Source: Verrucomicrobiota bacterium JB022 | GTDB taxonomy: Bacteria > Verrucomicrobiota > Verrucomicrobiia > Opitutales > Oceanipulchritudinaceae | Length of the DNA stretch: 64,000 nucleotides | NCBI GenBank assembly: GCA_030673845.1 | Contig: JAUTCQ010000013.1 | Location: 40,001 to 104,000, forward strand | Direction: 5' to 3' | Shown here: piece after piece, positions 1-64,000 of the stretch | Layout of the letters: every line of letters starts with the position of its first letter | Position numbering within the stretch: the stretch's first letter is position 1 | Made by a program: the position numbers and the translations under genes | The notes under the pieces: model-generated | The model's database searches: none | Seen by the model: the letters and a program-made list of their open reading frames with translations, nothing else | What the model was told of the DNA's origin: nothing

Positions 1-2
1 AG

Positions 3-134
3 CGGCTTCAGGATGAAATCCTCGTGAAAGACTTTCTAAAGAACGGAAAGATGATCACCACATCGGATTCTCAATCTTTCGTCAAGAATGTTTTTCAACT
101 TTCTGAGAATTTTTCGTTTGGAAAAGAACAGTGA
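3..134 (+). CDS. possible 3' end of an upstream gene (43 codons, cut by window start)
   Basis: Frame 3 is open from the first bases to a TGA at 132-134 and would encode a hydrophilic C-terminus ending in FSFGKEQ. It has no start codon in view, so if real it is the tail of a gene lying mostly outside the window. Base composition is clearly more AT-rich than the rest of the window, which could mean horizontally acquired or simply non-coding DNA. I do not recognise a family; confidence is low because a 43-codon open frame in AT-rich DNA can occur by chance. Confidence 0.3.
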   Translation, partial: RLQDEILVKDFLKNGKMITTSDSQSFVKNVFQLSENFSFGKEQ

Positions 135-199
135 GAGCGAAGTGCTCTCGAAATCGGAAGGCAGAAGACACCGTACTAACGGGCTGTGTGCAAGTACTT

Positions 200-228
200 T
201 TGTGACAAATTTCAAAACTTCGTCACAA
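200..228 (-). terminator. inverted repeat just past the kinase stop codon
   Basis: TTGTGAC at 200-206 is repeated in inverted form as GTCACAA at 222-228 with 15 bases between. It lies 9 bases beyond the stop codon of the minus-strand kinase. It could act as a transcription terminator, although there is no long T run, or be an operator for an outside gene. Confidence 0.3.
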
Positions 229-236
229 GATGCTGA

Positions 237-2588
237 TCATGAGCCACTTGCTTCTACCTCTCGATCCTGCAATCGGGCGATCACTTCGATGATTTCAGCC
301 TTGTTGTAGGGCTTGCAGAGCGCGGCGTTGAAGCCGAAGCGCTCTGGCTCCCGCATTACAGGGTCGTCCCAGAGGCCGCTGGTGACGATGGCGGGCAGCT
401 GCGGGTAGGAAAGTCGCAGCTGTTGGATGACTTCCAGGCCTCCCATTCCTTCGACCACTGCCATGTCGAGGATCACGAGGTTGATGGGGCGGCCTTGTTT
501 CTCGGCTTCCTGAAAGGCTTTGAGCGCTTCTTCGCCGCTGGCGGTGGGGATGACTTTGTAGCCGGCGGGAGCCAGCAGGCGGGCGAGACCGCGTCGGATA
601 ATGGGTTGATCTTCCATCAGCAGCACGCGGGGGGCGCTTTCATCGGGCAGCGCGACGGGGTCTTCGAGCGTCTCTTCGGCGGCGGCCGGCGCTTCGGGCT
701 CATTCTCCGGCGGCGCGAGGGGCACGGCGGCGGGCAGGTAACAGACGAAGGTGGCCCCTTCCCCTATTTGCGAGCGGACACTGATGAGGCCACCATGCCG
801 CTTCATGATCGCATAGGTGGTGGCGAGCCCGAGGCCGCTGCCTTCTCGCTTGGTGGTAAAGTAGGGGTCGAAGACGCGATCGAGGATGTGAGGGGGAATG
901 CCGGGGCCGTTGTCCACGATCTCCAGCTTGAGGTAGCGCCCGGCAGGGAGGGTGAGGTTGTTGTCTTCCCCCAGGATGCAGTTGGAGAGGCGGGTCTCGA
1001 TGCGGCCGCCATTGGGCATCGCCTGCTCGGCATTAATAAAGAGATTGCTGAGCACTTGCACGATCTGGCCGCTGTCGGCGTCGCCCGGCCAGATGTCTTC
1101 TTCGCAGTGGTGCTTCAGGCGCAGGAGGCGGTTGCGGATTGTGAACTGGCCGACTTCCTTGACGAGGCGGCGCACGTCGAGAGGGGCCTTGATCGGTTCT
1201 TCGCCGCCTTGGGCAAAGGTAATGAGCTGGCGGGAGAGGTAGCGGGCCTGGTCGAGCGCGCCGCGGCAATCGTCGAGGTAGGTGGCGGCGGGGGAGTTTT
1301 TGACGCTTTCGCGGATCAGGGCCAGGCTACTGATGAGGGCACCGATGATGTTATTGAAGTCGTGGGCCACGCCGCCAGCGAGCACGCCGAGGGTGTCGAG
1401 GCGGTCGGCCTGGATGCGGATACGCTCGACTTGCTTTTGCGCGGTCACATCGCGGATGAAGGCGATGACCGTCGTCACGGCGCCGTCTTCGTGGCGCTCG
1501 GGCGCGAAGAGGGCTTGATAGACGCGCTGGCGGTCTTCCTCGCCGACCACGACTTCCTTGAGCTGGCGCTCCCGGCGCTCGCGCACAAGCTGGCACTGCT
1601 CGCTCCACACGGTATCCCAGGGGGCGTCGAGCTGGAGTTCCTGCCCGGTGCAGCCTTCAAACTCGGCGGGTTGGCGGCGGAAAAAGTCGCCCACCACGCG
1701 GTTGACGAAGAGGAAGCGGCCCCGGGTATCGAGGCGGGCAATCATCTCTGGCGCGTGCTCCGTCACTGCCTGCAGCTCTGCGGTGCGCTCGGCAATGGCG
1801 CGCTCGCGCTCAAGGCGCCCGGTAATGTCTTCCACGATGCGGAGCCAGCCGATCATGCCGCCCGCGTCGTCTGTCACCAGAATGACGGTGGTCTCGCCGA
1901 TAAAGATCGAGTCGTCGGCCCGACGGTAGGCTACTTTATAAGTAGTGGTGGTGCCGGCGTTGATTTCGCGCTGCCATGAGCCTTCGTGCTCACGAAAGAC
2001 GCGGTCGTCGTCGTAGAGCATGCCTGCCTTGCGGTTGATCACCTCATCGGAGCGGTAGCCGAAGTGGCGGGAGAAGGCGGGATTGACCAGCAGGATGCTC
2101 TGGTCGAGGCGCGAAAAAATGATGGCGGAGGGGATCGACTTGAAGATGGCGTCGAACTGCAGCCGCTTGTTGCGCAGGCGCTCCTCCAGGTGGCTGGCTT
2201 CGATCAGGCCGCGCAGGCGCTCGCGCAGGATACCGAGGCGCAGGGGCTTGGGGATAAAATCGGTCGCCCCGGCGTCGTAGGCGCGGCGCACGGCAGCCGA
2301 ATCGTCGAGACCGGTGATGATCAGGATGGGGATGCCGCGCCCTTTTTCCTTTTCGCGCAGGCGGCGGCAGACTTCGAATCCGTCGACGCGGGGGATGATG
2401 GCGTCGAGCAGCACGGCATCGAAATCTTCGCCCCGAAACCGCTCCAGTGCCTCGTCGCCGGTCTCCGCCTGCGCAACATTAAACCCGCGCCCCCTCAAGC
2501 CAAGAGCGATGGTCTTGCGCAATACAGCGTCGTCTTCGGCGACCAAGACTCTAAAGTCCGATCCCGGCCTGCCATTAACCTCAGACAA
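237..2588 (-). CDS. hybrid sensor histidine kinase (REC-PAS-PAS-HisKA-HATPase-REC)
   Basis: Soluble hybrid histidine kinase of about 783 residues, with no membrane segment, so it probably senses a cytoplasmic signal or receives phosphate from another kinase. Order: N-terminal receiver (about 12-130, phospho-acceptor Asp62 in VLLDAIIP), two PAS domains (about 145-395), a HisKA box with GGVAHDFNN (His409), an HATPase domain (DNGPGIP and GSGLGLA boxes) and a C-terminal receiver (Asp708 in VILDMAV). No DNA-binding output domain. I place the start at TTG 2588 because the longer frame, which opens at 2708, would overlap the divergent transporter start. The TTG has no good Shine-Dalgarno site, so the start is uncertain. 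The partner regulator is not visible here. Confidence 0.85.
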   Translation of the reverse strand: MSEVNGRPGSDFRVLVAEDDAVLRKTIALGLRGRGFNVAQAETGDEALERFRGEDFDAVLLDAIIPRVDGFEVCRRLREKEKGRGIPILIITGLDDSAAVRRAYDAGATDFIPKPLRLGILRERLRGLIEASHLEERLRNKRLQFDAIFKSIPSAIIFSRLDQSILLVNPAFSRHFGYRSDEVINRKAGMLYDDDRVFREHEGSWQREINAGTTTTYKVAYRRADDSIFIGETTVILVTDDAGGMIGWLRIVEDITGRLERERAIAERTAELQAVTEHAPEMIARLDTRGRFLFVNRVVGDFFRRQPAEFEGCTGQELQLDAPWDTVWSEQCQLVRERRERQLKEVVVGEEDRQRVYQALFAPERHEDGAVTTVIAFIRDVTAQKQVERIRIQADRLDTLGVLAGGVAHDFNNIIGALISSLALIRESVKNSPAATYLDDCRGALDQARYLSRQLITFAQGGEEPIKAPLDVRRLVKEVGQFTIRNRLLRLKHHCEEDIWPGDADSGQIVQVLSNLFINAEQAMPNGGRIETRLSNCILGEDNNLTLPAGRYLKLEIVDNGPGIPPHILDRVFDPYFTTKREGSGLGLATTYAIMKRHGGLISVRSQIGEGATFVCYLPAAVPLAPPENEPEAPAAAEETLEDPVALPDESAPRVLLMEDQPIIRRGLARLLAPAGYKVIPTASGEEALKAFQEAEKQGRPINLVILDMAVVEGMGGLEVIQQLRLSYPQLPAIVTSGLWDDPVMREPERFGFNAALCKPYNKAEIIEVIARLQDREVEASGS

Positions 2589-2706
2589 AGTATGAAAAGA
2601 ATAGCATGATTCCTGCGGAGGTGAAAGCTGAAAAGCGCTTCCAAACGCTCCACTTTCTCTTTGCGCAGCGTTGCCTCGCCTCCGGGCTTCTCTCAGCGTG
2701 AAGCCC

Positions 2707-3984
2707 ATGCGCGCGCTCCCGAAATCCGCCTGGGCCTGGGCCCTCTATGATTGGGCCAACTCCGCCTTCGCCCTCTCGATCCTCGTGATCTTCTACGGGC
2801 CCTTCTTTACCAGCTACTGGTACGATGGCCCCAAGGAGCAAGGGCTCTGGTGGGTCGCACTTAGCGTAACGGTCTCCAGCATCGCCGTCGCGATCCTTGC
2901 CCCCCTGCTGGGCGCAGTGATCGAGGGCGGGCGGCTGAAAAAGAAATGCCTGCTGGGCACGGCCACGCTGGGTATTGTCGCCACCGCTGGCCTCGCGGCA
3001 GTGCCCGCAGGGGCGTGGGAATGGGCACTCGGGATGCGCCTGCTCGCTTCGCTGGGTTTCTTTGGCAGCCTCGTATGCTACGATGCCTTGCTGACGGAGG
3101 TGTCGACGCGCGAAAACCGGCACTTCGTCTCCGGCCTGGGCTTTTCGCTGGGCTACCTGGGCAGCGTCATGTTGCTCATCGCCCAATTTGTGCTGGTGCA
3201 AAAGCCGGAACTGCTGGGGCTCGACGCAGCGGGAGCGGTGAAGGTGTCTTATATAACCGTGGCGCTCTGGTGGCTCGTCTTCACGCTGCCGCTGATCCTG
3301 TGGGTGCCGGAGCGCGCGGCCTCGGAACATCGCGACGGTATCCGCGCCGCCATTGGGCACACCTGGCGCGAGCTGCGCAGCACGGTCGGCTTTCTGCGCG
3401 CAACCCCCACGACAGCGATCTTCCTGCTGGCCTACTTCTTTTATACCGATGGGGCGAATACGCTCACCAACATGACGGCGACCTACGCTGAGGGCGCGGG
3501 CATCGCTTCGCAGGATTTGATGATGGCGATCATCCTGGTGCAATTCGTGGGCGTGCCCTGCGCGGTGCTGCTCGGCTTCCTCGGCCAAAAGATGCCGCCG
3601 CGCCTGCTGATTACCGGCTGTATCCTCGTCTACCTCGGGGTCACGCTCTACAGCTTCCGCCTCTCGCCCGTGCCGGTGGATCTATTTGGCTTCCAGGTCG
3701 GCTCGGTCTACATCCTGGCGGTGCTGATCGGCATCGTGCAAGGGGGGCTGCAGGCGCTCAGCCGCTCCTACCTCGCCAACGTGGTGCCGGAGACGCACAT
3801 CGGCGGATGCTTCGGCTTCTATAATATGCTGGGCAAAGGCGGTGCGATCATGGGGCCGCTGCTGATGGGCGGCTTTGCCACGCTCTCCGGCGAGCAACGC
3901 TGGGGCGCGCTGGCGGTCGGGATCCTCTTCATTATCGGCCTCGTGCTGCTCTGGCGCGCACCCCGGCCGGTCGCAGCGGCGTAA
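2707..3984 (+). CDS. MFS transporter, UMF1 (Atg22-like) family
   Basis: Inner-membrane protein of 425 residues with about 12 hydrophobic segments. The N-terminal ALYDWANSAFA motif is the hallmark of the UMF1 branch of the major facilitator superfamily, related to yeast vacuolar amino-acid effluxer Atg22. The substrate of bacterial members is not established, so export of amino acids or small metabolites is only an inference. The ATG at 2707 is chosen because it sits directly before the family motif; upstream in-frame starts would add a non-conserved leader. It is divergent from the first kinase, and its stop lies 4 bp from the stop of the second kinase. Confidence 0.85.
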   Translation: MRALPKSAWAWALYDWANSAFALSILVIFYGPFFTSYWYDGPKEQGLWWVALSVTVSSIAVAILAPLLGAVIEGGRLKKKCLLGTATLGIVATAGLAAVPAGAWEWALGMRLLASLGFFGSLVCYDALLTEVSTRENRHFVSGLGFSLGYLGSVMLLIAQFVLVQKPELLGLDAAGAVKVSYITVALWWLVFTLPLILWVPERAASEHRDGIRAAIGHTWRELRSTVGFLRATPTTAIFLLAYFFYTDGANTLTNMTATYAEGAGIASQDLMMAIILVQFVGVPCAVLLGFLGQKMPPRLLITGCILVYLGVTLYSFRLSPVPVDLFGFQVGSVYILAVLIGIVQGGLQALSRSYLANVVPETHIGGCFGFYNMLGKGGAIMGPLLMGGFATLSGEQRWGALAVGILFIIGLVLLWRAPRPVAAA

Positions 3985-3988
3985 ACGC

Positions 3989-6900
3989 CTACCCGAGCAC
4001 CCGCTCCAGCACCTTGCCGAGCGATTCCTCGGTGATGGGCTTGGCGAGATAGTCGTCCATGCCGGCTTCGATCGCCTTTTCGCGGTCGCCCTTCATCGCA
4101 CCTGCCGTCACCGCGATGATGGGCAGCTCCGCCCAACGTGGGTCGCGACGCAGCAGGGCTGCGGTTTCATAGCCGTCGAGCACCGGCATTTGCACGTCGA
4201 GCAACAGCACGTCAAAGCTGTCCTGCTCCAGGCGCTCCAGCACCTCGCGGCCATTGGAAACCACGGAAGCCTCGCAACCGCGCCGGCGCAGCATCAGGGA
4301 GATCACCTTCTGGTTCACCTGGTTGTCATCCGCCACCAGCACGCGCAAGGAGGCCAAAGCGGGGGCGGCATCGTGGGCCGTCCGCTCCGAAGGCAGACCA
4401 CCGGTCGCGCCGCCATCCTCCGCCAAACGACGGAGACTGTTGAGCACGTGGCCGGCCTTGAAAGGTTTCTGAATCATGATTTCGCGAGGGGATATTTGTA
4501 AGCCAGGTTTAAAGTAGCCTATGTAAGCCACTTTGGCCTGTCGAGCGTCATGATTTTCACGATACACATGGCGGATATTCTTTTCCGCTAAACACCGCTC
4601 CAGGAGCCAGGCTTCGTCTTCCGCCAAAACTTCGGGCAGATTACTATAGAACCCGTAATTCAAGCCTACAGGCTCCAGGATCATGCGCAAGGATTCACGC
4701 TGCGCGAGGTTGGGCTCGGCAATGTTCCAGCGCAGACCGCTGGCGCGCCCCAGGTCGAGAACCGGTGCACGAAAACCCGCCACCCGGCGCACCCGTACGT
4801 CGAAGGAAAAAGTGGCGCCGCGCCCCTCTTCGCTTTCGACCTGGATGCTGCCCTCCATCATGCGCACCAGCCGGTCGCAGATCGCCAGGCCGAGGCCCGT
4901 CCCGCCATATTGCCGTGCCGTCCCGGCGTCGATCTGGCTAAAGGGGCGGAACAGGCGGTCGCGCCGATCGCGGGGGATGCCGATCCCGGTATCGGAGACG
5001 GCGCAGTGCAGGCGCACGTGGTCGGCGTCTCGCAAGTCGGCCTCCGTCCAGATCCGCACGACAACCTCGCCCTCCTGCGTAAACTTGATCGCATTGCTCA
5101 GCAGGTTGAACAACACCTGGCGCATCCGGTTCATGTCGCCCACCACCGCCGGCGGCACGCGCGGGTCGAAGATCAGTGCCAGCTCCAGGCCCTTTTCCAC
5201 CGCCAGCGGCACCACCAGATCCAGCGATTCCTCCACACACTGCCGCACGTCGAAGGTGACAGCCTCCAGCTCCAGCTTGCCCGCCTCGATTTTGGAAAAG
5301 TCGAGGATGTCGTTGATCAGGCTGATCAGTGAAGTGCCGCAGACCTCGATCGTGCGCACAAACTCCCGTTGCTCCTCACTCAAAGGCGTGCGCGAGAGCA
5401 GCTGCGCCATGCCGATCACGCCGTTCATGGGCGTACGGATCTCGTGGCTCATGGTGGCGAGGAACACGCTTTTGGCGCGGTCGGCCGCCTCCGCCGCTTC
5501 CTTCGCCTTGCGCATGACCGCTTCCGCCTCCTTGCGCTCCGTGATGTCGGAGCGAATGGCAACGTAGCGGTCGATCCGACCGTCGGCATCCTTGAACGGC
5601 ACGATGGTACACTGCATCCAGTGCAGGCGCCCGTCTTTGGCCCGGTTGCAGATCTCGCCCCGCCACACATTGCCGGCCGCGATGACATTCCACATGCCGA
5701 TGTAAAACTCGGGCGGATGCACCCCGCTTTTGAGCAGTGCATGCGTCTGCCCCAGCAACTCATCCTGCCGAAAGCCGCTGTGCTCGCAAAAGAGTTCATT
5801 GGCGTAGGTGATCACGCCATTGGCATCCGTCACCGCCACGATGGCGTGCTGGTCGAGCGCGTATTTATGCCGCGACAGCTCACGCAAGGCCTGCTCGACG
5901 GCCGCCTTGCTCCGTCGCAACTCCGCCTGCGCCTCCTTGTAGGGCGTGATGTCGTGGAACATCAGCAAAAAGCCGTCGCGCTCGTCGATGTAGATCGAGG
6001 TCAGCGTGGCATCGGCCACAAACGAGGACCCGTCCATGCGTTGCAACAGACACTCCGAGCGACAGGAGCCCTGCACGCGCGCCAGCTCCATCAGCTCACG
6101 AAACTTGTCGTGCGAAGCCCGGCCGTCGGGCTGAAACTCCGGGGCGAGGTTCGCCCAGGCCTGCCCGGAAAGGTTGCTCTTGCGCTCACAGCGCAACAGC
6201 AGCAGCGCGGCGCGGTTGGAATCGAAAATCTCTACCTGGTCGAGCAAGACGATGCCACTGGTTGAATGCTCGAACACGGTCAGAAAACGGGCTGCGCTGC
6301 GCTGCGCCACCTCGGTCTGCTCGTTGAGGGTCGTCAACATACGGTTGAGGTTCGAACCCAGCTCGCCCAGCTCATCCTTGCGCGTCAGGTCGACCCGTGC
6401 ACTAGGGTCGCCCCCCGCCTGTCGCCGCACCGTCCGCACCACCTGGGAAATCGGGCTGATCAAGGTCCGCTCCAGATGGCCCGCCAGCCACAGCATCACC
6501 ACCAGGAAGAGGATCGTCCGCCCCACGCCCACCACACGCACGATCCGGGCCGCCCCCGCTTCCAGCGAAGCGGTATCCAGCTGCAGGATCACCGCCCCGC
6601 CCTCCGGCCCGATGATCGCATCCGGCTGGATCAGCTCGACCGGCTCCACATATTCCAGCCGCCGCTCCGGCAGATAAACCGAAGACGCCACCCAGCCGCT
6701 GCGCTCCGCCGCGCCCAGGGCATCGCTGACCGCACCCGGCGGCAGATCCCTGACCTTGACGCCCACCCATTCCGGGCGCGTCCCGCCGACGATCATGCCG
6801 TCCTGCCCCCGCACAATCAGGATCAGGCGCACATCCTGCACCTCGCCGGTGGTGTCGACAAAGCTGGAGAAATTCTCCGGGACCGACATCGTGCCCGCCG

Positions 6901-7081
6901 CCGTCGCCAGCGCATGGACGAGGAAATCTCCCCGCAGCGCCATCTCGTTCTTCAACTGGCTGGTCAGGACCCGGTTTACCACCCAGAAACCTGGAATCGT
7001 CAGCAAAACGCTGATCAGGATCAACGGGCCCAGCAGGTTCCAACGCATGCTGTGCCCCTTCAGGACCTCCCTCAGCCTCAT
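3989..7081 (-). CDS. membrane hybrid sensor histidine kinase with tandem receivers
   Basis: Hybrid kinase of 1030 residues. A first membrane helix (about 17-37) and a second (about 187-207) bracket a periplasmic sensor region of about 150 residues. Then come HAMP, two PAS-like domains, HisKA with TMSHEIRTPMNG (His546), HATPase (NLLSNAIKFT, DTGIGIP, GGTGLGLA), a degenerate receiver-like segment and an intact C-terminal receiver (Asp962 in LLLDVQMPVLDG). The degenerate segment keeps the final lysine-like IQKPF element but no convincing acceptor aspartate. ATG 7081 is preferred over GTG 7114 and ATG 7048 because GGGAGG lies 9 bases upstream. No Hpt domain or response regulator is next to it. Confidence 0.88.
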   Translation of the reverse strand: MRLREVLKGHSMRWNLLGPLILISVLLTIPGFWVVNRVLTSQLKNEMALRGDFLVHALATAAGTMSVPENFSSFVDTTGEVQDVRLILIVRGQDGMIVGGTRPEWVGVKVRDLPPGAVSDALGAAERSGWVASSVYLPERRLEYVEPVELIQPDAIIGPEGGAVILQLDTASLEAGAARIVRVVGVGRTILFLVVMLWLAGHLERTLISPISQVVRTVRRQAGGDPSARVDLTRKDELGELGSNLNRMLTTLNEQTEVAQRSAARFLTVFEHSTSGIVLLDQVEIFDSNRAALLLLRCERKSNLSGQAWANLAPEFQPDGRASHDKFRELMELARVQGSCRSECLLQRMDGSSFVADATLTSIYIDERDGFLLMFHDITPYKEAQAELRRSKAAVEQALRELSRHKYALDQHAIVAVTDANGVITYANELFCEHSGFRQDELLGQTHALLKSGVHPPEFYIGMWNVIAAGNVWRGEICNRAKDGRLHWMQCTIVPFKDADGRIDRYVAIRSDITERKEAEAVMRKAKEAAEAADRAKSVFLATMSHEIRTPMNGVIGMAQLLSRTPLSEEQREFVRTIEVCGTSLISLINDILDFSKIEAGKLELEAVTFDVRQCVEESLDLVVPLAVEKGLELALIFDPRVPPAVVGDMNRMRQVLFNLLSNAIKFTQEGEVVVRIWTEADLRDADHVRLHCAVSDTGIGIPRDRRDRLFRPFSQIDAGTARQYGGTGLGLAICDRLVRMMEGSIQVESEEGRGATFSFDVRVRRVAGFRAPVLDLGRASGLRWNIAEPNLAQRESLRMILEPVGLNYGFYSNLPEVLAEDEAWLLERCLAEKNIRHVYRENHDARQAKVAYIGYFKPGLQISPREIMIQKPFKAGHVLNSLRRLAEDGGATGGLPSERTAHDAAPALASLRVLVADDNQVNQKVISLMLRRRGCEASVVSNGREVLERLEQDSFDVLLLDVQMPVLDGYETAALLRRDPRWAELPIIAVTAGAMKGDREKAIEAGMDDYLAKPITEESLGKVLERVLG

Positions 7082-7254
7082 CGGGGCCAGCCTCCCAACC
7101 CAGTTTCGCCACACAAAACAGGCGGCTGCGCGACATCGAGCAACGCACCGGTAGAACTAAAAAGCAGCAGGGAGAAAAACAGCCTCAGCGAGATGAGCAT
7201 AAGCACGCAGACAGCGGCGCCATATGATCACTTAAGTCCTCGCTAGTCTAGCAC

Positions 7255-8775
7255 TTATCTCGTACGCAGAGCCTTTTCCAGCACTTTGATGATCTCCTCG
7301 ACCGGCTCCGTCCCTACCGACAAACGGAGTAAATCCGGCGCCAGACCTGCACGATCCAGCTCATGTCGCCCCTGAGGGTCTGACACCAGGTCGTAGTGGG
7401 CCAGGTAGATAAAAGGGCAGATCATGGAGAAGCTCGCGCCAAAACTCGGCGTCTTCGGCATGGCCAACCGGTCGTAAAAATCCTGCCATGGCGTATGGAG
7501 GACAAAGGAGATGATCGCACCCGGGCCTGGCGCACGTCCGTCGCGCCCCAGGCGCTCGAAATGCTCCACGCAAGCCGCCTGCCCCGCCCAGTAGACCGCC
7601 TTGACCTCCGGCTGCTTTTCCAGCCAGGCCACCACCTCTCGCGTATTGGCGTTTACCTGCTCCACGGTGTCTTCAAAGCGGTCGATCTCAAAGGCCAGAC
7701 GCTGCAGATCGGCCCAGAAGGGCGCGCAACGATGCCGGTCGACCAGCGCCGACACGCCCTCGTAAAAGCGCGAGGACGGGTTGACCGCCAGCACGCCGAT
7801 CATCACGTCCCCATCCGGCGAAGCATACTTCGTGAGGCTGTTGACGTGCAGGTCCGCATACGGGAAGAGGTGCATGTTGACGGGGCTCGCCAGCGAAGGA
7901 TCGAGCACCAGCGCCGCGCCATACTGGTCGGCCAGGGCGCGCAACCACGGCAGGTCGGGCGTCTGCACCAGCGGGTTGGTGGGGGCCTCGGTCACGATGC
8001 CAGCCACCCGGCGGCCCCGCTCGCGCATCAACGCTTCCAGCGCGTCGAGGCTGTCGACGCGCAACACCTTCTCCGGCTGCTGATAGCGCGGCGAGTATTC
8101 CTCCAGCAGGCGCGTCGTGTCCACATACAGCCAGCCCAGCTGGATCCACAGATCGCGCCCCTCCTTGGCCGCCACCGCACGCAAGGCACGGAAACCGGCG
8201 TAAAAGGCATTCATGCCACTGCGGCACAGGTAGATATCTTCCACCTCCGCGCCATAGAGCACCGAAAGATAGCCCCGGACCTTGGCATCGGCCACCATCG
8301 CCGGAGCCTCCAGGCGTGCCTCCGCATAAGGCTCCTCCAGCCCGCGCGCCACCAGCGCCGCCTCGGCCTGGCGCGAGCTGACCCCGCAGCCTGTGTGCAC
8401 GAGGAAGGCGCGCGCGCGGCGGACTGCATCTTGACCGGCCCCGCGCGGCAGGCACACCCACCACGCCCCATCGACTTCGGCCACATCGGCCCCTTTGGCC
8501 ACTTCGCCCACAAACTCCGTCCACTCGCGCACCGCCTGCTCGGTCGCGAGGCCAAAGCCCGCCCGCTCGCCCCAGCCCAGATCGCGCCACACCTCGGCCC
8601 GCCAGCGGCGGATCATCGGGTGGATGATGAAGCGGGGGTAGCCGCTTTCCATGGCCTGCAATACGCGCGGGTCTTTCTCTTCGTAGCCGATGACATCGGC
8701 GGCGGTGGGCAGGCTGACCGTTACGCTGTGCGGGCTGCCGGTGATCGAGTCGCCCAAGGGGAAGTGCTTCCCCAT
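7255..8775 (-). CDS. PLP-dependent enzyme of the Cys/Met metabolism (gamma-synthase-like) family
   Basis: Fold-type I PLP enzyme of about 506 residues, longer than the usual 380-400 of cystathionine gamma-synthases because of an N-terminal extension and an insert of about 100 residues. The Schiff-base lysine is Lys316 in NSLTKYASPDGD, and EAPTNPL is the conserved active-site stretch. The N-terminal VSLPTAADVIGYEEKDP segment is typical of a less studied branch of this family. The role may be sulfur amino-acid synthesis or breakdown; the exact substrate cannot be told. An in-frame TTG at 8805 would add 10 residues. It starts within 45 bp of the lysA-like stop, so the two genes are probably co-transcribed. 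Confidence 0.8.
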   Translation of the reverse strand: MGKHFPLGDSITGSPHSVTVSLPTAADVIGYEEKDPRVLQAMESGYPRFIIHPMIRRWRAEVWRDLGWGERAGFGLATEQAVREWTEFVGEVAKGADVAEVDGAWWVCLPRGAGQDAVRRARAFLVHTGCGVSSRQAEAALVARGLEEPYAEARLEAPAMVADAKVRGYLSVLYGAEVEDIYLCRSGMNAFYAGFRALRAVAAKEGRDLWIQLGWLYVDTTRLLEEYSPRYQQPEKVLRVDSLDALEALMRERGRRVAGIVTEAPTNPLVQTPDLPWLRALADQYGAALVLDPSLASPVNMHLFPYADLHVNSLTKYASPDGDVMIGVLAVNPSSRFYEGVSALVDRHRCAPFWADLQRLAFEIDRFEDTVEQVNANTREVVAWLEKQPEVKAVYWAGQAACVEHFERLGRDGRAPGPGAIISFVLHTPWQDFYDRLAMPKTPSFGASFSMICPFIYLAHYDLVSDPQGRHELDRAGLAPDLLRLSVGTEPVEEIIKVLEKALRTR

Positions 8776-8817
8776 GGCATCGGCGTTAAAGGGGCGGTAA
8801 GGCAAAGCAGTATGACT

Positions 8818-10077
8818 TTAGGCGAGTGAAACCTCGTTGGCCAGCATTTGCTCCAGCGTCTGCCGGCGGCGGACCAGCGCAAAGCTGCCGTCGCTGCGGC
8901 ACATGACTTCCGGAGCTTCCGGGAAGCTGTTGTAGTTCTTCGACGGCATGGCGGCGCAATACGCCCCCGTGTCGCGGATCAGCACAAAATCTCCCACCTG
9001 AGCCTCGGGCAGGCGACGGGGCTGCAGCGCCTCGGCGTCGCCCGGTGCGGGCGTCAGGATATCGCCCGATTCGCAGCAGTGGCCTACCAGAATGTAGTCC
9101 GCCTCGGCCGCACGCGGCTCTGCCGTCAGCAGCTCCATGCGGTGCTGTGCGCCATAGAGCGAAGGGCGCAGGATCTCCGTCATGCCCGTGTCGAGCTTGA
9201 GGAAGCGATAGCCCTCCGCGCCCGTATCCACAATATCCTGCACGCGCGAGAGCAGCGCGCCGGCGGTGGCAACCAGGTAGGTGCCGGGCTCGACTTCCAG
9301 CTTCAACTGGCGACCCGTCTCCTGGGCAAAAGCTTCGAAGCGGCCCTTCACCCGTGCACCGATCACCTGCAGGTCGGTCGTCTTTTCACTCGGGATACGC
9401 GCCACCTTGTAGCCGCCGCCGAGGTTGACCGATTCCACCGCCGGGAGGCGACGCACGATCTCGAGATTCAGCTCCACCACGCGCTCCCACACCTCCGGGT
9501 CGGTGCCCGAGCCAATGTGGCTGTGCAGGCGCTCGATCGTGAGGTTGTGGCGCGCCGCAATCTCGACCGCGCGGTCGAGCTGCGCATGCCAGACGCCAAA
9601 GCTGGAGGCCGGGCCGCCCACATTCGTACGGTTAACGTGGCCCGAGCCGAGGCCGGGATTCACCCGCAGGCCCACGCGGCCACCGGGGAAAGCCTGGCCA
9701 AAGCGCTCGAGCTGGTTCAGCGAGCAGGCGTTGACCTTGAGCCCCTGGCGCACGTATTCGGCAAAATTATCCGGCAGCTCCTGGGTCGAAAGCGAGATAT
9801 GCGAGGCCGGCACGCCCGCGCGCATCAGCCGCTGGACTTCGTAGCCGCTGCTGGCATCGAAGTGCAGCCCAAGCTGGTGGAAGAGCTCGATCACCGCCAG
9901 CGTGGGGCAGGCCTTGACCGCGAAACGGGCCGTGAGGCCAAAGGCGTGCGGGAAGCCCAGCACTTTTGCCGCCTGCGCCCGCAGTCGCTGCTCGTCGTAG
10001 ACATAGACGGGCGTACCGTGCGCTTCGGCCAGTTGACGGGCCTCCGAATAGCCAAGAAAGGGCTGCCAATCGCTCAT
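8818..10077 (-). CDS. lysA: diaminopimelate decarboxylase-like enzyme (group IV PLP decarboxylase)
   Basis: 419-residue alanine-racemase-fold decarboxylase. Visible motifs are the PLP lysine Lys55 in RFAVKACP, the HSHIGSG loop, the glycine-rich NLGGGYK phosphate clamp, and the C-terminal catalytic CCESGD and DTGAYCAAM segments that shape the active site across the dimer. It should convert meso-diaminopimelate to L-lysine in the cytoplasm. Related carboxynorspermidine or ornithine decarboxylases share the fold; the CESGD motif and length fit LysA best. The ATG start has no alternative nearby. Downstream is the gamma-synthase-like gene, upstream a divergent pdxH, so three PLP-linked genes are adjacent. 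Confidence 0.8.
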
Positions 10078-10193
10078 GCGCCCAATCTGCCGTGCGGTCT
10101 CGCCGGGTCAAGCGGGGAGTAGGGCCCGCACCCTCGGAATATTGGATACCCCCCGCCACGCCGATTGACCTTTGCCGCCCCAGCCCCTATCTC

Positions 10194-10844
10194 ATGCCCA
10201 TGGCCAAGGATCTGCACGACATGCGGCAAGAATACGGCGCCTACTCTCTGGAGCGCCAAGACCTGAGCGACCAGCCCCTGCCCTTTTTCCGGCAATGGCT
10301 CGAACAGGCGGAAGCGGCCGGGCTGCTCGAGCCCAATGCGATGACCGTCGCCACCGTCGACGCCGACGGCCAGCCCTACACCCGCACGGTGCTCCTCAAA
10401 GAACTCGATGAGCGCGGCCTCGTCTTTTACACCAACCTCGGCAGCCGCAAGGCCGACCAGCTGGCGCACAACCCCCGCGTCTCCCTGCTCTTCACCTGGC
10501 TGCCCCTGCAGCGCCAGGTCAGCATCAACGGCACGGCGGAAGTCCTCAGCCGCGGCGAAGTGATGAAGTATTTCATCAAGCGCCCGCTCGGCAGCCGCCT
10601 TGGCGCCTGGGCCAGCCCGCAAAGCAAGGTCATCAGCTCCCGCAGCCTGCTCGAAGGCAAGCTGGCCGAGCTGAAGGCCAAATTTGCCCAAGGCGAAGTG
10701 CCCCTGCCCGACTTCTGGGGCGGGTACCGCGTGGTGCCCCAGAGCTTCGAATTCTGGCAAGGCGGCGCCCACCGCCTGCACGACCGCTTCCTCTATCAAC
10801 GTGAGGATGGGGGCAACTGGGCCATCTCCCGTTTGGCACCTTGA
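10194..10844 (+). CDS. pdxH: pyridoxamine 5'-phosphate oxidase
   Basis: FMN enzyme of 216 residues, the usual PdxH length. It oxidises pyridoxine or pyridoxamine 5'-phosphate to PLP with oxygen in the cytoplasm. Seen are the N-terminal DMRQEY start, the FMN-binding [13 protein letters not shown] and [13 protein letters not shown] segments, and the C-terminal [20 protein letters not shown] signature followed by RLHDR that contacts substrate. ATG codons at 10194 and 10200 are both possible. The neighbouring divergent genes encode PLP-dependent enzymes, so the location makes sense for cofactor supply. Confidence 0.95.
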
Positions 10845-10921
10845 GCAATGTGTAAAAATCCCCCGGCAGACCCAGAACATCGTTTACAGTCTCCGGCCAT
10901 TTCCATGAGATAAGCGCCTGC

Positions 10922-11770
10922 ATGCGGTTCGACTGTCATATGCACACCCCGCTCTGCGGGCACGCGCGCGGGACGCCCCAGGAATTCATCGAACGGGCGC
11001 AGGCCCAGCAGCTCAACCTGCTCACCTTCACCTGCCACATCCCGATGGAGAACCGCAAGTTTGGGGGCAGCGGCATCCGCATGCGCCGCGACCAGCTGCC
11101 GGAATACCTCAAGTGGGTCGACCAGGCCCGCGAGCTGGGCGCCGAGCGCGGCATCAAGGTGTTGACCGGGATCGAAGCCGAAGTCTTTCCCGACGCCGGA
11201 GAAATGAACCAGATGGACGAGGTGCTGCAAAGCTACCCCTTCGACTTCATCCTCGGCTCCCTCCACCACCACCTGCCCGCCTACCGCGACTGGCTCAACG
11301 ACAGGGGCAAGAAGTTCGACGAGGAGATCATCCCCACCTACTTCGCCCACCTCTCCGTCGGAGCGCTCAGCGGGCGCTACCACAGCCTCTCGCACCCCGA
11401 CGTCATCCGCCTCTACGGCACGCTGCGCGGCACCTTCCTGCCCCAGCTCTTCGAAAAAGACATCCGCCAGTTTCTGGAGACGGTGAAGCGCGCCGACGTG
11501 TGCCTCGAAGTCAACACCAGTGGCCTGATCAAGGGCGACTACGTCGTCCACCCCGACCCCATCATCATGACCTGGGCGGCCGAGCTGGGCATCCCCTTTA
11601 CCATCGGTTCCGACTCGCACGCGCCGGAGCAACTGGGCCAGCACTTCGATGAAGTCGTCGAGCTGCTGCGGAGCAAGGGTATCCACCACCTGCACTACTT
11701 CGAAGACGGCCAGCGCATCGCCATGCCGCTCGAATCCTGGACACCCCTCCCCACCTCCCCCGACGCATGA
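10922..11770 (+). CDS. PHP-domain histidinol-phosphatase family protein
   Basis: Polymerase-and-histidinol-phosphatase (PHP) domain protein of 282 residues, the usual size of HisJ/HisK-type L-histidinol-phosphate phosphatases. Metal ligands are visible as DCHMHTPLCGHA near the N-terminus, GIEAEVFPD, GSLHHHL, HPDVI and the C-terminal GSDSHAPEQLG. It would dephosphorylate histidinol phosphate, the penultimate step of histidine synthesis, with a trinuclear metal centre. Other PHP phosphoesterases share these motifs, so the substrate is inferred. It overlaps the next gene by ATGA, suggesting translational coupling. Confidence 0.8.
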   Translation: MRFDCHMHTPLCGHARGTPQEFIERAQAQQLNLLTFTCHIPMENRKFGGSGIRMRRDQLPEYLKWVDQARELGAERGIKVLTGIEAEVFPDAGEMNQMDEVLQSYPFDFILGSLHHHLPAYRDWLNDRGKKFDEEIIPTYFAHLSVGALSGRYHSLSHPDVIRLYGTLRGTFLPQLFEKDIRQFLETVKRADVCLEVNTSGLIKGDYVVHPDPIIMTWAAELGIPFTIGSDSHAPEQLGQHFDEVVELLRSKGIHHLHYFEDGQRIAMPLESWTPLPTSPDA

Positions 11771-12264
11771 TCCTTTACCTCCTCCGCCACGCCGAAGCCG
11801 TCGACCTCGCACCCGATCCGCAGCGCCAACTGACGCACAAGGGCCGCGAAGATTCCCTCGCGCTCGGCCAATACCTGCAGTGCCAGCACCTGCTCGATGT
11901 CGGTGCGATCTGGCACAGCCCTTACGTCCGCGCCCGCGAAACGGCCGAGCTGCTGGTCCACGCGCACGGCGGTGGGCTGCCCAAACTGCAGGCGATAGAC
12001 GGGATCACGCCGGAGGACGATCCGCGCGCCCTGGAGGCCAAACTGCAGATGGTCACCAGCCCCACGCTCATCGTCAGCCACAACCCCTTTCTCAGCCTGC
12101 TGGCGGCCTGGCTGCTCACCGGCAGCTTCTCCGCCTTCTCCGTCCGCTTCAAAAAAGCAGGCCTGATGTGCCTGGAAGTGCACGCTGGCCCCGGGCAGCC
12201 CCTGCGTGGCTCGGCCAGCTTCCGTTGGATGATCACCCCTGCGCACTACCGGAGCGACTTCTAG
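11767..12264 (+). CDS. sixA: SixA-like phosphohistidine phosphatase
   Basis: 165-residue histidine phosphatase superfamily protein. The RHG-type catalytic motif is LLRHAEA at the N-terminus; SPYVRARETAELL carries the second arginine and VSHNPF the second catalytic histidine. Length and the early RHAEA motif fit SixA, which removes phosphate from histidines of phosphotransfer proteins. It has its start inside the stop of the PHP phosphatase, so the two are likely one operon. A role in damping the window's hybrid kinases is possible but inferred. Confidence 0.82.
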   Translation: MILYLLRHAEAVDLAPDPQRQLTHKGREDSLALGQYLQCQHLLDVGAIWHSPYVRARETAELLVHAHGGGLPKLQAIDGITPEDDPRALEAKLQMVTSPTLIVSHNPFLSLLAAWLLTGSFSAFSVRFKKAGLMCLEVHAGPGQPLRGSASFRWMITPAHYRSDF

Positions 12265-12272
12265 AAAATCCT

Positions 12273-12291
12273 CTCATGCAAACTGCATGAG
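12273..12291 (+). terminator. hairpin downstream of sixA
   Basis: CTCATGCA at 12273-12280 and TGCATGAG at 12284-12291 form a perfect 8-bp stem with a 3-base loop, 8 bases past the sixA stop. No T run follows, so termination is likely weak or the hairpin acts to protect the message end. Confidence 0.4.
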
Positions 12292-12343
12292 GGCGCTGAG
12301 GCGAGACACGAAAACAGCATTGACAGGCGCTCTCGACGCGCAC

Positions 12344-12365
12344 TTTGTAAGGGAAATTTTACAAA
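12344..12365. promoter_or_regulatory. candidate operator in front of the Fur-family gene
   Basis: TTTGTAA (12344-12350) and TTACAAA (12359-12365) form an inverted repeat with an 8-base spacer, ending 21 bases before the start codon. Dyad operators of this size at this place are typical for autoregulated Fur/PerR-type repressors. The sequence is not a classical Fur box. Confidence 0.45.
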
Positions 12366-12386
12366 CTCCTTTACGAAAAATCTTCG

Positions 12387-12764
12387 ATGCAACAGCGTGA
12401 CACTCGACAGCGCGCGGCCATCAAGCAGGCATTCCTCCAGGCACAACGCCCGCTGGGGCCAAAGGAAGTCCTGGAGATCGCCAGCGCCGACGTCCCCAAA
12501 CTGGGCATCGCGACCGTCTACCGCAATATCAAGAGCCTCGTTGAACAAAACGAACTTCAAGTGGTGGACATCCCGGGCGGCACTCCTCGCTACCAGCTGC
12601 CGCAAGCCCAACGTGCCCACCTCTTTATCTGCGAAGCCACCGACCGCGTTTACACGCTGAGCGTACCCGCAGACCGCCTCTCGCCCGAGCTTCCGGTCGG
12701 GTTTACCCTGCGAGAGGCGCAGCTGATCTGTTACGGGCGCGGCCCGGATGCCGAGCTGGCCTGA
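12387..12764 (+). CDS. Fur-family transcriptional regulator lacking the zinc cysteines
   Basis: 125-residue protein with the Fur winged-helix fold: an N-terminal RQRAAIKQAFLQAQRPL helix, the DNA-recognition stretch GIATVYRNIKSLVEQNEL and a short C-terminal dimerisation half (GFTLREAQLICYG). The regions that normally hold HHHxxCxxC and the last CxxC instead read RAHLFICEATD and YGRGPDAELA, so both structural-zinc cysteine pairs and most metal histidines are missing. It may be metal-independent or use another signal. Its own promoter carries a TTTGTAA/TTACAAA dyad. The 3' end overlaps the convergent Nudix gene by 34 bp. Confidence 0.8.
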   Translation: MQQRDTRQRAAIKQAFLQAQRPLGPKEVLEIASADVPKLGIATVYRNIKSLVEQNELQVVDIPGGTPRYQLPQAQRAHLFICEATDRVYTLSVPADRLSPELPVGFTLREAQLICYGRGPDAELA

Positions 12765-13336
12765 GGCCACCAGTCGAGCGCCTGCATCAGCAGCAGCATG
12801 GCCTGATAGGCCAAGGCATGGCGGATTTTGCCCTCCTGGAACCACTGCCACAGCTCATCGAGCGGCAATGCGACCACCGCCAGCTCCTCAAAAGGCTCCC
12901 ACGCAGCATCCATCGCCTTCTCCGCCTCTTCCACCAGCACGAAGTGGCAGCGATTGTTTTGCAGCGCCGGGTTGGGCCAGCCTTCGCCCAGGTAACGCGC
13001 CTGCGGGCCCGCATAGCCCGTTTCTTCGCGTAACTCCCGCTGCGCGGCCACCATGGGTGCCTCACCCGGGTCGATCAACCCGGCGGGGAACTCCCAGGTA
13101 AGCGCGTTCATGCCAAAGCGGAACTGCTGCACCAGCACCACCTTGCGGTCGCGCGTTACCGGCAGCGCCACCACCCAGTCGGGCATGTCGAAAACGAAAA
13201 AATCGCCCTCCGTCTCACGCACTGGATGCCGGAACCCCCGCCGATAGACACGGCAGACGCGGCACTCCGCATGGAGCGCATCATGAGTCTGGAGCCAGGA
13301 GGGCGGCGCGGAAGGCAGCGGCGTGGACGGTTTCAT
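12731..13336 (-). CDS. Nudix hydrolase (ADP-ribose pyrophosphatase-like)
   Basis: 201-residue Nudix enzyme. The Nudix box is intact: GLIDPGEAP, then QRELREETGY, with the preceding ALTWEFPAG typical of ADP-ribose and nucleotide-sugar pyrophosphatases. It would cleave a nucleoside diphosphate linked to another moiety using Mg2+ in the cytoplasm. ATG 13336 is chosen; GTG at 13339 directly before is also possible. Its last 34 bp overlap the end of the Fur-family gene on the other strand, so transcription from the two can collide. Substrate is inferred from family. Confidence 0.85.
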   Translation of the reverse strand: MKPSTPLPSAPPSWLQTHDALHAECRVCRVYRRGFRHPVRETEGDFFVFDMPDWVVALPVTRDRKVVLVQQFRFGMNALTWEFPAGLIDPGEAPMVAAQRELREETGYAGPQARYLGEGWPNPALQNNRCHFVLVEEAEKAMDAAWEPFEELAVVALPLDELWQWFQEGKIRHALAYQAMLLLMQALDWWPQASSASGPRP

Positions 13337-13393
13337 CACCCCCCAACCTAAGGCCTGTTTCGCGAATGTCTATGGCGATGACACCTCTGCCCG

Positions 13394-14101
13394 CTACTGC
13401 ACCGGCAGGTTCAGCTTTTGATCTACCTTCAGCTTGGTGGGATCCACACCTGGGTTTGCCGCCGCGATCTGCTCGACCGTGGTGTTGGTCTTGCGCGCGA
13501 TGCGGTAGTAATTGTCACCCGCCACCACCGTGTAGGTGCCGCCAGTCGACTCGCCTGTGCTGCCCGTGGCCGTCTCGGACGAACCGGAAGCAGTCGTCGG
13601 GCTCGGGCGGGTGGAGGAAGTGCCTGCGGTGCTACTGGTGGAAGGGGTCGAGCGGCTGCTGCCACCGCTGGTGCGCATCTCCGAAACACCCTGATTGAGC
13701 GTATTCATGTTGCCGGCAAGCTGGCCCATCGTGTTGCGCTGCTCCTGGATGTCGCGCGTGATGCCGTCGATGGCAGCCTGCATGCCGTCGCGCAACTGGC
13801 GATCGGTCCGGCCCAGCTTCACGATCTCGCTGCCCAGCGTCACCACTCGGTTGTCGAGATCGTCGAAACGCGTCTGCAGCTCCTGCGAAGGGTTGCCCAG
13901 CGCCTCGATCTGCGCGCGCAAAGTTTTCGCTTCCTGCCCCGCCTGGTTGGCCATGACGATGCCTGCTACCCCGGTAGCCAAGCCGCCCAGCGCCAGCAAC
14001 ATGGCAACGACCAACAGCTTCGAGCCGCCTTCGGCAGCGCGCTCTTCCGGCTCGTCGTCCGGCGTAAGCGGATTCAGTGGCTTATCGTCAAAATCCTCCA
14101 T
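13394..14101 (-). CDS. LysM-domain membrane protein
   Basis: 235-residue protein with a cytoplasmic acidic N-terminus, one membrane helix (about 29-51), a coiled-coil-like stretch of about 90 residues (AQIEALG to MRTSG), a Ser/Thr/Pro/Gly linker and a C-terminal LysM domain (about 188-235, TYTVVAGDNYYRIARKTN, PGVDPTKLKV). LysM binds N-acetylglucosamine-containing glycan, so the protein probably ties the inner membrane to peptidoglycan. No catalytic domain is present, so the function is structural or regulatory by inference. It lies alone on the minus strand next to the tRNA gene. Confidence 0.8.
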   Translation of the reverse strand: MEDFDDKPLNPLTPDDEPEERAAEGGSKLLVVAMLLALGGLATGVAGIVMANQAGQEAKTLRAQIEALGNPSQELQTRFDDLDNRVVTLGSEIVKLGRTDRQLRDGMQAAIDGITRDIQEQRNTMGQLAGNMNTLNQGVSEMRTSGGSSRSTPSTSSTAGTSSTRPSPTTASGSSETATGSTGESTGGTYTVVAGDNYYRIARKTNTTVEQIAAANPGVDPTKLKVDQKLNLPVQ

Positions 14102-14207
14102 GGGCCTTCAGATTAGCACCCCCGCGCCCTCACGCAAGCGAGAACCAACACCGATGGCACATCCGCCATTGACTTTCCACCCAGTTGCACGAAGATGGCG
14201 TTTTGAT

Positions 14208-14285
14208 CGGGGCGTAGCGCAGTCTGGCTAGCGCATCTGCTTTGGGAGCAGAGGGTCGCAGGTTCGAATCCTGTCGCCCCGACCA
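14208..14285 (+). tRNA. tRNA-Pro (anticodon UGG)
   Basis: A full cloverleaf can be drawn: acceptor CGGGGCG/CGCCCCG, D stem GCGC/GCGC, anticodon stem TCTGC/GCAGA with loop TTTGGGA (TGG at 14243-14245), five-base variable loop, T stem GCAGG/CCTGT with loop TTCGAAT, discriminator A and an encoded CCA. No tRNA neighbours, and no second copy of its 3' end that would mark an integrated element in this window. Confidence 0.97.
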
Positions 14286-14390
14286 ATTTTTCTCCGGAGG
14301 GAGATTCCGTCCTGGAAGAAACAGATTTTCAAACCAGGTACTACTCAAGGCTTGCCGCGTATCCAAAGTGGATTGGGCGACACAGAGAAA

Positions 14391-14415
14391 CCCGGGCGCG
14401 TGATCGCTACCCGGG
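14391..14415 (-). terminator. hairpin after the symporter gene
   Basis: CCCGGG occurs at 14391-14396 and 14410-14415. Read on the minus strand this hairpin begins 28 bases after the symporter stop and is followed by TTTCTCT. It is a reasonable terminator for the minus-strand symporter operon. Confidence 0.5.
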
Positions 14416-14443
14416 CTGATAAAGCGGCGATTTCGGGTTGTCC

Positions 14444-16327
14444 TTAGTGCTCCATCGCCCCTTCGATGTCGGTGGCGGGGGAGAAGCCTTCGGGCTCGCG
14501 CACGCCGTCGATCAGCGCCACCACTTCTTCCGACGGACGGGGCGTGAAGGGCGTAAGCACGAGGGTGACGACGAAGTTCAGCACCATGCCGATTGCGCCG
14601 ATACCTTGCGGGTTGATCCCGTTTTCCACCACGCCGAAGGTCCACTTCTCCATGCCGAAGAAGACGACCGAAATGATGTAGTAGGCCGTGAAGCTGATGC
14701 CCGTGAGCATCCCGCAGATGGCCGGGATGGTGCCCACGCGCCGGCTGAAAATGCCGAGTACGATGGTCGGGAAGAAGCTGGCCGCCGCCAGACCGAAGGC
14801 AAATGCCACCACCTGGCTGACAAAGCCGGGCGGGTAGATCCCGAAAAGGCCGGCGATGACCACCGCAATCCCGATCACGCCCCGTCCTACGAGCAGGCGC
14901 ATTTTCTCCGAGGCCCCGGGTGCCAGCGTCCGGTAAAACAAATCGTGCGCCACCGATGAGGAGATAACCAGCAGCAGGCCGCTCGCGGTCGAAAGTGCCG
15001 CCGCGAGACCTCCTGCCGCCACAAAGGCGATGATCCAGCCCGAGAGGTTGGCCATTTCGGGCGTCGCCAGCACAATGATGTCCTGGTCGGGGCCGTTGAG
15101 GCCCAGCGAACGCAACTTGGCCCGCCCGTCGACCCCACGCTCACCATTGGTATCGAGGTAGAGCTGGTGATTGGTATAAATGTGGCGCAGCTCACCTTCA
15201 CCCAGGCTGCCGCGACGGAAAATCTCATTTTCGTCGCCCGCAGAATAGCGCACGAGGCCGTCGCCGTCATCGAGCCACAGGATCAACCCCGTCTGCTCCC
15301 AGCTTTCAAACCAGGTGGGCAACTGCTCCTGCCGCTGGCCGTTCAGGCTCTCCAGCATGTAGTAGCGGGCAAAACCGGCGATGGCTGGCGCGGTGAGGTA
15401 GAGGAACGCGATGAAGAGCAGGGCGTAAAAACCGCTCCAGCGCGCCGCCGAGGGCGACTTCACGGTGTAAAAGCGTACGATCACGTGCGGCAAGCCGGCA
15501 GTGCCCGTCATAAGGGCCAGCGCGACCAGGAAGACGTTCACCTTGTCCCAACTGCCGACAAAGGGCTCCGTATAGGAGCCGAAACCAAGGTCTCGCTGCA
15601 CCTGGTCGAGTTTTTCCAGCAGCGGCATTCCCCTTTCCAGCAGCTTGTCGCCCAAGCCCGCCTGTGGGAACGGATTGCCCGTCAGCTTGAAGGAGATGGC
15701 GATAGCGGGCACGAGGAAGGCTGTGATCAGCACCCAGTACTGCGCGACCTGCGTCCAGGTGATGCCCTTCATGCCCCCAAGCGTCGCATAAATGAAGACG
15801 ATCACCATGCCGATGACGACGCCGGTGTTGACGTCGACCTCCAGAAAGCGGCTGAAGACCACCCCCACCCCGCGCATCTGGCCGGCCACGTAGGTAAAGC
15901 TGACGAAGAGGGCGCAGAATACCGCGATGACGCGCGCCGGGTTATTGGCGATGCGGTTCCACACCGTATTGCCCGGCGCGTCGATCCCCGCCGGGAAGCG
16001 GTCGCCCACGAAGTCCGGCACCGTAAAGCGGCCGAATTTGCGCAAATAGGGCGCCAGCAGCAGGGCCAGCAGCACAAAGCCGCCCGTCCACCCCATCAGG
16101 TAGACGCCACCCGCGTAGCCCATGGTCGAGACGAGGCCCGCCATCGAGATGAAGGAGGCCGCACTCATCCAGTCGGCCGCCGTCGCCATGCCGTTGGCGG
16201 AGGCCGGAACGCCGCCGCCTGCCACGTAAAAGCCCTTGGTGTCGCGCACTCGACAGAGCCAGGCGATGCCCAGGTAGAGGGCGAAGCTCGCCCCGACAAA
16301 GAGGAAGGTCCAGATCTTGACGCTCAT
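14444..16327 (-). CDS. sodium/solute symporter, large subunit (acetate-permease-like, DUF4212-partnered)
   Basis: Inner-membrane protein of 627 residues of the sodium:solute symporter family, ActP-like branch. It has about 13 hydrophobic helices, the early GMATAADWMSAASFISMAG segment, and the GTAGLPHVIVRFYTV sodium-binding region typical of this family. A hydrophilic insert of roughly 90 residues (about 330-420) carries WLDDGDGLVRYS and interrupts the helix pattern. The start ATG 16327 overlaps the stop of the small-subunit gene (ATGA). Monocarboxylate such as acetate is the likely substrate by family, not proven. Confidence 0.88.
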   Translation of the reverse strand: MSVKIWTFLFVGASFALYLGIAWLCRVRDTKGFYVAGGGVPASANGMATAADWMSAASFISMAGLVSTMGYAGGVYLMGWTGGFVLLALLLAPYLRKFGRFTVPDFVGDRFPAGIDAPGNTVWNRIANNPARVIAVFCALFVSFTYVAGQMRGVGVVFSRFLEVDVNTGVVIGMVIVFIYATLGGMKGITWTQVAQYWVLITAFLVPAIAISFKLTGNPFPQAGLGDKLLERGMPLLEKLDQVQRDLGFGSYTEPFVGSWDKVNVFLVALALMTGTAGLPHVIVRFYTVKSPSAARWSGFYALLFIAFLYLTAPAIAGFARYYMLESLNGQRQEQLPTWFESWEQTGLILWLDDGDGLVRYSAGDENEIFRRGSLGEGELRHIYTNHQLYLDTNGERGVDGRAKLRSLGLNGPDQDIIVLATPEMANLSGWIIAFVAAGGLAAALSTASGLLLVISSSVAHDLFYRTLAPGASEKMRLLVGRGVIGIAVVIAGLFGIYPPGFVSQVVAFAFGLAAASFFPTIVLGIFSRRVGTIPAICGMLTGISFTAYYIISVVFFGMEKWTFGVVENGINPQGIGAIGMVLNFVVTLVLTPFTPRPSEEVVALIDGVREPEGFSPATDIEGAMEH

Positions 16328-16638
16328 TGACCGCCCTCCTGCGCCTGCAGGGCCAGCAGCTCGGCCTTGTGCTTGCGCTCGATCCGGTTCATCGCGACGG
16401 CGTAGATCAGGATCAGGAACACAAAGGTGACGATAGAGCCTTGCTGGGCAAACCAGAAGCCGAGCGGATAGCCCGTGCCCAAAAGCTTGAATTGATTCAA
16501 CCAATCGGCGAAGAGGACGCCACAGCCCAGGCCGACGAACGCCCACACCGCCAACAGGACGGACATGAGGGCAATGTTCTTCTGCCAATAGCTACGGAGC
16601 ACCTCCCGCGCGGCGGCGGTATGCGTGGGGTCTTGCAT
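16324..16638 (-). CDS. DUF4212 protein, small subunit of the symporter
   Basis: 104-residue protein with two membrane helices (about 23-45 and 62-82), the GYPLGFWFAQQGSI loop and the C-terminal NRIERKHK signature of DUF4212 proteins, which occur directly before ActP-like symporter genes. It is expected to form the membrane complex with the 627-residue subunit. ATG 16638 is chosen; a TTG at 16680 would add a 14-residue leader and has GGAGG directly against it with no spacing. Translation is coupled to the large subunit by an ATGA overlap. Confidence 0.85.
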   Translation of the reverse strand: MQDPTHTAAAREVLRSYWQKNIALMSVLLAVWAFVGLGCGVLFADWLNQFKLLGTGYPLGFWFAQQGSIVTFVFLILIYAVAMNRIERKHKAELLALQAQEGGQ

Positions 16639-16759
16639 ATACTGAGGTAACTTGGAGTAGGAGTTAAGTGATGCTAACAACCTCCATTAGCTCCACTCAA
16701 GGCAAAAGCCAGCCCGTCAGCCCTTTACCAACGCTCCTAATGCCATGCGCCGTCTCGAA

Positions 16760-19021
16760 TCAGTCGATCCGCACCCGCAACCGGTAAAATACTGGCGTCT
16801 CGGCAGGCTCAATTGCCGCCTCCAAGCGCTCCCCGACCACCATCGTGGGGAGCGGCTGCCAGTCAACCAAGTCGAAACTGCTCTCTACAATGGCCAGGCT
16901 GGTATCTGCCTCTGGCGCCAGCGGCACCGTCAAGGTACCTCCGCCGGTAGCGTCCAGCTCAAGTTTAAGCGGCGCAACGGCGTCGGCGATCAAAGGATCC
17001 GTGCCGATGAGGTATTCGACCGCGTTCGGCTTGCCGTCGCCGTCTGTATCCTCCCCCGGCGGCAGACGCTCTTCACCCAACGTAAGCCGGCTCCAGGTCG
17101 TGTAGCTGAGGGGCGTCGCCGACAACGCTGCCTCCGCATTGACGAGCCCCGCACCCGAGGACAGGTCGAACCCGGCCTCCCCCATATCCCACGCCGTCGC
17201 CTGCAAGAGGTCGACCACCTCTTTCGGTATCAGCGACCCCGGCCCACCCGCCTTTTCCAACATCAGGGCTGCCACCGCCGCCACGTGTGGGGCTGCCGCC
17301 GAAGTGCCGAAGAAATTGGGATAGGAATCCGTCTCCGCCGGGTAGGCGGAACTCAAGTCTTGCCCAAAAAAGGTGGTATTGCCGCCATCTGGGGCCGTGA
17401 TGCAGGGCTGCCGGGTCTCCAGCGGCACCGCCAGACGGGTTCCGTCGTCGGCAATGACCAGAGGAGTCCCTCCGACCGAGGAGTAACTGTTGAGCCGCGG
17501 CGGCGTCACGCCGTAGGCGGGCGTATAAAAGTAGGCCGACGCGCCCACCGCGATGGCTCCGGTCGTGTTGGCGTGGCCGACCAAGGTCGAGCCCCCTTCC
17601 GTATACTCGTCGAGGGTCACGCTGGAAGCTTGGTCGAAGTAGATCAGCTTCATGCGCTCCGGCGCGACTCCGGCAAAAAGCTCGATCGCGAGGTTAAAGA
17701 CCGTGTCGGCCCCTGCCTTCCCGTCTACGTCGATGCTCCCGTCGTTGCTCAAGCTGACGATTTCGACCGGGTCGCCTCCCACGTTGTTGCTGAGGGAGGC
17801 CGTCAAAATCCGGTTTTGGCCCCGACCGGAGCCCAGGACCAATAAATCGAGATCGGTCGCCGCGCCCGGAGCGCCGGAAACGCTGTAAAAGGGATCGTCC
17901 CACTGCAGGACAAAGCTCACGGACTCACCCACCGGGATCGTAACCTGCAACAAGGTATCCTGCGCACCACCGGGGTTGAAATCGTGCAGGCTTCCCCCGC
18001 TGACCCCGGCGGAGCGTGCAGGCGCGAAGGCCGCGTCGTAGCCCCTGTCGCCGGAATTGCCCGCCGCGCTGAAGTAGAGCACGCCCTGCGCGGCCACCTC
18101 GTTCACCGCTTGGGCGATCAGCCCGTTCTGGAAAAAGGGTTCGGCAAAGTAAAACACGTCGTCGACGATGATCGAGCAACCTGCTTCAGCCAGGCGGCGG
18201 ATACCTTCGGCGAAATCGGCCTGCCCATTGTAGGCGGTGTGGAAGACCTGCTCGGCCCCCGGCGCGATGTCGTGCACGATCTGCATCATCGCACGCCCCT
18301 CGTCGGAGCCCACGCCACCGTAGTCTTTCAAGACGAGCACCCCCTGTGGCAGGTCGTCATTGGCCGCATCGACTGCGGCGGAAGTCGCCGCGCTGGCTCG
18401 GCCAAAGCTGTCCGAAAGCGTGCCCACGCGGATGCCCGCGCCGGTAAAGCCGGGAGCCTGCGCTCTTGCCTGCGGCGCGCGCAACGCCTTATCCCCCTGC
18501 GTAGTGACCAAGCCGCTGAACGTCGTGCGGTAAGCCGGACGCATGAAACGGATCTCCGAGCGTTCGGCCGCCTGCCCTACCTTCTGGAAAGGCAGCCAGG
18601 CGGTCGCGGTCTGCCCATGCCATTCAACCTCTTCGCTCCCCTCAGCGCGCAGGTAGGCTTCCATCGCGGCACGGTCCGCCCCCGGCTCGCAGGCAATCTC
18701 CACCAGGATGCGCTCGCCCTGCACGGGCAAGGTTCGGAATTCGCTCGCGAAAGGCTGCCCGGGATGGGTCGCCTTGAAGTTGGCCCACTCGTGGCACATT
18801 GCGACCAGCGCAAAATCCACCCGCCCTTGAGGCCCGTCGCCCCCCTGCCGATCGGGGCCGTGGTAGTCTTGCATCGCATCCTGAAACCACGCCTTGTCGC
18901 CGTTGACGAAGGCGGGCACGAAATCGCCAGGCCCGGCCATTTTCCTCGGGGCCGCCCAAGCCGGGGCCAAGGCCACCCCAATGGTGAGGCCGCCGAGAAG
19001 GGAACGCGTGCGCTGCTTCAT
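16760..19021 (-). CDS. secreted S8-like serine peptidase with Asp-Glu-Ser triad
   Basis: 753-residue exported protein. A signal peptide (about 1-22, ending PAWAAP) is followed by a propeptide-like region, a subtilase-fold domain and a C-terminal part with a calcium-binding DTDGDGKPNAVEY loop and a beta-rich tail. Asp204 (GTLSDSFG) and Ser574 (GTSAAAPH) align with the subtilase triad, and SAAGNSG gives the oxyanion asparagine. The position of the usual HGT motif reads DEGRAMM, so Glu241 replaces the histidine. This resembles the Ser-Glu-Asp arrangement of sedolisins. ATG 19021 is chosen because it opens a normal signal peptide. Confidence 0.82.
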   Translation of the reverse strand: MKQRTRSLLGGLTIGVALAPAWAAPRKMAGPGDFVPAFVNGDKAWFQDAMQDYHGPDRQGGDGPQGRVDFALVAMCHEWANFKATHPGQPFASEFRTLPVQGERILVEIACEPGADRAAMEAYLRAEGSEEVEWHGQTATAWLPFQKVGQAAERSEIRFMRPAYRTTFSGLVTTQGDKALRAPQARAQAPGFTGAGIRVGTLSDSFGRASAATSAAVDAANDDLPQGVLVLKDYGGVGSDEGRAMMQIVHDIAPGAEQVFHTAYNGQADFAEGIRRLAEAGCSIIVDDVFYFAEPFFQNGLIAQAVNEVAAQGVLYFSAAGNSGDRGYDAAFAPARSAGVSGGSLHDFNPGGAQDTLLQVTIPVGESVSFVLQWDDPFYSVSGAPGAATDLDLLVLGSGRGQNRILTASLSNNVGGDPVEIVSLSNDGSIDVDGKAGADTVFNLAIELFAGVAPERMKLIYFDQASSVTLDEYTEGGSTLVGHANTTGAIAVGASAYFYTPAYGVTPPRLNSYSSVGGTPLVIADDGTRLAVPLETRQPCITAPDGGNTTFFGQDLSSAYPAETDSYPNFFGTSAAAPHVAAVAALMLEKAGGPGSLIPKEVVDLLQATAWDMGEAGFDLSSGAGLVNAEAALSATPLSYTTWSRLTLGEERLPPGEDTDGDGKPNAVEYLIGTDPLIADAVAPLKLELDATGGGTLTVPLAPEADTSLAIVESSFDLVDWQPLPTMVVGERLEAAIEPAETPVFYRLRVRID

Positions 19022-19090
19022 CCTAAGGTTATACGGCCTATCCTGCCTAACCTTGCGCAAAACGATGACCGCGCAGATGTAAAAGACTCG

Positions 19091-19807
19091 CTAGTGCGCC
19101 ACGGCGGCCGTGCCCTGTTCGAAACGCCCGTCGCGCATCGTCAACAGGCGGTCGCACTGCTGGGCGAGGTCGAGGTTGTGCGTCACGATGAGGATGGCCG
19201 GGCCGTAAGCGTGCGCCGCCTCCTGCAACAACCCCATCACGTTGGTCGAGTTCTGCGTGTCGAGATTGCCCGTCGGCTCGTCGGCCAGGATCAGGGCGGG
19301 CTCGTTGGCCAGAGCTCGCGCCACGGCCACCCGCTGCTGTTCACCGCCCGATAGCTGATTCGTGTAGCGGTTCACCTTCTCGCCCAGGCCAAAGCGGGTC
19401 AGCAAATCCTTCGCGCGCTCCCGCATCTCGTCTTCGCTCCAGCGGTTCAGCTTACGCATCGGCAGCAGGAGGTTTTCGAGCGCGGTAAACTCCGGCAGGA
19501 GGAAGTGGAACTGGAAGACGAAGCCGATATGCGCGTTGCGGAAAGCCGTGCGCTCCTCGTCCTTGGCCGCCGCCATCTCGATACCGCGCACGTGGATCGT
19601 GCCGTCGTTGGGGCGGTCGAGCAGGCCCAGCAGGTAGAGCAACGTGCTCTTGCCGCAACCGCTCGGCCCCACCACGGCGCAGGTCTGGCCGGGCTGCAGG
19701 TCGAGGTCGAGCCCGTCGAGCACCAGCTGGCGCCCCGGCCCTTCACCGAGGTAGCGGGTGAGCTTGCGGGTCCGCAAGATCGGTTCGTTGGGCTTGGTTT
19801 CGCTCAT
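19091..19807 (-). CDS. ABC transporter ATP-binding protein, LolD/MacB-type
   Basis: 238-residue ATPase of the LolD/MacB family: Walker [11 protein letters not shown]-loop [15 protein letters not shown], signature [15 protein letters not shown], Walker [13 protein letters not shown] and H-loop VTHN. It powers the FtsX-type permease encoded just upstream, whose stop overlaps its start (ATGA). It is the last gene of a four-gene efflux operon running from 23551 to 19091. Whether the pump exports a drug, peptide or lipoprotein cannot be told from the sequence. Confidence 0.92.
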
Positions 19808-21054
19808 GCGCTCGTCCCCCGGATGATGTCGCCCGGCTCGATGCGGGCCGCCTTGCGGGCCGGAATGTAAGCCGCGCCCAGGACGATAATAACCGTCACA
19901 ACGCCCGCCCACACATAGTGCATCGGGTCCCACTTCACCACAAAGTGATCGGTCGCAAAGATACCGCGGATGCGGATGGGCAGGTTTTCCACGCCGTAGG
20001 TCAGCGCGGCGGCAAAGATCCAGCCCAGCACGGTGCCCGCAGCGCAGACGATTGCGCCCTGCAGCAGGAAGATCTGCGCGATGTCGAAGCGGCGGTAGCC
20101 CATGGAGCGCAGGATCGCGATATCTCGCTGGCGCTCCATCACGATGATCGCAAGCGTGTTGAACATGCCGAGGCCAGCGATGAGGATGATGATGCTCATC
20201 GTGATGCCCGACGAAATGCGCAGGGCGCGGAATACCTCCAGCCACACGCGCTCGCTCTCCTGCCAGCTATCCACATCGTGCCAGATGGCGTGCTTCATCT
20301 GCTCGGCGATTTGAGGCGCCTTGTCGTTGTCGCGCAGGTTTACCTGCAGGTAAGTCAGCCCATCCATCTTGTTCAGGATCTGGCGCGCCTCCCGTTGAGG
20401 GATAAAGACCCAGGCTTTGTCGTAGTCGCGCACGCCAGTCTCGAAGATCGCCACCACTTGGTAACGCCGAGACTCACCTGCGTTTTTCAAGATCAGCTCG
20501 CTCCCGATGTCGAGGCTCAGGCGCTCGGCCAAAACGCTGCCGACCACTGCCGATTGCGGGATCTGGTCGAAAGTGGAAATATCACCGTAGCGGACTTGGT
20601 TGGCGATGCCGCTCACCGTCACATGGTCGCGCATCTTTACGCCCATCACCTCCGCCGTCTCGCTGCGGAAGCTGCTGCTGGCGGTGACTTTGCCCGAAAG
20701 CACGCCGGAGACGCCGATCACAGAGTGGAACTGCCAAACGGCATCCATCACACGCTCCGGGTCGTGCACGCCGGGGACATATTGCCGCCCTTCGCGCAGT
20801 GGGATGGCAAAGCCGCCTTGGCCGTCCGTCCCACGCGCGACCAACTCCGTCACGCTCGCCTGGTACTTGTCCTGCACGCGCAGGGGGCCGCGCGTCTGCC
20901 AGATGGTGCGGATAAAAAATTCCTCGAAGCCGCTGGTCTGGGCCTGCGTCAGCACAAAAAAGCCGACCCCGCAGATAATGCCCGCGAGGCTCATGCCCAT
21001 GGCCCGTTTCTTGGCCCAGAGCAGGCGCCAAGCGATGAACAGGTTCAGCTTCAT
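19804..21054 (-). CDS. FtsX-domain ABC permease
   Basis: 416-residue permease with one N-terminal helix (about 17-38), a large periplasmic domain of about 220 residues and three C-terminal helices around IIILIAGLGMFNTLAIIVMERQRDIAILRSMG, which is here split as the typical FtsX-domain stretch from about 270 to 400. It has a single FtsX core, so it would act as a homodimer with the LolD-type ATPase. Its start overlaps the adaptor stop (TAATG). The architecture fits MacB/LolE-like or DevC-like exporters working with TolC. Confidence 0.88.
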   Translation of the reverse strand: MKLNLFIAWRLLWAKKRAMGMSLAGIICGVGFFVLTQAQTSGFEEFFIRTIWQTRGPLRVQDKYQASVTELVARGTDGQGGFAIPLREGRQYVPGVHDPERVMDAVWQFHSVIGVSGVLSGKVTASSSFRSETAEVMGVKMRDHVTVSGIANQVRYGDISTFDQIPQSAVVGSVLAERLSLDIGSELILKNAGESRRYQVVAIFETGVRDYDKAWVFIPQREARQILNKMDGLTYLQVNLRDNDKAPQIAEQMKHAIWHDVDSWQESERVWLEVFRALRISSGITMSIIILIAGLGMFNTLAIIVMERQRDIAILRSMGYRRFDIAQIFLLQGAIVCAAGTVLGWIFAAALTYGVENLPIRIRGIFATDHFVVKWDPMHYVWAGVVTVIIVLGAAYIPARKAARIEPGDIIRGTSA

Positions 21055-22178
21055 TAACGGAGTTCGTCTTCGGTGGCGCGCTGGACGTTCACCTTGTCTC
21101 CCGTGCGCAGGTCGGCCTGACCTTCGACGATCACCAGCTCGCCCTCCTGGACACCCTCGACGATCTCCGCCCGGTTGAGGCCGAGGAAGCCGGGCTGCAC
21201 CTGGCGGATCTCGACCCTGCCGGAAGGGCTGACGACGTAGACTTCGTGGCCGATCAAGGCCCGGCGCGGGATGATCACCGTGTCTTGCCGCTCGTTCTTC
21301 ACGAGGTAGCCCTCCCCTGTCAAGCCGGGCGCCATCACGTCGATCGGCGCATCTACATGGACGTAGACTTGCCGCGTCTTGTCCACCGTATTGGCCACGG
21401 GGGCAATCCAGCTCACCTCGCCCGTAAATTCTTCGTTGGGCCTGCTGGCGAGACGCACCCGCACGAGTTGGCCCAGCTCCACGCCATTAAAATCTTCTTC
21501 GGAGATGATCATACTGATCCGGCGCTCATTCGAAACGAGACGCATCAGATCGGTGGCCCCATGGACGAGGTCTCCCGGATAACGAAAGACGTCCACGATC
21601 TGGCCCTCGTAAGGAGCCGTCACCGTCAACTGCTCCAGCTCAAGCTCCAGCAGTGCGATCTGGGCCTGCAGGTAGGCCACGTTCTTTTCCTGCTCGATCC
21701 TGCTGCGCTCGGCCAGGTTTTCCGTTTTTTCCAGGTCGCGAGTCAATCGCTCGACTTCCACCGTGGAACGCTGGCCTACGTTGGCCGCAATCTTGGCCGA
21801 CTCCAGAGCCTCTTCGAGGTTGGCGATGTCGAACTTCTGCGACAAAGGCAGCGCATCGACCTCCTGGGCCGCTTTCAACTGCACGCGGAAGGCTTCGAGC
21901 TTACGCTCCGTCTGGGTCGTCTCTTGCCGCGAGAGCACATCGCCCGCCTTGACAAACGCACCCTTGTCGACTGGCTGGCCGATAATCTTGCCGTAGGCCT
22001 CGGAGCGCACGTTGATGTCGTACCGTGCCTGCACGCTCACGTTGCCTGTAATGGCATCGACGGCAGTACCGCGCCCGGCGGCGACCACCAAAACGGAAGG
22101 CCGCAACATATAGCCGAGAAGAAACCAGACCGCCACAATCAAGAGCAACGGCAGGCCAAGACGTAAAAGCCACTTCAT
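21054..22178 (-). CDS. HlyD/MacA-type periplasmic adaptor
   Basis: 374-residue membrane-fusion protein with an N-terminal anchor helix (about 5-23), a biotinyl-lipoyl-like domain (GKIIGQPVDKGAFVKAGDVL), a long alpha-hairpin (about 110-200) and beta-barrel domains containing TVTAPYEGQI and ARLASRP-like segments. It should bridge the FtsX permease to the outer-membrane channel. It overlaps the preceding tolC-type gene by ATGA and the following permease by one base, so the whole set is translated together. Confidence 0.88.
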   Translation of the reverse strand: MKWLLRLGLPLLLIVAVWFLLGYMLRPSVLVVAAGRGTAVDAITGNVSVQARYDINVRSEAYGKIIGQPVDKGAFVKAGDVLSRQETTQTERKLEAFRVQLKAAQEVDALPLSQKFDIANLEEALESAKIAANVGQRSTVEVERLTRDLEKTENLAERSRIEQEKNVAYLQAQIALLELELEQLTVTAPYEGQIVDVFRYPGDLVHGATDLMRLVSNERRISMIISEEDFNGVELGQLVRVRLASRPNEEFTGEVSWIAPVANTVDKTRQVYVHVDAPIDVMAPGLTGEGYLVKNERQDTVIIPRRALIGHEVYVVSPSGRVEIRQVQPGFLGLNRAEIVEGVQEGELVIVEGQADLRTGDKVNVQRATEDELR

Positions 22179-23551
22179 GAGTCGGATAAAATCGGGTCGT
22201 TAAAGGCCAGCAGCCCGAGACGGGCGAGGCTCAGCAAGTAGTTGATGCGCAGGTCGCGAGCGTCCTGCCTCAGGCTTTCGTAGCTCAACTGATGGCGCAG
22301 GCGGTCTTGGGCGGTCATTTCCGAGCGCCCTCCCAGCTCTGCGTCCAGCTCGAGCTGGCGATGGACGAGCTGCGCGCGGCGCTCGCGCGAATCGATCTGC
22401 AGGCGCAGGAAATTCAACTCTTCGACCAATGCCTTGGCTTGGCGGACATTTTCCTCGCGTCGCATGCGCTCCTCCAGGTCGAGGCGCAAGAGGCGAGAGC
22501 GGGCGATGCGTTGGTCCGCCTTCGCACGCCAGCCGTCCCAGATCATCCAGTCGAGCGAGAGGCCGCCGTAGCCGTAGGTGCGCAAGACCGAATCCTCGTT
22601 GTTGATATCGTCGAGGCGGTCGGTATTGATGCCGACTTCGAGATTGATGTCGGGCAGGTAGCGGCGCTTGGCCACAAAAATCTCCTTTTCCTGCTGCTCC
22701 TGCAGGGCGTCGTAGCGCTGCTGCTCCCAGTCGCCCAGCAGGTTGCCGGCGAGAATCTGCTGCTCCCAAGCCTGCAACTGCTCGCGGGTCCAAGGCTCGA
22801 CTTCGGGGAATTCGACCCCTTCGAGCAAAGTCGCCACATCGTCGCGACCCAAGGCGCGCTCGAGCTGATTGAGGCGGTAGGTGTACTCGCGCTCGGAGGC
22901 GGTCACACGCTCCTCGGCTTCCTGAAACTGCACCTGCAGCTCCAGATACTGAGCTTCGGAGACCTGACCGTTTTCAAAGAGCTGGCGAACCCCGTCGACG
23001 GCGCGGTTGGCGATGCGGAGCGACTCGTCGGCCAAGGCCTTGCGATCCTGGGCCGCCAGCGCACGCAAATAGATCTCGCGCACGCTCAGCAGGTGGTTCT
23101 GCAGCTCCATGTTTACCTCCGCCGTCATGGCGGTCTTCTGCGCCACGGCCTGGGCTTCCCGAGCGTCGATCTTGCCCCAGTGGTAGAGCGGGCGACGGCC
23201 GACCACGTTGCCGTAGGTATACTGGCGCGTCTGGTTGTCGATGTCTTCGCGGATTTCGTAACCGCCGACATAGCGGGCGTAGGCCTGCACGTGCCAGTTG
23301 TAATCCGTCCGGGCGCGGTCTAGCAATGCATCGGTCTCCTCCAGACGCGCGCCCTGCACGATCGCGGCGGGCGAATCCTGGATACTCGCCAGCAGCACCG
23401 GTTGCAGCGCCGGGAAGTAATACTCCGGGAAAAACGCCCGGGGATCGCTGGCGCCAACCATTTGACGCTGTTCGGGTGACTCCTGCGCCCACATCGCCAC
23501 CGGGAGAGCCAGTGGCAAGAGCGCCAAAAGGGTTGAGCGGGAAACGAGCAT
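22175..23551 (-). CDS. TolC-family outer-membrane channel
   Basis: 458-residue outer-membrane efflux protein with a signal peptide (about 1-22, ending MWAQE) and the long amphipathic helices of the TolC fold, seen as two Gln/Glu/Arg/Ala-rich halves (about 120-250 and 320-440). It is the first gene of the TolC-HlyD-FtsX-LolD operon. A complete tripartite pump is therefore encoded by the four genes. No regulator is adjacent, and the substrate is unknown. Confidence 0.85.
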   Translation of the reverse strand: MLVSRSTLLALLPLALPVAMWAQESPEQRQMVGASDPRAFFPEYYFPALQPVLLASIQDSPAAIVQGARLEETDALLDRARTDYNWHVQAYARYVGGYEIREDIDNQTRQYTYGNVVGRRPLYHWGKIDAREAQAVAQKTAMTAEVNMELQNHLLSVREIYLRALAAQDRKALADESLRIANRAVDGVRQLFENGQVSEAQYLELQVQFQEAEERVTASEREYTYRLNQLERALGRDDVATLLEGVEFPEVEPWTREQLQAWEQQILAGNLLGDWEQQRYDALQEQQEKEIFVAKRRYLPDINLEVGINTDRLDDINNEDSVLRTYGYGGLSLDWMIWDGWRAKADQRIARSRLLRLDLEERMRREENVRQAKALVEELNFLRLQIDSRERRAQLVHRQLELDAELGGRSEMTAQDRLRHQLSYESLRQDARDLRINYLLSLARLGLLAFNDPILSDS

Positions 23552-23591
23552 GCGTGGGTTCTAAGGGATAAACGAGCGAGAGCGGAAATGG

Positions 23592-24743
23592 TTACGGCAG
23601 ATCCGGCTGCGGAAGCGGAGGGGGCCAACCTTTTCCACCGGACAAAGCGACACGGTTTTCCAGAAAACGCAAGACGGCATCCGCCTGCGGCACCGGGGCA
23701 AACCGTACCTTGGCATGCGCCGCCGCCGCCTCGCCCATCCGGCGCCGCAGCTCCGGATCTAGGGCCAGCTGCTGCAAGGCCGCCACCATGCCCGGCAAAT
23801 CGCGTTGGTCGATCAACACGCCCGACTCGCCTTCGACAAAGGTCTCCGCCACCCCTCGATAACCGATCGCCACCGCCGGAAGGGCCGACGACTGCGCCTC
23901 GACCAGGAAATTGGGCAACGAATCTTCCCGCGAAGACGATACCGCTACATCCGCCGCCGCATAAAAGGTCTGCGGATTGGTCTGGTAGCCGAAAAAGCGG
24001 ACCTGCTTGCTCATCTGCTGCTGGCGCACCCAACGCTGGCAAGAAGGCGTCTCCGGCCCCTCGCCCACCAGCCACAGCTGGCAATCCAGCCCGGGGTTTT
24101 GCTGCAGCAGGTTTTGAAACGCCTGCAGCAGGTCGCGGTGGCGCTTGCCCCGGCGAAAACCGGCCACCTTCAGAAAAACGCAGGTCTCGGGGCTCACCCC
24201 ATTGGCAGCTCGCAACTGTTCGCGGGCCTGCTGTCGGCGCTCCGCGTCGTTTGCCTCGGGCCAGAGCAGCGAATTGTAGACCGTCGTCACCTGCTCGGGC
24301 GCAAAGCCCTGCCGCAACAGCCGTTGCCGCCACCACTCGCTGTTGGCGATGACGCCGCGGGTGCGCTTGAGCGACCAGTAAGAAAGGGGCGAGAGCGCCT
24401 TGCCCGTCCGCACCGTACCCACCACAACGGCCTTGGGGCAACGCAACTGGACCCAGCCCGCGTAGAGGTTGGCCACCCGCCCCATGCTGAGGACGACGCA
24501 CGGCCCCACCTCCTGCAGGTAGCGCGTCAACTTGGGAGCCCACATGTCGCTCGTCGAGGCACGAGGTTGCAGCACGCGCACCTTGAGCCCGGAATCGGCC
24601 GCCTGCTCGTAGAGCCGCCCACCAGCGCGGTGCAGCAGCAGCTCGACCGCGTGCTGCCGCTCCTGGAAATGGCGGGCCAGCCAGAGCGTCTGCCGCTCTG
24701 TGCCCCCATTACGCAAATGATCCTGCCAGACAACGATTTTCAC
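23592..24743 (-). CDS. GT4-family glycosyltransferase
   Basis: 383-residue GT-B glycosyltransferase. The N-terminus VVWQDHLRNGGTERQT is the glycine-rich acceptor-side loop of GT4 enzymes. The C-terminal half has VFLKVAGFRRGKRH, ADVAVSSSREDSLPNFLVEA (donor-binding EX7E region) and AIGYRGVAE. It would add a sugar from a nucleotide donor to a surface glycan or lipid carrier. The start is GTG 24743, whose codon overlaps the TGA of the SDR gene (GTGA); the longer open frame upstream lies inside the SDR gene. It is the first member of the 15-kb glycan cluster. Confidence 0.87.
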   Translation of the reverse strand: MKIVVWQDHLRNGGTERQTLWLARHFQERQHAVELLLHRAGGRLYEQAADSGLKVRVLQPRASTSDMWAPKLTRYLQEVGPCVVLSMGRVANLYAGWVQLRCPKAVVVGTVRTGKALSPLSYWSLKRTRGVIANSEWWRQRLLRQGFAPEQVTTVYNSLLWPEANDAERRQQAREQLRAANGVSPETCVFLKVAGFRRGKRHRDLLQAFQNLLQQNPGLDCQLWLVGEGPETPSCQRWVRQQQMSKQVRFFGYQTNPQTFYAAADVAVSSSREDSLPNFLVEAQSSALPAVAIGYRGVAETFVEGESGVLIDQRDLPGMVAALQQLALDPELRRRMGEAAAAHAKVRFAPVPQADAVLRFLENRVALSGGKGWPPPLPQPDLP

Positions 24744-25546
24744 GCGCCAATTTCCTTCACCCCGTAGTAAGCGAGGTGTGCGCGTCGGCGCAACCGGGGA
24801 GGCAACAGACCGGCGCCGAACGGAGCCAGCCGCGTTTGAAAGAAGGTGCCCGCCCGCAGCCGCCCACGGTGGCCCCGCTGGATCGCGCGCAAGAGCACGC
24901 CCGCCACCGCTTCTGCCGGCGGACCGGCCTGCAGGTGCCGCTCCAGGTGTTGCCACACCCGGTCCATCCTCGAGTCACTGGTGCCGATTCGCCGCATATT
25001 CTGGTTGAAGGCAGTACGGAAATCTCCGGGCTGGAAGTCAATGACCGACACGCCGGCGGGGGCTTCCAGCAGCAGCGACTGGGATAATTGGCTTAGCCCC
25101 GCCTTGGCGGCATTGTACACCGGCAGGTAGGGCAGCGGAAACTCGACCGAGAGCGAGCTGACGTTGACGAGGCAACCGCTGCGCCTACGGCTCATCGCGG
25201 CAAAAACCGCATGGCTCAAACGCATGGGCCCGGCCAGCAACACCTCCAACTGCTCGCGGACCGAGTCGGCCGGCCAGTCCGCAAAGGGCCCGCAGCAGCC
25301 TGCACCCGCACTGTTGATCCACACCTGCGCCTGCTCGACGAGGTCGACATTCTCGGCCAGAAAGCGCTCGACCGAAGCCGGGTCGGCCAGCTCCAGCGCC
25401 CGCCATTCGCCCGACCACGCCGGGTCCACGCTTCGGCTCGTGCCCACCACGTGATACCCGGATGCCCGCAAGCCTTCCGCGATAGCGGCGCCCAAGCCGG
25501 AGCGCGCTCCGGTCACGACAGCAAGGCCTGGGGTAGGACTGGGCAT
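24740..25546 (-). CDS. short-chain dehydrogenase/reductase
   Basis: 268-residue classical SDR. It has the NAD(P)-binding VTGARSGLGAAIAEG, a NSAG motif, catalytic Ser in NVSSLSVEF and the YNAAK pair (Tyr/Lys). It reduces or oxidises a hydroxyl/ketone on an unknown small substrate; the location between two glycosyltransferases suggests a sugar or lipid-linked intermediate but this is inference. ATG 25546 is used because earlier in-frame codons would run into the divergent GT4 gene. The stop is coupled to the downstream GT (GTGA). Confidence 0.82.
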   Translation of the reverse strand: MPSPTPGLAVVTGARSGLGAAIAEGLRASGYHVVGTSRSVDPAWSGEWRALELADPASVERFLAENVDLVEQAQVWINSAGAGCCGPFADWPADSVREQLEVLLAGPMRLSHAVFAAMSRRRSGCLVNVSSLSVEFPLPYLPVYNAAKAGLSQLSQSLLLEAPAGVSVIDFQPGDFRTAFNQNMRRIGTSDSRMDRVWQHLERHLQAGPPAEAVAGVLLRAIQRGHRGRLRAGTFFQTRLAPFGAGLLPPRLRRRAHLAYYGVKEIGA

Positions 25547-25569
25547 AGAGGGGGAAACATCTAACTTGC

Positions 25570-25589
25570 GTCGCAGTGGGAAGTGCGAC
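25570..25589. promoter_or_regulatory. short inverted repeat in the divergent promoter region
   Basis: GTCGCA (25570-25575) and TGCGAC (25584-25589) form a 6-bp dyad between the divergent SDR and GT4 genes. It could be an operator shared by both directions, but a dyad this short can be chance in GC-rich DNA. Confidence 0.25.
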
Positions 25590-25601
25590 AAGTCATTTTG
25601 T

Positions 25602-26771
25602 ATGTCTTGGCCGCGCGGAGTACACTTGCTCACGCATGAATTCTACCCCCGGCGCGGCGGAATCGCGACCTACACCCTCGGGCTGGCCCAGGCGGCCGCC
25701 CACGCGGGGCACGACGTCCACGTCTGGGCACCTCAACACTCCGCCCTGCGCGAGCAAGACTGGCCCTTTACGCTTCACGAGCTGCCCATCCCCGGCACCG
25801 AAGACTGGAGCGACCGCTGGAAACTGCGTCAGGCTCTACGCGCCGCGCAGGTCGACTGGGCCCAGGCGCAAGTCTGCCTCGTCGACCCCGGGCCGCTGCG
25901 CCTCTGGCTCTACGCCCGTTGGCTCGGGCTGCCCCGCCCGGCCCGCCTCAGCGTCGTCTTCCACGGCTCGGAGCTCAACCGCTGCACGCGCTGGCTCCAC
26001 CGGCGCCTCCTGCTGCGCCAGTTGACCTTGCAGGCCGACCGCGTGGGCGTCGTCTCCAGCTATGTCGGTCAGCTCTACCTGCAACATTACGATCGACCCC
26101 GCACGGGCAGCCTCGTCCGCATCCCCGGCGCGCCGCTGGAAAGCTTCCAGCCCCTGCCGCCGGAGGGGCGCGACCGCCCGCGCCTGAAGCTGCTCACGGT
26201 GGCGCGCATCCACCGGCGCAAAGGCCAGCACCGCGTGATCGAGGCCCTCGGGCAGCTCTCGCTCGACCTGCGCCGCAGGTGGGAATACGTGCTGGTGGGC
26301 CCCGCCCGCGACCCTGCCTACAAGGCCGAGCTGGAGCAACTGGCGCGGCAACACGGCATCCGCGTGACCTTCGCGGGCGCGGTGCCCGATGCCGAGCTGC
26401 CGCGCCACTACGCCACTGCCGACGTGTTTGTGCTGCCCAGCGAGCCCCACGGGGCCAGCGTCGAGGGCCTGGGCCTCGTCTTGCTGGAGGCCGCCGCCGC
26501 CAGCCTGCCCGTCGTCGCCCCCCGCCACGGCGGGATGCCGGAGGCCGTAGCGCATAACCGCAACGGGCTGTTGCTACCCCCTGGCAGTACAAACGCCCTC
26601 GCCGCCGCCCTCGAACGCTTGACGCAAGACGCTTCCTTGCGTCATCGTCTCGGGTCAGCAGGGCCCGACTGGGTCCGGGAGCAGTTCAGCTGGGCGCGCA
26701 ACGTCCAGGCTCTGTTTTCCGACCGAGTCCCGTCATGCTGCAACTTTGGCCGCCCCATGGGGTCTAACTAA
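25602..26771 (+). CDS. GT4-family glycosyltransferase
   Basis: 389-residue GT-B enzyme. The N-terminal LTHEFYPRRGGIATYTLGLA loop and the C-terminal donor site (LTVARIHRRKGQHRVIEAL, DVFVLPSEPHGASVEGLGLVLLEAAA with its EX7E, PRHGGMPEAV) are typical of GT4. It would transfer a hexose-type sugar onto a glycan intermediate at the inner membrane. ATG 25602 gives the normal start just before the first beta strand; the upstream in-frame ATG at 25566 would add 12 residues. It is followed after 10 bp by the secreted Gly/Ser/Pro-rich protein. Confidence 0.87.
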   Translation: MSWPRGVHLLTHEFYPRRGGIATYTLGLAQAAAHAGHDVHVWAPQHSALREQDWPFTLHELPIPGTEDWSDRWKLRQALRAAQVDWAQAQVCLVDPGPLRLWLYARWLGLPRPARLSVVFHGSELNRCTRWLHRRLLLRQLTLQADRVGVVSSYVGQLYLQHYDRPRTGSLVRIPGAPLESFQPLPPEGRDRPRLKLLTVARIHRRKGQHRVIEALGQLSLDLRRRWEYVLVGPARDPAYKAELEQLARQHGIRVTFAGAVPDAELPRHYATADVFVLPSEPHGASVEGLGLVLLEAAAASLPVVAPRHGGMPEAVAHNRNGLLLPPGSTNALAAALERLTQDASLRHRLGSAGPDWVREQFSWARNVQALFSDRVPSCCNFGRPMGSN

Positions 26772-26781
26772 TCGAAGCCCG

Positions 26782-27681
26782 ATGATGCCACGCACTCTGA
26801 ACATCTCTCTTTGGGGGCTCTGTCTGCTTGCTGCCGGTTCTCTTACCGCCAGCAACCTGACGGAAAACTCGCCGTTCCTCCCCTACGGCTACCAACCGCC
26901 GAGCGATAGCGAGACTCGCACGGCGCCAGCTCCCGCCGCCAACAATACGCAGCTCGAATTCCAAGGCGTTTACGAGCTCAACGGCGAGCACTACTTTCTC
27001 ATCTACAACAAGCTGGATCGCAGCTCCTCTTGGGTGAAGATGAACGACCAAAGCGCCGCCTTCCGCGTCACCCACTTCAACGAAAAGCAGTATGAAGTCG
27101 ACGTGAACGGGCAGCACCTGGCCTTGGCCAAGATTGCCAACGCCACCGGTGCCGCGCCCGACCCATTGGCCGCCGCCCGCGTAGCCGAGCGCAACAACAT
27201 CGTGCGCAGTCGCAACGTCGCCAGCGCAGACAGCTCCAGCGGCGGGTTCGGAGGTAATAGCAGCAGCAACGGAAGCAATGGCATCAACGGCAACGGCAGC
27301 AGCAGCTTTGGGCCCGGCAGCGGTGGCGGCGGCATGGCCGACTCCAGTGGCGGCGTTTCCCGGCGTCGCGTGATCCCACCTGCCCCGACCAGCCCCCCAA
27401 CCTCGCTCCCGCCCAATTTTACCCCGCCTCCCCCGCCCAGCTACGTACCCGAGCCGCCTTCGCAAGAGATGATCGACAACGTGGGCTCAAATGATCCCGG
27501 AGATGCGCCGGGCGGCTACCCCGGCGACTCGCCCACGGGTGAGCCGACCGATTCGGGTAACAACGGAAATACCGGGAATAATGGCAATACCAACCTCCCT
27601 CCTGGCGTCCCGCCTCTTCCCAGTGGCGGTTTGATGCCGCCGGTCAGCAGGCCTCCGGGCTACACGCCCCCGGGCCGATAG
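26782..27681 (+). CDS. secreted Gly/Ser/Asn- and Pro-rich protein of unknown function
   Basis: 299-residue protein with a signal peptide (about 1-25). A folded N-terminal part (about 55-125) contains LEFQGVYELNGEHYFLIYN and RVTHFNEKQYEVDVNGQ, a beta-rich segment reminiscent of small periplasmic domains of secretion-system proteins. The rest is low-complexity: Ser/Gly/Asn runs (about 160-200), then Pro-rich and Gly/Asn/Asp-rich stretches up to PPGYTPPGR at the end. I do not recognise the family. It directly follows a glycosyltransferase and ends at a strong terminator, so it may be a cell-surface or secretion factor of the cluster. Confidence 0.72.
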   Translation: MMPRTLNISLWGLCLLAAGSLTASNLTENSPFLPYGYQPPSDSETRTAPAPAANNTQLEFQGVYELNGEHYFLIYNKLDRSSSWVKMNDQSAAFRVTHFNEKQYEVDVNGQHLALAKIANATGAAPDPLAAARVAERNNIVRSRNVASADSSSGGFGGNSSSNGSNGINGNGSSSFGPGSGGGGMADSSGGVSRRRVIPPAPTSPPTSLPPNFTPPPPPSYVPEPPSQEMIDNVGSNDPGDAPGGYPGDSPTGEPTDSGNNGNTGNNGNTNLPPGVPPLPSGGLMPPVSRPPGYTPPGR

Positions 27682-27701
27682 GAATGACGTGCACACTTTC
27701 A

Positions 27702-27728
27702 AGCGGAGCCTCAAGGCTCCGCTTTTTT
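27702..27728 (+). terminator. strong intrinsic terminator
   Basis: AGCGGAGCC (27702-27710), loop TCAA, then GGCTCCGCT followed by a T run to 27728. It ends the transcript of the GT4 and secreted-protein genes; the oppositely directed GT gene ends 22 bp beyond. Confidence 0.9.
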
Positions 27729-27749
27729 GTGGCCGGAAAACATGAAAGA

Positions 27750-28895
27750 TCAGGCCCCCACTCGCCCCCAAAGACGTTGGCGGTAGCGCTGCTGGTAGAG
27801 CATTTGCGGCCACCAACCGACCACGGGCGGGCGCGCGAGGTTGGCTTTGCGCTGGCCCAGGATCCCTTCGAGCGTCTGCGGCCATTGGTGCACTGCGGCC
27901 ATGTGCTCCCACAGCACGTCTTGCCCTGCCGCAGCAAGGCCTTGCCAGGCAAAGCCGGAACGCTGCTCCAGCGCCTGCCACACCTGCACCGCCGCCTCCA
28001 TCTCGTGGTAGGGGTAGCGGCAATCGGCCAGCGCGGGCGAATGGGGCGTCTCCGCCTCTTCCGGGTAGATGGGGATGACACCCGCCGCCCAGGCTTCCAG
28101 GCGGGCCAGCGGCGTCGCTTCAAAACTGCTCACGCTCCAGGCATAGCGCCAATGGGCCAACGCTTCGGGGGCAAAATCCCGAGCCGGCGGCGGCACGATC
28201 TGCAAATCCACCCCCTGCTTGCGCGCCTGCTTCTCCAGCCACTCCACGTCCGGCCCCTGGCCAAGGACCTCAAAGCGGCCTGCCCAGCCTGCTTCCCGCA
28301 AGAGGCGCACGAGCACCAGCAGGCGCTCCACCCGTTGCTGCGGGCGTCGGACCCAGCCGTTGAAGCCCATCACGTCTTGCGACGGCGCGGCGGCCTCTTC
28401 CACCGGGCCGGTGGGCCGCCAGACCAGCGGCAGCGCCTGCACATGCAAAAGCCGCTCTGGCAACCAGCGGATCGCCTGCCGCAACTGGGCCTTGGTCGCC
28501 TCGTCGGGCAACACAAAGGCGTGGACGTAGCGCGCAAGGTAATCGCCGATGAAGCGCAGCTGCGGGTAGGGGGCATGCAACAAAGCCACGCGCCAGTCGT
28601 CTTCGCCCGCCGGAGGCAGCAAATCCGCGCCCCAGCCGTCGTGAAAAATCCAGATCCGGGGGCCGCGCAGGCTTTCGGCGAGGTTGGCCAGGCGTTGGCG
28701 CCACCGGCTGACGCCCCGCCAGCTGCCACGCTCGCCCGGCAACCATTCGTGCCAGACCTCGCCCCGCTGCTCCGCCAAATGGCGCCAAGCCTCCAGCTCA
28801 CGCGTCACCTCGGCAGGTGGGCACACGTGTACAACCGTGGCCTCCGATACGGAACGGTGGGTCGACTGAGGGTGGCTGAGAGCTTGCGTTGACAC
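27750..28895 (-). CDS. glycosyltransferase-like protein
   Basis: 381-residue protein with a GT-B layout: an N-terminal domain with IWIFHDGWGADLL and a C-terminal domain with VMGFNGWVRRPQQRVERLL, a WSVSSFEATPLARLEAWAAG donor-site-like segment (EX7E pattern) and IPIYPEE. Sequence is more divergent than the other GTs of the cluster, so the family call is softer and no donor can be proposed. The start is GTG 28895. It is divergent from the methyltransferase gene, with a 55-bp gap that must hold both promoters. Confidence 0.7.
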   Translation of the reverse strand: MSTQALSHPQSTHRSVSEATVVHVCPPAEVTRELEAWRHLAEQRGEVWHEWLPGERGSWRGVSRWRQRLANLAESLRGPRIWIFHDGWGADLLPPAGEDDWRVALLHAPYPQLRFIGDYLARYVHAFVLPDEATKAQLRQAIRWLPERLLHVQALPLVWRPTGPVEEAAAPSQDVMGFNGWVRRPQQRVERLLVLVRLLREAGWAGRFEVLGQGPDVEWLEKQARKQGVDLQIVPPPARDFAPEALAHWRYAWSVSSFEATPLARLEAWAAGVIPIYPEEAETPHSPALADCRYPYHEMEAAVQVWQALEQRSGFAWQGLAAAGQDVLWEHMAAVHQWPQTLEGILGQRKANLARPPVVGWWPQMLYQQRYRQRLWGRVGA

Positions 28896-28950
28896 GCCAA
28901 TTACAGCAGATTACAGATTTCCCCCCTTCTCTCAAGCCCCCAGATTTATC

Positions 28951-29637
28951 GTGAATCCAGAAGATACCCGTATAGAGCGCAACACGTTTGACTTGCCGGT
29001 GACTGCCTCCGCCACGGTGGCCCCCGACAGCCCGAAGAAGACCATGCCCGGCATCCTGCTCGATGCCGCCCACGGCCTGATCCAGCCGACCGAGCGTGTT
29101 TTCCTCTGGGGTATGCTGCAGTCCCTCAATTTCGACTACATCCGTGGGGTCGAGATCGGGACCTGGAAGGGCACCACGATGCATGTGATGCGCCGCGCCT
29201 GCGACGAGCTCTACTGCATCGACCCGGAGCCGCAATGGACGCCTACGGCTGAAGACGTCTGCCGCTCCGGTCGCCCGGTCGACCTCATTACGGGTTACAG
29301 CCCCGATGCGCTCAAAGGCATCCCCACCCCCTTCCACTTTGCCTTTGTCGACGGCGACCACTGTGAGGAAGGCGTCTACCGCGACGGCATGGCGCTCGAG
29401 CCCCTGATGGCCAAAGGCGGCATCATCTGCTTCCACGATGCCTACCACCCGCCCGTCGCCGCCGCCATCCAGCGCCTGGTCAATGACTGGACCCGCCAGG
29501 TCGATCATTACACCCACGCCTGCGACACCATCTCGAAAACGCCCTACGGCTACTTCGGCGGGCTCGCCGTCTTCATCGTCGAGGCCGAAGAATACACCGG
29601 CCCCCGGGAGCCAGCCGTCAACTGGCAACGCGCCTGA
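28951..29637 (+). CDS. class I SAM-dependent methyltransferase
   Basis: 228-residue methyltransferase of the Methyltransf_24 type. VEIGTWKGTTMHVM is the SAM-binding motif I, LYCIDPEPQW the acidic motif II, FAFVDGDHCEEGVYRD the metal-site loop and GGIICFHDAYHP the following strand. It may methylate a sugar residue of the surface glycan; its stop is 2 bp from the Wzt-type ATPase start. The start is GTG 28951. Confidence 0.78.
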   Translation: MNPEDTRIERNTFDLPVTASATVAPDSPKKTMPGILLDAAHGLIQPTERVFLWGMLQSLNFDYIRGVEIGTWKGTTMHVMRRACDELYCIDPEPQWTPTAEDVCRSGRPVDLITGYSPDALKGIPTPFHFAFVDGDHCEEGVYRDGMALEPLMAKGGIICFHDAYHPPVAAAIQRLVNDWTRQVDHYTHACDTISKTPYGYFGGLAVFIVEAEEYTGPREPAVNWQRA

Positions 29638-29639
29638 TC

Positions 29640-31010
29640 ATGTCCGAGCCCTTACCGGCATCCGAAGAGTGCCGCATCCGCCTGCGCGGCGTTTCCAAGC
29701 GCTACGACATCGCGCAGGCCACCGCCGCCTCCCATCGTCAGCCGATCCGCCGTCTGGCCCACTGGACGCGTGACCGGCTGCGCGGGCAGCACCTCAAGCC
29801 GCAGTTTACCGCCCTGCGCGAGTTCGACCTCGAGTTGCGCCCCGGCGAGTGCATCGGCATCCTCGGCCCCAATGGCTCCGGCAAGAGCACCCTGTTGCAG
29901 ATCATCTGCGGCATCCTGCAGCCGAGCGAAGGCACGGTCGAGACATCAGGCCGTATCGCTGCGCTGCTGGAGCTGGGCTCAGGTTTCGACCCCGACTTCA
30001 CCGGGCGCGAAAACGTCTACCTCAACGCCTCGATCCTCGGCCTGAACAAAAAGGAAGTCCGCACCCGCTTCCGCGAAGTCGAAGAGTTTGCCGATATCGG
30101 GGGCTTTATCGACCAGCCGGTGCGCACCTATTCCTCGGGCATGCTCATGCGCCTCGCCTTTGCCGTGCAGGTGCTCGTGGAGCCCGATGTGCTGATCGTC
30201 GACGAGGCACTTTCGGTGGGCGACGCCGCCTTCCAGCGCAAGTGCTTCAGCCGCATCGAGCAACTGCGCAAAAAGGGCATGACGATCCTCTTCGTCTCGC
30301 ACGACATCTCGGCCGTGCTCAACCTTTGCGACCGCGCGGTGATGCTCTACCACGGCGAAAAGCTCTGCGAAGGCCCCGCCAAGATCGTAACCGAATACTA
30401 CGAAAAGCTGATCCACAGCCCCCACTCCTCCCGCCCGCAGCTGATCGAAGCGATCAAGCGCGACAACCTCCGCCGGGAAGAAGAAGGCCCCAAGGATCTC
30501 GTCACGGACGTAACCCAGGATACCGGCCTTGTGAGCAAAAGCCAGCAGGTCTACCCCTCGCGCGGTGCCCGCATTCTCCGCCCCCGCCTGCTCGACCGAG
30601 ACGGCAACGAAGTCAACCTGATCAAACGACGCGGCGAATACACCTTTGCCTACGACGTCGAGTTTACCGAAGACGCGCGCAACGTGAACTTCGCCATGCT
30701 GATCAAGACCAAGGAAGGGCGCGAACTCGGCGGCTGCCGCAGCTTCCCCAACCTCCAGCGGCTCGAATTCGCCCCTGCGGGCACCGTCAAGACGGTCGAA
30801 TTTCACTTCACCGCGCTGCTCAACCACGGCGTCTACTTCACCAATGCAGGCGTCGAAGGCTACGTGGAGGAAGAGACCACCTACCTGCACCGCATCGTCG
30901 ACGCCCTGGCCTTCCAGGTGGTGGCGGAGCGCGACCCCCACCCCACCTGCCTCGTCGACTTCCTCTTCGAGCCGAAAGTCTCGGACGCCGTGATCGAGGC
31001 GGAGGCGTAA
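29640..31010 (+). CDS. polysaccharide-export ABC ATPase (Wzt-like) with C-terminal carbohydrate-binding domain
   Basis: 456-residue protein. N-terminal ABC domain (about 40-270): Walker A GPNGSGKST, signature YSSGMLMRLAFA, Walker B VLIVDEALSVGD and H-loop SHDIS, as in Wzt/TagH-type glycan exporters. The C-terminal part (about 300-440) is a beta-sandwich-like Wzt domain with QVYPSRGARI and the NVNFAMLIKTKEGRE stretch that in Wzt reads the modified end of the O-antigen. It would energise export of a finished polysaccharide across the inner membrane. No Wzm permease is found in the window. Confidence 0.88.
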   Translation: MSEPLPASEECRIRLRGVSKRYDIAQATAASHRQPIRRLAHWTRDRLRGQHLKPQFTALREFDLELRPGECIGILGPNGSGKSTLLQIICGILQPSEGTVETSGRIAALLELGSGFDPDFTGRENVYLNASILGLNKKEVRTRFREVEEFADIGGFIDQPVRTYSSGMLMRLAFAVQVLVEPDVLIVDEALSVGDAAFQRKCFSRIEQLRKKGMTILFVSHDISAVLNLCDRAVMLYHGEKLCEGPAKIVTEYYEKLIHSPHSSRPQLIEAIKRDNLRREEEGPKDLVTDVTQDTGLVSKSQQVYPSRGARILRPRLLDRDGNEVNLIKRRGEYTFAYDVEFTEDARNVNFAMLIKTKEGRELGGCRSFPNLQRLEFAPAGTVKTVEFHFTALLNHGVYFTNAGVEGYVEEETTYLHRIVDALAFQVVAERDPHPTCLVDFLFEPKVSDAVIEAEA

Positions 31011-31013
31011 GGC

Positions 31014-32867
31014 TTATGGACGCTCGCGCCTGCCATCGTGCAGAAACAGCTCGAGGTGCTCGCGGATGACGCCCTGGTGGGCGAGCCGCACGCTACGGGC
31101 AGAGTCTTCGCGCGAGCCAAAGCCGAAACGCCCCGCCACCGGCAGATCGAGCGGCGCCCCGGCATTGCGCACCAGCGGCAACGGAATCTGCGCACCTTGC
31201 CAACCGGCCTCCAGCAGGCACAGGCAGACGTCGCGCAGGCGGTCGTCGAGGTAATGGCCCGCGCGCGGCGGGGTTGGCAGATTCTCCCACGCAGAGCGTC
31301 GGATAAACCAGTACTCCGGGTATTGCGCAGGATGGACGAGGCTGGCCGCTTCCACGCGGTGGGCCACCTGCAGCTTGCCGTCGCCCCCTTCGCGCCAGAC
31401 GGTAGCAAACCCGACATCCGGGCGCGCCGCAAAGAACCGGCCGACGCGCAACAGCGCCTCTTCCGCCAGTTCGACACCCTCCGGCAGCCAGCCGATCACG
31501 TCGGCCGCATCGAGGAGAGCCAGACCGGCGTCGCGCCGCACCTCAACCGTCAACGGCTCGACCGCCGGGGCCTGTTCCGCCGCCTGCCAGAGCGTGGCGT
31601 AAAAATCTTCGTGCGCACGCACCACGGCGGCGTCGTCGCAAAAGTCGTCGATCCGGCGACGTGCCGCCGCTCCCATCGCCTCCGCCACTGGCAAAGGCGT
31701 GGCCAAGGCCTCCCGTAGCGCCTGCTCCAGGCTATCGACCAGCTGGGCTCGACCGACCGCTCCAGGGCCTCCCGGCGCAATCCAGCCCGTAATCCCCGGC
31801 AGCACCATCTCGGCCTGCCCGCCCTGATCGCTCGCCAGCACCGGGCGGCCCGCCTCCATCGCCTCCACGCAGGTATTCGGGAAGTTGTCCCAGCGCGAGG
31901 GGACGACGCAGACCTGAGCCGAGGCGTATTCGCGACCCAGCTCCGCACGCGGCACCTTGCCCACCCATTCGAAGCGGTCCTGCAACTCCGCCGGGATCAG
32001 GCGCCGCAGCAACTCGGCCGTCTCGCCATCCCCTTCGCGGCCCAGGCGCACGTGCGGGCCACCGACAAAGCGGAAACGCGCCTCCGGGAAATCGCGCGCG
32101 ACGCGGCAAGCCGCCTCCACGTACTCAAACACCCCCTTGCGCGGCTCGACGCGGCCCACGTGGAGGCAGCGCCCCGGCACCACCACGGCGTCGCCCGGCA
32201 CCTCCAGGAGCGGCCCCACCGGGTAAGGGATCACGATCAGGCGCTGGCGAGTCAGGCGAGTCCATTGCGCCACCTGCTCGGCCAAAAAGCGGCTGGGCGA
32301 GAGCACGGCGTCGGCGAGCGCAATCGCCTCGTGCTCATGTGTGCGACGCGCCTCGACCCAATGGTTGTCGAGCACGTCGTCGTTGTGGGTAAAGATCGAG
32401 TGGCTGGGCGAGTGGAGGTGCGTGATCACCGGGATCCGCCGCGCCGGGTGATCGTGCGGATACGTGAGGCGGCGCAGTTGCCAGATGAGCCCCGGGGCCT
32501 CGTACTCGGGTGCCTCGACCACCTGAATCGGCTCTTGTGCGACGAGTTGGTCGAGCGCTTCCGCCACCACCCAGGCAAAAGTCGCGATCAAATCGCGCGA
32601 CGCCAAGGCTTCGGTCTCCGCACACCACGCCTCCGGGTAGAGCGCCCAGTTGGCGTCCACCAGCGGCAGGTAGTGCACCCGCAATCGACCCTCGTGGGAG
32701 AGCGCGGGCTGGTCGAGCCCCTTGGTCGGCGCCTCCGCGCACCACTGGGTCAGCACCGTCACGGTATGCCCCGCCTCGGCGAGCAGATGCGTCATGTTCA
32801 TGACGTAGGTCCCGATACCGCCCATGGGGTTCGGCGGGTATTCCCGGCTGACAAAGCACACGTGCAT
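31014..32867 (-). CDS. GT4 glycosyltransferase fused to an extra C-terminal domain
   Basis: 617-residue protein. Residues about 1-400 form a GT4 enzyme: VSREYPPNPMGGIGTYVMNM, then CLHVGRVEPRKGVFEYVEAA, CVVPSRWDNFPNTCVEAM with the EX7E site, and ASDQGGQAE. Residues about 440-617 form an additional domain (DAADVIGWLPEG, VGFATVWREGG, AHRVEAASLVHPAQYPEYWF) that I cannot assign; it could be a degenerate GT2-like fold. ATG 32867 is chosen since it directly precedes the first beta strand. The stop lies 3 bp from the Wzt stop (convergent). Confidence 0.82.
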   Translation of the reverse strand: MHVCFVSREYPPNPMGGIGTYVMNMTHLLAEAGHTVTVLTQWCAEAPTKGLDQPALSHEGRLRVHYLPLVDANWALYPEAWCAETEALASRDLIATFAWVVAEALDQLVAQEPIQVVEAPEYEAPGLIWQLRRLTYPHDHPARRIPVITHLHSPSHSIFTHNDDVLDNHWVEARRTHEHEAIALADAVLSPSRFLAEQVAQWTRLTRQRLIVIPYPVGPLLEVPGDAVVVPGRCLHVGRVEPRKGVFEYVEAACRVARDFPEARFRFVGGPHVRLGREGDGETAELLRRLIPAELQDRFEWVGKVPRAELGREYASAQVCVVPSRWDNFPNTCVEAMEAGRPVLASDQGGQAEMVLPGITGWIAPGGPGAVGRAQLVDSLEQALREALATPLPVAEAMGAAARRRIDDFCDDAAVVRAHEDFYATLWQAAEQAPAVEPLTVEVRRDAGLALLDAADVIGWLPEGVELAEEALLRVGRFFAARPDVGFATVWREGGDGKLQVAHRVEAASLVHPAQYPEYWFIRRSAWENLPTPPRAGHYLDDRLRDVCLCLLEAGWQGAQIPLPLVRNAGAPLDLPVAGRFGFGSREDSARSVRLAHQGVIREHLELFLHDGRRERP

Positions 32868-32978
32868 GATCGCATCTTGGCGGGGCCGGGGTGGCGGGGG
32901 CAAGTCTGGCCTTTTGCGCAAATCGCGTTGTCAATTTTATCACCCTGTGGCTATGTGGCTCTGTCCCAACAGCCTCCC

Positions 32979-34499
32979 ATGAATGCCCGTGTCGCCATCA
33001 TCACCCGCACGCGTGACCGCCTGCCCCTGCTGAAGCGTGCCATCGAATCCCTGCTGGGCCAAAGTCTGCGCGAGTGGCAGCACGTCATCGTCAACGACGG
33101 TGGAGACGCCGCCGCGCTGGATGCCTTTCTCGAACCCTACCGCGCACGCTACGACGGTCGGCTGCAGGTGATCCACCACGAGGCCTCCAAAGGCATGCAA
33201 CCGGCGGCCAACACGGGCATCAGGGCCAGCCAGAGCGAATTTCTCGCCATCCACGACGACGACGACGCCTGGCATCCGGACTTCCTGCAAGACACGGTCG
33301 CTTTTCTCGACCGAAAGGGAGCCGACAGCCGCTACCAAGGCGTAGTCGTCCAAACCGAACGCGTGTGGGAGCACGTAGACCCGGACGGCACCGCGAGCGA
33401 GACGCGCCGCGAGCCCTACCTGCCGCTAAAAGAGGTGAACCTCTTCCGCGTCGGTTACGAAAACCCCTTCCCCCCCATCGCTTTCCTCTACCGCCGGGCC
33501 GTGTTGGAAAACCTCGGCGATTATCGCCCGGAGTTTGACGTGGCAGGCGATCTCGACTTCAACCTCCGCTTCCTCCTGCACTACGAGATCGGGGTATTGC
33601 CGGAGGTACGCGCCTATTACCACTGGCGCGAAAACAAGTCGGGCGAATGGGCCAACAGCGTAACTGCCGCCCAGCAGCACCACGCCCTGAAGCTCAACGA
33701 GGTCAAGAACCACTACCTGCGCGCTGGCCGCACTCCTGCCGAAGGCGCCCTTGGCCTCGCGCTCGAGATGGCCCAATACCTCGTGCTCCAGCAGTGGGAG
33801 ACTCGCCAGATCATCACCCGGCTGGATGGCTTCAATGGCAGCGAAATCCTCAAGGAGCTGCACCAGAAGACCGAGGACCTGCGCTATGCTATCCAGCACG
33901 AGGACCACGGCGCTGTTGAGCGCGCCCAGTCGTTCCTCGCGAAGGAGATCGCCGACAAGGCCGAGGCCACCCTTTTCCACCAGTCGGAACGCCTGCAGAA
34001 GCTCGAAGCCTTGCTGCAGGAGCAAAGCGAGGCCCACCAGCAACAGCTGTTGAAGGAGCTTTACGCAAAGGCGGAAGACCTGCGTCACGTCGTCCGCCAC
34101 GAAGATCACGATGCCCTGCTGCGGGTGCGCGACTTCCTGGCCAAGGAAATTTCCGACAAAGCCGGAGATGGATATTACCGCACGGAAGAGCTTTTACGAG
34201 CCATTGCAGCCGAGCAGCAAGCAAGCCTCATCCAGGAATTCGCCCGCAAGGCAGAAGACCTGCGCCACCAGATCTTGCGCGAAGACCACGATACCGTGCA
34301 GCGAGCGGTGGACACCCTGCGGGGCGACATTGCAGACAAGGCCGAGGCGAGCGTCTATCACCAGCGGGTAGCGATCGAACAAGTTGTGCAGGAGCAGCGG
34401 GAACGCCTGGGCGCACTGGAGCAGCGTCTTGACAATCGGCGCGTCATCTTACGTCTCGGGCCGCTGGAATTTAGCTGGCAAAAAAAGACGCGTTCGTAA
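32979..34499 (+). CDS. GT2-family glycosyltransferase with three tandem helical repeats
   Basis: 506-residue protein. Residues about 1-250 are a GT-A fold GT2 enzyme: VAIITRTRDRLPLLKRAIES, VNDGGDA, LAIHDDDDAW (metal-binding DXD) and the acceptor-side DVAGDLDFNLRFL. From residue 292 there are three copies of a 60-67-residue unit built around a KAEDLR-x-REDHD-x-DKAEA pattern, predicted strongly helical. The last 30 residues contain RRVILRLGPLEF. The repeats may form a coiled coil that gauges chain length or builds a complex. ATG 32979 matches the start of the GT fold. Confidence 0.85.
   Translation: MNARVAIITRTRDRLPLLKRAIESLLGQSLREWQHVIVNDGGDAAALDAFLEPYRARYDGRLQVIHHEASKGMQPAANTGIRASQSEFLAIHDDDDAWHPDFLQDTVAFLDRKGADSRYQGVVVQTERVWEHVDPDGTASETRREPYLPLKEVNLFRVGYENPFPPIAFLYRRAVLENLGDYRPEFDVAGDLDFNLRFLLHYEIGVLPEVRAYYHWRENKSGEWANSVTAAQQHHALKLNEVKNHYLRAGRTPAEGALGLALEMAQYLVLQQWETRQIITRLDGFNGSEILKELHQKTEDLRYAIQHEDHGAVERAQSFLAKEIADKAEATLFHQSERLQKLEALLQEQSEAHQQQLLKELYAKAEDLRHVVRHEDHDALLRVRDFLAKEISDKAGDGYYRTEELLRAIAAEQQASLIQEFARKAEDLRHQILREDHDTVQRAVDTLRGDIADKAEASVYHQRVAIEQVVQEQRERLGALEQRLDNRRVILRLGPLEFSWQKKTRS
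33852..34390 (+). repeat. three tandem coding repeats inside the GT2 gene
   Basis: Copies begin at 33852, 34053 and 34233 (residues 292, 359 and 419). Each contains an EDLR box, a HEDH or REDHD box, and a (D/S)DKAEA-type box. Spacing is 201 and 180 bp. Divergence among copies shows an old internal duplication rather than a sequencing artefact. Confidence 0.85.
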
Positions 34500-34511
34500 A
34501 ACCTGCCTGCA

Positions 34512-35219
34512 ATGCTTCACCGACCGGCACGGCCCCTGCCCCGTAGCACGGAGCTGGAACCCCTCATGTATCGCCACCTGGGCTGGGAAAGCCAGGAAAT
34601 GGGCTGGATCCACCTTACCCTGATACCCCAGCGCGTGGAGGGCGACCTGTGGCGCGACCTCAGCGCAGAGCTGCAGGGCCTGCACGCTGCCATTCAGGAT
34701 GGTGCGAAGCTGGGGCCACTGGCCCGCATCGGCCGCCCACAAGGCCGCATCAACCGGCACCTCGCCTCCACCCTACTGCTGGAGCTGCATACGCTGGAGC
34801 AGATGGAGGGTGCGCTGCCCCCGCTCGCCCGCCGCCGTCTGACTAGCCGCGACGATCTCGACACGCTCCGCCAACAGGCCCAGCAGGTCCTGCACATGAA
34901 TGCGGTCGGGACTGGCCAGCACTGGATCCGCCGCCGGATTCAACGAGATCAGGAGACGATCAACTTCCACCTCGGGCGCCTCGTGGTGCGGGTGCGCGAG
35001 CGGGCTCTGCGCATGGCCGAGCTGCGCCTCAGCCGCTCCGACACCGAGAGCTTTCAGGGCTTCAAGCCCCGCGAACTCCCTCCCCGCGTCTCCGAACTCG
35101 CCACTTCCCCCCATCAAACGGTGCGCTGGCGCCGCCCGCAGCAGCAGTACAACCGAGCCCTGCGTGCCGCCACCACCGAGATCCACGACCTGTTGCGCTG
35201 GATCGACCAATTGAGCTGA
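34512..35219 (+). CDS. hypothetical protein in the glycan cluster
   Basis: 235-residue, Arg/Leu/Gln-rich, mostly helical protein with no signal peptide and no clear membrane helix. Notable segments are RIGRPQGRINRHLASTLLLE, a WIRRRIQRDQE helix and a C-terminal RWRRPQQQYNRAL. I do not recognise a family. It starts 12 bp after the GT2 gene and ends 10 bp before a GT4 gene, so it is surely in the same transcript and may be an accessory factor of the glycan machinery. Codon use looks like its neighbours. Confidence 0.7.
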   Translation: MLHRPARPLPRSTELEPLMYRHLGWESQEMGWIHLTLIPQRVEGDLWRDLSAELQGLHAAIQDGAKLGPLARIGRPQGRINRHLASTLLLELHTLEQMEGALPPLARRRLTSRDDLDTLRQQAQQVLHMNAVGTGQHWIRRRIQRDQETINFHLGRLVVRVRERALRMAELRLSRSDTESFQGFKPRELPPRVSELATSPHQTVRWRRPQQQYNRALRAATTEIHDLLRWIDQLS

Positions 35220-35229
35220 CTCTCTCCCC

Positions 35230-36276
35230 ATGCGTATCGCTATTGCTACGACCCAAGTGCCTTTTGTGCGCGGCGGTGCCGAGATCCACGCCGAATCGCT
35301 GTTGCAAGCCCTGCGTGAGGCCGGCCACCAGGCCGAGATCGTCGCCATCCCCTTCAAGTGGTATCCGCCCGAACAGATCATGGACCACCTGCTCGCGTGT
35401 CGCTTGCTCGACCTCAGCGAAAGCTGCGGCGACCGGATCGACCGCGTGATCGGCCTCAAGTTCCCGGCCTACCACATCCAGCACCCGCACAAGACGCTCT
35501 GGGTGCTGCACCAGTACCGCAGCGCCTTCGACCTCTGGGGCCTCGACGATTGCGACCTCGCGCACTTCCCACATGGCCGCGAAGTGTGTGAAGCCATCCG
35601 CACGACCGAAGATCACTTGCTGAACGAGGCTCGCGGCCTGTACGCCAACAGCAAAAACGTGGCCGACCGGCTCCAGCGCTTTTGCCAACGCGAGGCCGAG
35701 CCCCTCTACCACCCCCCGCGCGGCGCGGACAAGTTTTACCACCGCGAGGCCGAAGACTTCCTTTACTTCCCCAGCCGCCTCAACGCCCTCAAGCGCCAGA
35801 GCCTCGTGGTCAAGGCGCTCGCACACACCAAAGAGCCCGTAAAGGTCCACTTTGCCGGTGCGCCCGAAGGCCCCGAGATCATGCAACAACTGATCGAGCT
35901 GGCCGAGCGCTGCCGCGTGAGCGACCGCATCGTGTGGCATGGCCGCGTGACCGATGAGGCGATGCTCGAGGGCTATGCGCGCTGCCGGGGCGTGCTTTTT
36001 ACCCCGGTGGATGAGGATTATGGCTACATCACGCTCGAAGCCTGCCTTTCGCACAAGCCGGTGATTACCTGCACCGACAGTGGCGGGCCGCTCGAGTTTG
36101 TGCGCCACCGCGAAAACGGCTGGGTCGCCGACCCGACGCCGGAGAGCCTGGCACAAGGCATGGACTACTTGTGGCGCGAGAAGGCCTGGGCGGCCGAAGC
36201 GGGGCAAAAGGCGCACCAGACCTACCTCGACCTCAATATCAACTGGCCCCACGTCATTTCCAAGCTGCTGGCATGA
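35230..36276 (+). CDS. GT4-family glycosyltransferase
   Basis: 348-residue GT-B enzyme. IATTQVPFVRGGAEIHAESL is the N-terminal acceptor loop; the C-terminal domain has FLYFPSRLNALKRQSLVV, VWHGRVTDEAMLEGY, TPVDEDYGYITLEACL (donor-site glutamates) and TDSGGPLEFV. Its final ATGA overlaps the next GT gene, part of a run of three coupled glycosyltransferases. Confidence 0.88.
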   Translation: MRIAIATTQVPFVRGGAEIHAESLLQALREAGHQAEIVAIPFKWYPPEQIMDHLLACRLLDLSESCGDRIDRVIGLKFPAYHIQHPHKTLWVLHQYRSAFDLWGLDDCDLAHFPHGREVCEAIRTTEDHLLNEARGLYANSKNVADRLQRFCQREAEPLYHPPRGADKFYHREAEDFLYFPSRLNALKRQSLVVKALAHTKEPVKVHFAGAPEGPEIMQQLIELAERCRVSDRIVWHGRVTDEAMLEGYARCRGVLFTPVDEDYGYITLEACLSHKPVITCTDSGGPLEFVRHRENGWVADPTPESLAQGMDYLWREKAWAAEAGQKAHQTYLDLNINWPHVISKLLA

Positions 36277-37586
36277 CGACCCCGCTCAACTGGTTCTCGC
36301 CCCTGCCCGCGCACCGGACGGACATCGCCAACTACACCGCGCGCGTCCTGCCCTCCCTGCTCGAAGGCGGCCCCGTGGCCCTCTGGTCCGACCTGCCGGC
36401 CGACGCCAACCTGCTGCCCGGCGCGGAAGTCCGCCAGTTCCACGGGCTGGACCTGCCGTGGCCCCAACTCAACTACCAGTCGCCCAACGTCTACCAAGTC
36501 GGCAACGATGGGCGCTTCCACCGGCAGATCGTGGAAGTCTCGCAGCGCCAGCCCGGCGTACTCGTGTTGCACGACCTGGCGGTGCACGACCTCTTGCGCT
36601 TTTACTGCCTCGAAGGGCACGGCCCCGGGCAGGGCACCTACCTGCAGCTGATCCGCCGCCACGCCGGCCCGCTCGCGGCCAAGGAGGCCAAAGAGAGCCT
36701 GGACGGCAAGCGCCCGGTCGACGAAATCGTGCAGCGTTACCCGATGTTTGAGTGGCTGACCGCCGGTGCTTGGGGCGTGGTGGTGCACAACCCCACCAAC
36801 TTCGACCGTGTGGCCGAGTCGACCCGCGCGCCCGTCTGGGCCGCACCCCTGCCCTATTGGCCCAAGGACAAGCTGCACCGCGTGGAGCCCCCGCAGGACT
36901 ACGCCCGCCGCCGCCTCCTGCTCTTCGGCTTTCTCCACTCGCCCAACCGGCGACTGGCGCAGGTGCTCGAAGCCCTCGCCACCTTCCCCCAGCGCGACCG
37001 CCTGGAGCTGACCATCGCCGGCGAATACCCGGATGCCGATCAACTGCCGCGCCGCCTCCACGAGATGGGGCTCGCCCAACAAGTGACGCTCAAGGGCTTC
37101 CTCAGCGAAGCCGAGCTGCGCGAAGAGCTCGACGGGGCCGACCTGATCCTCAACCTGCGCTGGCCCTCCATGGGCGAGGCCTCGGGCACACTCCTGCGCG
37201 TGTGGGACCACGCCCGCCCGGCCCTCGTCACCCGCACCGCCTTTTACGCCACGCTGCCGGATTCGGTCGTCGCGTTTGTCGACCCCAAGGACGAGCAGGC
37301 CGAGCTGCACCGCCACTTCACCCGCCTGATCGAGCACCCCGAGCACTACCGCCAGATTGGCGAAGCTGGCCGGGCCTATCTCGAAACGCACCACACCGCC
37401 GAATCCTTCGCCCAAGGCATGCGCGACTTCCGCCAGGAAGCCGCCAACTACGGCAAGATCGCTTACCCGGAGAAGTGGGCGCTGGGGCTGGCTGAACGGC
37501 AGCTCGCCCGCCTGCCCACCACTGCCCACCCGGCCATGATCCGCCGGTTGACCGAGGCCGTCCAGGGCTGCTACCCCTTACAGTGA
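36273..37586 (+). CDS. GT4-like glycosyltransferase
   Basis: 437-residue GT-B protein. The N-terminal half holds SPLPAHRTDIANYT and VLVLHDLAVHDLLRFY. The C-terminal half holds LLLFGFLHSPNRRLAQVLEA, ADLILNLRWPSMGEASGTLL (donor-binding region) and VVAFVDPKDEQAEL. The start ATG 36273 overlaps the upstream stop, and its own TGA overlaps the next start (TGATG). Donor and acceptor are unknown. Confidence 0.83.
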   Translation: MTTPLNWFSPLPAHRTDIANYTARVLPSLLEGGPVALWSDLPADANLLPGAEVRQFHGLDLPWPQLNYQSPNVYQVGNDGRFHRQIVEVSQRQPGVLVLHDLAVHDLLRFYCLEGHGPGQGTYLQLIRRHAGPLAAKEAKESLDGKRPVDEIVQRYPMFEWLTAGAWGVVVHNPTNFDRVAESTRAPVWAAPLPYWPKDKLHRVEPPQDYARRRLLLFGFLHSPNRRLAQVLEALATFPQRDRLELTIAGEYPDADQLPRRLHEMGLAQQVTLKGFLSEAELREELDGADLILNLRWPSMGEASGTLLRVWDHARPALVTRTAFYATLPDSVVAFVDPKDEQAELHRHFTRLIEHPEHYRQIGEAGRAYLETHHTAESFAQGMRDFRQEAANYGKIAYPEKWALGLAERQLARLPTTAHPAMIRRLTEAVQGCYPLQ

Positions 37587-38767
37587 TGTTGGCGATCGAC
37601 CTGACCCACTCGGCCCATTCGCGCGCGCAGACCGGCATCCAACAGGTCGCGCGCGGGGTGACTGCCGCCCTGCCCGACGCCGATCCCATCGTCTACGACC
37701 GCTTTGCCCACGAATGGCGCAGCCTCGATGCACGCGAGCGCAAGCACCTGCAGACGGTCGACCAACTGCAGAAAGTAAAGCGCAAGCGGCCCCACTGGAG
37801 CACCTGGCAACGCATCCGCGGCAAGACCCTCGCCAACCTGCGCGGCAAGCGCTTCGTATTACCCCCCGCCGGTCGCTACACCGGGCTGCTGGTGCCGGAG
37901 TTTTTCGGGCAAGACGTGGGCCCGCGACTCGCGCCGCTTTTTGAGCGCATCGCCGGGCCGTGCGTCGCCGTCTTTCACGACGCCATCGCCTTCCGCCACC
38001 CCGAGCTGGGCATGCCGGAGACGACCAAGCGCTTCCCCGAATACCTGCGCGATCTAGCCCAATTCGACGCCGTGGCCGCGGTCTCCGAAGCCTCCGCCGA
38101 AGAGCTGCGCGAATGCTGGGCCCGCCTCGACCTGCGCAACACCCCGACCGTCCACGCGGTGCCCTTGGGCCTGCGTCGCGCGCCCGACCAGCGTCCGCTT
38201 GTGCCCACCGGCGAACGCCCGGCCGTGCCTACGCTGCTGATGGTAGCCACGCTGGAGACGCGCAAGAATCACGAAGCCTTGCTCAAAGCCGCCGAAACGC
38301 TCTGGCAAGAGGGGCAGCGGTTCTCCGTGCACCTTGTCGGGATGCCACACGCGGTTACGGGCAAGCCGGTGGTGGCACAGGTCAAGACGCTGCAGGAAGC
38401 GGGGCATCCGCTCGTGTGGGAAGGTGGGCTCGATGCCGCTGCCTTGGCCGAACGTTACCGCGCCTGCTGGGCCACCGTTTTTCCGTCGCACCTGGAAGGC
38501 TTCGGCCTGCCGGTGCTGGAAAGCCTCGACTACGGCAAGCCAGCCGTCACTACCGCCTGCGGAGGCCTGAACGACTTCGTCCACGACGGCGGCTGCCTGA
38601 TCGTCGAGCCCAATACCGAGAGCGTCACCGCCGGGTTGCGCCGGCTCTTGACCGAGCCCGAGCTGCACCCGCGCCTGGCACGCGAAGCCGCCCAACGCCA
38701 CATCCGCACGATGCAGGACTACGCGGCTGACCTGCAGGCGCTGCTCGCGGCTACAAAAAAGCGGTAA
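37586..38767 (+). CDS. GT4-family glycosyltransferase
   Basis: 393-residue GT-B enzyme. IDLTHSAHSRAQTGIQQVARG opens the N-terminal domain, here cited as a glycine-containing acceptor loop, with CVAVFHDAIAFRHPEL and AVAAVSEASAEEL. The C-terminal domain has LLMVATLETRKNHEALL, ATVFPSHLEGFGLPVLESLD (EX7E) and ACGGLNDFV. It is the last gene of the plus-strand GT operon, with an inverted-repeat element just after it. The start may be ATG 37586 or the GTG three bases before. Confidence 0.88.
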   Translation: MLAIDLTHSAHSRAQTGIQQVARGVTAALPDADPIVYDRFAHEWRSLDARERKHLQTVDQLQKVKRKRPHWSTWQRIRGKTLANLRGKRFVLPPAGRYTGLLVPEFFGQDVGPRLAPLFERIAGPCVAVFHDAIAFRHPELGMPETTKRFPEYLRDLAQFDAVAAVSEASAEELRECWARLDLRNTPTVHAVPLGLRRAPDQRPLVPTGERPAVPTLLMVATLETRKNHEALLKAAETLWQEGQRFSVHLVGMPHAVTGKPVVAQVKTLQEAGHPLVWEGGLDAAALAERYRACWATVFPSHLEGFGLPVLESLDYGKPAVTTACGGLNDFVHDGGCLIVEPNTESVTAGLRRLLTEPELHPRLAREAAQRHIRTMQDYAADLQALLAATKKR

Positions 38768-38776
38768 GACTTTTTA

Positions 38777-38910
38777 ACCACAAAAGGCACAGAAAAAACA
38801 CAGAAAAAGAGAGCCTGGAAAGGGCTGGAAGTGCGCGCGCCCATCGGCTTCACCCAAAATTTGAAGGAAGCTTGAGCACAGAATCTTGTGCCTTCTGTGC
38901 TTTTTGTGGT
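38777..38910. repeat. long imperfect inverted repeat, copy 1 of a CACAAAG/CTTTGTG family
   Basis: Left arm ACCACAAAAGGCACAGAA (38777-38794) and right arm TTCTGTGCTTTTTGTGGT (38893-38910) match in 17 of 18 positions as an inverted repeat, with 98 bases between. It fills the gap between two convergent genes, so it could also stop transcription. Related elements are at 40030-40106 and 46387-46472. Confidence 0.8.
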
Positions 38911-38939
38911 GAAGCCAATTTACTCCGCCCAGGGCCCGC

Positions 38940-39983
38940 CTAATCGAGCTTGAGGCCGGGAGGATTGACGGGCCAGAGCTCTTCGTTTTCGGCCACTTCC
39001 TCCTGCACGGGCGGCAGGGAAAGCTCGGACGGGCGGGTGAGCAGGGGGCTCATCAGGCCGGGCACGTATTCGGAGAATTCCTCTTCCTGCGCGGTCGCAC
39101 GCAGGCTGTGCTGGACCATGCCCATCTTCGCGTCGAGGTTGTCGACCATGCTGACGAAGACGGCTTCGGGCGTCGCAGCGCGCACGGCAGCGCCCCACTC
39201 CGGTTCGCCCTGGTGGCTGAGGATGATGTGCTCCAGACGCTCGGTCAGGTCGGCCGAGAGCTTGGCGCGGATCGCGGCGCGACGGGCAAGGCGGTAGCCC
39301 AGCACCACGTGGCCGTTGAGCGTGCCTTCGCGGGTCTTGCGGGTGGCCCAAGGTCCCGTGTATTCCAGCGCCTTGCCGATGTCGTGCAGGATGATGCCCG
39401 AGAGCGCCAGATCGGCCGGAACTTCCGGGTAGAGCGGCAGCAGTACCTTGGCCGCGCGGGCCATGCGCACCGTGTGCTCCATCAGGCCGCCACGGTAGGC
39501 GTGGTGCATCGCAATCGCGCCCGGCATGCCCTTGAAGGTCTCGCCCAGGTCGTCGATCGCCACCTGCACCGTCTCGCGCAACTCTTTGTGCTCGATGCTC
39601 TTGATAAAGCCGTGCAACTCGTTCCAGAGGTCGTCGAGGTCTTCCGGCGCGCTCTCCACGAGGCTTTCGGACCACTTGATCACCTCTTCCTCCGGCACCA
39701 CGGCAATGGTCTGCAGCGTGGGCGAGAAGCGGTTCTGGTAATAGTCGGTATTGCCCGTCACGCGCACCACCTGGCCCTCGCCGATGGCGTTGAACAACTC
39801 GAAGTTGGCCGAGTTCTCGAAGCACACCGTGTGGAACAGCCCGGTCTTGTCGCCCAATTCCACGGTCAGGAACTGGCTGTTGTTGCGCGCCTTTTTCATG
39901 GCGAGCTTACGCACGAGCAACACCGCCTCGAACGTGGTCTTTTGTTCCTTGGGAGCGCTCTTCAGTTGCGCGACGGTAAACAT
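38940..39983 (-). CDS. HD-domain 3'-5' exoribonuclease, YhaM/CBF1-like
   Basis: 347-residue protein with an N-terminal OB-fold (about 10-100, LTVELGDKTGLFHTV and GNTDYYQNRFSPTLQTI) and an HD phosphohydrolase domain (HHAYRGGLMEHTVRMA, GIILHDIGKALEYTG, LEHIILSHQGEPEWG). This pairing is that of YhaM-type 3'-5' exonucleases, which degrade short RNA or DNA with metal. The C-terminal 50 residues are Pro/Glu-rich and not conserved. It stands alone, flanked by two repeat elements. Confidence 0.87.
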   Translation of the reverse strand: MFTVAQLKSAPKEQKTTFEAVLLVRKLAMKKARNNSQFLTVELGDKTGLFHTVCFENSANFELFNAIGEGQVVRVTGNTDYYQNRFSPTLQTIAVVPEEEVIKWSESLVESAPEDLDDLWNELHGFIKSIEHKELRETVQVAIDDLGETFKGMPGAIAMHHAYRGGLMEHTVRMARAAKVLLPLYPEVPADLALSGIILHDIGKALEYTGPWATRKTREGTLNGHVVLGYRLARRAAIRAKLSADLTERLEHIILSHQGEPEWGAAVRAATPEAVFVSMVDNLDAKMGMVQHSLRATAQEEEFSEYVPGLMSPLLTRPSELSLPPVQEEVAENEELWPVNPPGLKLD

Positions 39984-40029
39984 GCCCCACCTTCAGGAAT
40001 TTCCGCCTATCCTGACAAGGAAAAGGATA

Positions 40030-40106
40030 AACAGAAGAACACAAAGAGCGCGAAGTAATGAAAATAGAATACAGTCATCTCCTTCGTGCCTTTGTGTTCT
40101 TCTGTT
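40030..40106. repeat. imperfect inverted repeat, copy 2 of the CACAAAG/CTTTGTG family
   Basis: AACAGAAGAACACAAAG at 40030-40046 continues as AGCGCGAAG; the inverted arm CTTCGTGCC then TTTGTGTTCTTCTGTT lies at 40082-40106. It is followed by GAGAATCTTTTC, a tail also seen in copy 3. It lies between the YhaM-like start and the mgtE stop. Confidence 0.8.
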
Positions 40107-40120
40107 GAGAATCTTTTCTT

Positions 40121-41494
40121 CTACAGCAAGAGCCAGCTACCGAGGGCGAGGAAGATCAGGAAGCCGCCCGTATCCGTCAGCGCGGTGAGGAAGATGGAGC
40201 TGCTTTGGGCCGGGTCGCGCTTCAGAGCGCGCAGCGCGAGAGGGATGAAAGCGCCCGAGACACCGGCGATGGCCATGTTGGCGATCATCGCCATCAGGAT
40301 GACGAGCGACAACATGGGCTCTCCCGTGATGAAATACGCGATAACCGCCGCGACGCAGCCGACTGCGAGGCCGTTGATCAGCCCGATGCTGAGCTGCTTG
40401 AAGAGAATGACGCGCTTCTCCGCATCGTGAATCTCGCCGATCGCCATGCTCCGGATGGCCACCGCGAGCGCCTGCTGACCGGAGTTGCCGCCGATCCCCG
40501 CCACGATGGGCATGAAGGCCGCCAGCACCGGCATGGCGCTGATCTGGTCGTTGAAGGCCATGACCACGGCGGAGGCCATGAAAGCGGTGGCGAGGTTGAC
40601 GTGCAGCCACGGAATACGGCGCTTGACCGAGTAGGCCACCTTGTCGGTCAGGCTCTCGTCACCACCCGCACCGGCCAGCTTCTGGATGTCTTCGGTAGCC
40701 TCCTCGTACACAACGTCGAGGATGTCGTCGTGCGTGATGACGCCCAGCAGGTGGTTCTCGTCGTCCACCACCGCGATGTCGGGCAAATTATATTCGGCCA
40801 TCAGCCGGGCGACGTCTTCCTGGTCGGTCTCCGGCTTCACGATGCCCCGGATGTCCGTCTTCATGATGTCGCGCACCTTCTGGGTGGGGCGCGCCTGGAT
40901 GATGCGGCGCAGCGACACGATACCCATCAGGTGGCGCTTGCGGTCGACCACGTAGACGTAGTGCAGGTCCTCAAACTGCTCGGCGTAGCCCCGGATACGC
41001 TCGATCGTCGCGTCGATGCTCATCACATCGAAGACGGTCGCGACCTCGGTCGTCATCAGGCCGCCCGCCGTATCGGGGTCGTATTCGAGCAGGCGCTCAA
41101 TCGTCTCGCGCCAACCGCTCTCGATCTTGGCCAGCAGGCGCTCGCGGTCTTCGTCTTCCAGCTCGGCCACCACGTCGGCGGCGTCGTCAGCGTCGAAGCT
41201 ATCGAGCACCTTCACCGCGCGCAGTTCGCGCATCGCGCTGAGCACTTCGGCCGCGTTTTCCTCGTCCATCTCGGAGAGGACGTGGGCGGCGCGCTCGTTA
41301 TTGAGCTGGCGGAGCACCACGCGGCGCTCGTCCACCTCCAGGCGGTCGAGGACGCTGGCGATGGTGTGGGCGGAGGTCTCGGCCAGGCGCAGGTGATCAA
41401 GCCGCCCCAGGTCATCCGACGGCCAGGCCATCAGCTCCTCCATCGTGTAGGGGCTGACCTCGTTGGGGGTCATGATGACTTCACCTTCGGACAT
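40121..41494 (-). CDS. mgtE: MgtE magnesium transporter
   Basis: 457-residue channel of the MgtE family. The N-terminal helical domain (about 10-125, with EENAAEVL-type repeats), two CBS domains (about 130-255, IVSLRRIIQARPT and DDENHLLGVITHDDIL) and five C-terminal membrane helices are in the usual order. Conserved motifs include PIVAGIGGNSGQQ near the pore entrance and the ALTDTGGF end. It imports Mg2+ along its gradient, gated by Mg2+ binding to the cytoplasmic part. ATG 41494 is taken; ATG 41473 is also plausible. Confidence 0.94.
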   Translation of the reverse strand: MSEGEVIMTPNEVSPYTMEELMAWPSDDLGRLDHLRLAETSAHTIASVLDRLEVDERRVVLRQLNNERAAHVLSEMDEENAAEVLSAMRELRAVKVLDSFDADDAADVVAELEDEDRERLLAKIESGWRETIERLLEYDPDTAGGLMTTEVATVFDVMSIDATIERIRGYAEQFEDLHYVYVVDRKRHLMGIVSLRRIIQARPTQKVRDIMKTDIRGIVKPETDQEDVARLMAEYNLPDIAVVDDENHLLGVITHDDILDVVYEEATEDIQKLAGAGGDESLTDKVAYSVKRRIPWLHVNLATAFMASAVVMAFNDQISAMPVLAAFMPIVAGIGGNSGQQALAVAIRSMAIGEIHDAEKRVILFKQLSIGLINGLAVGCVAAVIAYFITGEPMLSLVILMAMIANMAIAGVSGAFIPLALRALKRDPAQSSSIFLTALTDTGGFLIFLALGSWLLL

Positions 41495-41632
41495 GGCGGA
41501 CGCGCGGTTCAGAGACGACGGGCAACGAGCCTGACTCAATTCAGCGGCGAGACGAGCAGGAATTGCAGGGACGGCCCCCGGCGCTTCACCTTACACGTCT
41601 CGCCCGCTTCCTCAACTAATCGGACGACTCCC

Positions 41633-42190
41633 TTAGCCTTTCACCAGTTTCGTAAACGCACGAAACTGCGGGTGTTCGGCCGAATGCAGCAGGCTGTAAA
41701 ACACCGTCTCGCTCGGCAGCAGGCTAACGCCTTCGATGCGCGAAAGCAGGTCGCACACGTCACGGGCATCTTGTGCGCGGCGGGCCCCAATGGCATCGGT
41801 CAGCAGCGTCACGTCGATCTCGCGGCGCAGGGCGTCGACGACGGTCTGGTAGACGCAGATCGGCGTCTCGATCCCGGCGACGAAGAGGACTTCCACGCCC
41901 AGGTCTTCCAGCGTTTCTTCCAGCCCGTCGGCCCCGAAGGCGGAGAAGGCCGTCTTGGCAAAAACGCAATCGTCGTCCACGCATTCGAGCAGCTCCGGCA
42001 ACGTCGCGCCCAGCTTCTCGGGCGCCTGCTCGGTCGCGAGCACGGGGATGTCGAGCAGCTTGGCGGCGCGCGCGGCAAAGAGGCAGCGCTGGACGACTTC
42101 GTCGCGGTTGGGGATCGCCTTGAGGAAGCCGTCCTGCAAGTCGAGCAGGAGCAGGGCGACGCGCGGTTGTTCGGGAGTGTCTTCGATCAT
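41633..42190 (-). CDS. isochorismatase-like cysteine hydrolase
   Basis: 185-residue protein of the isochorismatase-like superfamily. The catalytic triad appears as Asp in LLLDLQDGF, Lys in CVFAKTAFSAF and Cys in GIETPICVYQ, with the cis-peptide before the cysteine loop. The length fits the YcaC-like hydrolases. The substrate is unknown. Its ATG overlaps the stop of the phosphoesterase gene (ATGA), so the two are coupled. Confidence 0.87.
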   Translation of the reverse strand: MIEDTPEQPRVALLLLDLQDGFLKAIPNRDEVVQRCLFAARAAKLLDIPVLATEQAPEKLGATLPELLECVDDDCVFAKTAFSAFGADGLEETLEDLGVEVLFVAGIETPICVYQTVVDALRREIDVTLLTDAIGARRAQDARDVCDLLSRIEGVSLLPSETVFYSLLHSAEHPQFRAFTKLVKG

Positions 42191-42933
42191 GACGTACGGG
42201 GCGGTTTGATGCCTGCGCCCACAATGGAGAGCGCGGGCGCAGGTTTTTCGGCCGGGTGTTCCGGAAAATACTGGTGGTGGAAGTGCCGGTGGTCCCGCAC
42301 CTGGTAGACTGCGCCCTCGGGCCACACAAAGGCCGTCAGGCGCCCGCCCGTCACCGCCCCGGTGTCGATGCAGATCGAGCCGCATTTGACGAGCGGGGCC
42401 GGGCGTGGCGTGTGCCCGTAGATCACGAATTCCGGCCCGGTCCACTCGTTGGCCCAGGCGTGGCCGCGGGGGCACTCCTGGCGCTTGGCCGGGCGCCCGT
42501 CGTGGTCGATCACCTGGATTTTCGTCACGATGTCGGCCCCTTGCTGGGTCCAGTGCGGCTGCGGCAAAAAGCCCCCGTGCACGATGATGCTGTTGAAGGC
42601 CGGCTCAGTCAGGGTCAGCGGCATCTGGGCCATGTAATCCCAATGATGAGGCTTGAGCTGCCGCAGCGTCACCCGGTCGTAGTCCTTCAGTGCCGTGGGG
42701 TCGCCGGATTCACGGAAGCGGAGCAGGCGCAGCTCGTGGTTGCCCAACACACATTCGGCCTTCAACTCCAGCGCCATGTCGATCACCCAGGCGCTTTTGG
42801 GGCCCTTGTTCACGAGGTCGCCCACAAAGATCACGCGGTCGTCTGCCCCCGGCCGGAGCCACGCCAACAGCTCCGCGAGCTGTTCCGCGCAGCCGTGCAC
42901 GTCGCCGATGGTGATGAGTCGACCGATTGCCAT
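42187..42933 (-). CDS. calcineurin-like metallophosphoesterase (ApaH/PrpE-like)
   Basis: 248-residue phosphoesterase with GDVHGC, GDLVNKGP, LGNHELRLL, VHGGFLPQ and YGHTPRP, which together form the dinuclear metal site of the PPP-like bacterial phosphatases (PrpE, ApaH, serine/threonine phosphatases). Substrate could be a phosphoprotein or a dinucleotide polyphosphate. ATG 42933 gives the usual short N-terminus; the longer frame overlaps the divergent gene. It is coupled to the isochorismatase-like gene. Confidence 0.88.
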   Translation of the reverse strand: MAIGRLITIGDVHGCAEQLAELLAWLRPGADDRVIFVGDLVNKGPKSAWVIDMALELKAECVLGNHELRLLRFRESGDPTALKDYDRVTLRQLKPHHWDYMAQMPLTLTEPAFNSIIVHGGFLPQPHWTQQGADIVTKIQVIDHDGRPAKRQECPRGHAWANEWTGPEFVIYGHTPRPAPLVKCGSICIDTGAVTGGRLTAFVWPEGAVYQVRDHRHFHHQYFPEHPAEKPAPALSIVGAGIKPPRTS

Positions 42934-43010
42934 GACAGGGTAAGATTGCCAAACCGAGAGCTTACGCGCTACACTGCGCTCCTGTTTTTCTTCCGTAAAC
43001 CGTAAAATTC

Positions 43011-43523
43011 GTGGACGTCTCCTTAAAAACCGCCGCCCGCCACTGCGCCGTGACGCAACAGCCCTTCCGCCCGGGCGACCGTCGCGTGTGCCTACTGGTA
43101 CGCGGCGCGGGAGGCGAGTTGGAACGTTGGGACGTGCTGCCCGATGCCGCCAACCAGGCCGCACCGCTGGGCGAAGTGCTCTGCCGCTGGACGCATGTCG
43201 TGCGCGACCCGGGCGAAGCTTCCCAACAGCGTCGCCAGCTCCTGCAGGGCACCGAAGATTTGTTCCTCGCCCTCTGCGGCGAGCCGGAGCTGCTGGCCGG
43301 GCTGGAAGACGACGAGATGCCCATTTCCGAAGCAGGCGAGGAAGAGCGCGCGACCCTCAAATACCTGCTCGCCCTGCAACTGGAGCGCAAACGCGTCTTG
43401 CGGGCCCAGGAAGACGGGCACTACTGGCACATCCGCCGCAAACGGGCCTACCCCGTCGAGCCCATCGACCTCCAGCCCGAGCGCATCGCCGCCGTCCAAG
43501 GGCAGTTGGCGTTGCTGGTGTAG
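43011..43523 (+). CDS. conserved-looking hypothetical protein with N-terminal Cys motif
   Basis: 170-residue soluble protein, start GTG 43011. The N-terminus has RHCAVTQQPFRPGDRRVCLL, a pattern with two cysteines that could be half a zinc site, followed by a WDVLP segment and a helical part (ATLKYLLALQLERKRVLRAQ). I cannot name a family. It is divergent from the phosphoesterase, with a 77-bp gap, and ends just before a hairpin-rich repeat element. Base composition is like the neighbours. Confidence 0.68.
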   Translation: MDVSLKTAARHCAVTQQPFRPGDRRVCLLVRGAGGELERWDVLPDAANQAAPLGEVLCRWTHVVRDPGEASQQRRQLLQGTEDLFLALCGEPELLAGLEDDEMPISEAGEEERATLKYLLALQLERKRVLRAQEDGHYWHIRRKRAYPVEPIDLQPERIAAVQGQLALLV

Positions 43524-43546
43524 GGTGAAACGGGGCTTCGAGCCTG

Positions 43547-43812
43547 CTGGCACCCAAAGGGTGCAGTCCTAGGGGCAACGTATCCCGGAAGTCTTCGCTC
43601 CGCTCGACATCCGGCTAGATCGCTTACACCCTGACGGGTGCCATCCAGCAGCGTTCACAGAGGCAAAAAACACCGTTTGCAGCAGGTCGACGAGCTACCT
43701 TTCTCCCTCGGACCCCAAGCATCCGCAGGATGCCAGCCGCTAGCCGTGATGTCGCCGCAGGCGACTTCCGGATCCGCAGCATGAAGCCTATGCACCCCGC
43801 ATGGGGTGCCAG
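43547..43812. repeat. hairpin-array element A, bounded by inverted hairpin ends
   Basis: Fills the 304-bp gap between two genes. Short hairpins with 3-4 base loops: GCACCC/GGGTGC (43550-43564), CACCC/GGGTG (43627-43640), GCATCC/GGATGC (43719-43733), GTCGCC/GGCGAC (43751-43765) and GCACCCC/GGGGTGC (43792-43809). The outer two are inverted copies of each other (CTGGCACCC at the left, GGGTGCCAG at the right). The module GCATCC-loop-GGATGCCAGC-x-TAGCCG is shared with element B at 60459-60685. Confidence 0.8.
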
Positions 43813-43827
43813 AGCGGCCGCGGCCTC

Positions 43828-44538
43828 CTAGCGGGCCAGGAGGAACTTCAGCTTTTCGGCGGGGCCGTCGATCTCGACGCCGTTGAACTGGGGCCAGAAA
43901 CCTGCGACTTCCTGCCCTTCGGGGGAGGCGACGAACGGCTTGAGCACGCCTTTGAAAATCGACTGCTGCAAGGGGCCCGTCAGGGCGAGCGGCGCGGCGT
44001 TAAGCTGGCTTTGCTCGACGCCGAAGTAGATGTCGTCGCTATTGCCGTCGCGATAAAAACGACCGCGGGCGACGTAATAGTAGGTGCGCTCGGGCGCAAG
44101 GCCCGGGAACTCCAGCGGCACCGCGATCTGGAGCTGCCCGTTTTCCAGCACGCTGAAATTGGGCTGCGACGCCTGGAAGGAAAGATCGAGCACGCCCAAC
44201 ACCTTGCCTTCTCCCTCTGCCGTCGAGACGGCGCGGAGATAGCGGTCGCTCCAGCGGTTGAGGTCGCCCGGCGTGAGGTCCATCGCCGCCGCCTCGGAAC
44301 GCGCGAGGATCGACCGCTTCTCGGTCCAGTTTTCGCCCCCCGCATCGCTGCCGCGCACGTAATAGGCCGTGCCCGGCTCGATCTCCTCCAGCTCGCCCCG
44401 GTCTTTGGCCACCACCACGGGCTCTTGCGCGAGGCGGTAAAAGCCGAAGCCGCTGCCGATCAGCAGGAGCAGAAGCGCGCCGGTGACGACCCGCCAAACG
44501 GGTGGGTTGGTAAGTTCGGGTTCTTTGCGACGCGGCAT
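43828..44538 (-). CDS. membrane-anchored hypothetical protein
   Basis: 236-residue protein with a basic cytoplasmic N-terminus, one membrane helix (about 16-36) and a periplasmic domain of about 195 residues with beta-rich features (GTAYYVRGSDAGG, RTYYYVARGRFYRDGN). No known domain is recognisable. It lies 21 bp after the FmdB-like gene in a minus-strand run of three genes, which suggests co-transcription. Confidence 0.7.
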   Translation of the reverse strand: MPRRKEPELTNPPVWRVVTGALLLLLIGSGFGFYRLAQEPVVVAKDRGELEEIEPGTAYYVRGSDAGGENWTEKRSILARSEAAAMDLTPGDLNRWSDRYLRAVSTAEGEGKVLGVLDLSFQASQPNFSVLENGQLQIAVPLEFPGLAPERTYYYVARGRFYRDGNSDDIYFGVEQSQLNAAPLALTGPLQQSIFKGVLKPFVASPEGQEVAGFWPQFNGVEIDGPAEKLKFLLAR

Positions 44539-44559
44539 GGCAGGGAGGGGGCGAAACGG

Positions 44560-44832
44560 TTAATCGGCGCTCTTGGGCGCGTTATCGGCCTTTTTGGCGC
44601 TGGAGCCGCTGTCGCTCGACTTGCTCTCGGTGCCGGAGCTCCCCTTCTTGGCCTTGAAGTCGGTCTCGTAGAAACCGCCGCCCTTGAAGATGATTCCAGC
44701 CCCGGTGCCGATCTTGCGCTTCACCGGCTCGGCGCGGCCACAGTTGCAAGTGGTGTGAGCGTCTTCCGACATCCGTTGGAAGACTTCGTATTCACGGTCA
44801 CATGTTTGGCAGACGTATTCGTAGGTAGGCAT
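44560..44832 (-). CDS. FmdB-family zinc-ribbon protein
   Basis: 90-residue regulator-like protein. MPTYEYVCQTCDREYEVFQ and TCNCGRAEPVKRKIG carry the CxxC...CxC zinc ribbon of FmdB proteins, and GGGFYETDF is the family's middle motif. The C-terminal third is a Ser/Lys-rich, probably disordered tail. Function of this family is mostly unknown. The annotated ATG 44832 starts exactly at the conserved MPTYEY. Confidence 0.88.
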   Translation of the reverse strand: MPTYEYVCQTCDREYEVFQRMSEDAHTTCNCGRAEPVKRKIGTGAGIIFKGGGFYETDFKAKKGSSGTESKSSDSGSSAKKADNAPKSAD

Positions 44833-44843
44833 GTCGAGAACGG

Positions 44844-45452
44844 TTATTCCCAAACCTGCGAAAATACGTGGAAGTAGTACGAGATCAAGATGCTAAAGCC
44901 AAGGAAAATGAGAAAGCCCAACAGGGGCCAGCCCAGCGCCGCCAAGCCCCAGAAGGCCAGCGTCGGCGCGATCAGCTTTGGCACGCTGCGCTGCACGAGG
45001 CCCAGAATCACGTGGGTCTGCAGCAGCACGCGCCAGTCGTCGCCCGTGCGCACAAAGGCATAGGCGGCAGCGAGGAAGAGCACCGGCGAAATAGCCAGCG
45101 CCGCCATGGCCGGCACCCAGGCGATCGTCCACGCCAGCAAGTCGAGCATCAACAGGTGGAACAAACCGGCCAGCAGCAGCGACAGCAGGCCGCCGACCAG
45201 CACCGGCAACACGCCGAACGCCAGCTTGATCCCCAGCATCCGCACCGAATCGACCAGCAGCTCTTCCCAGCCCTGCCACGCGGGCAGCATGGGGCCTCGC
45301 CCGACTGCCTGGCGCCGCAGGTAGCGCAGCCAATAGCCGAGCACGAGCAGGTTGAGCAAAGGTAGAGACAAAAGCAGGCCGCCCAGCAACCACTTGCCCC
45401 TTAACTCGCGATCCCTCAGGATGCTTTGACTGAGACTTTCCAACTGCGCCAT
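44844..45452 (-). CDS. DUF4013-like multi-pass membrane protein
   Basis: 202-residue protein with about five hydrophobic helices. The N-terminal layout (LRGKWLLGGLLLSLPLLNLL, YWLRYLRRQAVG, LPAWQGWEELLVDSVRMLG) matches DUF4013 proteins. Function unknown. It is 11 bp upstream of the FmdB gene and divergent from the polyprenyl synthase, sharing a 20-bp gap. Confidence 0.78.
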   Translation of the reverse strand: MAQLESLSQSILRDRELRGKWLLGGLLLSLPLLNLLVLGYWLRYLRRQAVGRGPMLPAWQGWEELLVDSVRMLGIKLAFGVLPVLVGGLLSLLLAGLFHLLMLDLLAWTIAWVPAMAALAISPVLFLAAAYAFVRTGDDWRVLLQTHVILGLVQRSVPKLIAPTLAFWGLAALGWPLLGFLIFLGFSILISYYFHVFSQVWE

Positions 45453-45472
45453 TGCAAGTAACCTACTACGTC

Positions 45473-46369
45473 ATGAGTCTTTCCGCCACAATGGAATTCG
45501 CCCAGCGACACGAGGCTTATCGCCAACAAGTGGAAGCCGCCCTCGATGCGTGGCTGCCCGCCGCCTCCACCCAACCCGCCCGCCTGCACGAGGCCATGCG
45601 CTATTCGGTGGATGCCGGAGGCAAACGCCTGCGCCCGGTGCTGGTGCTCGCCTGCGCGGAGCTCTACCCCCAGCGCGTCGACCCCAAGGCCGCCGCCGTC
45701 GCGATCGAGCTGCTCCACACCTACACCCTCATCCACGACGACTTGCCGTGCATGGACGACAGCGACCTGCGTCGCGGCCGCCCCTCCGCCCACGTGCAGT
45801 TCGATGAAGCCACGGCAGTGCTTGCCGGCGACGCCCTCCTGACCGAGGCCTTTTCGATCCTCGCCCGCGCCTATGCGGACGCGCCGGAAGTGGGCCTGCG
45901 CCTCGTACGCCTGCTGGGCGAAGCAGGAGACAGCCGCCGCCTGATCGGCGGTCAAGTGCTCGACACCCTCGCCGAACAGCAAGAGATCGGCCCCGATGAG
46001 CTGGACTACATCCACCTCAACAAGACCGCCGCCCTGCTCCGCGCCGCCCTGCGCATGGGCCTCGCCTGCACCGACGCTCCCGTAGTGGCCGACACCCACG
46101 CCGACGCCATCGGGCGCAACCTCGGCCTCGTCTTCCAGATCGTCGACGACATCCTCGACGCCACCAGCAACCCCGAAACGCTGGGCAAGACGACTGGAGC
46201 CGACGTGGAAAACGAGAAGAACACCTACGTACGCCTCCACGGCCTCGAAGCCAGCCGCACCCGCGCGGCCGACCTCACCCGCGAAGCCCTCGAACACTGC
46301 ACCGCCTGGGAAGCCGACACCAGCTTCCTCGAAGAACTCATCCGCCAACTGGAGCACCGGCTGACGTAG
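45473..46369 (+). CDS. ispA: polyprenyl diphosphate synthase (farnesyl/geranylgeranyl type)
   Basis: 298-residue trans-prenyl transferase. The first aspartate-rich motif is DDLPCMDDSD with the two-residue insert of bacterial FPP synthases, the second is QIVDDILDATS, and GGKRLRPVL binds IPP. It condenses IPP with allylic diphosphates to make C15/C20 chains for quinones, undecaprenyl phosphate and carotenoids. Chain length cannot be fixed from sequence. ATG 45473 is chosen because the frame's earlier TTG would overlap the divergent gene. Confidence 0.9.
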   Translation: MSLSATMEFAQRHEAYRQQVEAALDAWLPAASTQPARLHEAMRYSVDAGGKRLRPVLVLACAELYPQRVDPKAAAVAIELLHTYTLIHDDLPCMDDSDLRRGRPSAHVQFDEATAVLAGDALLTEAFSILARAYADAPEVGLRLVRLLGEAGDSRRLIGGQVLDTLAEQQEIGPDELDYIHLNKTAALLRAALRMGLACTDAPVVADTHADAIGRNLGLVFQIVDDILDATSNPETLGKTTGADVENEKNTYVRLHGLEASRTRAADLTREALEHCTAWEADTSFLEELIRQLEHRLT

Positions 46370-46386
46370 AGAGGAGGGACGATAGG

Positions 46387-46472
46387 GATTCTCCCGCAAA
46401 GACGCAGAGGTACGCAGAGAGAGACCGAAAAATTGATCTTTGTGCCTTGGTGTCCTTTGTGAGAGAATCTTC
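46387..46472. repeat. imperfect inverted repeat, copy 3 of the CACAAAG/CTTTGTG family
   Basis: GATTCTCCCGCAAAGACGC at 46387 onward is mirrored by CTTTGTGCCTTGG (46438) through TCCTTTGTGAGAGAATCTTC (to 46472). Arms match imperfectly over about 33 bases. The GAGAATCTT end is shared with copy 2. It lies between convergent ispA and the heme ABC ATPase gene. Confidence 0.75.
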
Positions 46473-46485
46473 TTACAAATCCCAC

Positions 46486-47259
46486 CTACGCCCGCGGGGC
46501 GATCCAGGTCTCGCCGGATTCGCCGCGAAGGGCTTGCAGACGCAGGCCGAAGACGCGCTCGAGGTTGTCGGCGGTCAATGCTTCGGCCACGGGTGAAGGC
46601 GGCACCGCAACTTCCCCGCGTTGCAGGATCACCGCCCGGTGGGCGAAGCGCAGCGCGAGGTTCCAGTCGTGCAGGATTGCGGCGACGGCGGCGCCTTCTT
46701 CCGCCCAGCGTCGGGCCAGCGTCAAGATGTCGTGCTGGTGGTGCGGATCGAGGTTGTTGGTCGGCTCGTCGAGCAGCAATACCCGCAAGCCGGTCGCGCT
46801 TTCCGTCGGCCACACTTGCGCAAGAGCCCGCGCCAGGTGCACCCGTTGGCGCTCGCCCCCGCTCAAGGTGAGGTAGGAACGCTTGGCGAGTCCCGTCAGC
46901 CCCACCAGTTGCAACGCCTCGTCGATGCTCTCGCGCTCGGCCTGCCCATGCGGCAAGCGGCCCAGCGCCACCACCTCGCGCACGTTGAAGGGGAAATGCA
47001 GCTCCACCGCCTGGGCGAGCACGGCACGTTGACGCGCCAAGGCATCCGCGCCCCAGTCCGGGAGCGGCTTGCCCTCGAAGAGCACCCGCCCCTCCGCCGC
47101 CGGCAACGAGCCGGATAGCGCGTTGAGCAACGTGCTCTTGCCCGCACCGTTGGGCCCCATGATCGCCAGCAGCTCGCCCCGGCGCACCTCCAGCGACACG
47201 TGGCGGATGAGGAAACACCCGCCCGCTCTCACGCCCACGTCTTCCGCGCGCAAACTCAT
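46486..47259 (-). CDS. hmuV: heme/siderophore ABC ATPase (HmuV-like)
   Basis: 257-residue ATPase: Walker A GPNGAGKST, signature LSGGERQRVHLARAL, Walker B VLLLDEPTNNLD, H-loop ILHDWN. The HFPFNVREVVALGR stretch is characteristic of the hemin-import ATPase HmuV. It pairs with the FecCD-type permease, whose stop overlaps its start (ATGA). Import of heme or an iron chelate is expected. Confidence 0.87.
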   Translation of the reverse strand: MSLRAEDVGVRAGGCFLIRHVSLEVRRGELLAIMGPNGAGKSTLLNALSGSLPAAEGRVLFEGKPLPDWGADALARQRAVLAQAVELHFPFNVREVVALGRLPHGQAERESIDEALQLVGLTGLAKRSYLTLSGGERQRVHLARALAQVWPTESATGLRVLLLDEPTNNLDPHHQHDILTLARRWAEEGAAVAAILHDWNLALRFAHRAVILQRGEVAVPPSPVAEALTADNLERVFGLRLQALRGESGETWIAPRA

Positions 47260-48311
47260 GCCTGGCCCTCCCGCCAACGCTGGTCGCGCCAAACCAGCCA
47301 GAGGAAAAAGGGCGCGCCCACCAAGGCCGTGAGCAGGCCGATCGGCAAGACGCGAGGGGGATCGACCATGCGTGCGACCACATCGGCCAGCACGAGCACG
47401 CCCGCGCCCCCCACCGCCGACCACGGCAGCAGCTGGCGGTGATCGGGCCCCATCAACAACCGCACCATGTGGGGCACTACGAGGCCGATAAACGCGATCA
47501 TGCCCGAGGCTGCGACCGCACCGGCCACCATCCACGCGCAGCCAAAAATCACAAAGCGCCGTACCCGCTCCACCGAAACACCAAGGTGATAGGCCGCCGC
47601 CTCGCCCAACAACAACGCGTTGAGCGAGCGGGCCAGGCGCGGCATCAGCACCAGCCCCGGCACCACGATCAGCGTCAGCACGAGGCAGCGGTCCCACGTG
47701 GAGGCTTCGAGGCTGCCGAGGGTCCAGAAATTGTAGCGGCGGAGCTGGGCATCGCTCGCGAGGTAGAGCATCAGGCCCACCAGCGCGGCGGCGAGGGCAT
47801 TCAGCGCGAGCCCCACCAGCAGGATGGTCAGGATGCGGCTCTCCACGCTGCCCCGCGCCAGTCGATAGATCAGCCAAGTGACCGCCAGCCCGCCGATCAG
47901 GGCCGCGAGCGGCAGCAGCCAGGCCTCCAGCCACGCCGGCCAAAGCAGGTTGGAGCCGATCACAATGGCCACCACCGCACCGACGGCCGAGCCGCTGGAG
48001 ACGCCAATCAGCGCCGGATCGGCCAAGGGGTTGCGAAAGAGCCCCTGCAGCGAGGCCCCCGACACCGCCAACGCCGCACCGACGAGGGCACCCAGCAGCA
48101 CGCGCGGCACTCGCAGGCTCCACACAATGGCGTGGGTCGGCCCTTCGGCCTGCCCCAACAAAGCCCGCACGATCTCGCCCAGCGAAAGGTGAGTCGGCCC
48201 CAGTAGCAGCCCGAGCACGGTCGCGAGCAGCAATAAGCCCCCAAGGATCACTCGGGCGGTCACCTGCTTTTGTCGGCTCGTATCCACCCGCCGACGCTGG
48301 CTTCCCGGCAA
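47256..48311 (-). CDS. hmuU: FecCD-family ABC permease (HmuU-like)
   Basis: About 351 residues with around ten membrane helices. Conserved FecCD motifs are RVPRVLLGALVGAALAVSGA, FRNPLADPALIGVSSG and GLVVPHMVRLLMGPDHR followed by a PIGLLTALVGAPFF end. It forms the inner-membrane channel with the HmuV-like ATPase. The frame opens at TTG 48311; GTG 48287 is an alternative start. No substrate-binding protein or TonB receptor lies next to it. Confidence 0.87.
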   Translation of the reverse strand: MPGSQRRRVDTSRQKQVTARVILGGLLLLATVLGLLLGPTHLSLGEIVRALLGQAEGPTHAIVWSLRVPRVLLGALVGAALAVSGASLQGLFRNPLADPALIGVSSGSAVGAVVAIVIGSNLLWPAWLEAWLLPLAALIGGLAVTWLIYRLARGSVESRILTILLVGLALNALAAALVGLMLYLASDAQLRRYNFWTLGSLEASTWDRCLVLTLIVVPGLVLMPRLARSLNALLLGEAAAYHLGVSVERVRRFVIFGCAWMVAGAVAASGMIAFIGLVVPHMVRLLMGPDHRQLLPWSAVGGAGVLVLADVVARMVDPPRVLPIGLLTALVGAPFFLWLVWRDQRWREGQA

Positions 48312-48466
48312 CGCATTGTCAAAAGCTTTGAAAGTGGGCAGGCGGCGAGGCTAATCAGTTGCCAACCGCCACAACAGCTTTGACTTCGACAGCGCTTTGC
48401 GGGATGACGATACTACTAGCCGGCAGAGGCCGGCACTCTGTTCTCCTCCGAACACTTCTTAATTCG

Positions 48467-49213
48467 ATGGCATCCTTTAATCTCACCCGCTTCGCAGCCG
48501 TCCTGCTTCTCTCGATCGCTGCTCACTCCACCCAGGCAGTCACAAACGTCGAGGCCGTGATTCCTCCCGAGTTTACCGACACCGAGGCTGATGCCACATT
48601 CGGGCTCTTCGCCAATACGGGGCGGACCTACCAGGCCCAGTACGCAGCTTCTCACCTGATCAACCTGCCCATCGGCACCGCGATCACCGGGCTCTCCATG
48701 CGTACCAACGGCGCGTTTACCTCGAACCTGCCGGGCAGCGACGTCACTTTTGGAGACTTTGAGATTACGTTTGCCCAAGCGGGCAATCCCCTTAACGCCT
48801 TCAGCAGCACGGTGGCGGACAATATGCTGAACCCCTCGGTCGTCCGCAGCGGCGCCTGGACGATTGAAGCTGGGAGTTTCCCCGGCGCCGACGACGGTCA
48901 AGCGAACGCCTGGGGCCCGCTGATTTCCTTCGACAGCCCCTACACCTATCAGGGCGGAGACCTCGTGATTCTCATCCGGCACACCGGGGGCAACACGAGT
49001 AGCGCCGCGCCCGACGCGGCCTCCTATAGCGTCGAAAATGGCTATTGGGCCCGCTGGGGTGCCACTGCAGATGCCACCACGATTACCAATACCGCCAACG
49101 TGATCGTCTTCAACCTGCACTATACTGCCGTGCCGGAGCCCAGCGAAATGGCCCTGATCGTCGCCCTCGGCGGCTTCGCTTGCGTGGCCTTCCGCCGCCT
49201 TCGCCGGCAGTAG
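48467..49213 (+). CDS. PEP-CTERM-sorted exported protein
   Basis: 248-residue protein with a signal peptide (about 1-24) and a C-terminal PEP-CTERM tail: VPEPSE, a hydrophobic helix and a final RRLRRQ. The middle part is beta-rich with no known domain. Such proteins are processed by an exosortase (EpsH/XrtA-type) and usually end up on the surface or in exopolysaccharide. No exosortase gene is in the window. ATG 48467 gives a clean signal peptide; the longer frame would not. Confidence 0.82.
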   Translation: MASFNLTRFAAVLLLSIAAHSTQAVTNVEAVIPPEFTDTEADATFGLFANTGRTYQAQYAASHLINLPIGTAITGLSMRTNGAFTSNLPGSDVTFGDFEITFAQAGNPLNAFSSTVADNMLNPSVVRSGAWTIEAGSFPGADDGQANAWGPLISFDSPYTYQGGDLVILIRHTGGNTSSAAPDAASYSVENGYWARWGATADATTITNTANVIVFNLHYTAVPEPSEMALIVALGGFACVAFRRLRRQ

Positions 49214-49241
49214 GCGCAATACCAGTCCAGTCCTTTGGAAC

Positions 49242-49273
49242 AGGCGCTTCCCCCCTCGGGCAGCGCCTTTCTT
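49242..49273 (+). terminator. terminator of the PEP-CTERM gene
   Basis: GGCGCT (49243-49248) pairs with AGCGCC (49262-49267), with inner base pairs in a 13-base loop, then TTTCTT. It lies 30 bases after the stop. Confidence 0.6.
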
Positions 49274-49279
49274 ATGCCC

Positions 49280-49744
49280 TCACTCCTCCTTCGGCTCGGC
49301 GTTCATCGCGGCGGCGTGCAGGCCGGCTTTGCGGAGGAGGCGGGCCATCTGGAGGCGTTCCTTGGCGTCGAGCACGGAGAAGGCCTCGTCGAGCTTGGCG
49401 GCGTGGGCCTCGTAGGCACGGGCGATGACGCGGCGGCCCTCGTCGGTGAGGTTGACGTAGACCACTCGGCGGTCGTCGGGGCTGGAAACGCGGGTGACGA
49501 GACCCGCGCGCTCCAGGCGGTGCACGGCAGTGGTGATCGAGCCGCTGGTGAGGAACACCTTGCGCCCAATCGTATTCACCGGCTGCGGACCCTTGTGGTA
49601 GACGATCTCCAGCACGGCGAAGTCCGACATGTTGCGAAAGCCCAGCTGCTGGATGCTGGCACGGTCCACCGCTTCGACGGATTTGAACGCGCGCCAGAGC
49701 AGGATGTAAAGACGGGCACCATCAGGAGTCGATTCGCTGGCCAT
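49280..49744 (-). CDS. MarR-family regulator (MhqR-like)
   Basis: 154-residue winged-helix regulator. The recognition region reads GRKVFLTSGSITTAVHRLERAG (a few residues longer than a motif needs; the core is SGSITTAVHRLE), followed by the wing DDRRVVYVNLTDEGRR. It follows the hydrolase gene by 8 bp and so is the last gene of the glyoxalase-hydrolase-regulator operon. Gene order and families match the Bacillus MhqO, MhqD and MhqR quinone-stress set. It probably binds the palindrome at 51371-51392 and represses its own operon. Confidence 0.85.
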   Translation of the reverse strand: MASESTPDGARLYILLWRAFKSVEAVDRASIQQLGFRNMSDFAVLEIVYHKGPQPVNTIGRKVFLTSGSITTAVHRLERAGLVTRVSSPDDRRVVYVNLTDEGRRVIARAYEAHAAKLDEAFSVLDAKERLQMARLLRKAGLHAAAMNAEPKEE

Positions 49745-49752
49745 ACCTTACG

Positions 49753-50394
49753 CTATACATTGTAGAGGGTTTGCCAACCTTGCTCCTGCACCCAACGCAC
49801 GGTGCGATCAAAATCCTCGTGCAGCAGGTTGTGCCCCGCCGGAAGGAACTGATGATCGACGGCCGCCCCGCCCACTGCCAGCAGGCGAGCCAGCCCCTCG
49901 ACATCCTCGCGCGTAGCCATGCCGTCGTGCGTGCCCGAGAGCATGAGCACCGGTGCCTGCCCCACCCGCGTCTCCACGGGCTGGTAAGGCGTCATCGGTC
50001 GCCACAGCACGGCACCGCCCAGGTGCTTGCCGCCCGACAGCAGGTAGCTGGCAAGCAGATTGGCACCGTTGGAAAAGCCGAGGCCCACCAAGGGCACATC
50101 CTGCAGCCGGTAAGCTTCCACTGCGCGGGCGAGGAAGGCGTCGAGCCGGGACGTCTCCACCCGCAGGCTCTCCTGGTCGAAGACGCCCTCACGCAGGCGC
50201 TTGAAGAAGCGACGCATCGGGCCTTCGAGCACGGGACCCTGCAGCGCGAGGTGGCCCGCGCCCGGGTTGATGCGGTCGACCACCGGCACAAGGTCGTGGG
50301 CGTCGCCGCCGGTGCCGTGCAGGAGCACCCACACGGGCGCGCCCGCAACGGACGGGCGCTCGAAGAGGTGTTGATACTCGGTAGGCTGGCTCAT
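49753..50394 (-). CDS. alpha/beta hydrolase (MhqD-like carboxylesterase)
   Basis: 213-residue hydrolase of the phospholipase/carboxylesterase family. VWVLLHGTGGDAHDLVP forms the oxyanion loop, GLGFSNGANLL is the nucleophile elbow (Ser in GFSNG), SGTHDGM holds the Asp and LPAGHNLL the His. It overlaps the glyoxalase gene by ATGA. In the MhqD group it acts on quinone- or catechol-derived compounds, though the physiological substrate is not firmly known. Confidence 0.86.
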   Translation of the reverse strand: MSQPTEYQHLFERPSVAGAPVWVLLHGTGGDAHDLVPVVDRINPGAGHLALQGPVLEGPMRRFFKRLREGVFDQESLRVETSRLDAFLARAVEAYRLQDVPLVGLGFSNGANLLASYLLSGGKHLGGAVLWRPMTPYQPVETRVGQAPVLMLSGTHDGMATREDVEGLARLLAVGGAAVDHQFLPAGHNLLHEDFDRTVRWVQEQGWQTLYNV

Positions 50395-51335
50395 GACTTC
50401 AAAGCGGGGATGGGCGGCAAGACGCGGACGATCTCGCTGCGGTGGGCTTCGTATTGCGGCGGCAGCTTGAGGCTGCTGCCCAGGCTTTCGACCGGCTCGT
50501 CGAGCGTGAACCCGGGGCCGTCGGTCGACAACTCGAACAGGATACCGTTGGGCTCGCGGAAGTAGCCTGCCGTGAAGTAGCTGCGGTCGATCGGGCCGTT
50601 GAGCGGCAGACCGGCGCGGCGCACTTGCTCGCTGACTTGCTGGTGCGTTTCGATATCGGGCACGCGGAACGCCACGTGGTGGATGCTGCCGCGGCCGGGG
50701 CGGGCCGGAGCCGAGGTGCGGTCTTCCAGCAAGTCCACATACTGGCCATACGTGTGGCCCTTGGCAAAGAAGCGTTGGCGCGCCCCCTCGGTAGGCCCGG
50801 CCTCGAAGCCCAGCAGCGACGTGAGCACCGTAGCGGTGGCGCTGGGGCGCGGAACCCGCAGCGTGATGCTGTGGAAGCCGCGCAACTGCTCCGCCTCCGC
50901 GATGGAAGACTGCGGCCACGTGGCGACCGGCGAATCGGGCGACACCGCGCCGACCAGCTCGACCGTAAAGCCGTCGTTGTCCTGGCTGATGAGTACGGGC
51001 TGGCCAAAGCGGTCCTCACGCATCACCGGGCGACCGGCCTCACGCAGGCGGACTTCCCAAGCGTCCAGGGCGTCGGGCGACACGTGGTAGGCCACCGCGC
51101 TCGCCTCGTGGTTGCCGGGCTTGCGCTGGGCCAGATGCGGCCACGGGAAGTAAGTCAAAGCCGTCCCGGGCAGGGCCTTGTAGTCCCCATAATAGAGGTG
51201 GTAAGTGCCCGGGTCGTCGAAATTCACGGTCTGCTTCGTCAGCCGGAGTCCCCAGAAGTCGCGGTATTCACGCACGTTCGCTTCCGGGCCAGCCGTCATG
51301 GCCGTGATGTGATGGATTCCAGTTACTGCTGCCAT
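50391..51335 (-). CDS. ring-cleaving-dioxygenase-like glyoxalase protein (MhqO-like)
   Basis: 314-residue protein with paired glyoxalase/VOC domains. Metal ligands are His in GIHHITAM, His in GSIHHVAFR and Glu in PNGILFELST, typical of MhqO/LinE-type extradiol enzymes that protect against hydroquinones and quinones. The N-terminal half also contains TKQTVNFDDPGTYHLYYGD, a signature of this branch. First gene of its operon, behind a palindromic operator. Confidence 0.86.
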   Translation of the reverse strand: MAAVTGIHHITAMTAGPEANVREYRDFWGLRLTKQTVNFDDPGTYHLYYGDYKALPGTALTYFPWPHLAQRKPGNHEASAVAYHVSPDALDAWEVRLREAGRPVMREDRFGQPVLISQDNDGFTVELVGAVSPDSPVATWPQSSIAEAEQLRGFHSITLRVPRPSATATVLTSLLGFEAGPTEGARQRFFAKGHTYGQYVDLLEDRTSAPARPGRGSIHHVAFRVPDIETHQQVSEQVRRAGLPLNGPIDRSYFTAGYFREPNGILFELSTDGPGFTLDEPVESLGSSLKLPPQYEAHRSEIVRVLPPIPALKS

Positions 51336-51370
51336 AATCGTGATAGGTTTATGAGAGCAACATGGCAAAT

Positions 51371-51392
51371 AATGTCTTGATGTCAAGACATT
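51371..51392. promoter_or_regulatory. perfect 22-bp palindromic operator for the MhqR-like regulator
   Basis: AATGTCTTGA is followed after a 2-base spacer by its exact reverse complement. On the minus strand its centre contains TTGACA, a consensus -35 box, 36 bp or so before the ATG at 51335. A repressor bound here would cover the promoter. The only regulator in the operon is the MarR-family protein. Confidence 0.78.
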
Positions 51393-51500
51393 GAGCCTAT
51401 TTCTGTTTGCTCTAGACCAAACATGCTCTACATGAGTGAAGCGCGTTAAGCCCAGCCCGTGATTTAGGGCGGGTGAGTGGTACCGCCCGGATGCCATCCG

Positions 51501-51752
51501 ATGCTGGGCTTCAAGCCTGATCTTCAACTCCCCGAGTTTCACTACGAGCGATTCGAGGTAAGAGCCTACTCGGTGTCTTACTACGCTTACCGGGGGCGAC
51601 TCTTCACTGCCTATCGGTGGGATAAGCAGAAGAAACGCTGCTTCTACTACTTCAACGATCCGGAGAAGATGAAGGCCTACCTGGCCCCCGTCGGGCAGTC
51701 CGAGCGGGCACCTGAGACCTACGCCGTGCCGGAGGAGCTGCTGCAGGACTGA
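51501..51752 (+). CDS. small hypothetical protein
   Basis: 83-residue soluble protein rich in Tyr/Phe/Lys in its centre (VSYYAYRGRLFTAYRWDKQK, CFYYFNDPEKMKAYL). No family recognised. It could also start at GTG 51477. The frame is between the Mhq-like operon and a methyltransferase and has no overlapping better candidate; amino-acid make-up looks like a real protein, but the length makes it uncertain. Confidence 0.5.
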   Translation: MLGFKPDLQLPEFHYERFEVRAYSVSYYAYRGRLFTAYRWDKQKKRCFYYFNDPEKMKAYLAPVGQSERAPETYAVPEELLQD

Positions 51753-51834
51753 CTGTCGCTGCACCACGCCTTCCCCTCAGGATGACTGGAGAAATGACTT
51801 TTCATCCCGCCCTCGATCCGACACGTTTGGCAAG

Positions 51835-52677
51835 ATGTGCCCTTCTCTCTCCTCCGAGTCACAGCCTGCACCCATCATCATTGGCGACTACCCGGTAGTA
51901 CCCCGCCAGCGTTACACGCCAGAGAAACCGCATCCGCAGATTCATCAAGCCTGCCTGGACGTCAGAGGAGAAATCCTTGAGCTGTTGCGCTCCTTCCAAG
52001 CCTACGAACAGGAGTTGCTGAGCGTCCCGACGGAGCCCCAAGCGGATGCACCCCAACAGTTCGCCTGGAATAACGGCTTTTTGGCCTTTTTGGATGCGAT
52101 GGGCCTCTATGGTTTCCTTGCCCAGCAGAAGCCACGCAATTATTTGGAGATTGGGTCCGGCAATTCCACCCGTTTGGCCCATGCGGCTCGGCAAAAGCAC
52201 AGCCCACACACCCGAATTACCTCAATAGACCCGTTTCCCCGGGCGGAAATCGATGCCCTCTGTGATGAAGTGATTCGTGCGCCGCTAGAAGAAACCGACC
52301 TGAAGTGGATTGAGCGACTGGATGCGGGCGATATTCTGTTTTTCGACGGTTCACACCGCGTGTTCCAGAATTCCGACGTAGAGGTGTTTTTCCTGGAGGT
52401 GCTGCCGCGGCTGCGGCCCGGGGTCCTAGTGCAGGTCCATGATATTTTCTGGCCGATCGACTATCCTCAGGGGATCATGGACCGGTTTTACTCCGAGCAG
52501 TACATGTTGGGTATGCTCATCGCTTTTGCCCCGGAAAAGATCCGTATCCGGCTGCCCAACACGTTTATTTCCCTCAACGAAGCGCTCGAACCCCATTTCC
52601 CTCGCCTGCTCGGGGGCGGGAACGTCCCGCGCGAGCACTGGCACGGCTGCTCTTTCTGGTTTGAGTGGCTGGGATAA
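51835..52677 (+). CDS. SAM-dependent methyltransferase-like protein
   Basis: 280-residue protein. YLEIGSGNSTRLAHAARQ is the SAM-binding motif I, ITSIDPFPRAEID motif II and DILFFDGSHRVFQNSDVE an aspartate-rich catalytic/metal loop; VQVHDIFWPIDYP follows. These features match methyltransferases that act on sugars or secondary metabolites. Upstream of motif I there is a 90-residue helical N-terminal region. Base use is slightly less GC-rich than neighbours. No operon partner. Confidence 0.72.
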   Translation: MCPSLSSESQPAPIIIGDYPVVPRQRYTPEKPHPQIHQACLDVRGEILELLRSFQAYEQELLSVPTEPQADAPQQFAWNNGFLAFLDAMGLYGFLAQQKPRNYLEIGSGNSTRLAHAARQKHSPHTRITSIDPFPRAEIDALCDEVIRAPLEETDLKWIERLDAGDILFFDGSHRVFQNSDVEVFFLEVLPRLRPGVLVQVHDIFWPIDYPQGIMDRFYSEQYMLGMLIAFAPEKIRIRLPNTFISLNEALEPHFPRLLGGGNVPREHWHGCSFWFEWLG

Positions 52678-52746
52678 CTTAGCAAAAAGCCTCCCGCCGT
52701 GGCAACTGCGAGAGGCTCCTGAAAGCTAACGGCTTTCGTGCCCGGC

Positions 52747-53319
52747 CTACGCGCGCTTGCGGCGCAGGGCGATCAGGCCGAGGGCACCGAGACCCGCAAA
52801 GGCGGCCACCGTCGAGGGCTCGGGCACGGCCCCGACCTGGCTCCAGTTGGCTGGGTCAGTGACACCGAGGGAATTGGAGGCCTGGACCGAGCCGGTGCTG
52901 GTCAAGAGGTAATCGTAGCCTGCGTAGAGGGACCAGAATTGGACGGAATCTCCATCCGTGACCGTGTAGTTCGTAGAGTCAGCGCTGTAGCCATAAAAGT
53001 TCGAGCTGCTGACGTTACCGTCTGCATCGGTCTCAAAGGTATTCCCGGAAACGAAGGTACCGCCAAACGGGGTGTAAATCGTGGCGACATAGCCGCCATT
53101 GCCAATGTTGAACTCGATGCTCTGCAGGTCGGCCGGGGTCCAGATCTGGCTTTCCACCGAAGTACCTCCGTTGTCGAGCGCAATGGTAATCGTCACCGGC
53201 GTCTCGGCGTCAAAAGCGCCGAAAGCCTGGGAGAGCGTGTCTGAAAAGAGAAACGAAAACTCGAGCGCCTGAACGCTCGGGACGATGGCTAACGCCGCTA
53301 ATGAAAAGAGGTTACGCAT
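52747..53319 (-). CDS. PEP-CTERM-sorted exported protein
   Basis: 190-residue protein with a short signal peptide (about 1-19, VPSVQALEF) and a canonical tail: VPEPSTVAAFAGLGALGLIA then RRKRA. The middle is beta-rich, Asn/Ser/Thr/Gly-heavy and has a short DADGN loop. Unknown function, expected surface or matrix location after exosortase processing. ATG 53319 opens the signal peptide. Confidence 0.85.
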   Translation of the reverse strand: MRNLFSLAALAIVPSVQALEFSFLFSDTLSQAFGAFDAETPVTITIALDNGGTSVESQIWTPADLQSIEFNIGNGGYVATIYTPFGGTFVSGNTFETDADGNVSSSNFYGYSADSTNYTVTDGDSVQFWSLYAGYDYLLTSTGSVQASNSLGVTDPANWSQVGAVPEPSTVAAFAGLGALGLIALRRKRA

Positions 53320-53525
53320 GTTCACGACACGCGAATTATGTAAACCCAAGACCCTGGTCAACCTGATAAAACAACCTATCAACAAGCGGGCCAGTTTTGC
53401 GGCTGTGTAATAAGCAACCGCCATGAATCTTCCCTCCACGGGCCCATTTGCAGCCATTGAAAATCAGCGTAGTGCGTTCGTATGCCCTCACCTCCGCCCT
53501 TGCCTTGTGCGGGCGGATGGGCATG

Positions 53526-54302
53526 ATGCGGCGTTTCATGGACGCAGCCAGCATGATTCCGTTCCTCAAGCACCTCAGCGCCGAGAGCGCCAAGGTGATC
53601 AACCCGCTCTTCTTCAACCCCGACCTCCAAGTCGAGTGGAAGGAAGACAACACCCCGGTGACGTACGCCGACAAGAAGGCCGAAGAGGTCTTGCGCGAGC
53701 TCATCGGCAAGGAATTCCCCGACCACGGCATCGTGGGCGAGGAGTTCCCCAACGTAAACGAGGAGGCCGAATACACCTGGGTGCTCGACCCGATCGACGG
53801 CACGCGGTCCTTCGCCGCCGGCACCCCCCACTTCGGCACGCTCATCTGCCTGCGCAAGAACAAGCAACCCATCTGGGGCGTCATCCACATCTGCGCGCTC
53901 AACCGCCTCTACATCGGTAACAACGAGACGTGCTGGATGAACGACCGCCCGGTGAAGATGCGCGAAACGCCGGACCTCAAGAACTGCTTCCTGCTCACCA
54001 CCGACCCGAAGCGCCCCTACCTCCACCACAGCACCGAAGGCTGGAACAAGCTGCTCGCCTCCACCGACCAGTTCCGCAGCTGGGGCGACTGCTTTGGCTA
54101 CACCCTGCTTGCCAGCGGTGGCGCCGACATCATGTGCGACCCCAAGATGAGCCTGTGGGACATGGCCGCGCTCCTGCCCGTGATCCGTGGCGCCGGTGCC
54201 GCCGTCTCCAACTGGAACGGCAACGACCCGGTCGGCTCCGACAGCCTCATCGCGGCCCACCCCCGCCACCACGCGAAGATCATCGAGATCCTCAACCCGT
54301 AG
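53526..54302 (+). CDS. inositol-monophosphatase-family phosphatase (HisN-like)
   Basis: 258-residue Mg2+-dependent phosphatase. TPVTYADKKAEE, GEEFPN, WVLDPIDGTRSFAAGTPHFG and SLWDMAALLPVIRGAGA are the metal and phosphate sites of the IMPase superfamily. Members dephosphorylate inositol phosphate, histidinol phosphate or nucleotide-like substrates; the spacing fits the HisN-type of some bacteria. ATGs at 53517, 53523, 53526 and 53538 are possible; the choice is not certain. Confidence 0.85.
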   Translation: MRRFMDAASMIPFLKHLSAESAKVINPLFFNPDLQVEWKEDNTPVTYADKKAEEVLRELIGKEFPDHGIVGEEFPNVNEEAEYTWVLDPIDGTRSFAAGTPHFGTLICLRKNKQPIWGVIHICALNRLYIGNNETCWMNDRPVKMRETPDLKNCFLLTTDPKRPYLHHSTEGWNKLLASTDQFRSWGDCFGYTLLASGGADIMCDPKMSLWDMAALLPVIRGAGAAVSNWNGNDPVGSDSLIAAHPRHHAKIIEILNP

Positions 54303-54328
54303 GCTGGCGCACAACTCCTTTTGCACCA

Positions 54329-54359
54329 AGCGTGGACTGGCAACAGTCCACGCTTTTTT
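54329..54359 (+). terminator. strong intrinsic terminator
   Basis: AGCGTGGACT (54329-54338) pairs with AGTCCACGCT (54345-54354) with a 6-base loop, then a T run to 54359. Confidence 0.92.
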
Positions 54360-54472
54360 GTTTGTCGCGACGTAAGCAGAACCTCTTTTACAATTGGGGG
54401 TTATATCTCATAGGTCAGATTACTTAAAGGTTAACAGGCGGGAACCGCTTTAAAGGATAACCCAACATCCCC

Positions 54473-56170
54473 ATGACAATCGCCCGCAAACTTCTCGTCA
54501 TTCTGGCCGCCTCGACCCTCGGGCTGGCCCTCCTCCTCGCACTTGGGCATTACATTATCCGTGATAGTATCGACGAGGCCCGCCACTTGGTTCAAGGGAC
54601 CTACGCCCCCATCGTCGAGCGCGACCTGCCAAAGATGGCTGCCATGGAAGGTGCCATCACGCTGCTGCTCAATGCCGACCGCGACGCCTACCAGGCCGAA
54701 CTCGCCCAGCAAAAAGGCGCGCATACCAATCGCGAAGAAGCCCTCCAGAAATATATCGCCGAAGCCGACGAGAACATCGGGCAAGTCATTGAGCGGGTGA
54801 CGCTGGCAAGCGAAGAATTTACGCCCGAGATGGACGAAACGTTCGCCCGGGTCCAGAAGCAGCACATTGCCTGGAAGGCCGAGCTGACCGAGTCCCTCCA
54901 ACTGAGCGCGCAAATTCTGGCCGAGACCGATGCCGAAGCCGACGAGGCCCTCATCGAGCAGCGCCGCGCCCAGCAGGAGCATGTCGACAAAACCTTTAGC
55001 GCCATGCGCGCCAGTATCGACGAGCTGGTCGGCTTTTTCGAAGGCTACATCGCCACCGCCAATGAGCAACTGAAGGCGAAGAATGAAGCCGCCCTCGTAG
55101 CCCGCGCCACCAACGAAGCCCACGCCCACCAGATGCTGATCATTTTCTACGCCGTCGGCGGCGCCATCGTGCTCATCATCGCCCTGGCCCTGATCCAGAC
55201 TACGCGCAGCATCGTCAAGGCGCTCACCAGCTCCATCACGCACCTCAACGAAAGCAGTCAGTCGGTCAATTCCGCCTCCGAGCAGCTCAGCGCCGCCAGC
55301 AACACCATTGCCGACGAAGCCGCCGAGCAGGCCGCCGCGCTGGAAGAAACCCTCGCCTCGCTCGAAGAGCTCAACGCCACCACGCAGATGAACACCGAAC
55401 ACGTCTCGCAGACCAGCGACCGCGTGACGGATATCCGCCAAAAGGTGACGCACGGCAGCGAAGTCATGGCCCGCATGCTCGAAGCGATGCAGCAGATCAG
55501 CCACAACGCCAACCAGACGGCCACCGTGATGCGCACGATCGACGAAATCGCCTTTCAGACCAACCTCCTGGCGCTCAACGCTGCCGTGGAAGCCGCCCGG
55601 GCGGGCGAAGCAGGCCGGGGCTTCGCCGTCGTGGCCGAAGAAGTCCGCAACCTGGCCCAGCGCAGCGCCGAAGCCGCCCGCTCCAGCAGCGGCATGATCG
55701 AAGCCTCCCACCGCAGCGCCAAGACGGGCATGGAAACCAGCGAACGCCTCGACGCCTTCCTCCGCGAGCTCGGCGGCGAGATGGACCAGATCGTAAGACT
55801 TTCCAACGAAGTGGCCACCGCATCCCGCGAACAGGCCCACGGCATCCAGCAGATCAGCAGCGCCGCCTCGCAGATCGACCAGTCCGTCCAACGCGGTGCC
55901 GCCACCGCCGAAGAGACCGCCAGCGCCAGCACCGAGCTCTCCAGCCTCTCGCAGCAGATGCTCCTGGTCGTGGGCGAGCTGCAAAAGATGGTCCAACGCG
56001 ACGGCAAACGCCGCACTCGCGATGAAGACGGCGACGACCTGCCCTCCGCTTATGGGCACGAAGAGCCCAGCTTCTTTGTCGGCCGCAAACCCGGCCTCGA
56101 ACCCAAAAAAGCTTCAACTCCTAAATCCCAAACCGAACGCTCTCAGCAGGAACTGATTGAAACCTTCTAA
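54473..56170 (+). CDS. methyl-accepting chemotaxis protein
   Basis: 565-residue receptor. Membrane helix 1 (about 7-27), a periplasmic helical ligand domain (about 28-215, four-helix-bundle-like), helix 2 (about 220-242), a short HAMP-like region and the cytoplasmic signalling hairpin whose tip [20 protein letters not shown] contacts CheA/CheW. Length fits class members of about 36-40 heptads. The protein ends in QELIETF, only loosely like the NWETF pentapeptide that tethers CheR/CheB. The gene is 9 bp ahead of the first DUF2490 gene, so the operon may link a receptor to outer-membrane proteins. Confidence 0.92.
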
Positions 56171-56179
56171 GAGAGTAAC

Positions 56180-56836
56180 ATGCGCAAGACAGCATTGATC
56201 ATCGGCCTGGCCAGCATCGCCGCCCCCCAGCTTCGGGCGGAGGAGACGCAATACTGGGCCGCCTGGACCTTCCCGGAATGGCAAAGCGGCGGTTTTTCCA
56301 CCGCCACCGCCCTCGAACAATATCACTTCGACGACGGTGACTTCAGCTTCTTCTACATCGGCCAGAAGATCAATTACGCCCTCAACGAGACCTGGAGCAT
56401 CGGAGCCCACCCGGCCGTGGAAAACTGGCGGCGCGATGGGCGCTGGCAGCAGTATTACCGCCTCGAGCTGGAGGTGACGCCCACCTTCCAGCTGAGCGAC
56501 AAACTGAGCCTCTCCCTCCGCAACCGCTACGAACTGCGCCGAGAAGAGGGCGAGATGGGAGACTCGGCCGACCGCTACCGCCCGTTGGCCACCGTAACCT
56601 ACCAGGCTGCGTGGCTGCCCCGAATGACTTCTTACAGCGCATCTTACGAAATGTTTTACAGCTTCGACGCCGAACGGCCCATCGTCCACCGATATTCACC
56701 CATTCGCCTCACTTTTAAGCTTAATGAAAACATCTCCACAGCCGTATATTACCTTTATCAAAGCAAGCGTCAGGGCCTGAGCAACGAGTGGGATGGCACC
56801 CACGTCCTCGGCCTCTCCAGCAAATTGAAATTCTGA
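56180..56836 (+). CDS. DUF2490 outer-membrane beta-barrel protein, copy 1
   Basis: 218-residue protein with a signal peptide (about 1-20) and about ten amphipathic strands ending in a terminal Phe (LSSKLKF), as in outer-membrane barrels. TQYWAAW at the mature N-terminus, KLSLSLRNRYELRREEG and the YLYQ segment are shared with the next gene. DUF2490 proteins are of unknown function. It follows the chemoreceptor by 9 bp. Confidence 0.8.
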   Translation: MRKTALIIGLASIAAPQLRAEETQYWAAWTFPEWQSGGFSTATALEQYHFDDGDFSFFYIGQKINYALNETWSIGAHPAVENWRRDGRWQQYYRLELEVTPTFQLSDKLSLSLRNRYELRREEGEMGDSADRYRPLATVTYQAAWLPRMTSYSASYEMFYSFDAERPIVHRYSPIRLTFKLNENISTAVYYLYQSKRQGLSNEWDGTHVLGLSSKLKF

Positions 56837-56904
56837 CGCCCGACTTTTCACAGAAGAGAGCGAGATAGAGAGACAGAGTGAGATAGAGAAGAGCAACCAA
56901 TCAT

Positions 56905-56934
56905 AGCCCCGCCCACCCGGGCGGGGCTTCTTTA
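56905..56934 (+). terminator. intrinsic terminator between the DUF2490 genes
   Basis: AGCCCCGCCC (56905-56914) pairs with GGGCGGGGCT (56919-56928) around a 4-base loop, then TCTTTAT. The upstream stretch 56848-56893 is purine-rich low-complexity sequence. Confidence 0.85.
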
Positions 56935-57088
56935 TCCACCCATTACGTTGTCTCCCTCCCACCGCAGGCCCCATCCGGCACGACACTTGCGCCACGCTGC
57001 GCCGTTCCTTCTTCCCACTTCCTTCTTGCGCCTGCAGGGCGCACTTCGCGTTATACCTCGACCTTTTTGTCACAAACACGTTCCGAAC

Positions 57089-57757
57089 ATGTCTCGAATC
57101 AGCAACATCCTCACCCTCCTGGCCCTTCTGCTGGGCAGCGCCGCCTGCTTGAAGGCCGAACCGACCCAGTACTGGGCCGCCTGGGCCTTCGACGTCTGGG
57201 AAAGCGGTGACTTTTCCACCCAGACCAATCTGGAAAACCGCCACACCGATGGGCTGAAGCTCGACTACCTTCGCCTGACGCAAAAATTCGAGTACCAGCT
57301 CAACGACACCTGGGCCTTCGTCATCAGCCCCACCATCGAATCCCAGCGTCGCCCCGGCGACTGGCGCGAGACCTACCGCCTGGAATTCGAGCTCAACCCC
57401 ACCTTCAAGCTGACGGACCGCCTCTCCCTCAAGCTGCGCAACCGCTACGAAGCACGCCGCCGCGAAGGCTCCGGCAACGAAGCCTTCGACCGCTTCCGCC
57501 ACCGCACCATGCTGACCTACAAGGCCGCCTGGCTCCCCGGGATGACCTCCGTCAGCATCGCCAACGAGATCTACTACGACTTCAATGCCGAGCGCCTCAT
57601 GACCAATCGCTTTTACCCGGTCATGCTCGGCTTCAAGATCAACGATCACATCAAGGCCAGCACCTACTACATGTATCAGTCGGGCCGCACCGCCGTGCAG
57701 AGCGACGACTGGGCGGGCTTCCACGTCATCGGCGTCTCCAGCACCTTCTCGTTTTAA
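57089..57757 (+). CDS. DUF2490 outer-membrane beta-barrel protein, copy 2
   Basis: 222-residue paralogue of the preceding gene: signal peptide (about 1-24), mature start with TQYWAAWAFDVWESGDFST, matching strands (RLSLKLRNRYEARRREG, YYMYQSGRTAV) and terminal Phe (VSSTFSF). It has its own transcript, since a terminator lies between the copies and another follows it. Roughly half the residues agree by eye with copy 1, so the duplication is old. ATG 57089 gives a normal signal peptide. Confidence 0.8.
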   Translation: MSRISNILTLLALLLGSAACLKAEPTQYWAAWAFDVWESGDFSTQTNLENRHTDGLKLDYLRLTQKFEYQLNDTWAFVISPTIESQRRPGDWRETYRLEFELNPTFKLTDRLSLKLRNRYEARRREGSGNEAFDRFRHRTMLTYKAAWLPGMTSVSIANEIYYDFNAERLMTNRFYPVMLGFKINDHIKASTYYMYQSGRTAVQSDDWAGFHVIGVSSTFSF

Positions 57758-57783
57758 GACCCGAGAAAACCATCCCTTTGATG

Positions 57784-57813
57784 AAGCCCCGTTTTAACCA
57801 ACGGGGCTTTTTT
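57784..57813 (+). terminator. strong intrinsic terminator
   Basis: AAGCCCCGTT (57784-57793) pairs with AACGGGGCTT (57800-57809) around a 6-base loop and is followed by a T run. Confidence 0.9.
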
Positions 57814-57849
57814 GTGCGCGGTTCGCGAAGGCGATACGGGGGCACCCCA

Positions 57850-58464
57850 CTACCCCACCGATTGCGCGAGCAGCATGAGGCCGAGCTGCACGAGGCCCAC
57901 AATAAAGCCGATCACGCCGCCGAGCAGCTCGATCTGGCGAAACTCCTGCCCGGCCAAGCGGTGGATGACCGCCTCCAGCTGGCCCAAATCGAACGCCTCC
58001 ACCTTTTCGCGCACGAGACGCTGCACATCGAGGTGCTGCTCCGCCTCGTTGGCAAAGCGCGCCTTGATCGGCTCCGCTTGCCGCGTCATCTCCTCCAGCG
58101 CGATCTTGTGCACCTGCCCCAACATGCTGTCGTTGAGGAAGCTACCGACCAGCGGCATCTTTTTCAGGCGCGGGCCCATGCGCTCGTAGATCAACGTGTC
58201 GGCCGCCTGACGTAGGTAGGGGTTGAGGTCGATCTTCTGGATCTCGGCCTTCAAGGTGTGGGAGGTCAGCAGCTCGGTCGCCACGATTTCGCCCGTCTTG
58301 GAGGCGATCTCACGCTGGCGGCGCGGGATCAGGCCCTGGTAGCGAATGCCGAGCAGCCGCTTCTCCTCGCGCGGGCTGAAGAGCATATGGATAGCCAGCC
58401 GATTGGTCAGCCAGCCAATCAGGGCGGAGATAAACGGGAGCGTTGCCAGAATGATCCACTGCAT
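57850..58464 (-). CDS. DUF445-family membrane protein
   Basis: 204-residue protein: N-terminal helix (about 3-20, ATLPFISALIGWLTNRLAI), then IPRRQREIASKTGEIVATELL, a central helical region and a C-terminal membrane helix (about 180-200). The start IGWLTNRLAIHMLFSP is the conserved opening of DUF445 (YheB-like) proteins, here about half the usual family length. Function unknown. It starts 90 bp upstream of the divergent exonuclease gene. Confidence 0.83.
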   Translation of the reverse strand: MQWIILATLPFISALIGWLTNRLAIHMLFSPREEKRLLGIRYQGLIPRRQREIASKTGEIVATELLTSHTLKAEIQKIDLNPYLRQAADTLIYERMGPRLKKMPLVGSFLNDSMLGQVHKIALEEMTRQAEPIKARFANEAEQHLDVQRLVREKVEAFDLGQLEAVIHRLAGQEFRQIELLGGVIGFIVGLVQLGLMLLAQSVG

Positions 58465-58554
58465 GGGGTTATGCAATAAGGCGCGGGATGGGCCGTAATG
58501 CAAGTTTTGGGGCCATGCTTGGCGCAGGCGCGCAAACGTGTCACTGGTAAAACC

Positions 58555-59637
58555 ATGAGCGAGCGCGCACCCCTCGTGCAACCCACCGAGTCCGGCCCCT
58601 ACTGCGCGGCGGGCGATTTTTACATCGACCCATGGCGCCCCGTCGACCGGGCAGTGATCACCCACGCGCACAGTGACCACGCGCGCCGGGGTGCCCGCAT
58701 TTACCTGTGCGCCGAGGTGGGCCGCGAAATCCTGCGCGAACGCGTCGGCGGCAGCCAGTCCACGATCGAGACGCTGCCCTACGGCGGCTCGACCACGATC
58801 AACGGCGTCAAGGTGTCGCTGCACCCCGCCGGGCATATCCTCGGCAGCGCGCAGGTGCGGATCGAGCACCAAGGTGAGGTGTGGGTTGTCAGTGGAGACT
58901 ACAACCCGACGCACGCCAGCAACTCCTGCACCCCGTGGGAGCCCGTGCGCTGCCACACCTTCATCACCGAATCGACCTTCGGGCTGCCGATCTACCGCTG
59001 GCCGGAGCCCCAGGAAGTCTTTGGCGAGATCCACGCCTGGTGGCGGCGCAATCAGGAGCAGGGCCTCGCCAGCGTATTGCCCGCCTACCCGCTCGGCAAG
59101 AGCCAGCGCCTACTGGCCGGGCTCGACGCTTCCCTCGGGCCGATTGCCGTGCACGGGAGCGTAAAGACCTACCTGCCGATGTACGAGCGCGCCGGGGTGA
59201 AGCTCGCGCCAACCATGCCCTTGAGCGAGGAATCCGTGCCCGAGCTGAAGGGCCGGGGCCTGATCGTGACCTCCTCCGCCGCGCAGGAAGTGGGGCTGAT
59301 CCGCAAGCTCGGCGGCGTCAGTTGGGCCTTTGCCAGTGGCTGGATGATGACCCGCGCCGCCCGCCGCAATCGCGACTTCGACCGCGGCTTCGTGCTCAGC
59401 GACCACGCGGACTGGCCCGGCCTGCTCAAGGCCGTCGAAGCGACCGGGGCGGAGCGCATCGGTGTCACCCACGGCCAAGTCGACGCCTTCAGCCGCTACC
59501 TGCGCGAGCAGGGCAAAGACGCCTACGTTTTCCCCACCCGCTACGTCGGGGAAGCACAAGGCGAAGGCCTGCAGGAAGACACCCCCGCCGAAGCCGCCCG
59601 CCCTGAGTCGGTTGACACTCCCCGCGCCGAGGCCTAG
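58555..59637 (+). CDS. ligase-associated DNA exonuclease (metallo-beta-lactamase fold)
   Basis: 360-residue MBL-fold nuclease of the SNM1/CPSF group: THAHSDHARRG metal motif, HPAGHILGSAQVRIEH, VSGDYNPTHASNSC and late FVLSDHADWPGLL. This is the 'ligase-associated' exonuclease of bacterial DNA-repair operons that also encode an ATP-dependent DNA ligase, which is absent here. The C-terminal 35 residues (Pro/Glu/Ala-rich) are non-conserved. It is followed after 12 bp by the TPR gene. Confidence 0.84.
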   Translation: MSERAPLVQPTESGPYCAAGDFYIDPWRPVDRAVITHAHSDHARRGARIYLCAEVGREILRERVGGSQSTIETLPYGGSTTINGVKVSLHPAGHILGSAQVRIEHQGEVWVVSGDYNPTHASNSCTPWEPVRCHTFITESTFGLPIYRWPEPQEVFGEIHAWWRRNQEQGLASVLPAYPLGKSQRLLAGLDASLGPIAVHGSVKTYLPMYERAGVKLAPTMPLSEESVPELKGRGLIVTSSAAQEVGLIRKLGGVSWAFASGWMMTRAARRNRDFDRGFVLSDHADWPGLLKAVEATGAERIGVTHGQVDAFSRYLREQGKDAYVFPTRYVGEAQGEGLQEDTPAEAARPESVDTPRAEA

Positions 59638-59649
59638 ACCCCGTAAACG

Positions 59650-60396
59650 ATGTACGAGCTCCTTTACTTCCTCCAGCTTGCGCTGACGGTTTACGCCCTC
59701 TACCACGCCTTCCGGCATGGCGCACCCTGGTGGTGGTTCCTGCTCATCTTTTTCTTCCAGCCGCTGGGCGCGATCATCTACCTCGTGGTGGAAGTATTGC
59801 CGGGGATGCGCGCGCAAAACAACCAGGTGCGCATGGCCAGTGCGCATCGCTCCGAGCCGACCAAATCCGACGTAAAATCTCTGCGTCGACAGGCCGAGGA
59901 AACGCCTACGCCGCGCAATTACGCCCTGCTGGCCGATGCCCTCGCCCGCAACGGCGAGCCGGAAGAAGCCGTGCGCCTTTATCGCGAAGAGTGCCTGCAC
60001 GGCCACAACGCGACCGATGCCGAGCTGCTGGAAGGCCTCGTGCGGGCCCAACTGGCGGCCAAGGACGGCCCCGGTGCGCTCGATACGCTCGACCGCATCC
60101 CCGACCAAGGCATCTCCGCCGAAAAGCAGGAGCGCCAGCTGTTGCGAGGGCGCGCGCTGATGCTGGCCGAGCGGAATGAGGAGGCGCTCGCTCTGCTGGA
60201 GCAGCTCGTGACCGTCTACCCCGGCGAAGAGGCCCGCGTCTGCCTCGGCGAAACGCAGGCCAAGCTCGGCCAGAGCGAAAAAGCCCGGGAGACCTTTCAG
60301 GAAGTGATCCGCAACGTGCGCCGCCTCAAGGGCAACTGGCGCCAGCGGCAAGTGACCTTCCTCCGGCGCGCCCAGCGAGGGTTGAAGAGCCTGTAG
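59650..60396 (+). CDS. membrane-anchored TPR-repeat protein
   Basis: 248-residue protein with two membrane helices at the N-terminus (about 3-20 and 24-50; HGAPWWWFLLIFFFQPLGAI), resembling the PLDc_N-type anchor, followed by about four TPR-like helix pairs (ARNGEPEEAVRLYREECL, AERNEEALALLEQLV, LGQSEKARETFQEVI). It may scaffold protein complexes on the inner membrane. Just 12 bp downstream of the exonuclease. Confidence 0.75.
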   Translation: MYELLYFLQLALTVYALYHAFRHGAPWWWFLLIFFFQPLGAIIYLVVEVLPGMRAQNNQVRMASAHRSEPTKSDVKSLRRQAEETPTPRNYALLADALARNGEPEEAVRLYREECLHGHNATDAELLEGLVRAQLAAKDGPGALDTLDRIPDQGISAEKQERQLLRGRALMLAERNEEALALLEQLVTVYPGEEARVCLGETQAKLGQSEKARETFQEVIRNVRRLKGNWRQRQVTFLRRAQRGLKSL

Positions 60397-60458
60397 CGGC
60401 TTATTGAGTGGACAAAGACGGAGCCTTATTCACCACACGCGAGCTTTTATTTACACCA

Positions 60459-60685
60459 CAGTGGCACCCATCTGGGGTGCATTCTTGATCCTTAGAAATC
60501 CCGGAGTGTCGGTCCGCTACTGCGGACCTCAACCCCGCGCTGAGAGCTGGCAAGCCTTTGGCTTGCTGGATGATGCAGCATCCCGGAGGGATGCCAGCAA
60601 GATAGCCGGTGGTTGAGGACGCTTGGCGTCCGACACCACCGGATAGTTTCGAACCAGAGTTTGCACCCTGGAAGGGTGCCACTGC
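60459..60685. repeat. hairpin-array element B with terminal inverted repeats
   Basis: Lies in the 430-bp gap between TPR and glycosidase genes. Ends 60459-60481 and 60663-60685 are inverted copies of each other (19 of 23 positions). Inside are hairpins GGTCCGC/GCGGACC, GCAAGCC/GGCTTGC, GCATCCC/GGGATGC and GGACGC/GCGTCC, the last nested in GCCGGTGGT/ACCACCGG. The order GCATCCC-loop-GGGATGCCAGC-x-TAGCCGGTG repeats that of element A. The remaining sequence 60397-60458 and 60686-60826 shows nothing I can assign. Confidence 0.82.
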
Positions 60686-60826
60686 GAAAGGGCTCGCTCA
60701 AAAGGACACTAGCAGGTTTTCGGCGGGTAGATGAGGATAGCCGCCTAGCGCGTTAGGCTTGTGGCCGGTGCGGTTGGTTGCTAATATCCAGACTGTTAGC
60801 CCAACCACCCGTCGATCTCCCTTGCC

Positions 60827-63007
60827 ATGAAGTATTTTCGCCCCTGCCTCTGCCTGTTCCTCACCGGTACCCTCGGCCTTTCCGCCGCCCTCACCCCGCC
60901 CAGCTCCGACTGGAGGGACTACACCGCCTCCCAGCACCCCGACCTCGCCACCATGCGCTGGATGGGCTCGGGTGAAGATTTCTGGCCTTGGATCTGGTGG
61001 TACCCGCAGCTCAAGTGGATCTACCTCGACCACCAGGGCACCAGCGCAAGCGATCCCTACCGCTTCTGGGCAGGGCTGCTGCATCACGACCTGCTCTACG
61101 CCTACACCAGCCCGGAGGTGACGCTGCCCGGCGGCCTCTTGCCCGGCGCAAAGTTCCGACTCGCCCGCGATCCCGCCGCCACCGACCGTTTTCTCGACCT
61201 CGGCGTCTACCACTGGCGCGACGCCTTCATCGAGGTCGCGATCAACGACGTGGTGGTCCGCCGCCGCCAGATCGAGGCCTGGGAGCCCGCCTATTTCCAC
61301 CTCGACCTCTATTACTTCGACGCCGGCATCATCCCGCCCGCCAGCGACGGCCAGTTGCGCATCGTCGTCCGCCAGACCACGACCGAAGACCTTGACCCGA
61401 CCGATGGTATTCCTGATTCCGGGGACACACTGCCGCTGCACAGTATCCCGCTCGTGGCGCTCGACCACCGCGACACGCACCTCCCCGCCTACCGTGCCCA
61501 CGAGAAAGACGCCCTCGTGGAGGCCTACGAAGACACCTTGGCCGAAGGCGGGCGCTGGGGCTCCAATTCCCACCTCTTCGCGCCCAATGAAGGCTTCCTG
61601 AGCCTCGACGGCGTCCACCGCAACCGGTACCCCACGGGGCACTACACGCCGTATACGGTTTTCGACTATATCGACGAGCTGGCGCGTAATTCCGAGGCGA
61701 TGGACGCCGGCTCGTTCCGCCCCTGGGGCTATCCCTCGCTCGCGCAATATCCCGCCCCCGGCAGCGATCCCCGCGACTCGGTGGAGCCGATCAACCTCTA
61801 CGCCCAGGACCAGTTTTACGAGCAGATGCTGGAACGCGGCATCCCGGCAGTAGGCACCGTCGTGCCTCCCACATTCCACCCCAGCGTGACATATACCGAC
61901 AACGGCCAGACCGTAAGCCTGCCCGTGCTCGACGAAACGACCGTGCGCACGCACTACGCGACCGATTGGCCCACCGGCACCAACTTCCTGATCGACAACC
62001 CCACCCGCCTGGCCGACACCGGCGAATGGGTGCGCTATGAGGTGGGCCTCATCTTCAACGGCCAGAACCAGTTGCTCGACGGCCAGACGACCTTTTACTT
62101 TTACGCGCCCGACGGCACGGCCTACTTTGGCAACGGCCCCGTCATCAGCCCCACCGACCCGACCCGCATGCGCATCTGGCTCTTCGAGGGCGCCGACACG
62201 ATCCCCGCCCTCGATACCACGGCTTACCACACCGCCTACCTGCAGCCGTGGGACGCCGAGCGTATCCTGACCCGCCTCAGCAATCAGGGCTACTCGTTCT
62301 TTGCCCACGACGAGGCGCTGCGCATCCCTCTCTTTTTCGTGCGCCGCTACCAGCACAGCGTGCCTGCCTGGGAGTTTGGCAACGAGCCCGATATCACCCC
62401 GCTCTTCTGGGATGCCTCTGGCGACACCATGCGCGCCGAAGCCCGCGCCGACTTCTTTGCCTGGCTCGACGCGCTCCTGACCGATCCCGCCACCGCCACG
62501 CAACACGTCTCCGCCGGTGCCTTCGCCGATGTCTCCAGCCTCATCACCGTCTACGGCGCGCCCGGCGGTGCCTTCCCCACCCTCCTCGACGGCCTGGAAG
62601 CCCGTGCGCTCGACGCCCTCAGCTTTCACCACTACTGGCGGGCGGACCGGCAGAACTACCTCAACTTCCTCTCTCGCCTGCAAAACGAAGCGCTCTACCT
62701 GCTCGACTATACCACCCGCCCCCTCGTGCTCTCCGAGATCGGCTACCTCGACTATGGCACGCTGGATGGCATTGCCGCGCAGCCTTACCTGATCCGCGAC
62801 GTGGACGACCTGGTGGTCGACGCCCCCACCTACGGCGTCCATCACGCCCAGCTCTACGTGGGCAACGGCGAGAACTGGATGATCTACTTCGAGCCCTGGA
62901 GCGGCTGGCACGCGAGCGCCCCCTATCAGCTGACCAACGACGGCATCGACATCGTCTCGCAGCCCAACCAGCCCTTCCTCGACCAATTCCTCGATGCGCA
63001 GGATTGA
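60827..63007 (+). CDS. exported protein with clan GH-A-like glycosidase features
   Basis: 726-residue protein with a signal peptide (about 1-22, LGLSAAL). A beta-rich N-terminal part (to about 200) leads to a TIM-barrel-like region holding AWEFGNEPD (Glu520, acid/base candidate), ALSFHHYWR and VLSEIGYLDYG (Glu637, nucleophile candidate). The 117-residue spacing and Asn-Glu-Pro motif are typical of clan GH-A (GH5, GH39, GH51 and relatives). I cannot place it in a known family. It stands alone, with no sugar transporter nearby. Confidence 0.65.
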   Translation: MKYFRPCLCLFLTGTLGLSAALTPPSSDWRDYTASQHPDLATMRWMGSGEDFWPWIWWYPQLKWIYLDHQGTSASDPYRFWAGLLHHDLLYAYTSPEVTLPGGLLPGAKFRLARDPAATDRFLDLGVYHWRDAFIEVAINDVVVRRRQIEAWEPAYFHLDLYYFDAGIIPPASDGQLRIVVRQTTTEDLDPTDGIPDSGDTLPLHSIPLVALDHRDTHLPAYRAHEKDALVEAYEDTLAEGGRWGSNSHLFAPNEGFLSLDGVHRNRYPTGHYTPYTVFDYIDELARNSEAMDAGSFRPWGYPSLAQYPAPGSDPRDSVEPINLYAQDQFYEQMLERGIPAVGTVVPPTFHPSVTYTDNGQTVSLPVLDETTVRTHYATDWPTGTNFLIDNPTRLADTGEWVRYEVGLIFNGQNQLLDGQTTFYFYAPDGTAYFGNGPVISPTDPTRMRIWLFEGADTIPALDTTAYHTAYLQPWDAERILTRLSNQGYSFFAHDEALRIPLFFVRRYQHSVPAWEFGNEPDITPLFWDASGDTMRAEARADFFAWLDALLTDPATATQHVSAGAFADVSSLITVYGAPGGAFPTLLDGLEARALDALSFHHYWRADRQNYLNFLSRLQNEALYLLDYTTRPLVLSEIGYLDYGTLDGIAAQPYLIRDVDDLVVDAPTYGVHHAQLYVGNGENWMIYFEPWSGWHASAPYQLTNDGIDIVSQPNQPFLDQFLDAQD

Positions 63008-63355
63008 GCGGTGCGGCTTGACTTACCGGGCAAAGCGGTCACGGTAGGAAGAAATCGTAGCACTGTAATATGGCATTGGGCGTTCAGATCCGGCGGTGTA
63101 TTTACCGCGAACTGAACCGAGTCGCCTACCGAGGCGTTCCCGGTGTTTGCGGCTAAACGGATTGCAGGCCCATCGCGCCTGACCGAGCCGAGCGGACACC
63201 GGGCTTGACCACGATTCGAGCCGTCCAGAAACCGCGTCCGCCGCACCGATTCCTTACTCGGCGGGCGCAAAGCGACGGCTGGGAACCCTCGATTGCGCCC
63301 CACCTTACGCGGACCACTTCCGCGAGGGGCGCAGGAAGACCGCACCTGCCCTACA
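63008..63355 (-). other. 348-bp gap with possible gene remnant on the minus strand
   Basis: No convincing gene fills this stretch. On the minus strand between about 63180 and 63070 a frame reads PAIRLAANTGNASVGDSVQF then AVNTPPDLN, which resembles one strand pair of an Ig-like or cadherin-like surface domain. It has no matching start or stop context, and looks like a decayed fragment. The rest is unassigned. Confidence 0.3.
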
Positions 63356-64000
63356 GTGAGAATACTTTTCGTTACGGACCTGCATTACCAGCAGCCGTGG
63401 TTTGACTGGATCCGCGATCAGGCCCCCGAGCACGACCTCTTGTGCCTCGGTGGCGACCTGCTCGACCAAAACCACCCGGCGCCCCACCACAAACAAGTCG
63501 ACTGCGTGGGCCAATGGCTGCACGAGCTGACCCAGCCCACCTACCTCTGCAGCGGCAACCACGACCGCCCCTGGGACTCCGCCCGCAGCCGCTGGCTACC
63601 CGCCGACTGGCTACACGCGCTAGGCGACGTCCACCTCTGGGCGCACGCCTCCATTGTGCCCTGTGGCGACTTGCGCCTGCTCATCGGCCACTACCACGAG
63701 CCCCTGCCGCACGGTGAAGCCGACATCTGGCTCGTCCACACCCCACCGGCAGGCAGCTCGGTCTCTCGCCCCGCCCACGGTCGGGATATGGGCGACCGGC
63801 GCCTCGCGATCGAGCTGCACCAACGCCGCCCGGCCCTCGTGCTCTGCGGCCACCAGCACCGGCCCGCCTACTGGTATGCCCGCCTCGGCCCCACCCTCTG
63901 CGTCAACCCCGGCCTCAACTGGGGCGCTCCCTTCCCCAACCACGTCGTCGTCGACACCAGCACAGGCCTCGTGCACTGGCACTCCGCCAGCCGCCCGTAT
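63356..64000 (+). CDS. metallophosphoesterase (3' end outside window)
   Basis: The frame from GTG 63356 runs without a stop to the window edge (215 codons). It begins RILFVTDLHYQQPWF and contains GGDLLD, SGNHDRPWD, a later IGHYHEP and CGHQHRPAY, the dinuclear metal ligands of calcineurin-like phosphoesterases (Icc/YfcE-like proteins). No good Shine-Dalgarno site is seen. It is unrelated in detail to the ApaH-like gene at 42.2-42.9 kb. The true end and hence full length are not visible. Confidence 0.85.
   Translation, partial: MRILFVTDLHYQQPWFDWIRDQAPEHDLLCLGGDLLDQNHPAPHHKQVDCVGQWLHELTQPTYLCSGNHDRPWDSARSRWLPADWLHALGDVHLWAHASIVPCGDLRLLIGHYHEPLPHGEADIWLVHTPPAGSSVSRPAHGRDMGDRRLAIELHQRRPALVLCGHQHRPAYWYARLGPTLCVNPGLNWGAPFPNHVVVDTSTGLVHWHSASRPY

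Follow-up and report, generated by a model that had tools for sequence, protein, structure and literature searches.

The locus and its element

The window, a 64,000-nt stretch of contig JAUTCQ010000013.1 of Verrucomicrobiota bacterium JB022, holds a strongly folded element placed between an open reading frame of 248 amino acids, whose TAG stop codon occupies 60394-60396, and a second one with its start at 60827 (Table 1). An earlier note had described 60459-60685 as an element of 227 bp with terminal inverted repeats that each fold on themselves and with four further hairpins of 3-4 base loops between them, and this architecture was recovered: the arms at 60459-60481 and 60662-60684 are inverted over 23 nt with 87% complementarity, and six perfect-stem hairpins lie in the region. 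The 227 bp proved to be the core of the element but too narrow as its extent, as conserved arms reach 60394 and 60711 (~318 bp). These tips lie 67 and 29 nt beyond the outer hairpins, at the two arm lengths that occur most often among the copies. The folding energy departs from that of shuffled sequences by z = -12.35 on the + strand and -10.23 on the - strand, with 0 of 200 shuffles as good on each strand. Short open reading frames crossing 60459-60685 were taken as spurious.

Table 1. Positions of the features described in the text, numbered within the window.
Feature	Positions	Strand	Basis
Whole element, tip to tip	60394-60711		Tip pattern at 60394-60413 (+) and 60692-60711 (-), 3 mismatches each
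TAG at left tip, stop of ORF 59650-60396 (TPR protein)	60394-60396	+	ORF list, tip score, position test
Left half-unit, inner to outer on the - strand	60461-60566	-	Covariance model R1, 102.5 bits (copy in R1's own training alignment)
Right half-unit, inner to outer on the + strand	60578-60682	+	Covariance model R1, 97.9 bits (copy in R1's own training alignment)
11-bp centre separating the half-units	60567-60577		Equal length in 21 of 27 back-to-back pairs
Left REP: foot CAGC, stem GCGGGG, TTGAG, stem GTCCGC ... CGACA	60499-60542	-	Pattern search; compensatory stem changes
Right REP: foot ATAGC, stem CGGTGG, TTGAG, stem GACGC ... CGACA, CCACCGG	60603-60643	+	Pattern search; compensatory changes
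Left outer hairpin, perfect stem 6, loop 5	60464-60480		Stem scan
Hairpin, perfect stem 7, loop 4	60511-60528		Stem scan
Left inner hairpin GCAAGCC/GGCTTGC, stem 7, loop 3	60550-60566		Stem scan; paired changes against right half
Right inner hairpin GCATCCC/GGGATGC, stem 7, loop 3	60578-60594		Stem scan; paired changes against left half
Hairpin, perfect stem 6, loop 3	60617-60631		Stem scan
Right outer hairpin, perfect stem 7, loop 3	60663-60679		Stem scan
Second, diverged element of the other family	43547-43812	half-units 43547-43641 (-), 43719-43812 (+)	R1, 29.3 and 30.3 bits

A dispersed family of paired half-units

A BLAST search of the JB022 genome (4.35 Mb, a draft of 25 contigs, 97.34% complete) with the element yielded at least 49 match rows (40 of the 49 candidates scored), about 14 of which span almost the whole element; because its sequence is close to a palindrome, certain sites appear among these rows on both strands. 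The two halves of the element represent a single unit of about 105 nt in opposite orientations. In collecting this half-unit, a regular expression gave 54 matches, from which two judged to be coding and two without a matching inner or outer hairpin were dropped; two of the remaining 50 were trimmed by four bases before alignment, and the alignment (A1) was used to build covariance model R1. A genome scan with R1, in which 150 of 2398 candidates were scored, detected at least 79 half-units (E <= 1e-3), and here as in all whole-genome searches the copy counts are lower bounds. Fifty-four of the 79 matches form 27 back-to-back pairs with inner sides facing, 21 of which are exactly 11 bp apart, and close pairs with outer sides facing are absent among the own-genome half-unit matches found by R1. 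The further copies with the same ends that the earlier note proposed to look for by BLASTN are thus present in number, with conserved tips. Phage and plasmid collections searched with 60300-60800 gave no match, and so no sign of spread by vectors in those collections.

Read from the centre outwards, a half-unit consists of an inner hairpin, a foot, the REP and an outer hairpin. The lower and upper stems of the REP are parted by a nearly constant TTGAG/CGACA internal loop, around which whole-stem alternatives occur, and the foot reads NTAGC in 46 of 50 half-units (strict GTAGC in only 6 of 50). Across the 50 half-units, 94.7% of stem cells are paired, against 84.0% for shuffled and 30-46% for slid alignments, and 14 of the 28 stem pairs have changed on both sides. 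For 106 half-units in 25 stretches of a congener (G001), the paired share is 94.4% and both partners vary in 20 of the 28 pairs, in an alignment that was fitted to R1 and hence leans towards the model. Covariation across copies, which the earlier note had put forward as a check, therefore supports the hairpin stems in both genomes. One REP, in the half-unit at L013:1501-1606, has unmatched lower-stem halves (CTGCAG with CCCCGG) and looks recombinant between two stem types.

Transposase genes flanked by half-units

The JB022 genome contains three Y1_Tnp matches, of which two are strong, a gene on contig C6 and a gene on contig C3. The C6 transposase (RAYT; 146 aa, L034:1486-1926) scores 61.7 bits against NF033573 IS200/IS605 (cut-off 55) and 72.9 bits against PF01797 (cut-off 23), and the C3 protein likewise exceeds both cut-offs. 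The C6 protein carries DHVH, WQ and Y-x3-Q-x2-HH, and DH[IV]H, WQ and Y---Q--HH are all present in both of these RAYT genes. The third match, at L038 (G000:C13:308500-311000), reaches 25.6 bits in an open frame of 188 aa.

On contig C6 the gene (34985-35422) lies amid half-units at 34744-34846 (-), 35441-35542 (-), 35615-35716 (-) and 35809-35916 (+), the upstream one being reversed relative to most RAYT loci. The C3 gene is flanked by a different REP family with the same three-hairpin plan; within one genome, two repeat families go with two RAYTs.

Related RAYT genes were detected in 16 of 55 genomes, the window's own included; among named genomes, a Verrucomicrobiia MAG carries the transposase's nearest relative. 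The 29 matches reduce to 27 loci after two fragment pairs are merged, and to 25 for the motif survey with two broken genes left out; among these 25, Y---Q--HH occurs in 24, DHVH or DHIH in 21 and WQ in 23, the matched length is 141-148 in 24, and the alignment is conserved in its C-terminal part. A repeat common to both flanks (E <= 1e-3) was found at 21 of the 27 loci and at 20 of the 23 intact ones left after removal of a locus whose flank spans 44 bases, the two broken genes and a partial match, while shuffled flanks shared a repeat in 1 of 540 trials.

For the R1 search the set was further reduced to 23 RAYT loci by leaving out a partial match and the C6 gene of JB022 itself. At 11 of these 23 loci a half-unit (E <= 0.1) occurs no more than 120 bp from the gene and is oriented as expected, + when upstream and - when downstream, so that its outer hairpin faces the gene; at 1 locus the orientation is the other, and at the remaining 11 there is none in that range. 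In a scan of named genomes, a half-unit stands beside the RAYT at 3 of 3 loci: one in the Verrucomicrobiia MAG, with half-units on both sides (61.2 and 54.9 bits), and two on separate contigs of one Planctomycetaceae MAG, where they are weak (17-20 bits, one-sided in one of the two). The hairpins are visible in the printed sequences of half-units beside RAYT genes in other genomes. Half-units accordingly flank RAYT genes in the own genome, the congener, some further genomes of its order, the Verrucomicrobiia MAG and, weakly, the planctomycete.

Relatives and array phase

A plain-DNA search matched 4 of 55 genomes, the own one included, with at most 14 candidates scored per genome. R1 matched 10 of 50, again including the own genome; with 79 candidates scored per relative, the counts were at least 79 in G001 (all those scored), 41 in G037, 30 in G011 and 1-7 in the others. 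A RAYT match accompanies 7 of the 10 R1-positive genomes as against 8 of the 40 R1-negative ones, and the R1-positive genomes without one are G014, G033 and G046.

In G001 the tight pair has its outer sides facing, with a gap of 25-26 bp for 19 of the 28 (+/-) neighbours, and inner sides lie 35-324 bp apart in 35 (-/+) neighbours, counts to be read with the 25 stretches having been picked around matches and one array-rich contig supplying many pairs. The alternating array is thus the same in the two species but has been amplified in opposite phases. Two wide outer-to-outer gaps in G001, of 512 and 466 bp, hold RAYT genes (L151 and L155). At these two loci, on G001 contigs C27 and C14, alternating half-unit arrays surround the RAYT, with the tight pair outer-to-outer.

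Tips, stop codons and empty sites

The arms beyond the outer hairpins end in (C)TAGTGTC. Tips were recognised at 25 ends, the best-scoring of 60, of which 23 have p <= 0.01 and two p = 0.02-0.025 at a shuffle resolution of 1/200; their distance to the hairpin is 29 nt in 14 cases, 67-68 nt in 7 and 22-35 nt in 4. Genome-wide, the tip pattern with no more than three mismatches has 22 matches against 8 for a backward control, and 19 of the 22 are at known copies. At the three others (C2:67503, C12:34029 and C20:67843), R1 detected no half-unit.

Eleven of the 25 tips, among them the left tip of the window copy, sit precisely at the in-frame stop of a long open reading frame, compared with 8 of 3000 other positions within 60 bases. 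The 11 of 25 is biased upwards, since the tip score rewards TAG, and the left tip of L011 rests on a doubtful reading frame; the TAG bias is hardly enough to explain the difference from 8 of 3000. Stop types beside the copies (TAG 32, TAA 21, TGA 7; TAG 11, TAA 11 and TGA 14 for the 36 open reading frames of the window) were set aside as evidence, because TGA stops are often found in tight operons with no space for an insert, and the tip position test was used instead.

In order to compare occupied with empty sites, G001 was queried with 10 loci, and three of them (L011, L002 and L015) match on both flanks in one place. L011 is a clean empty site, with a single CTAG in G001, at the stop of the convergent gene, and CTAG at both ends of the insert in JB022. 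At L002 the TAG stop is conserved in G001 and the right end is degenerate in JB022, and at L015 a REP-like remnant of 12.3 bits is present in G001. The gene at L010 has strong half-units nearby in G001 as well. A 4-bp target duplication, considered as a general rule after L011, was rejected, with equal flanking 4-mers in only 1 of the 8 copies that have both tips recognised; the short target duplications to which the earlier note pointed did not emerge as a feature of the family.

Eight gene ends at which a copy starts at the stop codon in JB022 (seven with a recognised tip, plus L002, whose tip was not recognised) showed no half-unit at the G001 loci with R1. At six of the eight (L002, L004, L005, L011, L020 and L025) the stop lies at the same codon in G001, as TAG in four and TAA in two; at L001 and L012 it is one codon off and is TGA there. 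Where G001 has TAA, the JB022 stop is TAG with the tip directly behind it; the element may have supplied the last base, though the change could have gone either way. Directly outside the L014 tip, in its left flank, lies the stretch GCGGCCACTTGCTCTTGAA(A/C)TGCTCTAG, which also occurs upstream of the element at C13:323696 (left flank of L143) and is perhaps another small repeat beside CTAG.

Comparison with known systems

The element resembles the REP/BIME/REPIN and RAYT systems (REPtrons) described for E. coli, Pseudomonas and Stenotrophomonas in its foot-bearing palindrome, inverted dimers, dispersed extragenic copies and own transposase gene flanked by the repeats (PMC8266576, PMC2817692). 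The E. coli REP is portrayed in these papers as a palindrome with a 5' tetranucleotide foot and an internal bulge (PMC8266576, PMC2817692). The present element differs from REPtrons as outlined there in having three hairpins (~105 nt) per unit instead of one REP of 20-40 nt, a foot of NTAGC instead of GTAG, and a dimer whose outer arms end in CTAGTGTC. For Opitutus terrae, also of the Verrucomicrobia, a REP-rich genome with the GTAG families GTAG-17, -19 and -20 and inverted dimers has been reported (PMC3733652); these REPs are described as single stem-loops of 20-40 bp, and it is by that description only that they are set apart from the three-hairpin half-unit (PMC3733652). The same paper states that GTAG REP termini in general often supply the TAG stop of flanking open reading frames (PMC3733652), so that the stop-codon tips found here are a parallel to a published observation, not its first instance.

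Judged by their sequences, the transposases carry the key motifs of TnpAY1 subclass 1.2, and they share with it a length near 148 aa, DH[IV]H, WQ, Y---Q--HH and a low copy number (PMC6006769). This subclass is listed there with no REPs and generally no typical terminal structures, mostly in Cyanobacteria and Bacteroidetes (PMC6006769), in contrast to the genes reported here, which are flanked by structured, dispersed repeats and belong to another lineage. TIRtrons (TIR-associated tyrosine transposases) are similar in placing a RAYT-like gene between long inverted repeats, possibly a repeat family (PMC3733652), and as depicted there are unlike the present loci, whose inverted repeats hold a clear REP-like hairpin plus two more hairpins. 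The protein is a TnpA of the IS200/IS605 type by sequence, with matches to five solved transposase chains (2xm3 and 2f4f among them; E 8e-6 to 2.5e-4), and hairpins near the ends and the lack of a larger target duplication are further points in common with IS200/IS605 as summarised in PMC2817692. A low-copy gene, many gene-less derivatives and three hairpins per half-unit distinguish the present system from IS200/IS605. In the literature searched by titles and abstract openings, which covered few subscription papers, neither a three-hairpin unit nor repeats with subclass 1.2 transposases were found. An enlarged three-hairpin unit with a transposase of subclass 1.2 motifs is best filed as a RAYT-linked variant of the REP/REPIN type.

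Interpretation

The element at 60394-60711 is very probably a non-autonomous mobile unit of the REP/REPIN type, moved in single-stranded form by its RAYT. The analysis shows that half-units with three covarying hairpins are dispersed through the genome as back-to-back dimers and that like half-units flank RAYT (TnpA_Y1, HUH/tyrosine) genes. Movement by the RAYT, in single strands and towards CTAG, is inferred. What bears on movement is a single empty site (CTAG) that is clean on both flanks, and target duplication is not general in the family. Points that count against this reading are the rarity of a strict GTAGC foot, the reversed half-unit upstream of the C6 gene, the imperfect co-occurrence of half-units and RAYT matches among the 50 genomes, the degenerate end at L002 and the remnant at L015, the half-units that G001 has near the L010 gene, and the TAG bias of the tip score. 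In the proposed mechanism, the RAYT would bind the single-stranded REP hairpin, in the strand with the NTAG foot on the 5' side, cut beside a CT/CTAG site and then rejoin. Copies would insert at CTAG or CTAA. In many cases this site would be a gene's stop codon, and there the AGTGTC tip would restore a TAG stop; copies at gene 3' ends would do little harm and persist. The position of the tips at CTAG is consistent with single-strand cleavage at CT beside the REP.

The mechanisms of REP dissemination were called poorly understood in 2021 (PMC8266576). The JB022 family offers a natural test of REP spread, with two transposase-repeat pairs, empty sites in a congener, defined tips and a sharp prediction of CTAG at stop codons, and it links a subclass listed without repeats to a large, structured repeat family.

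A further-reaching reading, to which we give limited credence, holds that TnpAY1 1.2 drives a stop-codon-seeking element whose joined-end single-stranded circles insert at stop codons, solitary copies being an inside-out form. Circles would insert at the CT|AG or CT|AA of stop codons, the AGTGTC tip would restore TAG and the gene would be spared. On this view the solitary copies in JB022 would be joined-end counterparts of the unit found on either side of the transposase in G001, where the tight pair is outer-to-outer. The opposite array phases of the two genomes lead to this inside-out reading and are not proof of circles.

Apart from the RAYT-mobilised REP dimer, the element might be a classic MITE moved by a DDE transposase, with ends AGTGTC...GACACT, a CTAG (YTAR-like) duplication and the REPs as passengers. 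We regard this as improbable. The outer ends are indeed inverted and conserved, CTAG stands on both sides of the L011 insert and once in the congener, and such a 4-bp target is known for some IS families. However, L011 is the only one of the eight two-tipped copies with equal flanking 4-mers, the 22 tip-pattern matches (a search by ends in a draft genome) revealed no second, transposase-bearing set of ends, and what recurs beside RAYT genes across genera is the half-unit and not the outer arms. The earlier note's reading of a non-autonomous mobile element is supported by the many copies with the same ends, and its MITE-like type is to be amended: the ends are unlike those of a classic DDE-type MITE, and the dimer is of REP type and tied to a tyrosine (HUH) transposase.

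It is less probable still, and by our estimate very unlikely, that the element is a structured RNA or 3'-UTR module, such as a bidirectional terminator or mRNA stabiliser, kept for a function in the transcript. Strong folding and covarying stems would suit such a role, as would the setting of the copies, since the flanks of 40 elements (n = 80) comprise 60 gene 3' ends, 17 5' ends and 3 without a call, some of the 17 5' calls being wrong, such as that for the left flank of the window copy. Against it, no Rfam 15 family other than tRNA reaches its gathering score in the window, and one terminator-like site was found where 0.7 were expected, on which count a terminator reading was rejected. The tight pair of opposite phase in the congener and the arrays that surround transposase genes also speak against a transcript module.

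Wobble pairs bear on the same question. Read on the inner-to-outer strand, which is the opposite strand in the two halves, the own-genome half-units contain 35 G-T and 6 A-C cells, three misaligned pairs excluded, and the bias is present in both half types (15:5 and 20:1); the G001 alignment has G-T:A-C of 132:48. This opposite-strand bias is easier to reconcile with a protein that acts on each REP as single-stranded DNA than with a single folded transcript. The evidence is modest, since the wobble cells depend on one another and come mostly from a few columns. The structured-RNA alternative raised in the earlier note is weakened by the strand bias and the Rfam result, and an RNA role, if any, may be secondary to mobility by the RAYT.

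Finally, an origin as fossil repeats, dispersed by recombination or replication slippage and with no RAYT link today, is hardly to be credited: many copies are truncated or degenerate (partial BLAST matches; 35 of 60 ends without a recognised tip), but the 11-bp centre that is exact in 21 of 27 pairs, the recurrent arm lengths, the intact RAYT motifs and the two RAYT-repeat pairs in one genome argue otherwise.

A second element in the window

The earlier note had spoken of two copies in the window, and the second, diverged element in Table 1 may be the one meant. By eye, its REP resembles the REPs around the second transposase gene (RAYT2) on contig C3. The sole Rfam match in the window is a tRNA gene at 14208-14282. 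Both convergent genes that neighbour the second element end, also by eye, in TAG at or near its tips.
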